Source: Sphingomonadales bacterium (lineage in GTDB: Bacteria > Pseudomonadota > Alphaproteobacteria > Sphingomonadales > Sphingomonadaceae). Taken from it: DNA of 40,549 bases. The position numbers were made by a program, and so were the translations under genes. Below are positions 1-40,549 of the stretch, in pieces. A model generated the notes under the pieces. It was not told the origin of the DNA. It saw only the letters and a list, made by a program, of their open reading frames with translations, and made no database searches. The DNA lies in contig JAAFIB010000010.1 in assembly GCA_013297725.1 (NCBI GenBank), positions 13,916 through 54,464 of the forward strand. Reading direction: 5' to 3'. Numbering within the stretch: position 1 is the stretch's first letter; each line of letters starts with the position of its first letter.

Positions 1-37
1 CATCCATCGTGCCGCACGGGCGGAGCTTGAAGGGCGA

Positions 38-66
38 GATGGACCCTGAAACAAGTTCAGGGTGAC
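38..66. repeat. REP-like palindromic repeat after nuoJ
   Basis: A single palindromic unit (CCCTGAA, five-base centre, TTCAGGG) flanked by ATGGA and TGACG. A near-identical unit recurs at 6097-6125, so it is a dispersed repeat. It lies between the nuoJ stop and the left edge, where nuoK is expected. The 92 bases left of nuoJ hold no recognisable nuoK start, so nuoK must begin outside the window. Confidence 0.8.
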
Positions 67-92
67 GTGGTTTTTTAATGATGGATGTGAGT

Positions 93-710
93 TCATATCT
101 CAACCCCCTGCCCGACGGGCTGGTTCACGTTACGCACCGCATCCTCTGGACGCCGCTGGTTTTGCTGCGAGATATTCTGCGGGCGCGTGCCAGTGCGTTT
201 ACGGTGTGTCAGCACAATCGCACCGATCATTGCAACCAGCAAAATCAACCCCGCCGTTTCAAACAAAAATACATATTTGGAGTACAGCAATGCGCCGATA
301 GCCTCGATATTGGGGGTGTTGGTCACGACTTTAGCCGCACCATCGGCGACGCCCAATTCCACCGCTCCCGCACGATATGCGCCAAGACCCAGCACCAATT
401 CGACCACCAAGATGATCGCGAGCAATAATCCCAGCGGCAAATTTTTGGCAAAGCCTGCGCGCAATTCGGCAAAATCAATGTCGAGCATCATGACGACAAA
501 CAGGAACAACACCGCAACCGCGCCAACATAGACTATCACCAGCAGCATCGCGATAAACTCTGCCCCGACCAGCACCATCAGGCCCGCAGCGTTAAAGAAC
601 GCAACGATCAACCACAGCACCGAATGCACCGGATTGCGCGAGAATATCACCATAGCGGCAGCAGCCAACAGGATTGCAGCAAAGAAGTAGAACGAGACGA
701 TTTGGATCAT
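93..710 (-). CDS. nuoJ: NADH-quinone oxidoreductase subunit J
   Basis: This is a membrane subunit of respiratory complex I that helps form the proton-pumping arm in the inner membrane. The 205-residue product is highly hydrophobic, with about five membrane segments. It begins MIQIVSFYFFAAILL and has the NuoJ pattern of a first helix, then FSRNPVHSVLW, then NAAGLMVLVGAEFIAMLL. The reading frame stays open upstream to 863, but those 51 codons are translated palindrome and nuoI antisense. I therefore chose the ATG at 710, which has a GAGGGG Shine-Dalgarno about 9 nt upstream. Unlike most junctions in this operon it is not stop/start coupled to the previous gene: a 127-bp spacer with a long hairpin separates it from nuoI. 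Confidence 0.95.
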   Translation of the reverse strand: MIQIVSFYFFAAILLAAAAMVIFSRNPVHSVLWLIVAFFNAAGLMVLVGAEFIAMLLVIVYVGAVAVLFLFVVMMLDIDFAELRAGFAKNLPLGLLLAIILVVELVLGLGAYRAGAVELGVADGAAKVVTNTPNIEAIGALLYSKYVFLFETAGLILLVAMIGAIVLTHRKRTGTRPQNISQQNQRRPEDAVRNVNQPVGQGVEI

Positions 711-720
711 ACAAAAAGCC

Positions 721-808
721 CCTCTGCGGTCTCTGCTTCCTCTGCGCGAACCAAAAGCGTTGATGGTTCGCGCAGAGCCCGCAGAGGAAAGCAGAGACCG
801 CTGAGAAG
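721..808. repeat. Long imperfect inverted repeat between nuoI and nuoJ
   Basis: The left arm (721-752) and right arm (765-808) are complementary apart from about 11 extra bases in the right arm, with a 12-base loop. The inner arm ends are CGCGAACC and GGTTCGCG. In the nuo transcript this forms a long hairpin just before nuoJ, followed by a CTTTTT run. The distal arm overlaps the purine-rich Shine-Dalgarno of nuoJ. It could stabilise or process the mRNA, or partly terminate transcription. It looks like an inserted dispersed element, since the neighbouring genes are otherwise tightly packed. Confidence 0.85.
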
Positions 809-837
809 AAATAATTTTTGATTCATGCTGCGTGCCC

Positions 838-1326
838 CTAGCGATACGCCGCATCGGCGGCAAGGTTTGCGGCTATTGCGCGCTCCCATTTGTCGCCGTT
901 GGAAAGCAGCTTGTCCTTATCGTACAGCAGCTCCTCTCGCGTTTCGGTGGCATATTCGAAATTCGGCCCTTCGACGATGGCATCGACCGGGCATGCCTCT
1001 TGGCAGAAACCGCAATAAATGCACTTGGTCATGTCGATGTCGTACCGCGTGGTGCGGCGGCTGCCGTCCTCGCGCGGTTCGGCCTCGATAGTGATCGCCT
1101 GCGCCGGACACACCGCCTCGCACAGCTTGCACGCGATGCAGCGTTCCTCGCCATTGGCATAACGGCGCAGCGCATGTTCACCGCGAAAACGCGGGGACAG
1201 CGGGTTCTTTTCAAACGGATAGTTGATCGTCGCCTTTGGCTTAAAGAAATATTGCAAGGTCAACCAATGCGCCTTGACGAATTCCCACAAGGTGAAGGAT
1301 TTGATGAGATGGGCGATGGTGGTCAC
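838..1326 (-). CDS. nuoI: NADH-quinone oxidoreductase subunit I
   Basis: A ferredoxin-like subunit that carries two [4Fe-4S] clusters and passes electrons from the peripheral arm towards the quinone site. The 162 residues contain two complete CxxCxxCxxxCP motifs: C63-C66-C69-C73 and C102-C105-C108-C112. The length is normal for alphaproteobacterial NuoI. The start is GTG at 1326, overlapping the stop of the upstream small membrane gene as GTGA. Downstream, the stop at 838 is followed by the hairpin spacer before nuoJ. Confidence 0.97.
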
Positions 1327-1781
1327 AAGCTGATGTCTCTTTCACGATTGCGATAGGAATACACCGCAAGAGCAACGCCAATGATCGGCATAATAAGATC
1401 GCGAAACCACTTAACATGCACATCGAACACATTCTCAACGCAGCTTTCAACTAACGCAGAATTTAGTTGATACGAAAAAAATTGACCAGACAATGAGTCC
1501 GCGCCCCGGACCCCGCCAAAGGCAGTTGAATAATGTATCTCGCAAAATGCACTTTGAAACACGAACCTCAACAACAAAGACAAAGCAAGCATAGCGCCGC
1601 ACGCAAACATAATTTTCATCCATGGACGCGAAAAAAACGGTTCAACTGGCTTTGCCAACATGAAAACTGCTATCAGTACGAATGACAGCAAACCGGCAGC
1701 CCAACCGTAAAAATACAATACATATAAAGCGGTTGGGGCGGCAGCGAGCAGCCAATCAAATCTTTTATCAATGAATTCCAT
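1323..1781 (-). CDS. Small membrane protein inserted between nuoH and nuoI
   Basis: An unrecognised protein of 152 residues. Three hydrophobic stretches lie in the N-terminal half (about residues 10-45 and 55-75) and one near the C-terminus (about 128-145). A soluble-looking middle holds three cysteines. The start is the ATG at 1781, 7 nt after a perfect GGAGG; a GTG one codon upstream is possible. Its stop overlaps the nuoI start as GTGA, so nuoI translation depends on ribosomes leaving this gene. The DNA is visibly richer in A and T than the nuo genes on either side, which suggests acquisition. It is not a known core complex I subunit. Function unknown. Confidence 0.8.
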
Positions 1782-1805
1782 CACTGTGCCTCCAAATCAA
1801 TTCGC

Positions 1806-2852
1806 TCATCCGAAATGCCCCTTCCACATCAAATAGCCGCTGACCAAACACACCCAGAACAGCGAGATCGGCAAGAACACTTTCCAGCCCAGACGCATCA
1901 GCTGGTCATAGCGGTAACGCGGCACAGTGGCTTTTACCCAGCTGAAAATGAAGAAGAAAAACAGGATTTTGGCGAACAGCCAGAGGATGCCCGGCACATA
2001 ATAGAGCGGTGCCCAATCGACCGGCGGCAGATAGCCACCCCAAAACAGCACCGCGTTCAGCGTGCACATCAACAACACATTGGCATATTCGCCGAGCCAG
2101 AACAGCGCAAAGCTCATCGACGAATATTCGGTCTGATAGCCCGCAACCAACTCGCTTTCCGCCTCGGTCAAATCGAAAGGCGCACGCGCGGTTTCGGCCA
2201 TGGCACTGATCAGGAACAGCACCGCGATGGGGAATAATAACGGGTTGAGACCAAACGCGTTGATGAAACCAAAAATATGCCCCTTTTGCGCCTCAACAAT
2301 GCCGAGCATGTTGAACGTCTTCGCCCAGAGCACGACGGAAATCAGGATGAAGCCAATCGAGACCTCATACGAAATCATCTGCGCGGCGGCACGCATCGCC
2401 GAGAAGAACGGATATTTCGAGTTCGACGCCCAACCCGAAATCACCACGCCATAAACGCCAAGACTGCTGATCGCGAGGATATATAACAATCCGACATTGA
2501 TATCCGCCAGCACCGCACCCGAATTAAACGGGATCACCGCCCATGCCATCAAGGCGACGGTGAACGTGATGATCGGCGCAATCAGGAACAGCCCGCGGTT
2601 CGACGCGCTGGGGATGATGGTTTCTTGCAAGAACACCTTCAAACCATCGGCAAAGCTTTGCAGCAAGCCAAAGGGACCAACAACATTCGGCCCACGCCGC
2701 AACGCCATCGCCGCCCAGATTTTCCGGTCGGCATAGATGATCATGGCAACTGACAGCATCAGCGGCAGAGCGATGAGAAGAATGCCAGCGATGGTCGCCG
2801 AGAACCACGCCCAGTCGTAGGACATGCCGAGATATTGGAAGAATGCGGTCAT
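1806..2852 (-). CDS. nuoH: NADH-quinone oxidoreductase subunit H
   Basis: A membrane subunit at the junction of the peripheral and membrane arms that contributes to the quinone chamber. The 348-residue product has about eight hydrophobic helices and typical family sequences: [20 protein letters not shown] near the N-terminus and [20 protein letters not shown] in the quinone-site loop. The frame is open to 2993 but the extra 47 residues are not NuoH-like. The ATG at 2852 overlaps the previous stop as ATGA and has AGGAA upstream. It is followed by 24 bases and then the inserted small membrane gene. Confidence 0.97.
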
Positions 2853-3556
2853 TTCGCAGTTCCTGCCGGAGGAGTTGTAGCCACAGGTGCGGGCGTAGCA
2901 GCTTGCCGGTTGCGCATCTTGAATAGGCTTTCTGCGATTATGCCTTTCAGGATCGTTCGGCTGAACTTTAATGTTGAACCAGCACTCACACACAGGCCAG
3001 TTGCCTCGATAACCGCAGGTAGCGCCGCCTTCTCATTCTGGCCACGCATTTCACTGATCGCAAAATCATGTGCAGCTTTGGGGTTCTGCAACACGGCACA
3101 GTCACCAAATGCACGCAGAGCGAGCTGCTCTGTACCAACCGGAGTAGTGGTCACTTTGAACTCGGATTCATATACGGCAGGTTCGATCGTCGAAAGATCA
3201 CCAGGAAACGTCTTCGCATAATATTTCCGGTACAGAGCTGTGTAGAGCGTGCCCGCGAAAAGATCGCCTTGAAAACGCATTTCCGAACCCGGCATTGCGC
3301 ATTCACTTTTTGCTATTGCAGAACCCTCGACATTCTGGCGGGGATCACCGTTCGGGATCATCAGATAAGCCAACGCCTTTTCCTGACGTTTTTTGCTGTC
3401 GATTACACATTTTGCAAAAGCCGCCATGGCCTTTTCTGCTTCACTTGCACTGGATTTTTCCATGCCATCACCGGCGACAGCAGGCGATATGGAAGATGCA
3501 GAGAAAACCGCGCCGAGAATTAGGGCAACAACGCATTTATAGGCAGGATGTGTCAT
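2849..3556 (-). CDS. Exported protein with two paired-cysteine repeats, inside nuo operon
   Basis: A 235-residue predicted periplasmic protein. A signal peptide covers about residues 1-29 (hydrophobic core [14 protein letters not shown], likely cleavage after AVAG). Two internal repeats follow, each with a cysteine pair exactly 36 residues apart: C50/C86 and C153/C189. Both share a pattern of Cys, a charged stretch, Ala-rich helix, Cys, Gly and a hydrophobic tail. A Pro/Ala/Thr-rich tail ends the protein. The start at 3556 is an ATGA overlap with the upstream gene, with GGAG before it. The stop overlaps nuoH as ATGA. One such repeat also seems to be present in the gene at 6151-6474. Role unknown; the pairs could form disulfides. 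Confidence 0.8.
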
Positions 3557-3780
3557 TCCTTTTTCTCCAACCATTTGTCAAAACGGAACAGGAAAGCTGA
3601 GCCAAAGAACGGCAGAGCGGCTGATTGAAAAGCAGCGGCGAAAGCAACCATTATTCCGCTGCCCATTGCACTGAACGCAATGCTGAGGGCACTCAACAGG
3701 GTAAATCCAAACACAAACAGGGCAATCAGGAATAACGCAAAAGCGGCATTTGCCATGCTGTTTTCATAGAAGCTCTTCAT
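3553..3780 (-). CDS. Two-helix small membrane protein after nuoG
   Basis: An unrecognised 75-residue protein with two long hydrophobic segments (about residues 12-36 and 40-64) and a charged C-terminal tail ending LEKKE. The start overlaps the nuoG stop as ATGA. Its own stop overlaps the next gene as ATGA, and the last codons double as the next Shine-Dalgarno (GGAG). Composition is AT-richer than nuoG. It sits where nuoG and nuoH would normally be adjacent. No function can be assigned. Confidence 0.75.
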   Translation of the reverse strand: MKSFYENSMANAAFALFLIALFVFGFTLLSALSIAFSAMGSGIMVAFAAAFQSAALPFFGSAFLFRFDKWLEKKE

Positions 3781-5792
3781 TCCGCCGCCTCCAGAAACTG
3801 TTCGCCATGCACCAGCTCGCTGGAGCAGCGCTGCATCGTGGGGGATGCGCGGCAGATAGCGTTGGTCAGGTAGAAGTCCTTGATCGGATAATCGGCGATT
3901 TTGCCTTTAGGATCAGCGGGAAGTTTGGGCTCTGCCCAGCCATAATCTGCAAGGCCTTCTTGTCCAAGCGCCGGAACCGCCTTTGCCATTTCGGCGCGTA
4001 ACGCGTCCAATGTGTCAAACGGCAAACGCTGCCCCAGCACATCGCTTAAAGCGCGGAAAATTGACCAATCCTCACGCGCATCGCCCGGCGGGAATACCGC
4101 GCGTTCGCCGCGCTGGACGCGGCCTTCTAGGTTTACGTAAGTGCCCGATTTCTCGGAATAAGCAGCACCCGGCAGGATGACGTCCGCGTGGTGTGCGCCC
4201 GCATCGCCGTGGTGGCCGACATAGACTTTGAAGCTTTTGGCGAACAGGCTGTAATCGACCTCATCCGCGCCGAGGAAGAATGCGACCTTGGGTGCCTTTG
4301 CAGCGAGTGCTCTAATCCCGCCGTCATGCGCAAAACCGAGCATCAGGCCGCCCATCCGCGCCGCCGCGAAATGCAGGACGTTGAAGCCGTTCCAAATTTC
4401 TCCGTCTTCTTTGGCACGAACCAGCTTATACTTCTTGGCAAACGCCAGAGATGCGCCATGGACGCCTTCATACCGCAACGCACCACCACCGACGATGATC
4501 GCGGGGCGTTCAGCAGTTTTCAACGCATCGGCCAGTGCCTTTGGTGCTTTTGTTAGCGCCGACAGATCATCACCCAACCACTCAACCTTATAGGTTAGGT
4601 CAGTCACCGGCCCGATGGCGAACACTTTCGCACCGCGTTTGCGCACAGCCTTTTGAATGCGGGTGTTCACCAACGCGGCTTCACGGCGCAGATCGCTGCC
4701 AACTAGCAGGATCACGTCGGCGTTTTCGATGCCCGCAATTGTCGTGTTGAAATTCACCGCGCTCAGCGACGATGTGTCATAGGCAAGGCCTGTCTGACGT
4801 CCTTCGAGCATGGCCGAACCCGCCAGCGCACGCGCCGCAAACATTGTTTCGCAATCAACCTGATCGCCAGCCAGCACCGCCGCTTCGCCGGTCCAATGCG
4901 CTTTAATCGCGTCAAACGCTTCACCCCAGCTGACCGCGACCAGCTTTCCGTTCTTACGCACATAGGGCTTATCAAGCCGCCCGTGGGTAAGCCCATCAAC
5001 CGCGTGGCGGGTTTTGTCCGACGCCCATTCTTCGTTCACATCTTCGTTGATGCGCGGAACAGCGCGCAGAACTGCTCTGCCCCGTGCGTCCAAACGGATA
5101 TTCGTGCCAACCGCGTCCATCACATCGATGCTTGGGGTTTTCTTTAACTCCCAAGGACGTGCCTCGAATGCATAGGGTTTGGATGTCAACGCGCCCACGG
5201 GGCACAGGTCAACGACATTGCCAGAAAGCTCACTGGTAACAGCGCGCTCCAAATAGCTGGTGATCTGCATATTCTCACCGCGCCCGATTGCGCCGATTTC
5301 TTCTATGCCAGCCACTTCCTCGGCAAAACGGATGCAGCGGGTGCACTGGATACAGCGGGTCATGACTGTCTTAACAATCGGCCCCATATATTTCTCTGTG
5401 ACCGCGCGCTTATTCTCGTCATAGCGGCTTGCACCGCGACCATAGGCGACGCTTTGGTCCTGCAAGTCACACTCGCCGCCTTGATCGCAAATCGGGCAAT
5501 CGAGCGGGTGGTTGATGAGCAAAAACTCCATCACCCCTTCACGCGCCTTTTTAACCATCGCGCTATCGGTGCGGATGATTTGCCCCTCGGCAGCGGGCAA
5601 CGCGCAAGACGCCTGCGGTTTAGGCGGCCCGGGGGCAACCTCGACCAAGCACATGCGGCAATTGCCCGCGATGGAGAGGCGTTCGTGATAGCAAAACCGC
5701 GGGATTTCTTTTCCGGCAAGCTCGCACGCCTGCAGGACAGTCGCGCCTGCGGGGACTTCGAGTTCGAGGCCGTCTACGGTGACTTTAGGCAT
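3777..5792 (-). CDS. nuoG: NADH-quinone oxidoreductase subunit G
   Basis: The largest subunit of the peripheral arm, carrying part of the iron-sulfur electron wire. In the 671 residues I see a [2Fe-2S] site (C34, C45, C48, C63), a histidine-ligated [4Fe-4S] site (H95, C99, C102, C108) and a second [4Fe-4S] site (C147, C150, C153, C197). A molybdopterin-oxidoreductase-like domain without an obvious catalytic site follows. Length fits the short NuoG/NQO3 of alphaproteobacteria. The ATG at 5792 follows the previous stop by 18 bases. The C-terminal LEAAE codons contain GGAGG, which serves as the Shine-Dalgarno for the overlapping gene at 3780. Confidence 0.97.
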   Translation of the reverse strand: MPKVTVDGLELEVPAGATVLQACELAGKEIPRFCYHERLSIAGNCRMCLVEVAPGPPKPQASCALPAAEGQIIRTDSAMVKKAREGVMEFLLINHPLDCPICDQGGECDLQDQSVAYGRGASRYDENKRAVTEKYMGPIVKTVMTRCIQCTRCIRFAEEVAGIEEIGAIGRGENMQITSYLERAVTSELSGNVVDLCPVGALTSKPYAFEARPWELKKTPSIDVMDAVGTNIRLDARGRAVLRAVPRINEDVNEEWASDKTRHAVDGLTHGRLDKPYVRKNGKLVAVSWGEAFDAIKAHWTGEAAVLAGDQVDCETMFAARALAGSAMLEGRQTGLAYDTSSLSAVNFNTTIAGIENADVILLVGSDLRREAALVNTRIQKAVRKRGAKVFAIGPVTDLTYKVEWLGDDLSALTKAPKALADALKTAERPAIIVGGGALRYEGVHGASLAFAKKYKLVRAKEDGEIWNGFNVLHFAAARMGGLMLGFAHDGGIRALAAKAPKVAFFLGADEVDYSLFAKSFKVYVGHHGDAGAHHADVILPGAAYSEKSGTYVNLEGRVQRGERAVFPPGDAREDWSIFRALSDVLGQRLPFDTLDALRAEMAKAVPALGQEGLADYGWAEPKLPADPKGKIADYPIKDFYLTNAICRASPTMQRCSSELVHGEQFLEAAE

Positions 5793-5810
5793 TATTTCTT
5801 CACCCTCACC

Positions 5811-6014
5811 TTAAAACCCACCAAAATAGTTGCCGAGATCGTCTTTCGGTGGAGTTTCATTCAACTTCCAAAAGTTCCTGAAGACAAATCCCAAAGCGAC
5901 TAATGCAAGACTTACCAATATGACGAGTTGAGTCATTCCGCCGCTAACGAACCCATAAACAACCAAACCAACTGCAAAAATTGCAACAACAATCGATACA
6001 ATGAGTTTTGTCAT
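5811..6014 (-). CDS. Two-helix small membrane protein before nuoG
   Basis: An unrecognised 67-residue protein with two hydrophobic segments (about 4-24 and 28-48) and a polar C-terminal tail. The start is the ATG at 6014, preceded by GGAAGGTGG. It overlaps the stop of the upstream repeat-derived ORF as ATGA. The region is conspicuously AT-rich compared with nuoF and nuoG. It is one of the small genes intercalated in the complex I operon. Function unknown. Confidence 0.75.
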   Translation of the reverse strand: MTKLIVSIVVAIFAVGLVVYGFVSGGMTQLVILVSLALVALGFVFRNFWKLNETPPKDDLGNYFGGF

Positions 6015-6154
6015 GCTGCCACCTTCCAAACAATTTCGTTATGCTGGACTTGTTTCAGCATCCATCGCGCAGCACGATCTGAACTTGAATGGATAAATGG
6101 ACCCTGAAACAAGTTCAGGGTGACGGAGAGAGTAGTGAAGAGGTCAATACTCAT
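6011..6154 (-). CDS. 47-codon ORF built from a REP repeat pair
   Basis: A short open frame that overlaps its neighbours by four bases (ATGA) at both ends. It starts inside the stop of the gene at 6151-6474 and stops inside the start of the gene at 6014. The upstream coupling sequence GGAGGCTGCAGAATGA provides its Shine-Dalgarno. Much of the peptide is translated repeat: VTLNLFQGP about residues 11-19 and WMLKQVQHN about 31-39. It is probably translated because of the coupling, but the product may have no function beyond keeping ribosomes moving to the next gene. Confidence 0.45.
   Translation of the reverse strand: MSIDLFTTLSVTLNLFQGPFIHSSSDRAARWMLKQVQHNEIVWKVAA
6043..6125. repeat. Inverted pair of REP elements within nuo operon
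   Basis: Two palindromic units in opposite orientation, 6043-6070 and 6097-6125. They share a core of ACTTGTTTCAG and its complement, separated by about 26 bases. The second unit matches the single unit at 38-66. Pairs like this are commonly mobilised together. The pair lies wholly inside the 47-codon ORF and preserves its reading frame. Confidence 0.8.
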
Positions 6155-6474
6155 TCTGCAGCCTCCAGCATCGAATTCGACTTAATGGGTTGAACTAAAT
6201 TCAGTTTCTTTGACGGACGTGTAGTTTCCAGTTTTGTCCTCAAAACCAATATATTCATTTCGTGTTCTTCGGATGGAATGCACCTATCGCTCGCGGCCGA
6301 AAAGAGTAACATGCCAGCCATCGAAAACGGTTCAACGGCCAAATAGTCCGAAGTTTCTTTAGGCGCGTTTTTCCACATACAAGTTGCGACTACGAGCTCA
6401 TCTAGTTTGATCGGAGCAGCGAGAGCGGACATCGTTGCGATCAGCGCGATTCCGGAAGAAAGGCCTAAGTTCAT
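6151..6474 (-). CDS. Small exported protein inserted between nuoF and nuoG
   Basis: A 107-residue protein with a signal peptide (about residues 1-20, ending SALAA). Its single cysteine pair (C32/C65) sits in a context resembling the two cysteine repeats of the protein at 2849-3556: Ala-x-Cys, a proline four to five residues later, then a second Cys followed by an acidic/polar segment. It starts by ATGA overlap with the nuoF stop. The C-terminal MLEAAE is the same hexapeptide as the NuoF C-terminus, and these codons hold the GGAGG for the next start. I read it as a truncated member of the same exported family. Function unknown. Confidence 0.7.
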
Positions 6475-7766
6475 TCCGCCGCCTCCAACATTTCACTGCC
6501 CTTAGCGTCCAAAATCCGCCGTTCCATCTCTGGCCTAAAATGCTTGATCAGCCCCTGGATCGGCCAAGCCGCCGCATCGCCCAGCGCGCAGATAGTGTGG
6601 CCTTCGACCTGTTTGGTGACTTCGTACAGCGTATCGATGTCGCCGATCTCCGCATCGCCGGTGCGCATTTTTTCCATTACGCGCCACATCCAGCCTGTGC
6701 CTTCGCGGCATGGCGTGCATTGGCCGCAGCTTTCGTGCTTGTAGAAATACGACAGCCGCGAAATGGCACGGACGATGTCGGTCGACTTGTCCATGACGAT
6801 GACGGCCGCAGTACCAAGGCCGGAGCCGACCGCCTTCAACCCGTCAAAATCCATCGGCGCGTCCATGATCTGCGCGGCGGGAACCAATGGCACTGATGAT
6901 CCACCGGGGATGACCGCGAGCAGATTATCCCACCCGCCGCGAATGCCGCCGCAATGCTTTTCGATCAGGTCGCGGAATGAAATGCTCATTTCTTCTTCGA
7001 CAACGCACGGCGTGTTTACATGACCGGAAATCTGGAACAGTTTTGTGCCTTTATTGCCTTCGCGGCCAAAGCTGAAAAACCATTCAGGGCCGCGCCGCAA
7101 TATGGTGGGCACCACAGCAATGCTTTCCACATTGTTCACAGTCGTCGGGCAACCATAAAGGCCTGCCCCCGCCGGAAAAGGCGGTTTCAGGCGGGGTTGA
7201 CCCTTTTTGCCCTCAAGACTTTCGATCATCGCGGTTTCTTCGCCGCAGATATACGCGCCCGCACCGCGATGGACAAACACGTCGAAATCATAGCCCGATT
7301 TGCAGGCGTTCTTGCCGATGAAACCAGCGGAGTAAGCCTCTGCAACGGCATCTTCGAGAACCTTTGCTTCAAAAATATATTCGCCGCGAATATAGATATA
7401 GGCGGCGCGTGCGCGCATCGCGAAACCGGCAATCAACGCCCCTTCGATCAGCTTATGCGGATCGTGACGGATAATCTCGCGGTCTTTACAGCTGCCGGGT
7501 TCGGATTCATCGGCGTTGATCACCAGAAAATTGGGGCGTTCGGGCGAAGGCGTTTTAGGCATGAAGCTCCACTTCATCCCCGTGGGGAATCCAGCCCCAC
7601 CGCGCCCGCGCAGGCCCGATGCTTTGATCCGCTCAATAATCTCGTCATTGCCGATTTGCAGCAACTTGGCAGTCTTATCCCAATCGCCGCGTTTCTGCGC
7701 AGCTTTCAGGTTCCACGGTTGAAAGCCATGGACGTTAGTGAAGATGCGGTCTTTATCAGCGAGCAT
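6471..7766 (-). CDS. nuoF: NADH-quinone oxidoreductase subunit F
   Basis: Binds NADH and FMN and starts electron transfer in complex I. The 431-residue product has the glycine-rich nucleotide-binding segment [16 protein letters not shown] (about 51-66). The C-terminal [4Fe-4S] site is C347, C350, C353 and C393 in the contexts [13 protein letters not shown] and CALGDAA. The start is the ATG at 7766, with GGAAGAA upstream and an 11-nt overlap with the preceding gene; an open extension to 7814 is not family-like. The C-terminal tail MLEAAE encodes the Shine-Dalgarno of the overlapping downstream gene. Confidence 0.97.
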
Positions 7767-8151
7767 TTCGGTTCTTCCAATTTGTCCAAACCAACCACAC
7801 AGTTGATACGGCAATCAATGCAGCTGGAATAATAAGCCACGACACACCATCCGCCGATGTTGCACCAAGCATAGTTTGGTAAGCCATGAACAAACCAAAT
7901 GACGAGAGCAAAAGATGGAACATCACAATTGTGAACTTCTCGCCTTCATCTCGATCGTCCCAAATTATACGGGGTGGTTGTTGAATAGGCGCGGTTTTTG
8001 GAGAAAAAACAGCATCCCATAAAATCGCGGCTAGCCAAAGCGCAGATGTTCCGAGCGAGCGTTGCTCTGCAGAAAGTTCTGGCGCGAAATGTACTGCTAC
8101 AGCCATCAAAAGCAGCACCACAGAAAATTGCTGGCGGAGTGGAATTGCCAT
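7756..8151 (-). CDS. Membrane protein inserted between nuoE and nuoF (second of two)
   Basis: An unrecognised 131-residue protein with about four hydrophobic segments (roughly 8-25, 36-50, 73-95 and 103-124). A charged cytoplasmic-looking loop ([11 protein letters not shown], about 63-73) separates the two pairs. The start ATG at 8151 overlaps the previous stop by one base (TGATG). The 3' end overlaps nuoF by 11 nt. Not a known complex I subunit. AT-rich relative to nuoE and nuoF. Confidence 0.75.
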
Positions 8152-8181
8152 CACCAATCTCCCCGATAATCATGGTTGGCC
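8146..8181. repeat. Copy B of 36-bp duplicated nuoE 3' end
   Basis: Matches 8586-8621 over about 36 bases with four visible differences, at a spacing of exactly 440 bases. It encodes the last residues (DYRGDW), the stop and the next start (TGATGGCA) of the inserted gene at 8151-8591. Confidence 0.9.
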
Positions 8182-8591
8182 ACAACAACATCCAGATGCC
8201 TTATGATCCGCACCGCACGGACAACTCCAAAAAAACCAAGTCCGACCAAAATTGGAGGCCAAATGGACATCGGTTCATAATAGAGCAAAAAGCTGATGGG
8301 AACGAAACCAATCAAGCTGATAAAAAATGGCCAAAGAGATGTCCTGCCCAGCGCCTTGATCGCCGAATAATTGAACTGAGCCCAACTTTGGCCAGTGATG
8401 CGGCGAAAAAGCATCGGCATTGCGAAAGCAAGGCACATGAAGCCAAGCAATAATCCGATCACTTGCGGTTCAGTCGGTCGATTAACGGCAAATGCGATAC
8501 CCAACGCAATTAGTAAAACCGATGCGGCCAATTCCGCAATCAGAAAGCGTCTGGCGATTGGCTTTAACGATGGCATATAAAGCTCTGCCAT
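8151..8591 (-). CDS. Membrane protein inserted between nuoE and nuoF, with NuoE-derived C-terminus
   Basis: An unrecognised 146-residue protein with four hydrophobic segments (about 14-35, 42-60, 86-104 and 108-125). Its last residues read VVANHDYRGDW; NuoE ends VSANRDYRGDW. The DNA encoding this tail, the stop and the next start is a near copy of the nuoE end (8586-8621). The start ATG at 8591 overlaps the nuoE stop by one base (TGATG), and the end makes the same TGATG overlap with the next gene. This suggests the gene arrived with, or created, a duplication of its target junction. Confidence 0.8.
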   Translation of the reverse strand: MAELYMPSLKPIARRFLIAELAASVLLIALGIAFAVNRPTEPQVIGLLLGFMCLAFAMPMLFRRITGQSWAQFNYSAIKALGRTSLWPFFISLIGFVPISFLLYYEPMSIWPPILVGLGFFGVVRAVRIIRHLDVVVANHDYRGDW

Positions 8592-8621
8592 CACCAATCC
8601 CCCCGATAATCGCGGTTGGCC
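8586..8621. repeat. Copy A of 36-bp duplicated nuoE 3' end
   Basis: The presumed original copy: it encodes the NuoE C-terminus DYRGDW, the stop codon, the G-rich Shine-Dalgarno for the next gene and the TGATGGCA stop/start overlap. The second copy is at 8146-8181. Confidence 0.9.
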
Positions 8622-9256
8622 GAAACCATTTCCTTCAACGTCGTTGGTCCGCCCTCGGGGCAGCTAACTTGCCGATCAATCTGCGGGCCGATTTTCACAG
8701 GCTCATCATTGGCCAATGCCTCCAACAGCGTGCTCATGCTGTCATAGGTTAGGTCTTCGAAATTATCGTCGTTGATCTGAACCATCGGCGCGTTGGCGCA
8801 GGCGCCCAGGCATTCGACTTCGGTCAGAGTGAACAGGCCGTCTGGCGTCGTCCCGCCCTTTACCAGACCGCGGTTTTTGCACGCAGCCATCACATCATCC
8901 GAACCGCGCAGCATGCACGGCGTGGTGCCGCACACCTGCACATGGAAACGGCCAACGGGCGCGAGGTTGTACATGGTGTAGAATGTAGCGACTTCATAAG
9001 CCCGCATATAGGGCATGCCGAGATAGGCCGCGACATATTCGATCACCGGCACTGGCAGCCAGCCCTGCGTTTTGGTGTTATCGCCAACCTGACGCTGCGC
9101 CAGATCGAGCAGAGCCATGACAGCGGATTGTTGCCGCCCGGCGGGATAGCGCGCGACATACATCGCGGCAGTTTTCGCATTGGCTTTGGTCCAAGCGAAA
9201 GCGCCCCATTTTGCGCGGGTTTCGGTTTCGTCTGGAATGTGGGGGGTGTCAGCCAT
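8591..9256 (-). CDS. nuoE: NADH-quinone oxidoreductase subunit E
   Basis: Thioredoxin-fold [2Fe-2S] subunit that partners NuoF in the NADH module. The 221-residue product has the expected ligands C109, C114, C149 and C153 in the contexts CGTTPC and CLGAC. The start at 9256 ([10 protein letters not shown]) overlaps the upstream gene by 8 nt (ATGGCTGA). An open extension to 9298 is not family-like. The last 30 codons or so extend past the core fold, and the tail DYRGDW is copied in the next gene. Confidence 0.96.
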   Translation of the reverse strand: MADTPHIPDETETRAKWGAFAWTKANAKTAAMYVARYPAGRQQSAVMALLDLAQRQVGDNTKTQGWLPVPVIEYVAAYLGMPYMRAYEVATFYTMYNLAPVGRFHVQVCGTTPCMLRGSDDVMAACKNRGLVKGGTTPDGLFTLTEVECLGACANAPMVQINDDNFEDLTYDSMSTLLEALANDEPVKIGPQIDRQVSCPEGGPTTLKEMVSANRDYRGDW

Positions 9257-9443
9257 TAGGCATAACTTTCGCCTTCTTATCGATATAATATCTTGCAAAG
9301 AACGACCCGGTCCAGACTAAGCTCATTAGCCAGGCTGCCCACGCCGCCTGCTCAACGCCCATTGCAAAATGGCAAAACCAAAAGGCAAGGGAAGCACCTA
9401 AAGCCATTGGGTAAATGCTGCCAAACAGCTTGCTCCACCTCAC
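9249..9443 (-). CDS. Two-helix small membrane protein between nuoD and nuoE
   Basis: An unrecognised 64-residue protein with two hydrophobic segments (about 8-27 and 32-50) and a basic C-terminus. The start is GTG at 9443, overlapping the nuoD stop as GTGA, with GGGGAG about 8 nt upstream. It overlaps nuoE by 8 nt. It is the first (promoter-proximal) of the intercalated small genes. Function unknown. Confidence 0.7.
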
Positions 9444-10651
9444 CGGTCACACTCCCCAAACACGACGTCAATTGCGCCAATGATCGCGGTGGTATCCGCC
9501 AGCATATGCCCCTTGGACATCATCTCCATCGCTTGCAGATGCGAGAATGCGGTGGGGCGGATTTTGCAGCGATAGGGTTTGTTGGTTCCATCCGCGACCA
9601 GATAGACGCCGAATTCGCCCTTGGGGCTTTCGGTGGCAACATAGACTGACCCTGCAGGAACCTTAAAGCCTTCGGTATAAAGCTTAAAGTGATGGATCAA
9701 TGCTTCCATCGATTGCTTCATTTCGGCCCGTTTGGGCGGGCTGATCTTGCGGTCGTCACTGCACACCGGGCCTTCGGGCATTTCGAGCAAGCATTGCTTC
9801 ATGATGCGCATCGATTGGCGCACCTCTTCACAGCGGACCATAAAACGATCATAGCAATCGCCTTTGGTTCCGACCGGCACGTCAAAATCCATCTTGGCAT
9901 AGCAATCATAAGGCTGTGATTTGCGGATATCCCAGGGGATGCCGCTGCCCCGTATCATCGGGCCGGAAAAGCCCCATTTGATCGCGTCTTCTTTGCTGAC
10001 CGTTGCGATATCGACATTGCGCTGTTTGAAAATGCGGTTGTCGACAACAAGGCTAAGCGCGTCGTCGAACAGTTTTGGCATGCGCTTATCCAGCCAGTCG
10101 CCAATATCGGTCAACAGCTTTAGCGGCACATCCTGATGCACCCCGCCGGGGCGGAACCATGCCGCGTGCATGCGTGCGCCCGATGCACGTTCAAAAAAGT
10201 TCAGGCAATCCTCGCGAATTTCAAACAGCCACAAGTTTGGCGTCATCGCGCCAACGTCCATCACATGCGAACCAAGGTTCAGCATATGATTGCAGATGCG
10301 CGTCAGCTCGGCGAAGAACACGCGCAGATATTGCGCGCGGATAGGCACTTCCAGATCGAGCAGTTTCTCGATCGCAAGCACATAGCTGTGCTCCATCGCC
10401 AGCGGACTGCAATAATCGAGCCGGTCGAAATAGGGCAGCGCCTGTAGATAGGTTTTATGCTCGATCAGTTTTTCGGTGCCGCGGTGCAGCAAGCCGACAT
10501 GCGGATCGAGCCGTTCGATGATTTCGCCGTCTAGCTCCATCACCAGACGCAACACGCCGTGTGCGGCTGGGTGTTGAGGGCCAAAGTTGATCGTGTAATT
10601 CTGGATGACTTCGTCACCGGTTGTTGGCGCGGTGTCTTGTTGGAGGCTCAT
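9440..10651 (-). CDS. nuoD: NADH-quinone oxidoreductase subunit D
   Basis: The 49-kDa-type subunit that forms the quinone-reduction site with NuoB. The 403-residue product contains the diagnostic [13 protein letters not shown] near residue 30 and ends in the conserved FGECDR. Start and end both show four-base stop/start overlaps: ATGA with nuoC, GTGA with the next small gene. NuoC and NuoD are separate genes here, as in other alphaproteobacteria, not fused as in E. coli. Confidence 0.98.
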
Positions 10652-11265
10652 TTGCTTGCTCCCTTTTCATCGCCCGGCAGGATGTAATCGGCACCTTCCC
10701 ATGGCGACATGAAATCAAAGCTGCGGAAATCTTGCGCCAACTGCACAGGCTCATACTTCACGCGCTTTTCTTCTTCCGAATAACGCAGCTCGACATAACC
10801 GGATAGCGGAAAGTCTTTGCGCTGAGGATGGCCCTGAAAGCCATAATCGGTCAAGATGCGGCGCAGGTCGGTGTTGCCGTCAAACAGCACCCCGTACATA
10901 TCAAACACTTCACGCTCCAGCCAACCCGCAACCGGCCAGATGCCCGTTACTGACGGCACCGGCACATCTTCATTGGTATCGACATGAACACGGATGCGGT
11001 GGTTTTTGGTCAGCGACAGCAAGCAGTACACAACCTCAAAACGCGGATCGCGATCGGGCCAATCGACACCGGCAATCTCCATCAACTGCTGATAATCGCA
11101 GGTATCGCGCAGCTGCATCATCACACCGACTAGCTTGTCCGTTTTTACAAGCAACGCGACTTCGCCATTGGCTTCTTCAACCTCAAGCAAATCCTTGCCG
11201 AGCGCTTTCTTGATCGCGGCAACGGTGCCTTTGGGCGTGACGATATGAGGGGCAGGATGGCTCAC
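10648..11265 (-). CDS. nuoC: NADH-quinone oxidoreductase subunit C
   Basis: The 30-kDa-type subunit of the peripheral arm, supporting assembly of the quinone module. The 205 residues contain EREVFDMYG and the signature [15 protein letters not shown]. The start is GTG at 11265, overlapping the nuoB stop as GTGA. GGGAG codons at its end provide the Shine-Dalgarno for nuoD. Confidence 0.97.
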
Positions 11266-11813
11266 CGTTCAATCGTCCCCACGCGCCGGATTTTGCGCTG
11301 CAGCTGCATGATCCCATAGAGCAACGCCTCGGCGGTTGGAGGGCAACCGGGGATATAGATATCCACCGGCACAATCCGGTCGCAACCGCGCACCACGCTG
11401 TAGCTATAGTGATAATAGCCGCCGCCATTGGCGCAGCTGCCCATGGAGATCACATATTTCGGCTCTGACATCTGGTCATAAACCTTGCGCAGTGCAGGTG
11501 CCATTTTGTTGCAGAGTGTGCCTGCGACAATCATCACATCCGACTGGCGCGGTGATGCGCGCGGGGCAGCGCCAAAACGCTCCATATCATAACGCGGCAT
11601 GTTGACGTGGATCATCTCCACTGCGCAGCACGCCAAACCAAAGGTCATCCACCAAAGCGAACCCGTGCGCGCCCAGTTGAACAGATCCTCTGTCGAGGTG
11701 ACGAGGAAACCCTTGTCGTCAATCTCGCTCGACAGGTCTTTGAAAAAATCAACGTCGGGCAAAGTGCCGGGCGCAGGTGCGCCCAGGCTGGATGTTGGCG
11801 CGATTACTCCCAT
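11262..11813 (-). CDS. nuoB: NADH-quinone oxidoreductase subunit B
   Basis: Carries the terminal [4Fe-4S] cluster N2 that reduces quinone. The 183-residue product has the tandem cysteines C62-C63 (GLACCAVEM), C127 (GSCANGGG) and C157 (IPGCPP), all four cluster ligands. The ATG at 11813, with GGGAG upstream and a 10-nt overlap with nuoA, is preferred over a longer start at 11834. Confidence 0.97.
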
Positions 11814-12178
11814 TCGAGTGCTCCCACTTTCCAAGCATAAATAAAGCCGATGACCAGCTCGAACAGGAACAGCATCATCGTGCCCCAGCCAATCCAGCCG
11901 GTTTCACCAAGACTAACCGCCCATGGAAACAGAAATGCAGCCTCAAGATCGAAAATAATAAACAAGATCGCGACCAGATAAAAGCGTACGTCAAACTGGC
12001 TGCGCGAGTCTTCGAATGCCGGAAAGCCGCATTCATATTCGGTCAGTTTCGCCTCGGTTGGCTGATGCGCCCCGGTTAAACGGGCGACGCCCATCGGCAA
12101 AAAGACGAACAGACTGGATAATCCCAATGCAATGAAAAGGAAAATCAGGATCGGGAGGTATTGCGAGAGATCAGTCAC
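11804..12178 (-). CDS. nuoA: NADH-quinone oxidoreductase subunit A
   Basis: A three-helix membrane subunit and the first gene of the complex I operon. The 124 residues contain the conserved [21 protein letters not shown] stretch (key residues E-C-G and FDVRFY, about 48-67) and three hydrophobic helices. The start is GTG at 12178; the Shine-Dalgarno is weak. A 130-bp gap to the suhB-like gene upstream makes an own promoter likely. Confidence 0.96.
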
Positions 12179-12211
12179 GCGCTTGGAATCCAGCTGTTAA
12201 ACATACCCTGC

Positions 12212-12240
12212 GCCCTAGACTTGGCGGCGCAGAGAGGCAA
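12212..12240 (-). promoter_or_regulatory. Candidate promoter for the nuo operon
   Basis: On the minus strand, TTGCCT (12240-12235) is separated by 17 bases from TAGGGC (12217-12212), about 35 bases before the nuoA GTG. The spacing is ideal but the -10 match is weak. This is the only decent pair I see in the 130-bp gap before the operon. Confidence 0.3.
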
Positions 12241-12308
12241 GCCCAAAGGCGTTCATATTGGGCAGTTTTCCGCAGATTTTCTTATTGCAAATCGTTCTTA
12301 AAAAGAAC

Positions 12309-13136
12309 TCATGCTGCGGGGTTCAACGCCCCGACTAGCAGCTTATGCAGCTTTGTGTGCAGCTGGTCATTTGCCGCCAAAACCTGAGCATCTGCGATAG
12401 AAGGCGAACGCCCGCGATAATCGGTAACAAAACCGCCAGCTTCACGCACGATCAAGCAGCCAGCAGCAGTATCCCACGCCGAAAGACCGCTTTCCCAGAA
12501 ACCGTCATAACGTCCTGCCGCGAGCCAAGCCAGATCGAGACTTGCCGCACCGAAACGGCGAATACCGGCAACTTCAGGGCCAATCGCGCCATAGATTTTG
12601 GCCCATTCGTCAAAATCGCCATGGCCTTTATACGGCATGCCAGTTGCGATCAGTGACTCGCTAAGCTTACGCCGTGCCGAAACGTGCATGCGTTTATGGC
12701 CCAGAAATGCGCCTTTGCCGCGTTCCGCCCAAAAACTTTCATCAGTGATCGGGTTATAGACAAGGCCCATATACAGGTCGCCCCAGCCCGAACCATCCGG
12801 CTTTGGATCCTGCACCGCTATCGAGATCGCAAAATGCGGAATGCCGTGCAGAAAGTTGCTGGTGCCATCAAGCGGATCGACGATAAACCGCGGCTTGCCA
12901 TCAGCGCCCGCAATCTCGCCGCTTTCCTCCATCAGGAAACCCCAATCGGGCCGCGCATGTTCCAGTTCGCGGAAAATCGTGTCCTCGGCCTTTTGATCCG
13001 CCTTAGTCACAAAATCCGCTGGTCCCTTCATAGAAACCTGCAGCTGCTCAATCTCGCTAAAGTCACGGCGCAACTTACCGCCCGCTTTACGAGCAGCCTT
13101 TTCCATGACGGACATCAGGCCTGATAATGCTGGCAT
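12309..13136 (-). CDS. suhB: Inositol monophosphatase family protein
   Basis: A Mg-dependent sugar-phosphate phosphatase of the inositol monophosphatase/SuhB family. The 275 residues include the acidic metal ligands EESGE (about 70-74), DPLDGT (87-92) and a C-terminal WDTAAG motif. It starts 3 bp after the efp stop, so it is in the same transcript. SuhB proteins can also act in rRNA antitermination; the sequence alone does not tell which role applies. A short inverted repeat lies right after the stop (12294-12308) but lacks a good U-run. Confidence 0.9.
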   Translation of the reverse strand: MPALSGLMSVMEKAARKAGGKLRRDFSEIEQLQVSMKGPADFVTKADQKAEDTIFRELEHARPDWGFLMEESGEIAGADGKPRFIVDPLDGTSNFLHGIPHFAISIAVQDPKPDGSGWGDLYMGLVYNPITDESFWAERGKGAFLGHKRMHVSARRKLSESLIATGMPYKGHGDFDEWAKIYGAIGPEVAGIRRFGAASLDLAWLAAGRYDGFWESGLSAWDTAAGCLIVREAGGFVTDYRGRSPSIADAQVLAANDQLHTKLHKLLVGALNPAA

Positions 13137-13139
13137 GGC

Positions 13140-13703
13140 TTAATCCGCCTTCCGGACATATTCCCGTGAATAGACATCGACAACGATCCGTGTCCCTGCA
13201 GAAATAAAGGGCGGAACCATAACGCGGACGCCATTGTCGAGGATTGCAGGCTTATAGCTGGATGAAGCCGTTTGGCCTTTTACCACCGCATCGGCCTCAA
13301 CGATTTCGGCTTCAATTGTGTCAGGCAATGCGACCGAGAGCGCTTCTTCTTCATACATTTCCAAGGTCACGGCCATGCCGTCCTGAAGAAACGCCGCCGC
13401 ATCGCCGAGCAAATCACCGGGCAATGTTACCTGATCATAGGTTTCAGTATCCATGAACACCAGATTGTCGCCCTCAGCATACAGAAACTGAAAGTCTTTC
13501 TGGTCAAGGCGAACCTTTTCCACGCTCTCCGCCGAGCGGAAACGAATGTTATTTTTGCGACCATCTCTCAGGTTTTTGAGCTCAACCTGCATATACGCGC
13601 CGCCCTTGCCCGGTTGCGTATGTGCGGTTTTCACAACGCGCCACAGACCGTTTTCATATTCAAGGATGTTGCCCGGCTTAATTTCAACCGCGTTGATTTT
13701 CAT
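13140..13703 (-). CDS. efp: Elongation factor P
   Basis: Relieves ribosomes stalled on polyproline stretches by binding near the P-site tRNA. The 187 residues show the three-domain EF-P layout. The domain-I loop reads [10 protein letters not shown] with the modifiable lysine at K33, and the C-terminus has the conserved [12 protein letters not shown] and [12 protein letters not shown] segments. It lies between thiE and the suhB-like gene in one direction, with 63 bp upstream and 3 bp downstream. Confidence 0.97.
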
Positions 13704-13766
13704 GAGATAACTCGCTTAACAGATGGAAAGAGCTAGGCGCAGCATCTGCGCCGTTGGTGGCGGCCT

Positions 13767-14408
13767 TTAACCGCGCGGGCCAATTAAGGCAAGTAGAGCA
13801 TTGAAAGCCTTAACTGCCGCAGCAGGGCCATCTGGATGGTTCCACACGCCGCCCGAAACCGCAATAAAGTCCGCCCCTGCCTCAATCACAGGTCTGGCGT
13901 TTTCAGGCGTAATGCCGCCAATGGCAACGCACGGTATTTCCGTCACAAAGGACCATTTCTCAATCGTATCAAGCTCAGCGACGTGCTCGACGTCTTTGGT
14001 GGTCGTCGGGAAAAACGCGCCGAACGCGACGTAATCCGCTCCGGCCTCTGCTGCCTCCATCGCTAGGTGGCGGCTATTGTGGCAGGTCACGCCAATCTGC
14101 GCCTGCTTGCCCAATTCCTCACGCGCCTCATCCGGGGTGCCATCGCTCTGCCCCAGATGAACACCATCGGCGTTCAATCGCTTTGCAAGGCTGATACTGT
14201 CGTTGACGATAAAGGCGACATCATATGCAGCACAAATTGCCTGCAGAGGTTCCGCCAAAGCAAACGCGGCGTGTTGATCGATGCCCTTCACACGAAATTG
14301 AAATGCAGCGACCGGCCCTGCTGACAACGCTTCTTCCAAACGCGCAGGAAAGTCCCCGCCGACTTCAAGCGGAGAGATCAGATATATTTGGCAAGCAGGT
14401 GTTCTCAT
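13767..14408 (-). CDS. thiE: Thiamine phosphate synthase
   Basis: Joins the pyrimidine and thiazole phosphates to make thiamine phosphate. The 213-residue TIM barrel shows VNDSISLAKRLNADGVHLGQ (substrate/phosphate site, about 67-86), GADYVAFGAFFPTTTK and the phosphate-binding AIGGIT. The start at 14408 has AAAGG upstream. Product thiamine diphosphate is a cofactor for the nearby transketolase and for the E1 enzyme at 30782-33099, though this may be coincidence. Confidence 0.88.
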   Translation of the reverse strand: MRTPACQIYLISPLEVGGDFPARLEEALSAGPVAAFQFRVKGIDQHAAFALAEPLQAICAAYDVAFIVNDSISLAKRLNADGVHLGQSDGTPDEAREELGKQAQIGVTCHNSRHLAMEAAEAGADYVAFGAFFPTTTKDVEHVAELDTIEKWSFVTEIPCVAIGGITPENARPVIEAGADFIAVSGGVWNHPDGPAAAVKAFNALLALIGPRG

Positions 14409-14434
14409 GCGCCGCCTTTAGCAGACGGCAGCGT

Positions 14435-15334
14435 TCAAGCAACCGATGCGGCGTGAATATCCGCGATCGCTGTGCCGAGCGACGCGTCGAATTCAGCATC
14501 ACTCATCGGGTGACGCAAATCCTCCAACAGTGCGCGGCTGAAACTGGCGATGATCCCTGTATTTTTGGCAAGTTCAACGCAAGCCTCGGGCCGTTTGAAA
14601 CCGCCGGATAAGGCTACCACGCGAAGCACGCGGGGATGATTGACCAGCGCATCAAAATGCCCCGCCTTCACCGGCAGGCTTAGCTTTAGCATAACCTTGT
14701 CAGTCCCCGGCATCGCGTCGAGCGCCTTGGTCATTTCATCGAGCAAGATAGCGTCAGCCTCTGCACGTTCCGGGCTTTTGATGTTGATCTCTGGCTCAAG
14801 CATCGGAACAAGACCGCCTGCCAATACTTGCAGGCCGATCTCGATCTGCTGTTTCACAATCGCTGCAATCCCGTCACGATTGGCGAGGTTAATAACCGAA
14901 CGTTCCTTGGTACCAAACACGCCCAGCGCCTTGGACTTCGCAAGCAATGCATCCAATTCTGGCATCGGCTTCATCAACTGAACGCCACCAAATCCTCCAA
15001 AGCCCTCGTCTTCTAGGCCTTTGTCGATCTTGATAAACGGCACCACGCCTTTTTCGATTAGCGCCGTTGGTGTCGGTTTACCGTCAACATGACCATCCAT
15101 TGTCCGTTCAAACAGAATAGCGCCGATGACTTTGTCACCATGAAACGCACTCGACCGGATAATCCGCGACCGCATATCGTGGATCAAGCCAAACATTGCC
15201 TCTTCACTATCCCATGCATCTTCGGAAACGCCATATCCAGCCAGCGCCTTTGGCGTCGATCCACCACTTTGGTCCAAAGCAGCGATAAAGCCCTGTCCAG
15301 CGGCAATTTTGGCAGTCATTTCAGCGATGTTCAT
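14435..15334 (-). CDS. Class I fructose-bisphosphate aldolase
   Basis: Cleaves fructose 1,6-bisphosphate, or forms it in gluconeogenesis, through a lysine Schiff base. The 299-residue sequence matches the bacterial class I type: AALDQSGGSTPKAL (about 18-31), the barrel segment VPMLEPEI and VMLKLSLPVKAG with candidate Schiff-base lysine. The start at 15334 (MNIAEMTAK) has a perfect AAGGAG; the longer open frame to 15412 is not family-like. It follows pgk by 88 bp and precedes thiE by 26 bp. It is placed with tkt, gap and pgk in a carbon-metabolism run. Confidence 0.93.
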   Translation of the reverse strand: MNIAEMTAKIAAGQGFIAALDQSGGSTPKALAGYGVSEDAWDSEEAMFGLIHDMRSRIIRSSAFHGDKVIGAILFERTMDGHVDGKPTPTALIEKGVVPFIKIDKGLEDEGFGGFGGVQLMKPMPELDALLAKSKALGVFGTKERSVINLANRDGIAAIVKQQIEIGLQVLAGGLVPMLEPEINIKSPERAEADAILLDEMTKALDAMPGTDKVMLKLSLPVKAGHFDALVNHPRVLRVVALSGGFKRPEACVELAKNTGIIASFSRALLEDLRHPMSDAEFDASLGTAIADIHAASVA

Positions 15335-15422
15335 AGGGGCTCCTTGTAGCGATGCATACGTATGTCCTATCGCGCCCTTAGCGTCAGCGTATGCCAATCG
15401 CAAGGCCATCAACCAATGATGT

Positions 15423-16619
15423 TTACGAAATCTGCAACGCCTTCACGCCGGGCAAATCTTTGCCCTCCATCCATTCAAGGAATGCACCGCCTGCGGTCGA
15501 TATGAAGGTAAAGTCCTGCGTAACGCCAGCATGCGCCAGGGCAGCAACGGTATCGCCGCCGCCAGCCACCGACACCAAAGAACCTTCTTTGGTTAGCGCC
15601 GCCGCCGTGCGAGCAAGCGCCACTGTCGCTGCATCAAACGGCTCTATCTCAAACGCGCCCATCGGGCCATTCCACACCAATGTCCGGCAGTTTTTCAACA
15701 CATCTGCCAAAGCCTCAAGTGCGGCAGGGCCAACATCTAGGATCATCTCGTCCGCTGCAACTTCATGGACGTTCACTATGCGAACGGGCGGATTAGCGCG
15801 AAATTCTTTCGCCACCACGACGTCATAAGGCAGATGCACTGTGCAACCAGCAGCATCGGCGGCGTCAAAAATTGCATTGGCCGTGTCCGCCAGATCATGC
15901 TCGCACAACGATTTGCCAACATTGACACCGCGCGCCGCAAGGAACGTGTTCGCCATACCCCCACCGATGATCAGATGATCGACCTTGGTGACAAGATGGT
16001 TCAGCACATCAAGCTTTGACGACACCTTTGCACCGCCAACAACCGCAGCAACCGGATGCTCCGGCGCGCCAAGAGCGACCTCAAGCGCCTTTAACTCAGC
16101 CTCCATCGAGCGACCAGCATAGCAAGGCAACAGATGCGCGAGCCCCTCGGTCGTCACATGAGCGCGGTGCGCAGCAGAAAACGCATCGTTGACGTAAAGG
16201 TCGCCATTGGCGGCGACCGCTTTTGCCATTTCAGGATCGTTTGTTTCCTCACCCGGCCAAAACCGGCTGTTTTCTAGCAAAGCAATATCACCATCCGCCA
16301 TCATCCCGACGGATTGCGTCACGACGTCACCGTAAATTTCGGGAACAAACATGACTTCGCGGCCAAGCACTTCTTGCAATGCATCCAGCGTCATCGACAC
16401 CGACATCTCGCTGTGTTTAGCACCCTTGGGACGGCCGAAATGCGCCATCAGCAGAACTTTCGCGCCCTTGGCAGAGAGTACATTGACCGTTGGTGCAAGC
16501 GCATGAATGCGGGTCAGGTCGGTAACTCTGGCCTCCGCCATCGGAACGTTCAGGTCAACGCGTACCAATACGCGCTTACCTTTGACGTCATCCAGATCGT
16601 CAAGTGTGCGGAATGCCAT
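15423..16619 (-). CDS. pgk: Phosphoglycerate kinase
   Basis: Transfers phosphate between 1,3-bisphosphoglycerate and ADP. The 398 residues are of full length, with RVDLNVPM at the N-terminus, the [14 protein letters not shown] hinge and the nucleotide-site NGPMGAFE. It starts 15 bp after the gap stop. The C-terminal extension after the usual [17 protein letters not shown] is normal. Confidence 0.98.
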
Positions 16620-16634
16620 GGCTTTATACCCTTT

Positions 16635-17642
16635 TTACAACAAGCCGCCCATTACGCCGGCAGTGTCGACCATACGGTTGGAAAAGCCCCATTCATTGTC
16701 ATACCAGCTGAGCACGCGAACAAGTTTGCCGTCGATCACCGATGTTTCAAGGCTGTCGATGGTCGAGCTATGCGCGTCATGGTTGTAATCGATGGAGACC
16801 AATGGCTCATCGGAATAACCCAAAATACCCTTTAAGGGACCGTCTGCCGCGGCCTTCAGCAATGCGTTGACTTCTTCTTTGGTCGTATCACGCTTTGGCT
16901 GGAACGTCAGATCGACGACCGAAACATTGGGCGTGGGAACACGGATGGCTGAACCGTCAAGCTTACCCTTTAGTTCAGGCAGAACCTCAGCAACCGCCCG
17001 AGCAGCGCCGGTAGTGGTAGGGATCATCGACATTGCTGCGGCCCGCGAACGGCGAGGATCTTCGTGGATTTGGTCGAGGATTTTTTGATCGTTGGTGTAG
17101 GCGTGGATTGTCGTCATCAGGCCGCGCTCAATGCCGATGGCGTCGTTCAAAACCTTTGCGAACGGCGCAAGGCAATTGGTTGTGCAGGATGCGTTCGACA
17201 CAATCTTGTGATCTGACGTCAAAGCGTCATGATTGACCCCGTAAACAACTGTTAGATCGACGTTTTTACCCGGCGCCGAAATCAAAACGCGCTTTGCACC
17301 AGCATCCAAATGCTTTTGGCCACCTTCGCGCGTTGCGAAAAATCCTGTGCATTCCAGCGCAATGTCTACGCCGTTTGCTGCATGTGGCAGATTGGCGGGG
17401 TCGCGCTCCGCGGTTACATGAATGCGCTTTCCGTTGATGATCAGGTCGTTGCCATCAACATCTACGGAACCCGAAAACGCGCCGTGCACGCTGTCCCGCT
17501 TAAAAAGCAACGCATTTGCTTTTGCATCGGCAAGGTCATTTATCGATACTAGTTCAAGCCCGCAGTCAGGACGCTCGATAATAGCGCGTGCTATATTACG
17601 GCCAATGCGTCCAAAACCGTTGATTGCAACTTTAGTAGTCAT
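16635..17642 (-). CDS. gap: Glyceraldehyde-3-phosphate dehydrogenase
   Basis: NAD(P)-dependent oxidation and phosphorylation of glyceraldehyde 3-phosphate. The 335 residues carry the Rossmann GFGRIGRN (9-16) and the catalytic [12 protein letters not shown] with C153. It lies 14 bp after tkt and 15 bp before pgk, consistent with one transcript. Confidence 0.98.
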
Positions 17643-17656
17643 ATAAATAACTCCGA

Positions 17657-19621
17657 TTAATTATCTAATTTTGCTTGAATTTTAGCCAAGATCGCTTCAG
17701 ACGAAAATCCGAAATGATCATAAAGCTTGTCGGCCGGGGCCGATGCGCCAAAGCTGTCGATACCGATGCGGATACCGCCCGCAGTGTAGCGTTCCCAGCC
17801 CATGGTTACGCCTGCCTCGATGGAGACGCGCAATGGCCCGTCAGGCAGCACATCGGCGCGATACGCCTCATCCTGCGCCTCAAACCGTTCCCAGCATGGC
17901 ATAGAGACCACATCTGCGCCGATGCCGTGTACTTCAAGACGGTCGGCAACAGTGATCGCAATTTCAACCTCTGAACCCGTCGCCATCAGCACGACACGCC
18001 GCGCTGCATTGGCAGCACGCAGGCGATAAGCACCCTTTGCGGACCAATTCTCGCTGATATCGGCGCGCAGTTGCGGCAGGTTTTGCCGCGAAAGCGCCAA
18101 CAATGATGGCGTATCTTCGCTTTCCAATGCCAAAGCCCAGCATTCTGCGGTTTCGATGGTGTCGCACGGGCGATAGACATCCAAATTCGGGATCATCCGC
18201 AGTGACATGACATGTTCAACCGGCTGATGCGTTGGGCCGTCTTCGCCCAAACCGATGCTGTCATGCGTCATAACATAAATCACACGCTGACGCTGGATCG
18301 CCGAAAGCCGGATCGCGTTGCGGCAATAGTCAGAAAACACCAGGAATGTGCCACCATATGGGATGATGCCACCATGCAGCGCAAGGCCATTCATCGCCGC
18401 AGCCATGCCAAATTCACGGATACCATAGCTGACATAACGACCAGCATAATCATTTTTTGACAGATGCTTAGTGGCTTTTGTTTGTGTAAGGTTTGAACCT
18501 GTCAAATCTGCCGAACCGCCCACCATCGACGGAATTGCGGCGGTCAGCACCTCAAGCGCCATTTCCGATGCTTTGCGCGTGGCAACTTTTGCCGGTGTTG
18601 CAATCAACGTTGCAAGATAATCCCGCAGAGCATCGGTGGCATCAACTTTGCCGTCCATACGTACGGTCAACTCGGCGCCTTTTGGATCAGCCGCTAGCCG
18701 CTTTTCCCATTCTGCGCGGGTAGCTGCACCTTTTTGACCAGCGGCACGCCAGCTGGACAAAACATCATCAGGCACCACAAATGGGGGGCTATCCCAGCCA
18801 AGTTCCGTCCGAACAGCGGCGATTTCGTCATTACCCAGCGGAGCGCCATGGACGTTATGCGTCCCTTGCTTGTTCGGCGCACCTTTGCCGATCACTGTCC
18901 GGCATGCGATCAGCGATGGGCGATCATCAGCAATCGCCGCTGCAATCGCCCGCGCAATATCTGCAAAATCATGACCATCGCAGCTTTCGGTATGCCAGCC
19001 CGTGGCACGGAAACGCGCAGGGATGTCTTCACTGGTCGAAAGGCTGGTCGCACCATCGATGGTGATCTGATTATCGTCCCACAGCACAATCATCCGGCCA
19101 AGACCCAAATGTCCTGCTAAACCAATGGCTTCGTGGTTGACCCCTTCCATAAGGCAGCCGTCGCCTGCTATCACCCATGTGCGATGATCGACAAGTTCGT
19201 CACCGAACTGCGCATTCAAATGCCGCTCGGCCAATGCCATACCAACCGCCATGGCCAGCCCCTGCCCCAACGGTCCTGTGGTCGACTCCACGCCTTCTAG
19301 CTCAAAATTCTCAGGGTGCCCTGCACATGGGCTGTGCAGCTGACGGAAATTGCGGATATCATCGATCGTCGGGCTGGCATAGCCGCTAAGATACAGTGTC
19401 GAATAAGCCAGCATGGATCCATGCCCAGCTGACAACACAAAGCGATCACGATCCGCCCATTTTGGCGCAGAAGCGTCAAATTTCAGGAACTGCGAGTAAA
19501 GAACCGTTGCTACATCGGCCATACCCATTGGCATACCGGGATGTCCGCTATTTGCGGCTTGCACAGCATCCATCGACAAAGCACGGATCGCATTGGCCAT
19601 CTGTTGTTGTTGGACGGTCAT
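17657..19621 (-). CDS. tkt: Transketolase
   Basis: Thiamine-diphosphate enzyme moving two-carbon units in the pentose phosphate pathway and linking it to gap/aldolase products. The 654-residue product has [11 protein letters not shown] near residue 27, the ThDP motif GDGCLMEG...DDNQITIDG and the middle-domain [15 protein letters not shown]. The start is ATG 19621 with AAAGGAA; an in-frame extension to 19639 is less likely. First gene of the minus-strand metabolic run, divergent from the zapA region across 187 bp. Confidence 0.97.
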
Positions 19622-19757
19622 GCGATTTCCTTTTGCCAAGTCGTTTTGCGCCAGTCAGGCCCATTAGGAACAGGGCAAAAGACGAGTCGCTGTGCGCGTC
19701 CTTTGCGGGGCAAGAGCGTCAGCGTCAAGCCATGCGGCCTAGTCTGTGCGATGCAAT

Positions 19758-19786
19758 TTGCCATTCTTGCTAAATTTGCTTAACCA
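19758..19786 (+). promoter_or_regulatory. Candidate promoter for the zapA-region operon
   Basis: TTGCCA (19758-19763) and TAACCA (19781-19786) with a 17-base spacer, 23 bases before the coiled-coil gene. It lies in the 187-bp divergent gap shared with tkt. The match is moderate only. Confidence 0.3.
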
Positions 19787-19808
19787 TAGCGATGTTGGGA
19801 GCAAAATT

Positions 19809-20003
19809 ATGCCAGAAGACAGGATGATGCAGGCAATTGGTCGCATTGAACGCTCGTTAGCACGGCTGGAAAAGGTTGAACTTGCAGCTTCAAAGCAATC
19901 GGCAGAGCCGTCGGATTTGCAGCTTCGACACGACAAGCTGCGACAGGAAACGCAATCTGCCATTGGCGATCTGGATCGTCTTCTTTCGCAGGTAAAGGGC
20001 TGA
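19809..20003 (+). CDS. Small coiled-coil protein upstream of zapA
   Basis: A 64-residue, mostly charged helical protein with heptad-like hydrophobics (MMQAIGRIERSLARLEKVEL) that suggest a coiled coil. The start ATG 19809 follows GGGAG by 7 nt; an open frame from 19746 has no support. It is two bases from zapA, so the two are co-transcribed. Small coiled-coil genes commonly precede zapA in alphaproteobacteria, which suggests a role at the division ring. I cannot assign a family with certainty. Confidence 0.8.
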   Translation: MPEDRMMQAIGRIERSLARLEKVELAASKQSAEPSDLQLRHDKLRQETQSAIGDLDRLLSQVKG

Positions 20004-20005
20004 AT

Positions 20006-20320
20006 ATGTCTGATGTTCGTTTATCAATCGGCGGCCGCGAATATATTGTCACTTGTAAAGACGGCGAAGAAGCGCGCTTGAATGCACTTGGAAACCTGGT
20101 CGATACGAAAGCGCGCGAAGCTGGTGGTTCGGCAGGTGGCTTAAATGAAAGCCGCCTACTGCTCTTTGCCAGCCTGTTGCTCGCCGATCAGCTTTACGAT
20201 GCGCAACCGACCGCAACTGCAGCGCCCGCAACGACAAATAACGACGAAATGGCTGAAACGCTTGAACGATTGGCCGAAAGGTTGGAAAAGCGCGTTCAGG
20301 CACTTGAGGATCAGGCCTAG
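20006..20320 (+). CDS. zapA: Cell division protein ZapA
   Basis: A small FtsZ-binding protein that bundles FtsZ filaments at the division site. The 104 residues begin with the ZapA head (LSIGGREYIVTCKDGEEARL) followed by NESRLLLFASLLLADQLYD and a C-terminal coiled coil. Followed directly by the 6S RNA gene, the usual order in proteobacteria. Confidence 0.9.
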   Translation: MSDVRLSIGGREYIVTCKDGEEARLNALGNLVDTKAREAGGSAGGLNESRLLLFASLLLADQLYDAQPTATAAPATTNNDEMAETLERLAERLEKRVQALEDQA

Positions 20321-20332
20321 GCGGCCTACATA

Positions 20333-20516
20333 GTGTGTGGCGGAACTGCCCGGCACGACCTTGAGAGAACATCCCTGAGGCGATAATTTCTTCCATGGGA
20401 GCTGTCCCTGCCCGTGTTACATTGGAAACGATGGGACCCGGTGCATATGGCGCCCACCTGACGTATTGGCGTCAGAGGATATTCCGGGATACGACCCATG
20501 GTGGTTCCGCCACCTT
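20333..20516 (+). ncRNA. ssrS: 6S RNA
   Basis: Regulatory RNA that mimics an open promoter and sequesters the housekeeping RNA polymerase holoenzyme in stationary phase. It lies between zapA and the 5-formyl-THF cyclo-ligase gene, the diagnostic location. The ends form a perfect 10-bp closing stem: GTGGCGGAAC at 20337-20346 with GTTCCGCCAC at 20504-20513. Length of about 180 nt fits the family. A T-rich stretch follows at 20515-20521. Exact ends are estimates. Confidence 0.88.
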
Positions 20517-20536
20517 ATTTTTGAGGGCCAGCGTGC

Positions 20537-21103
20537 ATGTCTGAACGATCAAAGTCTGATTTGCGCGCTTTTTACCGAAAGGCGCGTGCAGATTTTGCAG
20601 AGAGTCTTTCGGGCCGCGAACGCGCGATTGCCTTTACCGCTCCTCCTGCAGTGTTATCGGACCATTTCATTGCTGGACAAACGGTATCGGGCTATATCCC
20701 CGTCGGGTCAGAGGCTGATCCTCGCGCACTATTGAAGATAGCGCATGCCGCTGGCTGTAAAACTGCTCTGCCTTATGTCACAAGCCGCGCAGCGCCCATG
20801 CAGTTTCTCGGGTGGTCGCCGGGTGATGCACTACACGAGGGACCATTCGGCTTGATGCAGCCCAGTAGTGACGCCAAAGTCTGCGAACCAGACATTGTTT
20901 TGGCTCCACTCGTTGCATTTGACCGAAACCTAATGCGCCTAGGACAAGGCGCAGGCCATTATGATAGGGCGTTAAGCCTACTCGACACGGCGTTTATTGT
21001 CGGCATAGCGTGGTCGATACAAGAAGCACCATTGCTTCCTGCCGACCCTTGGGACATCCCTCTCAACGCTGTACTTACCGAAAAAGCCTGGATCGCAAGA
21101 TGA
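20537..21103 (+). CDS. 5-formyltetrahydrofolate cyclo-ligase
   Basis: Converts 5-formyl-THF to 5,10-methenyl-THF with ATP. The 188-residue product has the basic N-terminal helix (KSDLRAFYRKARADF), GYIPVGSEADPR and the nucleotide-binding signature GQGAGHYDR (136-144). Start 20537 follows GAGGG by 9 nt. Its stop overlaps the DUF2842 gene as ATGA. The 6S RNA-cyclo-ligase pairing is widely conserved. Confidence 0.93.
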   Translation: MSERSKSDLRAFYRKARADFAESLSGRERAIAFTAPPAVLSDHFIAGQTVSGYIPVGSEADPRALLKIAHAAGCKTALPYVTSRAAPMQFLGWSPGDALHEGPFGLMQPSSDAKVCEPDIVLAPLVAFDRNLMRLGQGAGHYDRALSLLDTAFIVGIAWSIQEAPLLPADPWDIPLNAVLTEKAWIAR

Positions 21104-21321
21104 AAAATGAAAACGCGCCTGTTGAACGCCCGACCATACGCAAGCCGGCAGGAATCTTCATAATGTTATTTATGATAGGGGTTTTGGCATGGGCAATTGG
21201 CACTTTTGCCAACGATATCGGTCGTTTGCCTGTGCTGATACAAGCGATCGTATATCTGACAGCAGGCGTGGTATGGATTACTCCACTGAAACCATTATTG
21301 CGCTGGATGGAAACCGGCAAA

Positions 21322-21333
<12 letters not shown>
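21100..21333 (+). CDS. DUF2842 small membrane protein
   Basis: A 77-residue inner-membrane protein with two hydrophobic helices (about 17-35 and 44-60) and the family-like tail WITPLKPLLRWMETGKW. It begins by ATGA overlap with the cyclo-ligase stop. The last four codons and stop lie inside the 3' end of the minus-strand tRNA-Asp (12-bp overlap). Function unknown. Confidence 0.85.
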
Positions 21334-21398
<65 letters not shown>

Positions 21399-21417
21399 TT
21401 ATTGCGGTGACGGCGCT

Positions 21418-21444
21418 ACTATAAGCGCCACCCCCAGCTGTCAA
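21418..21444 (-). promoter_or_regulatory. Promoter of tRNA-Asp
   Basis: On the minus strand a perfect TTGACA (21444-21439) precedes TATAGT (21423-21418), about 20 bases before the tRNA 5' end. The spacer is 15 bases, slightly short, but both hexamers are strong. Confidence 0.55.
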
Positions 21445-21613
21445 CCGCTACCTGTGATCTTTATGCAAAATCTGTTTTTTATGCGCTTCAGTGCCTGCAA
21501 ACGATTGCAAAACTACAATCATAAATGACCGATGATCGTTAACTCAGAACCGGTTTGTTACAAGCTATTACAAGACTAGCAGAAATATTCGCATATTTAT
21601 CATATAGATAAAC

Positions 21614-21642
21614 TGGTTAAGGCCAACCGCCCGCTTTAACCA
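21614..21642 (+). promoter_or_regulatory. Inverted repeat upstream of DUF11 operon
   Basis: TGGTTAA (21614-21620) and TTAACCA (21636-21642) form a perfect 7-bp inverted repeat with a 15-base centre, 32 bases before the first DUF11 gene. Each arm contains a TTAA core like a CtrA half-site, though the spacing is not the canonical N7. It could be an operator or a hairpin. The rest of the 275-bp gap is AT-rich and holds the tRNA promoter; I could not settle on an operon promoter. Confidence 0.35.
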
Positions 21643-21673
21643 AATATTGACAGTGTTTTGCGATAACGCGGTC

Positions 21674-22693
21674 ATGTTGAACCAGAAATTCAAATCAAAC
21701 CAACCGGTATCACGCCGTCGCCGCTTGTGCTTAACAGCTTTAAGCTGCTGCGCGACAGTTGCTATGTTTGGTGCAGGCGCTGCGCACGCGGCGGGCACGC
21801 TCGCTGGTACTGATATCACCAACATTGCAACCGCTTCTTATGAAACCGGCGGTACTACCGTTGACATCGATTCAAACCCGGTCGTCATCAAAGTTGATGA
21901 ATTGTTGGATGTAACAGCCGTCAGCAGCGATCCGGGCGATGTCATTACGTCCAATGGTGCGCAGAATGTTGTATCGACTTTCCGCATTACCAATACAGGC
22001 AATGGTCCGGAATCATTCCGTATTACTCCCAACGTTACCAACGGGGGCGACGATTTCAATCCAGCGCTCGTGTCCGTTGTTATCGATACCAACGGCAACG
22101 GCGTTTATGATCCCGGTGTAGACACTGTCTATGTAGCGGGCACAAACGACCCGAACTTGACACCAGATCAAAGCCTGACAGTCTTTGTTTTAACCAACAT
22201 CCCTGCGACACAAAGCAATGGCAACCGTGCACAGGTTAGTCTGACGACAGCAGCGACGACAGGTACAGGTGCGCCAGGAACTACATTTGCCAGTGCCGGC
22301 CAAGGTGGCGGAAACGCTGTTGTGGGGACCACTGGTGCTGATGCCGATGCGTCGGGCTTTGTATTGGTCAACGCTGCATCAGTTGCGCTGGTAAAGTCGG
22401 CAACCGTTTTGGATCCGTTTGGCGGAACTACGTCAGTCCCCGGGTCGATCATCACTTACACGTTGGTCGCAACGGTCAGCGGCAATGGCACGCTTAACAA
22501 TCTAAGCATCAACGATCCGATCCCGGCCAGTGCGCAATATGTCGCCAGCAGCATCACTCTTGCAGGTGCCGCACAGACCGACGCTGTGGATGCAGATCAG
22601 GCAAATTTTAACGGGACGCGCGTAAACGTTGCCCTTGGGAATGTCGCGGCCGGACAAAGCCGCACAGTCACTTTCAAAGTGAGAATACAATGA
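21674..22693 (+). CDS. Exported DUF11-type surface protein 1
   Basis: A 339-residue exported protein. The N-terminus is basic (RRRR) followed by a hydrophobic core and AHAAG, a signal peptide of about 40 residues. The mature part begins with the motif shared by this operon (T-x-I-x-N-x-A-x-x-Y). Beta-rich modules follow, and a C-terminal DUF11-type domain (about 235-339: SVALVKSATV ... PGSIITYTLVATVSGNG) ends AAGQSRTVTFKVRIQ. An EF-hand-like DTNGNGVYDPGVD (about 143-155) may bind calcium. ATG 21674 is chosen for the signal peptide, but the Shine-Dalgarno is poor. Overlaps the next gene as ATGA. Confidence 0.82.
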   Translation: MLNQKFKSNQPVSRRRRLCLTALSCCATVAMFGAGAAHAAGTLAGTDITNIATASYETGGTTVDIDSNPVVIKVDELLDVTAVSSDPGDVITSNGAQNVVSTFRITNTGNGPESFRITPNVTNGGDDFNPALVSVVIDTNGNGVYDPGVDTVYVAGTNDPNLTPDQSLTVFVLTNIPATQSNGNRAQVSLTTAATTGTGAPGTTFASAGQGGGNAVVGTTGADADASGFVLVNAASVALVKSATVLDPFGGTTSVPGSIITYTLVATVSGNGTLNNLSINDPIPASAQYVASSITLAGAAQTDAVDADQANFNGTRVNVALGNVAAGQSRTVTFKVRIQ

Positions 22694-23166
22694 ACAACTT
22701 TCTGAAACTCTGTTTTTCAATGATATTACTGGCAGCAAGTAGCGTGCCCGCAATGGCTGCGGCACCCGTTGAGCTATCCAGCGATATTTTTGTAGAAAAA
22801 CAGGAAAAACGCCCCGACGGTTCTTTTTCAACCGTATTGGCAAAACCAAATCTGATCCTTCCAGGCGATCAGTTGGTATTTGTTGTGCGCTATCGCAACG
22901 CGAGCAACAAACCTGCAGCAAATTTTTCGGTCACAAACCCGATCCCTGCTGCGATTACATTCAGTGGGACGTCAGATGGAGCAGAGATTGTTTCAATTGA
23001 TGGCGGAAAAAGTTGGGGAAAATTATCTCAGCTGCGTGTGAACAATGCAGACGGCACAAGCCGCAATGCATTGATGACCGACGTTACCCATTTGAAATGG
23101 CAAATGAAACAAACACTTGCAGCAGGTGATGCTGGCAAGTTGATTTTTCGTGGGGTCGTAAAATGA
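22690..23166 (+). CDS. Exported single-domain DUF11-type protein 2
   Basis: A 158-residue exported protein with a clear signal peptide (residues 1-23, ending AMAAA). One beta-rich DUF11-like domain follows: ILPGDQLVFVVRYRNAS, then FSVTNPIPAAITF, ending AAGDAGKLIFRGVVK. This final strand is the same kind of ending as in proteins 1 and 3. Start overlaps gene 1 as ATGA. It may be a minor subunit or cap in the same surface assembly; this is inference. Confidence 0.8.
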   Translation: MNNFLKLCFSMILLAASSVPAMAAAPVELSSDIFVEKQEKRPDGSFSTVLAKPNLILPGDQLVFVVRYRNASNKPAANFSVTNPIPAAITFSGTSDGAEIVSIDGGKSWGKLSQLRVNNADGTSRNALMTDVTHLKWQMKQTLAAGDAGKLIFRGVVK

Positions 23167-23230
23167 CTTCGAAGACGCGACGATTGCCGCGGAGTTTTCG
23201 CAATCAATTTAATGCAACAGGAGAATAAGC

Positions 23231-24355
23231 ATGACCAGTAAGCTTAAACTGCTCGTTGCCTCAGCCGTGATTCCAGCCGTGTTCTTGAACGCGGTACCTG
23301 CATTTGCAGTTGGAACCACGCAGGGCACGTCAGTCCTCAATACCGTCACTGTCGACTTCCAAGTCGGCAGCGTCGCTCAAACCCAAGCAAGTGCGTCAGA
23401 CACGTTTGTTGTCGACCGCAAAATCCTTTTTGACGTTGCGGAAAAGGCAACCACGGGCACTACATCTGTGATTCCGGGCCAAACATCGCGTGTCACAACG
23501 TTTTTGCTGACAAACTCGTCAAACGATACGCTTGATTTCACCGTTACACCTGCGAACATCGTAGGCGGAACAGCAGCACATGGCGGCACAGACGCATTTG
23601 ACGTCACCAGCCTGCTGATCTGTCTGGATGGCCCCGTTGTCGACGGCGTATGCGATACAGCAGCATCTGCATCGCTGACGATCAACGATCTTTCCGGAAC
23701 AACCGGTAGCAACACAGCAACGATCCTGATCCTTGGGAACATTCCTGCTACTGCAACTAATGGTCAGGTCGCCAACGTATCGGCGACTGTCACAGCGTTG
23801 AACAGCAGTGGTACAGCTATTACAGGTGCAGGCGCAGCTGCTGCGGATGCCACTGTCAACGGTGCTGCTACCGTTGAAACGATTTTTGCCGATGTGGCGA
23901 AATCGGGCAATGGCGGAACCTCGGTTGCACGCGACGGTATCGATGTTGCAACAGATGATTACACCATCTCGGCAGCAGCACTTAGCGTGTTCAAAACAAG
24001 CAGAATTATTAGCGACGGCGTTAGCACAAGTAACTTTAAAGCTATCCCCGGAGCGGTTGTAGAATACTGCATCTCTGTAGCGAACGCTGCAAGTGCATCT
24101 GCCAGTGCAACCAACATTTCTGTGCGTGACGTTGTGCCGTCAAACCTGACCTTCTCAGCCGGAACAATTCTGGTTGATGCGACTGTCACAAGCCCAGGTG
24201 CAAGCCAAACTTGTTCTGCAGGAACGGCTGTATCTGATGCGACTGACGCTGACGCAGGGCAGTACAACACGGGTCTGACCCGTGCGGAAGGCACATTGTC
24301 GAACATCGCCGCTGGTACGTCCAGAGCGCTGATTTTCCGCGCGACGATCAACTAG
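23231..24355 (+). CDS. Exported DUF11-type surface protein 3
   Basis: A 374-residue exported protein with signal peptide (residues 1-26, ending PAFA). An N-terminal T-x-V-x-N-x-V-x-V-x-F module, low-complexity Ala/Thr/Ser-rich beta modules and a C-terminal DUF11-type domain (about 245-374) ending AAGTSRALIFRATIN complete it. The start has an excellent AGGAG 8 nt upstream, the best in the operon, suggesting high expression. It is followed by a strong terminator, so it ends the high-level part of the transcript. Likely the abundant component. Confidence 0.82.
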   Translation: MTSKLKLLVASAVIPAVFLNAVPAFAVGTTQGTSVLNTVTVDFQVGSVAQTQASASDTFVVDRKILFDVAEKATTGTTSVIPGQTSRVTTFLLTNSSNDTLDFTVTPANIVGGTAAHGGTDAFDVTSLLICLDGPVVDGVCDTAASASLTINDLSGTTGSNTATILILGNIPATATNGQVANVSATVTALNSSGTAITGAGAAAADATVNGAATVETIFADVAKSGNGGTSVARDGIDVATDDYTISAAALSVFKTSRIISDGVSTSNFKAIPGAVVEYCISVANAASASASATNISVRDVVPSNLTFSAGTILVDATVTSPGASQTCSAGTAVSDATDADAGQYNTGLTRAEGTLSNIAAGTSRALIFRATIN

Positions 24356-24361
24356 GAAAAG

Positions 24362-24398
24362 AAAAGGCGATGTTGGGTTAGCCTGACATCGCCTTTTT
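24362..24398 (+). terminator. Intrinsic terminator / attenuator before the large barrel protein
   Basis: A perfect 12-bp stem (AAAAGGCGATGT at 24362-24373, ACATCGCCTTTT at 24386-24397) with a 12-base loop and a T-run. It lies 7 bp after the stop of DUF11 protein 3 and 5 bp before the ATG of the 1699-residue protein. Confidence 0.85.
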
Positions 24399-24403
24399 CC
24401 CCA

Positions 24404-27400
24404 ATGAACCTGTTAACCAAGTCCTTTATCAAATGCGCCGGTGCGCTGGCGGCAGCTATTCCTATAGCTGCCGCCAGCCTTCCTGCGTTTGCGCAAAGCG
24501 CGTCGGGTTCCTCGACAATCAGCAATACTGCACAAGTAGAGTGGGAAAGCGGAGGGCAGACGCTGTCTCGGCCGTCCAACACGGTCGACATTGTCGTTGA
24601 TCGGACGATAACGCCCCTGCCAACGAGTCTGCAGCTGTTTCGTTATACTGGCGGTCCATCTGGTCAGCCGACGACAATGCCAGCGACAATGTGCATGAGC
24701 TCATCCGGGCCAAAACCTGTCGATTTAACCGGCGCATTTTCGCAATATGCGGCTAATCCAGCGCCTATTGAGTCAACAACAGCCATTCGTGCAGGTGAAC
24801 CGCTGATCCTAAGGGTCACGTCAGCGTCTCAAAACGTCAGCCCGACTGCAATTGACACCTTTGAAGCCGTAATCACCACACGAAATGGGGATCGTGAGCG
24901 TATCACGATGACGGAAACAGCCGTGAACAGCGGCATTTTCATGGCTGTCATCAATACAGCAGCAACGCCGGCCTCTCCGGTCATTGGCGACTGCGTGTTG
25001 ACCGTCCGTCCGGGCGACAATTTGACGTTTGACCTTGGTAATGGTGCCGGCGGTGGCGCAATCGCCAGTGGAGCAGTCAATATTCTGGTCGATCCGTTCG
25101 GCCTAACCTTTGACAGCGGTGATGGCGCCCCTGTTTCTGGCACGCGTGTCACTATTGTCGATGCAGCAACCGGTGTTCCAGCACAGGTTTTCGGCGATGA
25201 TGGCGTATCGACGTTTCCAAATAGCCTGATTACCGGGTCAACAGTGACCGATTCCAGCGGTGCAAGCTATTCATTTGATACAGGATTCTATCGATTCCCG
25301 TTCCTGCGTCCGGGTGTGTACCGTCTCGTCATCACGCCGCCCTCGCCCTATACTGCACCGTCGATCGCTACACCCGCAGAAATCGCGCTTTTGACGCGAC
25401 CGGATGGCGGCCCGTTCATCATCGCGCCGGGTTCCTATGGCGGCACGATAACATTGTCTGATCCGGCACCTGTCCGGATCGATGTTCCGATGGACAGGCC
25501 CGGTGGCCAGCTGCAATTGCGCAAAACGACCTCGTCGGTAACGGCGATGCCGGGCGATATCGTGCAATACCGTGTCGAAGTCCGCAATCCGGATCGAACG
25601 CGTGTCAGCGGCCCTGTAACTGTTACAGATATTCTGCCAAGCGCCATGCGTTTGCGTTTTAATTCAGTGCGTTACAACGGCGCGTTGGTTACACCCACGG
25701 TCGCCGCTGATGGTGCAAACTTCTCTGTTACCGTTGCTCCACTTGCTGGAGGACAGTCCGGCTTGCTGACCTATTTGGCCGAAGTGCGCAGCGATGCACG
25801 CCCCGGCAACGCGATCAACCTGGCATCTGCTCGTGATAATCGCGGGGCGGTTAGCGACAACGCCGATTCCATCGTCCGCATCGTGCGCGACGGCATCAGC
25901 GAGCGTTTCACGATTATTGGTCGTGTCACTGACGGTGGCTGCGATGTAGATCCCCGCAAAGCAAAGGGCATCGCTGGCGTTCGCGTCATGCTGCAAGATG
26001 GCACCTATGCGGTCACGGATGAGGATGGGCGCTATCATTTTGAAGGTGTTGTCCCCGGCCTGCATGTTGTGCAGATCGACCCATCGACCTTCCCACTCGA
26101 CCAAAAACCCGTTGATTGCGCACGCAACACACGAAGTGCTGGCAGCGCGATCTCACGCTTTGTCGAGGGCCGCGGCGGCAGCTTGAAACGTGCCGATTTC
26201 CGTGCGGTACAAACCGTTGCACGCGAAGATACGCGCGCCAAAGCCGTCCCCCTGCCCCCGGTGTTGACCGATGCGCAAGCTGCTGGTTCAGAGACCGATT
26301 GGTTCGAAAATCAGACGCCGGGCGTCGGTTTTGTGTTTCCAGTAACCGATTATAACCCACGTTCGCGCACGACCCGTGTTGTTATCAAGCATATGCCGCG
26401 TCAAAAGATCGAGCTGCTCGTTAATGGCAAGCCGGTTGACGTCCTTAACTTTGACGGCACCAAAAAAAGCACCGATGGCAATATGCGGGCAGCCGTATGG
26501 CGCGGTATTTTGCTTGATGCCGGTAACAACGTCCTCACCGCCAAAGTGACCGGTGAAGATGGCGCAATTGTCGAAACGCTGACGCAGAATATCTACGTCG
26601 CAGGGGCGCCAATGACGGCCCAGTTCCTAAAGGATCAATCGGTCCTGTTGGCTGACGGCGTAACACGTCCACGTATCGCGGTTCGTATGACAGACCGTAA
26701 TGGCAAACCAATCCAGCATGATGCAGTAGGCGATTTCAGCGTCACTGATCCGTATCGCCCCGCTATCGAGGTTGATGCGCAGCAAGCGAACCAGCTGTCG
26801 GGTCTGGAACGTGCGCAACCAGTTTGGCGCGTGCACGGCGATAACGGTATTGCTTATATTGAACTGGAACCGACCACAGCGTCTGGCACAGTTGCTGTAT
26901 CGTTTAATTTCCAAGACGGTGAAGTCCGCCGCACACAGCGCATTGAAACATGGCTCGATCCAGGCGATCGTCCATGGACAGTCGTTGGCTTTGCCGCTGG
27001 AACTGTTGGCTTCAACACGCTGGATGAAGGTCTGGAAGAGCTTGTCCAAGACGACGACCAGTTGAACCTTGATGGCCGCGTTGCACTCTACGCCAAGGGC
27101 CGTGTCAGCGGGAAATGGCTGATGACGTTGGCTTATGACAGCGACAAGAACGAAGATGAAACCCGCTTTGCTGGCATCATCGATCCTCGCCGTTACTACA
27201 CCGTATATGCCGACCGTAGCGAGCAGCGTTATGACGCCGCATCGGTCCGCCGCTTGTATCTAAAGCTGGAACGTCCACAGTTCTATGCGCTGTTTGGTGA
27301 TTATACGACTGGCATCGACGAGCCTGAGCTCGCCCGTTACCAGCGCAATTTCAACGGTATCAAAGCCGAGTATCGTAGCGAGCAAGTGCATGCACAAGTC

Positions 27401-29503
27401 TTTGCTGCCGATACCCCCTATCGCTATCGCCGTGAAGAAATTCAGGGCACTGGCCTGACCGGCCCTTATAATTTGACGGTACGCGACATCCTGCCAAACA
27501 GCGAGCGGATCACACTGGAAACGCGTGATCGTCTGCGTTCTGATCGCATCGTTGAACGCCGCGACCTGATCCGCCATATCGATTATGATATCGACTATCT
27601 TGCCGGAACATTGCGTTTCCGCGAGCCAGTGCTGTCGCGCTCTTCAAGCCTTGATCCGCAATTCATCATTGCCGAATATGAAGTCGATGGCATTGGCCAA
27701 CGAGTGCAAAATGGTGGTGGCCGTGTGAAATGGCAGTCGCAGGATGAAAAGCTGCAGATCGCTGCAACCGCAATCCACGACGAAACTGATACTGGCAAAA
27801 CCAATCTGGCTGGCGCTGATATCGTCTATCGTCCAGGAACAGGCACTGAACTGCGCGCTGAAATTGCGGCAACAGACGGCAAAGCACGCGGCAGCAGCGC
27901 TACTCCCGATGCAGGAACAGCAACGGCTGTGCTGCTTGAAGCAGAGCATCACGGCGCAAAGGTCGATGTGCTTGCGTATTACCGCCGCCAGTCCGCACAA
28001 TTTGGGCTGGGCCAGAACAACCGTTCAGAAACCGGCACAGAGAAATTTGGCCTCGATGCCCGCTATCGCCTGACTGAACAGGTCAGCGTATCGGCGCTCG
28101 GCTATCAAGAGGATTATCTCCAAACCGGTGCGCGTCGTCGTGCTGGTTCGGCGGAAATCGAATATCGTAACAACGAAACTTCCCTGCGTGCCGGCATCAT
28201 CCATGCCGACGACAGATTGGCGGATGGTTCCACTAATCGCTCCACGCTTGTGAAACTGGGTGGATCGCAGAAATTCTTTGACGGCAAGCTGGAACTTGAC
28301 GCGCAAAGCGAATTTGCGATTGGCGGCGAAGACGAAAGCATCGACTTCCCTGCACGCCACAAAATAGGTGCGCGCTATGCGGTGCGTTCCGACATACAGC
28401 TGATCGGCAGTTACGAAATTGCCAAGGGTGAGAATATCGATGCACGCACCGCAAGGTTAGGCTTTGACATCGCACCTTGGGCAGGCGGCCGGATCGTTGC
28501 CAGTGCCAATCAACAGGAAATAACCGAATATGGGCCGCGCACTTTTGCAGCCTATGGTTTGGCACAGTCGTTTAAGCTGGACGACAAATGGTCAGTCGAC
28601 TTCACCGTTGACGGCAACAAAACACTCGGCGGGTTTGCCCGTGCCGATGTCATCAATCCGCTGCAACCTGTCGCCTCTGGCGGGTTCCTAGGCAGCGATG
28701 GTACGTTGACGGAAGATTTCGTCGCGGTGACAGGTGGTGCAAGCTATCATGGCGAGCGTTGGAGCTGGACGGGTCGTGCCGAATGGCGCGATGGTGATAC
28801 GACGCAGCGTTATGGCGTTACAACTGCAATCCTGCGCCAAATCGGTGAAGGTCGTGCAGTTGGCGGAGCATTTAATTGGTTCCGCGCCAAACAAGAAACA
28901 GGCGCAAGCACAACAACGGCGCAGGCCGAAATCAGCTGGGCCCATCGCCCCGCCGATAGCCAGTGGTCGTTCCTGAATAAGACCGAATTCCGTCATGATG
29001 CGGTGCAAAATGCTGTAGCCGGTTTGCCCGGTCCGATTGGTGGCGCACCGTTGCTGGTTAATGGCAACGTCAAGTCAAACCGCGTGATCAATAGCCTTTC
29101 TGTGAACTATACGCCCATCGACAATGATGATGGGGCATTTATCGAACGCGGCGAATACGGCTTTTTCTGGGGCACACGCTACAACACAGATCGCTTTGGC
29201 CTTGATGATGTTAAAGGTTGGAGCAACGTCATTGGTGCAGATCTGAAATTCGACCTTTCTGACTTTGCAGATGTTGGAGTATCGGGCACCGCGCGCATTG
29301 GAACCTCTGGCAAGAACATTTCTTGGTCAGGCGGTCCAACGTTGACAGTCACACCGTTCGACAATGCAAACATAACTCTTGGTTACAACATGGTCGGTTT
29401 TGAAGATCGCGACTTTGAAGAAAGCCGCTACACACGCAGCGGTCCGTTCCTGACCTTTAAACTAAAATTTGACCAACAGAGCTTGGCAGGATTTAAGTTT
29501 TAA
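24404..29503 (+). CDS. Giant DUF11 / outer-membrane beta-barrel protein
   Basis: A 1699-residue predicted outer-membrane protein. Signal peptide 1-30 (ends PAFAQ). Then the operon's shared N-terminal module (STISNTAQVEWESGGQTLSRP), beta-rich modules to about 370, a DUF11 domain (about 370-500, LRKTTSSVTAMPGDIVQYRV) and a carboxypeptidase-regulatory/SdrD-like B domain (about 505-570, VTDEDGRYHFEGVVPGLHVV). An Ig-like part leads to a long region from about 860 of alternating aromatic/polar strands, ending in GFKF with terminal Phe, typical of barrels. There is no Shine-Dalgarno before ATG 24404, only the U-run of the terminator. Likely a low-copy anchor or exporter for the DUF11 proteins; unproven. 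Confidence 0.82.
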   Translation: MNLLTKSFIKCAGALAAAIPIAAASLPAFAQSASGSSTISNTAQVEWESGGQTLSRPSNTVDIVVDRTITPLPTSLQLFRYTGGPSGQPTTMPATMCMSSSGPKPVDLTGAFSQYAANPAPIESTTAIRAGEPLILRVTSASQNVSPTAIDTFEAVITTRNGDRERITMTETAVNSGIFMAVINTAATPASPVIGDCVLTVRPGDNLTFDLGNGAGGGAIASGAVNILVDPFGLTFDSGDGAPVSGTRVTIVDAATGVPAQVFGDDGVSTFPNSLITGSTVTDSSGASYSFDTGFYRFPFLRPGVYRLVITPPSPYTAPSIATPAEIALLTRPDGGPFIIAPGSYGGTITLSDPAPVRIDVPMDRPGGQLQLRKTTSSVTAMPGDIVQYRVEVRNPDRTRVSGPVTVTDILPSAMRLRFNSVRYNGALVTPTVAADGANFSVTVAPLAGGQSGLLTYLAEVRSDARPGNAINLASARDNRGAVSDNADSIVRIVRDGISERFTIIGRVTDGGCDVDPRKAKGIAGVRVMLQDGTYAVTDEDGRYHFEGVVPGLHVVQIDPSTFPLDQKPVDCARNTRSAGSAISRFVEGRGGSLKRADFRAVQTVAREDTRAKAVPLPPVLTDAQAAGSETDWFENQTPGVGFVFPVTDYNPRSRTTRVVIKHMPRQKIELLVNGKPVDVLNFDGTKKSTDGNMRAAVWRGILLDAGNNVLTAKVTGEDGAIVETLTQNIYVAGAPMTAQFLKDQSVLLADGVTRPRIAVRMTDRNGKPIQHDAVGDFSVTDPYRPAIEVDAQQANQLSGLERAQPVWRVHGDNGIAYIELEPTTASGTVAVSFNFQDGEVRRTQRIETWLDPGDRPWTVVGFAAGTVGFNTLDEGLEELVQDDDQLNLDGRVALYAKGRVSGKWLMTLAYDSDKNEDETRFAGIIDPRRYYTVYADRSEQRYDAASVRRLYLKLERPQFYALFGDYTTGIDEPELARYQRNFNGIKAEYRSEQVHAQVFAADTPYRYRREEIQGTGLTGPYNLTVRDILPNSERITLETRDRLRSDRIVERRDLIRHIDYDIDYLAGTLRFREPVLSRSSSLDPQFIIAEYEVDGIGQRVQNGGGRVKWQSQDEKLQIAATAIHDETDTGKTNLAGADIVYRPGTGTELRAEIAATDGKARGSSATPDAGTATAVLLEAEHHGAKVDVLAYYRRQSAQFGLGQNNRSETGTEKFGLDARYRLTEQVSVSALGYQEDYLQTGARRRAGSAEIEYRNNETSLRAGIIHADDRLADGSTNRSTLVKLGGSQKFFDGKLELDAQSEFAIGGEDESIDFPARHKIGARYAVRSDIQLIGSYEIAKGENIDARTARLGFDIAPWAGGRIVASANQQEITEYGPRTFAAYGLAQSFKLDDKWSVDFTVDGNKTLGGFARADVINPLQPVASGGFLGSDGTLTEDFVAVTGGASYHGERWSWTGRAEWRDGDTTQRYGVTTAILRQIGEGRAVGGAFNWFRAKQETGASTTTAQAEISWAHRPADSQWSFLNKTEFRHDAVQNAVAGLPGPIGGAPLLVNGNVKSNRVINSLSVNYTPIDNDDGAFIERGEYGFFWGTRYNTDRFGLDDVKGWSNVIGADLKFDLSDFADVGVSGTARIGTSGKNISWSGGPTLTVTPFDNANITLGYNMVGFEDRDFEESRYTRSGPFLTFKLKFDQQSLAGFKF

Positions 29504-30777
29504 TCGGCGAAAAGAAGGACCGGAGTTTCAACCAGCTTTTTCAATGCCTGAACAAAACTAGCAGCGTCCCATCCGTCGACAACACGGTGGTCGCAACTGA
29601 TCGACAGGTTCATCAACTTGCGCGCTTCGATCGTGTCGCCCACGAAAACCGGGCGTTCGACGATTTTGTTCGGGCCAATGATTGCAACTTCGGGCCGGTT
29701 GATGACCGGTGTTGTTGCTATGCCGCCAAGTGGGCCAAGCGAAGTGACGGTCAAAGTAGAACCAGAAAGCTCTTCGCTTTTCGCCGTTCCATCGCGCGCT
29801 GCATTGGCCAAACGCGTTATTTCGTGCGCCAATTGCCAGACATTCATGTCCTGCGCATCGCGTAAAACCGGAACCATTAGCCCCGCATCCGTTTGCGTTG
29901 CCATACCAAGATGGATTGCGCCGTGGCGTGTGACTACGCCCGCTTCGTCATCATAACGTGCATTTATCATCGGAAATGCCGGGATCGCTTTACAGATCGC
30001 AACAATCAAAAACGGCAACATCGTCAGCTTTGGCCGCGTGCCGCGATTGTCATTCAGGTCCGCACGCATCGCTTCCATTGCGGTAACGTCGAATTCCTCG
30101 ACATAGCTGAAATGCGGGATATTGCGCTTTGACGCAGCCATATTCTCGGCAATGCGGCGGCGCATGCCGATGACTTTGACCGCTTCATCGTCGCGTTTTG
30201 CGGAGGTTCCGGCGGCGCGATAGCCCTGCCCTGCGCCATAGCTGAGATAGGCATCAAGGTCTGCATGACGAACATGGCCGCCCGATGCTTTTACCAAGCT
30301 GAGTTCTACACCGAGCGATTTGGCGCGAGCACGGACAGCGGGGGATGCGGTGACTGAGCCGCGTACCGACAACACGGCTTTAGTATGGTCCGTTGGTGCT
30401 GAGCTTGTCGAAGCACCGCTGTCCTGCATCACCCGTCCTTCGACAGGCTCAGGACTAACGTTTGGGAGTGGCGGCGTAAACTCGGGTTCAGGTTTTGGTG
30501 CTTTATCAGCATTTGCAGGCAGCGCTTCTTCGCCACCTTCAACCTCAATCTCCACCAGCATTGAACCAATCGAAATCACATCGCCCGCCTCGCCGGCAAC
30601 CGCAGTAACAACGCCCGAAACAGGGCTTTCCATTTCGACCGTGGCCTTATCTGTCATCATGTCGGCAATCGGCTGATCTTCCTCAATCCGGTCGCCAATT
30701 TTGACATGCCAAGCAACGATTTCCGCCTCGGCAATGCCTTCACCGATATCGGGAAGTTTGAAGGTAAAAGTTCCCAT
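29500..30777 (-). CDS. Branched-chain 2-oxoacid dehydrogenase E2 (lipoamide acyltransferase)
   Basis: Transfers acyl groups from E1 to CoA in branched-chain amino acid breakdown. The 425 residues comprise a lipoyl domain with K44 in TDKATVEM, a linker, a peripheral-subunit-binding domain (about 142-178, ASPAVRARAKSLGVEL) and a catalytic domain ending with DHRVVDG (396-402). Start 30777 has GAAGGA. The linker (about residues 108-127, containing SPEPVEG) is encoded by an inserted REP pair that keeps the frame. The stop codon overlaps the convergent barrel gene's stop (TTAA). E3 is not in the window. Confidence 0.93.
   Translation of the reverse strand: MGTFTFKLPDIGEGIAEAEIVAWHVKIGDRIEEDQPIADMMTDKATVEMESPVSGVVTAVAGEAGDVISIGSMLVEIEVEGGEEALPANADKAPKPEPEFTPPLPNVSPEPVEGRVMQDSGASTSSAPTDHTKAVLSVRGSVTASPAVRARAKSLGVELSLVKASGGHVRHADLDAYLSYGAGQGYRAAGTSAKRDDEAVKVIGMRRRIAENMAASKRNIPHFSYVEEFDVTAMEAMRADLNDNRGTRPKLTMLPFLIVAICKAIPAFPMINARYDDEAGVVTRHGAIHLGMATQTDAGLMVPVLRDAQDMNVWQLAHEITRLANAARDGTAKSEELSGSTLTVTSLGPLGGIATTPVINRPEVAIIGPNKIVERPVFVGDTIEARKLMNLSISCDHRVVDGWDAASFVQALKKLVETPVLLFAD
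30395..30455. repeat. REP pair inside the E2 coding sequence
   Basis: Two inverted units, GAGCTTGTCGAAGCA (30401-30415) and TCCTTCGACAGGCTCAGGA (30436-30454), separated by about 20 bases. This is a palindrome family different from the one in the nuo operon. It lies in the flexible linker between the lipoyl and E1/E3-binding domains and translates as Pro/Glu- and Ser-rich residues without breaking the frame. Confidence 0.85.
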
Positions 30778-30781
30778 GACG

Positions 30782-31816
30782 TCAGTCCTTCATAATTTTT
30801 TCAAGCGCCCGTGCAATCCGCACTGGCCCGGGGAAATAGGCCCATTCAAGGCTATGTGGATAAGGTGTATCAAATCCGGTGACGCGTTCGACCGGAGCCT
30901 CCAGATGATAGAAGCAACGTTCCTGCACCAATGCCGCCAGCTCGGCCCCAAAGCCGCTAGTCCGTGTTGCCTCATGCACCACCATGCACCGTCCGGTTTT
31001 CTTTACCGAGGTATCTATCGCCTCAATATCCAGTGGCAAAAGTGTCCGTAAATCAATGATTTCTGCGTCAATTCCGACTTCATCAACTACCGATTTAACC
31101 ACGTGAACCATGGTTCCATAAACAAGGATTGTCAGCGCCTGCCCCTCACGGACTGTTGCAGCTTTACCCAGTTCAATACGATAATAATCGGTGGGAACAT
31201 CGCTGCCATCATGCTTTGCCCATGGTTCAACCGGGCGATCATAATAGCCGGTGAACGGACCATTATAGATGCGCTTTGGTTCAAAGAAGATGACCGGATC
31301 ATTATCCTCAATCGCCGCAATCAATAGCCCTTTTGCATCATAAGGGTTTGATGAGATAACAGTCTTTATCCCGCAGATATGCGTGAACAGGCTTTCTGGC
31401 GATTGGCTATGCGTTTGCCCGCCAAATATCCCGCCACCAAAGGGCGACCGCACCGTCATCGGGCAAATATAGTCATTGGCTGACCGGTAACGCATTCGCG
31501 CCGCTTCGCTTACAAGCTGATCTAGCCCCGGATAGATATAATCAGCAAACTGGATTTCTGGAACGGGTCGCAGACCATAGGCCGCCATGCCAACGCCCGC
31601 GCCGATAATCCCGCATTCGCTGATCGGTGTATCGAATACCCGGGTGTTGCCATGCTTGGCCTGCAATCCCGCAGTCGCCCGGAATACGCCGCCAAAATAG
31701 CCGATGTCTTCGCCCATCAGGACAACATCAGGGTCGCGTGTAAGCATAACGTCAAGCGCGCTGTTGATCGCCTCGATCATGTTCATGCGCTTAGGAGTAT
31801 CGGTGATTTCAACCAT
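30782..31816 (-). CDS. Branched-chain 2-oxoacid dehydrogenase E1 beta
   Basis: The beta half of the ThDP-dependent decarboxylase. The 344 residues have the family segments MGEDIGYFGGVFRATAGL, DTPISECGIIGAGVGMA, QFADYIYPGLDQLVSEAA and FGAELAALVQE. The start at 31816 overlaps the E1alpha stop by one base (TGATG), with GGGAG upstream; a start at 31831 is unlikely. E2 follows after 4 bp. Equal-stoichiometry subunits encoded by coupled genes fit the heterotetramer. Confidence 0.94.
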   Translation of the reverse strand: MVEITDTPKRMNMIEAINSALDVMLTRDPDVVLMGEDIGYFGGVFRATAGLQAKHGNTRVFDTPISECGIIGAGVGMAAYGLRPVPEIQFADYIYPGLDQLVSEAARMRYRSANDYICPMTVRSPFGGGIFGGQTHSQSPESLFTHICGIKTVISSNPYDAKGLLIAAIEDNDPVIFFEPKRIYNGPFTGYYDRPVEPWAKHDGSDVPTDYYRIELGKAATVREGQALTILVYGTMVHVVKSVVDEVGIDAEIIDLRTLLPLDIEAIDTSVKKTGRCMVVHEATRTSGFGAELAALVQERCFYHLEAPVERVTGFDTPYPHSLEWAYFPGPVRIARALEKIMKD

Positions 31817-33099
31817 CAGCTCGGCTCCCATTCGGTACCGAACTTGGCTTCCTGTTCTTCATGAAGTTCAGCGGCTTGCTCTTTTAGATGCCATGGCATT
31901 TCTTCAAAAACATCTTCAAACATCGTATCGAAAGGATGATGCAACCCGTGGCCCAATATACCGTTTGCCTCAGCTTCCTTTTGCATCTTCTTAACGCTGT
32001 CGGTTAGCTCGGCGGCTTGATCAGCATGCTGCTCCTCAGTCCATTCACCAAGCAAGATCAGATGCGCCTTTAACCGGTTCACTGGATCACCCAGCGGCCA
32101 CTTGTCGTATTCTTTGGCTGCACGATATGCTTCTGGATCATCCGAGGTTGAATGCCCCTCGGCTCGGTACGTGAAATATTCGATAAACGTCGGCCCATTG
32201 TTAGTGCGGGCGCGATCCGCCGCCCATCGCATAGCCGCGTACACCGCCAACGGATCGTTGCCATCCACACGCAGAGAGGCGATGCCATAGCCAACACCGC
32301 GCGCAGCAAAAGTCGTGCGTTCACCGCCTGCGATCCCCGAGAACGAAGAAATCGCCCATTGGTTGTTGACGACCTGCATAATGACTGGCGCGTTATACAC
32401 CGCAGCAAAGGTCATCGCCGCGTGGAAATCGCCCTCAGCTGTTGATCCCTCGCCGCACCAAACTGCAGAAATCCGTGTGTCTCCGCGCGATGCACTTGCC
32501 ATCGCCCAGCCCACAGCTTGCGGATATTGCGTCGCCAGATTGCCCGATACGCTGAAAAAACTATGGCTGGGTGCCGAATACATAATCGGCAGCTGGCGCC
32601 CCTTTAGATGGTCCGACCGGTTCGAATAGATTTGGTTCATCATCTGCACCAACGGGTATCCACGCGTGATCAAGATGCCCTGTTGGCGATAGCTTGGGAA
32701 CGTCATGTCATCGCTGGCCAGCGCCATAGTGGTCGCAACAGACGTTGCCTCTTCGCCCGTCGATTTCATGTAGAAACTGGTTTTGCCCTGACGCTGCGCG
32801 CGGAACATGCGATCATCAAAGGCCCGTACCATCATCATATTGCGCAACATCAGTCGCAACTGATCCGCATTTAGGCCGGGGTTCCAACTGCCCTTTGCCT
32901 GTCCATCATCGTCCAACACGCGGACTAAACCATAGGCAAGATCTTGTATGCTGGCAGGCGTAGAGGCTTCGTCGGGCTTTGCGATCAGATCGACCGGTGG
33001 CACCACAATGTCACTGAAATCCGCTTCGTCACCGGGGCGGAATTTAGGTTCGGGTATGTGTAGCCGCAGCGGCCCCAAATTGGACTTTTTATCTGTCAT
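31816..33099 (-). CDS. Branched-chain 2-oxoacid dehydrogenase E1 alpha
   Basis: The ThDP-binding subunit. In 427 residues, the context KGRQLPIMY, FSVSGNLATQ, VGWAMASA and SLRVDGND matches bacterial branched-chain E1alpha, not pyruvate E1alpha. The ThDP/Mg motif runs from GEG (216-218) to NN (245-246). The usual first motif is GDG, so Asp is replaced by Glu here, a conservative change. The phosphorylation-loop-like YRAEGHSTSDDPEAYR is present. Start 33099 has AGAGGA. First gene of a three-gene operon. Confidence 0.93.
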   Translation of the reverse strand: MTDKKSNLGPLRLHIPEPKFRPGDEADFSDIVVPPVDLIAKPDEASTPASIQDLAYGLVRVLDDDGQAKGSWNPGLNADQLRLMLRNMMMVRAFDDRMFRAQRQGKTSFYMKSTGEEATSVATTMALASDDMTFPSYRQQGILITRGYPLVQMMNQIYSNRSDHLKGRQLPIMYSAPSHSFFSVSGNLATQYPQAVGWAMASASRGDTRISAVWCGEGSTAEGDFHAAMTFAAVYNAPVIMQVVNNQWAISSFSGIAGGERTTFAARGVGYGIASLRVDGNDPLAVYAAMRWAADRARTNNGPTFIEYFTYRAEGHSTSDDPEAYRAAKEYDKWPLGDPVNRLKAHLILLGEWTEEQHADQAAELTDSVKKMQKEAEANGILGHGLHHPFDTMFEDVFEEMPWHLKEQAAELHEEQEAKFGTEWEPS

Positions 33100-33202
33100 C
33101 GCTTCCTCTCCAGCTGGCCAAAGGCCAACGGCGAATCACATGTCAATGTTGTCCGCTTTTGTTATTTTATTTCAAGTTATCATTTAGGTCAATAAACCTG
33201 TC

Positions 33203-34123
33203 CTATACCGCAACTGGAGCCGAGATATGTGCTTGCGGCATATAATCAAGTACTTCAAAATCCTCGATTTCATAATCAAAAATGCTGTCGGGCTGTCGCA
33301 GTAAATGCATCTTTGGTGCGCCAGCTGGGGTCCGTGACAACTGTTCTTCGACGAGTTCCGCGTGGTTCAAATACAGATGAACGTCGCCGCCCTGCCAGAT
33401 CAATTCGCCTGGTTCATAACCAGTTTGCTGCGCCAACATTTTGATCAACATCGCGGCAGAAAAAACATTGAAACCAAAGCCGAGCCCAAGATCGCAACTG
33501 CGCTGAAACAGCAAGCCGCTTAGAACACCATCAGCAACATGAAACTGATAGGTTTTGTGGCATGGCGGCAGCGCCATTTGATCAAGTTCGGCAACGTTCC
33601 ACCCTTCAAAGATATGTCGCCGCGAACCAGGGTTGGTCTTTAAGCTCTCAACCAGCAATTCGATCTGGTTGATCCCTTTTTCCGCGCGCCTATAAAGCCC
33701 CTGCCCTGCATCTTCATAACGCGGCCAATTGACCCATTGCGCACCATATACCGGGCCTAGGTCGCCCCATTTTTCGGCAAAATTAATGTCGTCAATGATC
33801 CGCTGTTCAAAATCGTCCTGCGCAATGTGTTCGCCAGTTTCACGCCGATAACGGTCAAGCGGCCAATCGGTCCAGATCCGCACTTTTTGCTTTAACAGTG
33901 ATCGTATATTTGTGTCGCCGGTCAAAAACCACAACATCTCACGCGCCGCTGTTTTCCAGAAAATACGTTTAGTGGTTAACAGCGGGATGGCATTATCCGC
34001 CAAATCAAAGCGCATCTGCGCGCCGAACAGCGATTTGGTTCCAACACCAGTCCGGTCTTTTTGGACTGTCCCCTCGGTCCAAATTCGCTGCATCAGGTCA
34101 AGATATTGCTGCTCATAATGCAT
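33203..34123 (-). CDS. thyA: Thymidylate synthase
   Basis: Methylates dUMP to dTMP using methylene-THF. The 306 residues contain the catalytic C188 in LPPCHKTYQF, the phosphate-binding RSCDLGLG(F) and GDVHLYLNH. Full length for a ThyA with a modest insertion (about residues 90-110). It is 103 bp from the dehydrogenase operon and divergent from the regulator gene across 207 bp; the ATG at 34123 has only a weak upstream purine run. Confidence 0.96.
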   Translation of the reverse strand: MHYEQQYLDLMQRIWTEGTVQKDRTGVGTKSLFGAQMRFDLADNAIPLLTTKRIFWKTAAREMLWFLTGDTNIRSLLKQKVRIWTDWPLDRYRRETGEHIAQDDFEQRIIDDINFAEKWGDLGPVYGAQWVNWPRYEDAGQGLYRRAEKGINQIELLVESLKTNPGSRRHIFEGWNVAELDQMALPPCHKTYQFHVADGVLSGLLFQRSCDLGLGFGFNVFSAAMLIKMLAQQTGYEPGELIWQGGDVHLYLNHAELVEEQLSRTPAGAPKMHLLRQPDSIFDYEIEDFEVLDYMPQAHISAPVAV

Positions 34124-34330
34124 TCTGGATAAGGCTTTCCGAAAACGATTCTCTTAGGGACAGGCTAAGCATGCTGTCCACCAAGCGCAACTGATACCAA
34201 CGCCCTTCCTTCTGCTGCAGCCTCATCAACTCAATGGCTTTTGCCGTACCAATTCCCAGATGTAAAAAAACTTACCGGGAACGAGCAAACGGTTAACCAT
34301 TCCTTGAGAATAGCAGCTTACTTGGAAGTT

Positions 34331-36469
34331 ATGCATGCGCGCATTGTCATAGTGGACGATCGTGCCACCAACTTGCGGATTTACGCGCAGTTCGTGGCGA
34401 TGATGGGGCCAGAGTTCAGCTCCAAATGCTTTCAAAGCTCTGTGGAGGCGCTTGCTTGGTTAGAAACTGAGACAGCCGACCTACTAATTGTCGATTTTCG
34501 CATGCCCGAAATGAATGGCGCAGAATTCATTCGTCGCGTGCGCGAACGTGGCGCAGGTGGCGGCGCTCCTGCGATCGTGATCACAGCACGGCAAGATCGA
34601 GAATGCAGGATTACGGCGCTCGACGCAGGCGCGACAGACTTTCTACAAAGCCCCGTAACGGACACCGAATTCCGCGAACGCGCGTTATTGCTGATTAACC
34701 AGCACCGCAAAAGCCGGGAATTGGAAGAAGGGGCATTCGGTCAAAATGCATCCGATCCCAATCATCAAGGCGGCGCTCAAGCACCAAAATCGATGCTTGA
34801 ACAAATCATCGACACAACACCGATCATGATCAACGCCACAGACAGGAATGGAAAATTCCTGTTCATGAACAATTATCAGTCAGCCTTATTCAAAAAAGAC
34901 CCTGACTCGCTTGTTGGTACATCAGTTTATGATTCTTTGCCGTCGGCACTCGCCGAACGAGAGCGGCGACGTAACACTGTTATCATCGAAACCGGCAACT
35001 CAATCCCGAATTATGAAGAAGTCTATATAAGCGATGGCGTCTCACTGACATTTCATTGCAACAAAGCGCCTTTGCAGAATATGGATGGTCAAGTCATCGG
35101 CGTTTTGACGTCTGCCGTTGATATTACTGCACGCAAATTTGCCGAAGAGCATCGCGCGCATTTGGCGCTTCACGATATCCTGACAGGATTGCCAAACCGG
35201 GCTCTATTGTCTGAAAATGTCCGTACGACGATTGAAGAATGCCAAAAAAATGGCGAAACCGCCGCATTACTGTTGGTAGATCTGGACAGATTTAAAGTCA
35301 TCAACGACACGCGCGGACATCAGGCTGGCGATATCCTTTTACGGTCTGTCGCTGAACGGATCAGCACGCATCTAAACCCGTCCTCTTTTGCTTCGCGAAT
35401 TGGCGGGGACGAGTTTGCCATCATACTACGCGACATTACGGGCGTAGAAGACGCTGCAGCTCAAAGCGCTCAATTACTCGCGCAGATCAGTCAGCCTTAC
35501 CGCTTTGACGATTCCGAACAATTGATCGGTGCAAGCATCGGCATCGCGATGATCCCAGGTGATGGCGTGTCCGCTGACGAATTGCTACGTCTTGCTGATC
35601 TTTCAATGTACGAAGCGAAAGCCAATGGACGTAACAGGTTTTGCTTTTTCTCGTCAGAATTGAACCGCATTGCACAGCAGAATGCAGAGGTAGAGGCTGA
35701 CCTGCGCGATGCCTTAGAAACTGAACAATTTGTTCTGGAATATCAGCCAATTATTGATGCTGTGACGAGTGAATATTGCGGGCTTGAAGCGCTGCTGCGG
35801 TGGAATCACCCTGTTCGCGGGCGCCTTATGCCGAACGAATTCATCAAAGTTGCCAACGATACTGGCCTAATCAACCGTATCGGCCTGTGGGTCATCGACA
35901 CGGTTTGCAAACAGATTGCTCAATGTCGCAACGATGGCATTGCCCTACCCCATGTTGCGGTCAATGTCTCGCCAAGGCAATTTCAATCCTCCAGTCTGTG
36001 CGATGAAATCTTGGGCTTCACCGCTGCTCATGGCATCGGGCCAGGGCAATTAACGGTGGAAATTACCGAAGAACTGCTGATCGATCAAAGTGCAGAATTA
36101 CTTGCACAGCTCGAAAGGCTTCGGTCAAATGGCATCGATATCTCGATAGACGATTTCGGTACTGGCTATTCTTCGCTCCAATATCTCCGCGATCTACCCG
36201 CCAAACGACTGAAAATCGATCAGACATTTATCTCAAGAATTGAACAGTCCACTGCGGATCGTGCAATCATCTCAACAATTGCACATCTGGCACACGCGCT
36301 GGGAATGCGCGTTGTTGCAGAGGGCGTAGAGACCGAGGGACAACGCGCCCTGTTGCACGCTGCGGGCTGTGATGAATTGCAAGGCTATCTGTTTGGCAGA
36401 TCCCTACGCATCGACCAAATATACACACTGTTTGGCGATGGTCCCATCAGTTTTCAAAGGGCAGGATGA
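34331..36469 (+). CDS. REC-PAS-GGDEF-EAL response regulator (RpfG-position regulator)
   Basis: A 712-residue cytoplasmic cyclic-di-GMP enzyme. REC domain 4-120 with phospho-acceptor D55 in LLIVDFRMPEMNG; PAS about 155-270; GGDEF about 275-440 with intact RIGGDEF (GGDEF at 358-362); EAL about 455-700 with EAL at 486-488. The catalytic set NVSPRQF, EITEELL, DDFGTGYSSL, LKIDQTF, AEGVETEG and LQGYLFG is all present, so both synthase and phosphodiesterase sites look intact. No RxxD inhibitory site precedes GGDEF. I start at ATG 34331, next to the REC domain; the frame is open to a TTG at 34241. The stop overlaps the kinase start as ATGATG. The kinase is the obvious phosphodonor. Confidence 0.92.
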   Translation: MHARIVIVDDRATNLRIYAQFVAMMGPEFSSKCFQSSVEALAWLETETADLLIVDFRMPEMNGAEFIRRVRERGAGGGAPAIVITARQDRECRITALDAGATDFLQSPVTDTEFRERALLLINQHRKSRELEEGAFGQNASDPNHQGGAQAPKSMLEQIIDTTPIMINATDRNGKFLFMNNYQSALFKKDPDSLVGTSVYDSLPSALAERERRRNTVIIETGNSIPNYEEVYISDGVSLTFHCNKAPLQNMDGQVIGVLTSAVDITARKFAEEHRAHLALHDILTGLPNRALLSENVRTTIEECQKNGETAALLLVDLDRFKVINDTRGHQAGDILLRSVAERISTHLNPSSFASRIGGDEFAIILRDITGVEDAAAQSAQLLAQISQPYRFDDSEQLIGASIGIAMIPGDGVSADELLRLADLSMYEAKANGRNRFCFFSSELNRIAQQNAEVEADLRDALETEQFVLEYQPIIDAVTSEYCGLEALLRWNHPVRGRLMPNEFIKVANDTGLINRIGLWVIDTVCKQIAQCRNDGIALPHVAVNVSPRQFQSSSLCDEILGFTAAHGIGPGQLTVEITEELLIDQSAELLAQLERLRSNGIDISIDDFGTGYSSLQYLRDLPAKRLKIDQTFISRIEQSTADRAIISTIAHLAHALGMRVVAEGVETEGQRALLHAAGCDELQGYLFGRSLRIDQIYTLFGDGPISFQRAG

Positions 36470-38997
36470 TGAAGATCAACGCCTTTAGAAAAACTGACTC
36501 GACTGCAGAAGCAGCGGCACCTGTCCATGAACTTGAGATGGCCAAGAACCGTATCTTTCTAGGTCTTGCCGCGTGGACAGGCAGTTATATGCTCAGCGCA
36601 GATAAGTTCATTTTTTCGGCCTTTGCCCTTTTTCTTAGCGTTCATTTCGCCTTGTATTTGGCTGTACGTGCCAAAAGCATTCCGCGAGAAACCTATTTTC
36701 TCATCGGGATTATTGTCGATAACGTTATGGCATCGACGATCTTGCTGTATTCGCCTGAGGCGACATCTTTCGTTTATCCGCTATTTTTATGGGCCGCGTT
36801 GGGCACAGGCTTTCGTCTAGGACTGAAATGGCTAGCCATTGCCTCGATCTTCTCAACTGTAGCATTCGGTGTGCCTGTATTGATGACCGAATACTGGCAA
36901 CAAAATGCTGCATTGGGATATAGCCTGACATTGGCCTTGCTTGTTATTCCGGCATATTGTTCAAAGCTGATCAGAAAATTGTCCCAAGCTAAGGATCAAG
37001 CTGAAACTGCAAACAGAGCCAAAAGCTACTTTCTTGCAAGCGTTAGCCATGAACTGCGAACACCGCTGAATGCAATCATTGGTTACGGCAACCATCTGAA
37101 ACAGATTGAAATGCCAAAGAACCAGCACGACATGATTGATGCAAGTGTAAAGGCAGGCGAGCATCTTTTGCATTTGATTGACCAGTTGATCCAGATTGCC
37201 CGTGATGACAGCGGCCCTGTGAACATTCCGCAAAAGCCGATGAAGGCAACTGAAATACTAGCTGAAATTCGCGACATCATGCAGGTCAGAGCGGTAGAAA
37301 AATCGCTTGCGATCCACCTGCACGCAGAACCTTTCAGTGATACGATTGTCAATGCACCAATAGACGTTGTTCGCAATACGCTTCTCAATCTAGTTGGCAA
37401 TGCTATCAAATTCACCGAGTCTGGTGGTGTTACAATATCAAGTAAGCTGAGGGATGCAGGCAACCAAACAACTTTATGCCTGACCATTTCAGACACAGGC
37501 ATAGGCATTGCCGAAAATGCACTGAAGCGGATTTTTGAGCCGTTTCAACAGGCCGATGAAACAGTTTTGAATCGCTTCGGTGGAACCGGGTTGGGGCTTG
37601 CCATTTGTCGTCAGTCGCTTAGCCAAATTGGCGGCACCATTAGTGTTGAGAGCGAATTGGGGCGTGGCACACAATTTTTTGTAACGATCCCGGTTGAGAG
37701 GATTGAGCAAAGCCCTACAAAAACGGCAGTCGACGTCTCTTTAGAACCTACAGTCAAATTGTTGGCTCTTGGTCAATTTGATGGCAGCCTTTTGGCCAAG
37801 GCGCAGGCCGCGGGTAATTACCACGTTCGCAGCATCGCTTGTGTAACATATGAAGAGTTATCGGCAGCGCTGGAACAAATAACGCTAACTGATTTTAGCA
37901 TCGCCATAATTGATAAACATTTGGCAGATCAGATTACAACGGACGATACGTTGTGGCAGAAATTCTCGACAGCCGAAGTTGCGCCAGTACTTGTCGCCAA
38001 TACCGACGAAATTGATTTGGAAGATGTAGAGCTACGCGCTGCATTCGCAACAGTGCTTCCAGCGACGCCGCAATTTGACGAAGTGCGCAGCGCCATTCGG
38101 ATCGGTTGCTCCTTTGCTGGCAGCAATAAAATTACCGCTTTAGTGCAGAATGAAAAACCAAAGGTTTCGACGCCGCGTAAAGTGCTTGTGGCCGATGATA
38201 ATCGAACGAACCGTAATATTCTGGCGGCAATACTCGAAGCTGCAGGGCATGAGGCGATACTTGTATGCGACGGCGACGAAACTCTAGAAGCTCTGGAGAA
38301 GGATGATTACGACATTCTTCTTCTTGATGTGAACATGCCCAAGCTTGATGGGATCACAGCTTGCAAAATGTGGCGTCAGATAGAGGGTGGTCGTCAGCAT
38401 CTTCCTATTGTTGGCGTTACCGCCGATGCGACAATCGAAACTGAAGAGCGTTGCCTTAATGCTGGTATGGATTTGCGATTGACCAAACCCGTCAATGCCA
38501 AGCTGCTGCTGGCGACGATCGATAGCTGTTGCGAGCATAAAGGCGAAACGGTCCAAATTCCGTCTCCCACAGATGATCCGCTTGGAACTGTGGTGCAGTT
38601 AATGGGATCGGCCAGTGCTACGTCACATGCGTCCATTGATCCGGCTCAAATCGATTATCTCTTAACCATCGGCGATCAAAGTTTCGTCGACGAGATGATT
38701 GATAGCTTTTTCACCGATGCGGATGAATCTTTAGAGACATTGCAGAAATCTGTGACCGAGCGAGATCTTAATCAGTTTCGTTTTGCAGCCCATGCAATGA
38801 AAAGTTGCGCCAACAACATTGGCGCTGTGATCTTGGCCGCATTGTGCGGAAAACTGGAAAAAATAACCGAAGCTGAGTTTAACGATAAAGCACCGCAGCA
38901 TGCCGCAAATGTGTTGAAAGCGTTTGAGAATGTAAAGGTGGACCTAGAACCTTTTGCATCGGGTGCTGTTACACAACCCGTTGCAAGCTCCGGTTGA
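36466..38997 (+). CDS. RpfC-like hybrid sensor histidine kinase with Hpt
   Basis: An 843-residue inner-membrane phosphorelay kinase. N-terminal five-helix sensor (about 28-168) with the RpfC-like pattern of Ser-x-x-Tyr-Pro, LW, GxGxRxG, YW and a final helix LLVIPAYCSKL. HisKA with H195 in SVSHELRTPLNAI; HATPase with NLVGNAIKFTESGG and DTGIGI and GGTGLGL; a degenerate receiver-like stretch about 430-550; a true REC with D621 (ILLLDVNMPKLDG); and a C-terminal Hpt with H776 (AAHAMKSCANNIGA). From memory, Xanthomonas RpfC has H198-D512-H657 in the same order without the degenerate receiver. Start 36466 (or 36469) is coupled to the upstream regulator. Confidence 0.9.
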   Translation: MMKINAFRKTDSTAEAAAPVHELEMAKNRIFLGLAAWTGSYMLSADKFIFSAFALFLSVHFALYLAVRAKSIPRETYFLIGIIVDNVMASTILLYSPEATSFVYPLFLWAALGTGFRLGLKWLAIASIFSTVAFGVPVLMTEYWQQNAALGYSLTLALLVIPAYCSKLIRKLSQAKDQAETANRAKSYFLASVSHELRTPLNAIIGYGNHLKQIEMPKNQHDMIDASVKAGEHLLHLIDQLIQIARDDSGPVNIPQKPMKATEILAEIRDIMQVRAVEKSLAIHLHAEPFSDTIVNAPIDVVRNTLLNLVGNAIKFTESGGVTISSKLRDAGNQTTLCLTISDTGIGIAENALKRIFEPFQQADETVLNRFGGTGLGLAICRQSLSQIGGTISVESELGRGTQFFVTIPVERIEQSPTKTAVDVSLEPTVKLLALGQFDGSLLAKAQAAGNYHVRSIACVTYEELSAALEQITLTDFSIAIIDKHLADQITTDDTLWQKFSTAEVAPVLVANTDEIDLEDVELRAAFATVLPATPQFDEVRSAIRIGCSFAGSNKITALVQNEKPKVSTPRKVLVADDNRTNRNILAAILEAAGHEAILVCDGDETLEALEKDDYDILLLDVNMPKLDGITACKMWRQIEGGRQHLPIVGVTADATIETEERCLNAGMDLRLTKPVNAKLLLATIDSCCEHKGETVQIPSPTDDPLGTVVQLMGSASATSHASIDPAQIDYLLTIGDQSFVDEMIDSFFTDADESLETLQKSVTERDLNQFRFAAHAMKSCANNIGAVILAALCGKLEKITEAEFNDKAPQHAANVLKAFENVKVDLEPFASGAVTQPVASSG

Positions 38998-39922
38998 TCC
39001 GCCGTTCTTGGGCGTTGGCTAGCCGCTCCATTTTGCGGACATCAGCCTCAGTTAACGTCATCGCCGTTTCCGCCCAGATGTTCGTTATCTTCAATAATTC
39101 ATCCAGCTCAACAGGGTCGGACGCACGCCGCGCCATATAGACTGCGCGTTCGGCGGCAAAACGCTGGCGGTGCTTGTTGCAATATTCAACGATAGCAGCC
39201 TCGCCTTCGCCATCCTCAACAAGAATATCGACGATGCCCATTTCGTACAGTTCCTCTGCTGTGTGAATTTTCCCGTCAAGAATGAATTTTTCAGCCAGCT
39301 TTCGTCCGACACGCCGGATCAGGAAGCTGTAGGCTCCCATGCCGGGGAAAAGGTTGAAAATAATTTCTGGCAAACCCAAGCGCGCACTTTTTTCGGCAAC
39401 CAAGACATCAAATGCTAGAGCGTGTTCAAAGCCGCCCCCCAAGGCATCGCCTTGAACAAGAGCGAATGTGATAATCGGTGCGCCAAATGCATTCCAGTTG
39501 GCGTGCTGCATCCGTACGCATGTCTCGGCATATTTGCGCATGGCGGGCAAATCGCGCTGGCGGATGCTTTCGGCAAAATGGCGAAGATCACCGCCGAGGT
39601 TGTAAACGCCGGGAGTTTTCGATCCACAAACAAAATAACGAAGATCATCAGGTCCGCCATTAGCGGCGAAGGCATAATTATCAGTGACCCAATCCTGCAC
39701 GTCCTGCACCTCAGCCCCAAGGCTGTAGGTGTAACTCGGACGACCTTTTTGGTTCATAAAGCACCAGAAAATCTGGTCTTGTTTGTCATGACGAACAACG
39801 ATTTCATTGTACTGACGACCAACGATAGGCACGCCAAGTTGATTGACGCTGCCGTACTGTCCACTTGGTCGGCGAGCATTGGTCGTGAATGTATCGTTTA
39901 ACACGCGGGTATGAGTAGCCAT
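38969..39922 (-). CDS. rpfF: RpfF-type DSF synthase (crotonase family)
   Basis: A 317-residue crotonase-fold enzyme that probably makes a DSF-type cis-2-unsaturated fatty acid from acyl-ACP. It has the RpfF signatures PGVYNLGGDL (104-113), GGGFEHALA with E166, LPEIIFNLFPGMGAY with E186 and ITEADVRKM-like C-terminus. The E166/E186 spacing of 20 equals E141/E161 of Xanthomonas RpfF, as I recall it. About 25 extra N-terminal residues. The start at 39922 has AGAGGA; a start at 39955 is possible. Convergent with the RpfC-like kinase, 29-bp overlap. The 249 bp upstream are very AT-rich without an obvious promoter. Confidence 0.88.
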   Translation of the reverse strand: MATHTRVLNDTFTTNARRPSGQYGSVNQLGVPIVGRQYNEIVVRHDKQDQIFWCFMNQKGRPSYTYSLGAEVQDVQDWVTDNYAFAANGGPDDLRYFVCGSKTPGVYNLGGDLRHFAESIRQRDLPAMRKYAETCVRMQHANWNAFGAPIITFALVQGDALGGGFEHALAFDVLVAEKSARLGLPEIIFNLFPGMGAYSFLIRRVGRKLAEKFILDGKIHTAEELYEMGIVDILVEDGEGEAAIVEYCNKHRQRFAAERAVYMARRASDPVELDELLKITNIWAETAMTLTEADVRKMERLANAQERRINRSLQRVV

Positions 39923-40171
39923 ATCGTCCTCTAACGAAGCAGAATTCCTGGCCACCCCAACCGGAGATTTAGTGATAGCAGAAAATGTATGATATCAACG
40001 CGGAAAATTGATCATGCATAGCCCATGTTTCAAAATAGGGCGTTTAGAGCCTGATATATTTAAATAAATTTTAACCAATTTACGTTGTAAAAAAATGTAA
40101 CAATCATACTAAATGACGAGCCGCCTCGATTAAATATAATTTAATTACACCAAAATCACACAAAATTACAA

Positions 40172-40549
40172 CTACTCAACCGCTGGGATCGTTGCAATGA
40201 TCGGTTCGTGCCGCCAGTGCCTAAGCAACTGGATCAAGTTAACAGGTGAAAGCCCTATAGTTGCTGTGTTTCTTAATGGATGAACATTAACGCTGTCTGC
40301 TGTTGCCAGACGCTCATCTATAACAACATTCACCTCACCGGCTTTATCATGAATAGCGCAAAGCGGCGTAACAGACCCGGGCGTCACACCAAGAAGGCGC
40401 ATCATATCATCTGCGTTGCCAAAGCTTACGCGTTTAGAACCAATGGCTTGTGGTAGCTTCTTCAAATCAACGCGAATTTCAGCTGGAACAGTTACCAACC
40501 AGAATTGACCGCCGGCGTCCTTTAAAAACAAGTTCTTCGTATGCGCACC
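40172..40549 (-). CDS. YbaK/ProX-type aminoacyl-tRNA deacylase (5' end cut)
   Basis: The last 125 residues of a YbaK-domain protein that hydrolyses mischarged aminoacyl-tRNA in trans. At the window edge the frame continues as HTKNLFLKDAGG, the conserved start of the editing core. VSFGNADDMMRLLGVTPGSVTPL and HPLRNTATIGLS follow, which mark the free-standing ProXp-ala-like (prolyl-tRNA editing homologue) group. The N-terminal 40 residues or so are off the right edge. Substrate is inferred from the family. Confidence 0.85.
   Translation of the reverse strand, partial: GAHTKNLFLKDAGGQFWLVTVPAEIRVDLKKLPQAIGSKRVSFGNADDMMRLLGVTPGSVTPLCAIHDKAGEVNVVIDERLATADSVNVHPLRNTATIGLSPVNLIQLLRHWRHEPIIATIPAVE

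What the first reader, a model, noticed from the sequence alone, without database searches (positions are those of the whole stretch)
34331..39922. DSF-type quorum-sensing locus with a GGDEF-EAL regulator in place of RpfG
The order is regulator, hybrid kinase, convergent crotonase, the same as Xanthomonas rpfG-(H)-rpfC / rpfF. The kinase sensor looks like RpfC and the crotonase like RpfF. The regulator has a receiver but carries PAS-GGDEF-EAL instead of HD-GYP. The output chemistry (cyclic-di-GMP breakdown) could be kept by an unrelated domain, with synthesis added. PAS-GGDEF-EAL also recalls Burkholderia RpfR, so this looks like a hybrid of the two known DSF architectures. I know of no characterised sphingomonad example.
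Basis: partly seen in the sequence, partly recalled or inferred. Interest (0 to 1): 0.9.

Follow-up and report, generated by a model that had tools for sequence, protein, structure and literature searches.

The report
DSF relay with swapped output domain
Sphingorhabdus-like bacteria carry what looks like a fatty-acid quorum-sensing circuit of the Xanthomonas type in which the last relay protein keeps its receiver but has exchanged its working end for an unrelated c-di-GMP module, so circuits of this kind appear able to swap outputs like plug-in parts.

Summary
Confirmed: window 34331-39922 encodes a REC-PAS-GGDEF-EAL regulator, an RpfC-type hybrid kinase (membrane sensor-HisKA-HATPase-REC-Hpt) and a convergent RpfF-type crotonase. 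I found this set in 22 distinct loci: 18 Sphingomonadales, 4 other alphaproteobacteria. The crotonase groups with RpfF by tree and predicted fold, apart from ordinary hydratases of its genome. The regulator's receiver is of the RpfG kind: one clade with RpfG receivers, and the best receiver hit in 28 of 28 genomes tested. Only the output differs. Three outputs sit on this receiver: HD-GYP, PAS-GGDEF-EAL (here) and, in many alphaproteobacterial loci, PAS-histidine kinase. These alphaproteobacterial receivers have Ser/Thr at the REC lysine position (40 of 40). A hybrid with Burkholderia-type RpfR is not supported: no FI domain, PAS closer to the kinase-type regulators, 1 of 4 RpfR ligand residues matched. 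In two relatives the synthase and the sensor/kinase half are decayed together while REC-Hpt and the regulator remain, which suggests that synthase and sensor work as a unit. I infer a DSF-type relay ending in c-di-GMP turnover; no signal, phosphotransfer or enzyme activity has been shown. New variant of a known kind.

The parts
34331..36469 (+). Response regulator REC-PAS-GGDEF-EAL (712 aa): RpfG-type receiver with a c-di-GMP output
34343..34681 (+). Receiver domain; phosphoacceptor Asp55 codon 34493-34495; Ser107 codon 34649-34651 at the position of the usual REC lysine
34811..35137 (+). PAS domain (PAS_4), closer to PAS of REC-PAS-kinase regulators than to RpfR PAS
35165..35638 (+). GGDEF domain with intact GGDEF motif, no RxxD I-site
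35696..36400 (+). EAL domain, all catalytic residues checked are intact
36466..38997 (+). RpfC-type hybrid histidine kinase (843 aa)
36523..36999 (+). Membrane sensor of the RpfC type (E22; LWxxLGxGFRxG motif; helical bundle in the model)
37018..37698 (+). HisKA (His195) and HATPase_c kinase core
38182..38877 (+). REC (Asp621) and Hpt (His776) relay half, kept without kinase core in two decayed relatives
38969..39922 (-). RpfF-type crotonase (317 aa); codons of the catalytic Glu pair at 39425-39427 and 39365-39367

Best explanation
A DSF-type quorum-sensing relay of the RpfF-RpfC-RpfG plan whose last component kept the RpfG-type receiver but carries PAS-GGDEF-EAL instead of HD-GYP. Proposed working: the crotonase dehydrates a 3-hydroxyacyl-ACP and releases a free cis-2-unsaturated fatty acid; this signal (own or a neighbour's) acts on the kinase's membrane sensor; phosphate passes His195 > Asp621 > His776 > Asp55 of the regulator; the receiver then changes c-di-GMP turnover, most likely through the EAL phosphodiesterase, with GGDEF as a regulatory or opposing domain. 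Shown here (by sequence): gene set, order, conservation, homology, catalytic and relay residues, joint decay of synthase and sensor/kinase in two relatives. Inferred: the signal's chemistry, the direction of phosphate flow, that EAL dominates, and the output phenotype.
For: Same order and domains in 22 distinct loci. Crotonase within an 81-row RpfF-family clade, 100/100 apart from 7 ordinary crotonase rows of the same genome, two of them identical (the program warns of long outgroup branches and unsettled bootstraps). The 12 best fold matches are all RpfF, DfsA or RpF-1 chains, E <= 2.4e-21; the next is 1.1e-14. The Glu pair and the two Gly cited for RpfF are kept (residues from a PMC9040811 passage). 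Sensor motif shared with HD-GYP loci; Glu22 in 15 of 15 sensors and in 41 of 41 rows with a letter there among 73 (the other 32 rows are gaps, partly from trimming). The best PDB match whose best stretch is the kinase's receiver is RpfC REC, 3m6m_D. Regulator receivers of HD-GYP, GGDEF-EAL and kinase types form one clade, 96/99, and the rpf-locus regulator is the best receiver hit of the genome in 28 of 28 genomes chosen for having such a locus, 7 of them HD-GYP genomes. EAL catalytic residues 22 of 22, GGDEF motif intact in 21 of 22. In G131 and G083 the crotonase is a remnant and the kinase has lost most of the membrane bundle and the core, with REC-Hpt and the regulator intact.
Against: No product, binding, phosphotransfer or c-di-GMP data. 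The NCBIfam model for RpfF (NF053515) is matched at 218 bits, well under its cut-off of 550; only the broader PRK08788 model passes. RpfF-like crotonases without a linked signalling gene are common in the order (54 of 85 loci read), so the enzyme family alone does not prove signalling. Of the xanthomonad RpfC sensor residues cited in PMC5391125, Glu19 has its equivalent, but Asp17, Ser18 and Gln22 align with V20, H21 and M25; Arg15 was not checked. Ser107 replaces the REC lysine, so receiver activation may be unusual. Two relatives keep the regulator without synthase or kinase core at the locus, so it can serve other inputs; these two cases may be one event.
Confidence: 0.72

Rival explanations
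1. The crotonase is a lipid-metabolism enzyme that makes no secreted signal; the kinase senses a membrane or fatty-acid state altered by the enzyme, and the regulator turns that into a c-di-GMP change. A private homeostatic loop, not quorum sensing.
For: Family members sit without linked signalling genes in 54 of 85 order loci, one of them checked by Pfam and found beside asparagine synthase; NCBIfam RpfF cut-off not reached; nothing here shows a diffusible product.
Against: RpfF fold and catalytic residues; linkage with an RpfC-type sensor in 22 distinct loci and joint decay with it.
Confidence: 0.17
2. The regulator acts like RpfR: its PAS binds the fatty acid in the cytoplasm and controls GGDEF-EAL directly, with the kinase as a secondary input.
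For: Same PAS-GGDEF-EAL order as RpfR; the PAS_4 domain of the Xanthomonas kinase RpfS binds DSF (PMC4504480 passages) and this PAS is PAS_4.
Against: PAS hardly related to RpfR PAS (E 0.003), 1 of 4 ligand residues with the same letter, no FI domain. The RpfR control L130 matches the solved FI and PAS chains; the window protein matches neither at the same threshold of 1e-20.
Confidence: 0.07
3. The regulator is mainly a diguanylate cyclase or has a non-enzymatic role; the EAL is kept for structure.
For: GGDEF motif intact in 21 of 22 and no conserved I-site.
Against: All EAL catalytic residues examined are kept in 22 of 22 and, apart from one Gln-to-Arg and gaps in incomplete proteins, in 120 listed relatives.
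Confidence: 0.1

Closest known systems
RpfF-RpfC-RpfG system of xanthomonads
   Same: Gene order, convergent rpfF, RpfC-type sensor and relay domains, RpfG-type receiver
   Different: Regulator output is PAS-GGDEF-EAL, not HD-GYP; Ser at the receiver's lysine position (Lys or Arg in the 8 HD-GYP receivers); the own genome gave no HD_5 match
RpfF-RpfR system of Burkholderia, Cronobacter and kin
   Same: PAS-GGDEF-EAL order; RpfF-type crotonase
   Different: REC instead of FI; PAS not of the RpfR type; a membrane kinase is present; the regulator is not next to the crotonase
RpfC-linked REC-PAS-histidine-kinase regulators in Alphaproteobacteria (class D here; I know no published name)
   Same: RpfC-type kinase, RpfF-type crotonase, RpfG-type receiver with Ser/Thr at the lysine position, related PAS
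   Different: Output is a second histidine kinase core
PA1396 of Pseudomonas aeruginosa
   Same: RpfC-like five-helix DSF input domain reported (PMC6536496 passages)
   Different: Whether it has a linked RpfF or an RpfG-type receiver was not checked here

Membership tests
RpfF (DSF synthase) | Falls with RpfF and apart from ordinary crotonases | tested here: met
   Tree (100/100, against 7 rows of the own genome only); Foldseek; phmmer PDB
RpfF (DSF synthase) | Gly86, Gly138, Glu141, Glu161 (Xcc numbering) | tested here: met
   G122, G174, E177, E197 in 328-residue numbering, invariant in 16 of 16; equivalence by spacing in the stretch without gaps; residues named in a PMC9040811 passage
RpfF (DSF synthase) | NCBIfam NF053515 equivalog cut-off (550 bits) | tested here: not met
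   218 bits; the PRK08788 cut-off of 177 is met with 353 bits. Hence called RpfF-type, not a proven DSF synthase
RpfF (DSF synthase) | Makes a cis-2-unsaturated fatty acid | not testable with these tools
   Needs mass spectrometry
RpfC | Membrane input domain, HisKA, HATPase, REC, Hpt | tested here: met
   part of the close relatives are named RpfC by JGI
RpfC | Glu19 before the first helix, said to be kept in all RpfC-type input domains | tested here: met
   E22: 15 of 15; 41 of 41 rows with a letter, 32 of 73 rows gapped; aligned with the L142 Glu; statement from a PMC6536496 passage
RpfC | Further xanthomonad DSF-sensing residues Asp17, Ser18, Gln22 | tested here: not met
   V20, H21, M25 in the window; residues from a PMC5391125 passage, which calls them conserved within Xanthomonadaceae
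RpfG | RpfG-type receiver | tested here: met
RpfG | HD-GYP output | tested here: not met
   no HD_5 match in the own genome. Not filed as RpfG
RpfR | N-terminal FI domain | tested here: not met
   REC in its place; no 6dga match at 1e-20 while the control L130 has one
RpfR | PAS with Ser168, Asn171, Arg186, Asn201 | tested here: not met
   E, R, E, N in the window; residues named in a PMC6361424 passage

The most novel reading that the evidence does not exclude
DSF circuits are modular at the effector: one ancient RpfC-to-receiver relay has carried three different outputs (HD-GYP, PAS-histidine kinase, PAS-GGDEF-EAL). In Alphaproteobacteria the receiver lost the usual REC lysine and the output became a kinase, and c-di-GMP control was then regained in the window's lineage with an unrelated domain, once or more. 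The receiver would thus couple phosphorylation to output in a non-canonical way.
Probability: 0.45. Interest if true: 0.8.

Novelty: new variant of a known kind. Interest (0 to 1): 0.62.

Why it matters
If true, DSF signalling reaches environmental sphingomonads and other alphaproteobacteria, and its final step is an exchangeable cassette. That allows a clean test of how one receiver drives unrelated outputs, of what a REC domain does without its lysine, and of how a quorum-sensing circuit decays (two relatives have lost synthase and sensor at the locus but kept the output).

Tried and rejected
RpfR origin of the regulator: a first GGDEF-EAL tree with little background put it near RpfR; with 29 background proteins it did not, and kinship is not rejected (AU p 0.456). 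Single versus repeated origin of the GGDEF-EAL type: not decided. AU p for one clade is 0.413 (GGDEF-EAL), 0.468 (receiver) and 0.513 (concatenated); in the last, the tree with all 18 together scored 0.85 log units higher than the free one, which speaks against repeated origin. A first crotonase tree had badly chosen outgroup frames and was dropped; the very long row L136 was left out, and crotonases of the GGDEF-EAL-linked, unlinked and regulator-less classes entered it as a subset (random, L130 forced in). The sensor model had no significant PDB match (best E 0.37). Promoter and terminator scan: no excess over shuffles. Branched-chain dehydrogenase genes beside the locus as a DSF precursor supply: they are also there in the two decayed loci, so no link is claimed.

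Literature: 10 searches of an open-access library only. Eight bear on sphingomonad or alphaproteobacterial DSF or on this architecture (8, 9, 25, 26, 30, 74, 75, 91); judging by titles and abstract starts no listed paper describes it, but one search listed only 15 of 86 papers. [quoted passage not shown] I saw passages by term search of PMC4504480, PMC8895600, PMC6361424, PMC5391125, PMC6536496, PMC9040811, PMC8357829, PMC3633832 and PMC4698668; none was read whole and no supplement was seen.

Full report
Observation. The three genes are where the finding puts them. The regulator is REC-PAS-GGDEF-EAL; the kinase has HisKA, HATPase_c, REC and Hpt behind a sensor without a Pfam match; the crotonase is ECH_1. 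The best NCBIfam model of the crotonase is PRK08788 (353 bits, cut-off 177); the RpfF model NF053515 is second at 218 bits, under its cut-off of 550. The best solved relatives are 7zq7, 3m6m (RpfF), 6dgn and 5fus, 195.8 to 156.7 bits, against 68.3 for the next crotonase. In the own genome the next crotonase match scores 44 bits.

Survey. Genome contigs gave 19 loci with a relative of the crotonase; 12 of 19 have the window's full set, 11 of them from Sphingomonadales records and one from Plastoroseomonas hellenica (in L011 the kinase lies in two frames). By whole-genome search (E <= 1e-25) the crotonase family is found in 86 of 396 genomes of the order, 24 of 385 of the class sample and 63 of 398 of the phylum sample; the samples overlap and include the own genome. 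I read 85 of 86 order loci (G284 was not fetched), all 23 new class places and 53 of 59 new phylum places. Classes (with L116 moved by hand to the window type because its kinase ORF had been started too far upstream): order 9 window type, 4 REC-PAS-kinase (in two of these no RpfC-type kinase was found beside the crotonase), 18 GGDEF-EAL convergent without RpfC, 54 without a linked signalling gene; class 1 window type, 14 REC-PAS-kinase, 8 other; phylum 2 window type, 9 REC-HD-GYP, 22 RpfC-type kinase without an adjacent receiver regulator (some at contig ends), 12 GGDEF-EAL adjacent, 8 other. Window-type loci, without the duplicates L029 and L030, number 22. Domain calls in this survey come from profiles built here from the window's proteins and from HD-GYP seeds, not from Pfam; ten proteins were checked with Pfam.

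Crotonase. In a careful tree of 88 rows the RpfF family (81 rows) is one side of a 100/100 branch from 7 ordinary crotonase rows of the own genome, two of them identical; the program warns of long outgroup branches and unsettled bootstraps. The window's enzyme sits with 17 other window-type rows, all Sphingomonadales (100/93). The sampled GGDEF-EAL-linked and unlinked crotonases of the order form another group of 18 with one row from outside the order (100/100). The four window-type rows from outside the order are not in the window's group. The residues named for RpfF activity in a passage of PMC9040811 are kept. The model (mean pLDDT 80.8) has RpfF, DfsA or RpF-1 chains as its 12 best hits.

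Kinase. The sensor motif LWxxLGxGFRxG, a Trp before the last helix and the Pro-x-Tyr end are shared with HD-GYP loci, with few exceptions. The residue aligned with RpfC Glu19 is Glu in 15 of 15 sensors and in 41 of 41 rows with a letter among 73; Asp17, Ser18 and Gln22 are not kept in the window. His195 is kept in all 73 rows; Asp621 and His776 in all but gapped rows. The model is a helical bundle (mean pLDDT 86.5) whose number of membrane passes I do not claim. The best PDB match whose best stretch is the kinase's receiver is RpfC REC of 3m6m. Part of the 64 listed sensor relatives are named RpfC by JGI.

Regulator. Receivers of HD-GYP (8), window-type (22) and REC-PAS-kinase (18) regulators form one clade, 96/99, apart from 20 other receivers of the own genome and 8 hybrid-kinase receivers (126 columns, many forks unresolved). 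With the window receiver as query, the best receiver of the genome was the rpf-locus regulator in 28 of 28 genomes, chosen because they hold such a locus: 7 HD-GYP, 18 REC-PAS-kinase, 3 window type. The position of the usual receiver lysine is Ser or Thr in 22 of 22 window-type and 18 of 18 REC-PAS-kinase receivers, Lys or Arg in 8 of 8 HD-GYP ones, Lys in 28 of 28 others, and Ser or Thr in the 120 relatives listed of 573. EAL catalytic residues are kept in 22 of 22; the GGDEF motif is intact in 21 of 22; the I-site is not kept. The PAS is nearer to that of REC-PAS-kinase regulators than to RpfR PAS. That the lysine normally couples phosphorylation to output is recalled knowledge.

History. 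A concatenated tree of receiver, kinase and crotonase (42 loci, quick search) puts the HD-GYP loci on one side and the 34 alphaproteobacterial ones on the other (SH-aLRT 100). Within the latter, 17 of 18 window-type rows form one group (98) lying among REC-PAS-kinase rows, with L108 outside it. A single origin is not rejected, and the tree with all 18 together scored slightly higher. So an exchange of output under a kept receiver is well supported; its number and direction are not.

Natural loss. Two same-genus genomes have the regulator but no crotonase match. Their loci, beside the same thyA and branched-chain dehydrogenase genes, hold an intact regulator (65 and 66% identical), a kinase reduced to an N-terminal stub joined to REC-Hpt (351 and 314 aa, relay Asp and His kept), and a crotonase remnant in place (E 6e-8 in L250; only 0.009 in L251). 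Two further genomes of the genus in the sample have neither crotonase nor regulator match. Synthase and sensor/kinase are lost together, as expected if one makes what the other senses; the two cases may be one event. Whether another RpfC-type kinase exists elsewhere in these two genomes was not tested.

Own genome: 10 EAL, 12 GGDEF and 5 PilZ matches, no HD_5 match (the assembly has 148 contigs).

Mechanism and limits. See Best explanation. The chain from fatty acid to c-di-GMP is inferred from homology; the direction of the output, the signal's structure and the phenotype are open.

Noticed in passing
L250 5784-8995 and L251 5928-9037: Decayed versions of the locus in two same-genus genomes: regulator intact, kinase reduced to a stub plus REC-Hpt, crotonase a remnant.
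   Followed up: yes
14 of the loci L089-L105; L036, L041, L042, L045: RpfF-type loci whose regulator is REC-PAS(-PAS)-HisKA-HATPase: an RpfG-type receiver on a second histidine kinase (16 of these 18 with the RpfC-type kinase seen beside it).
   Followed up: partly
L036 7820-9886, L041 1994-3880, L042 7119-9011, L045 6989-9016: RpfF-type crotonase fused to a C-terminal domain, PF14518 (Haem_oxygenas_2, iron-containing redox enzyme) by Pfam in L036; the C-termini of the other three are 64-67% identical to it. It could modify the signal.
   Followed up: partly
L087 5832-9981: RpfF-like crotonase next to an asparagine synthase and convergent with an AFG1-like ATPase (Pfam, this locus only); five other unlinked loci looked at have an ORF of 631-687 aa in the same place.
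   Followed up: partly
L037-L040, L043, L044, L046-L052, L054-L057, L066: RpfF-like crotonase convergent with a GGDEF-EAL protein in 18 Sphingomonadales loci; in the tree the GGDEF-EAL parts of the 7 sampled do not group with the enterobacterial and Burkholderia-type RpfR rows. FI domain not tested.
   Followed up: partly
L113-L115, L118, L119, L121, L137-L141 and others of family f193: RpfC-type kinase beside RpfF with no receiver regulator adjacent; two checked neighbours (L137) are iron-sulfur and aminotransferase genes.
   Followed up: partly
L252 4443-6377: A second REC-PAS-kinase regulator (receiver 87 bits to the window's) in genome G589, away from the rpf locus.
   Followed up: no
window 29500-33099: Genes that look like branched-chain 2-oxoacid dehydrogenase E1a, E1b and E2 (named from memory, no family search) beside thyA and the locus; same flank in several relatives, also where the crotonase is gone.
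   Followed up: partly
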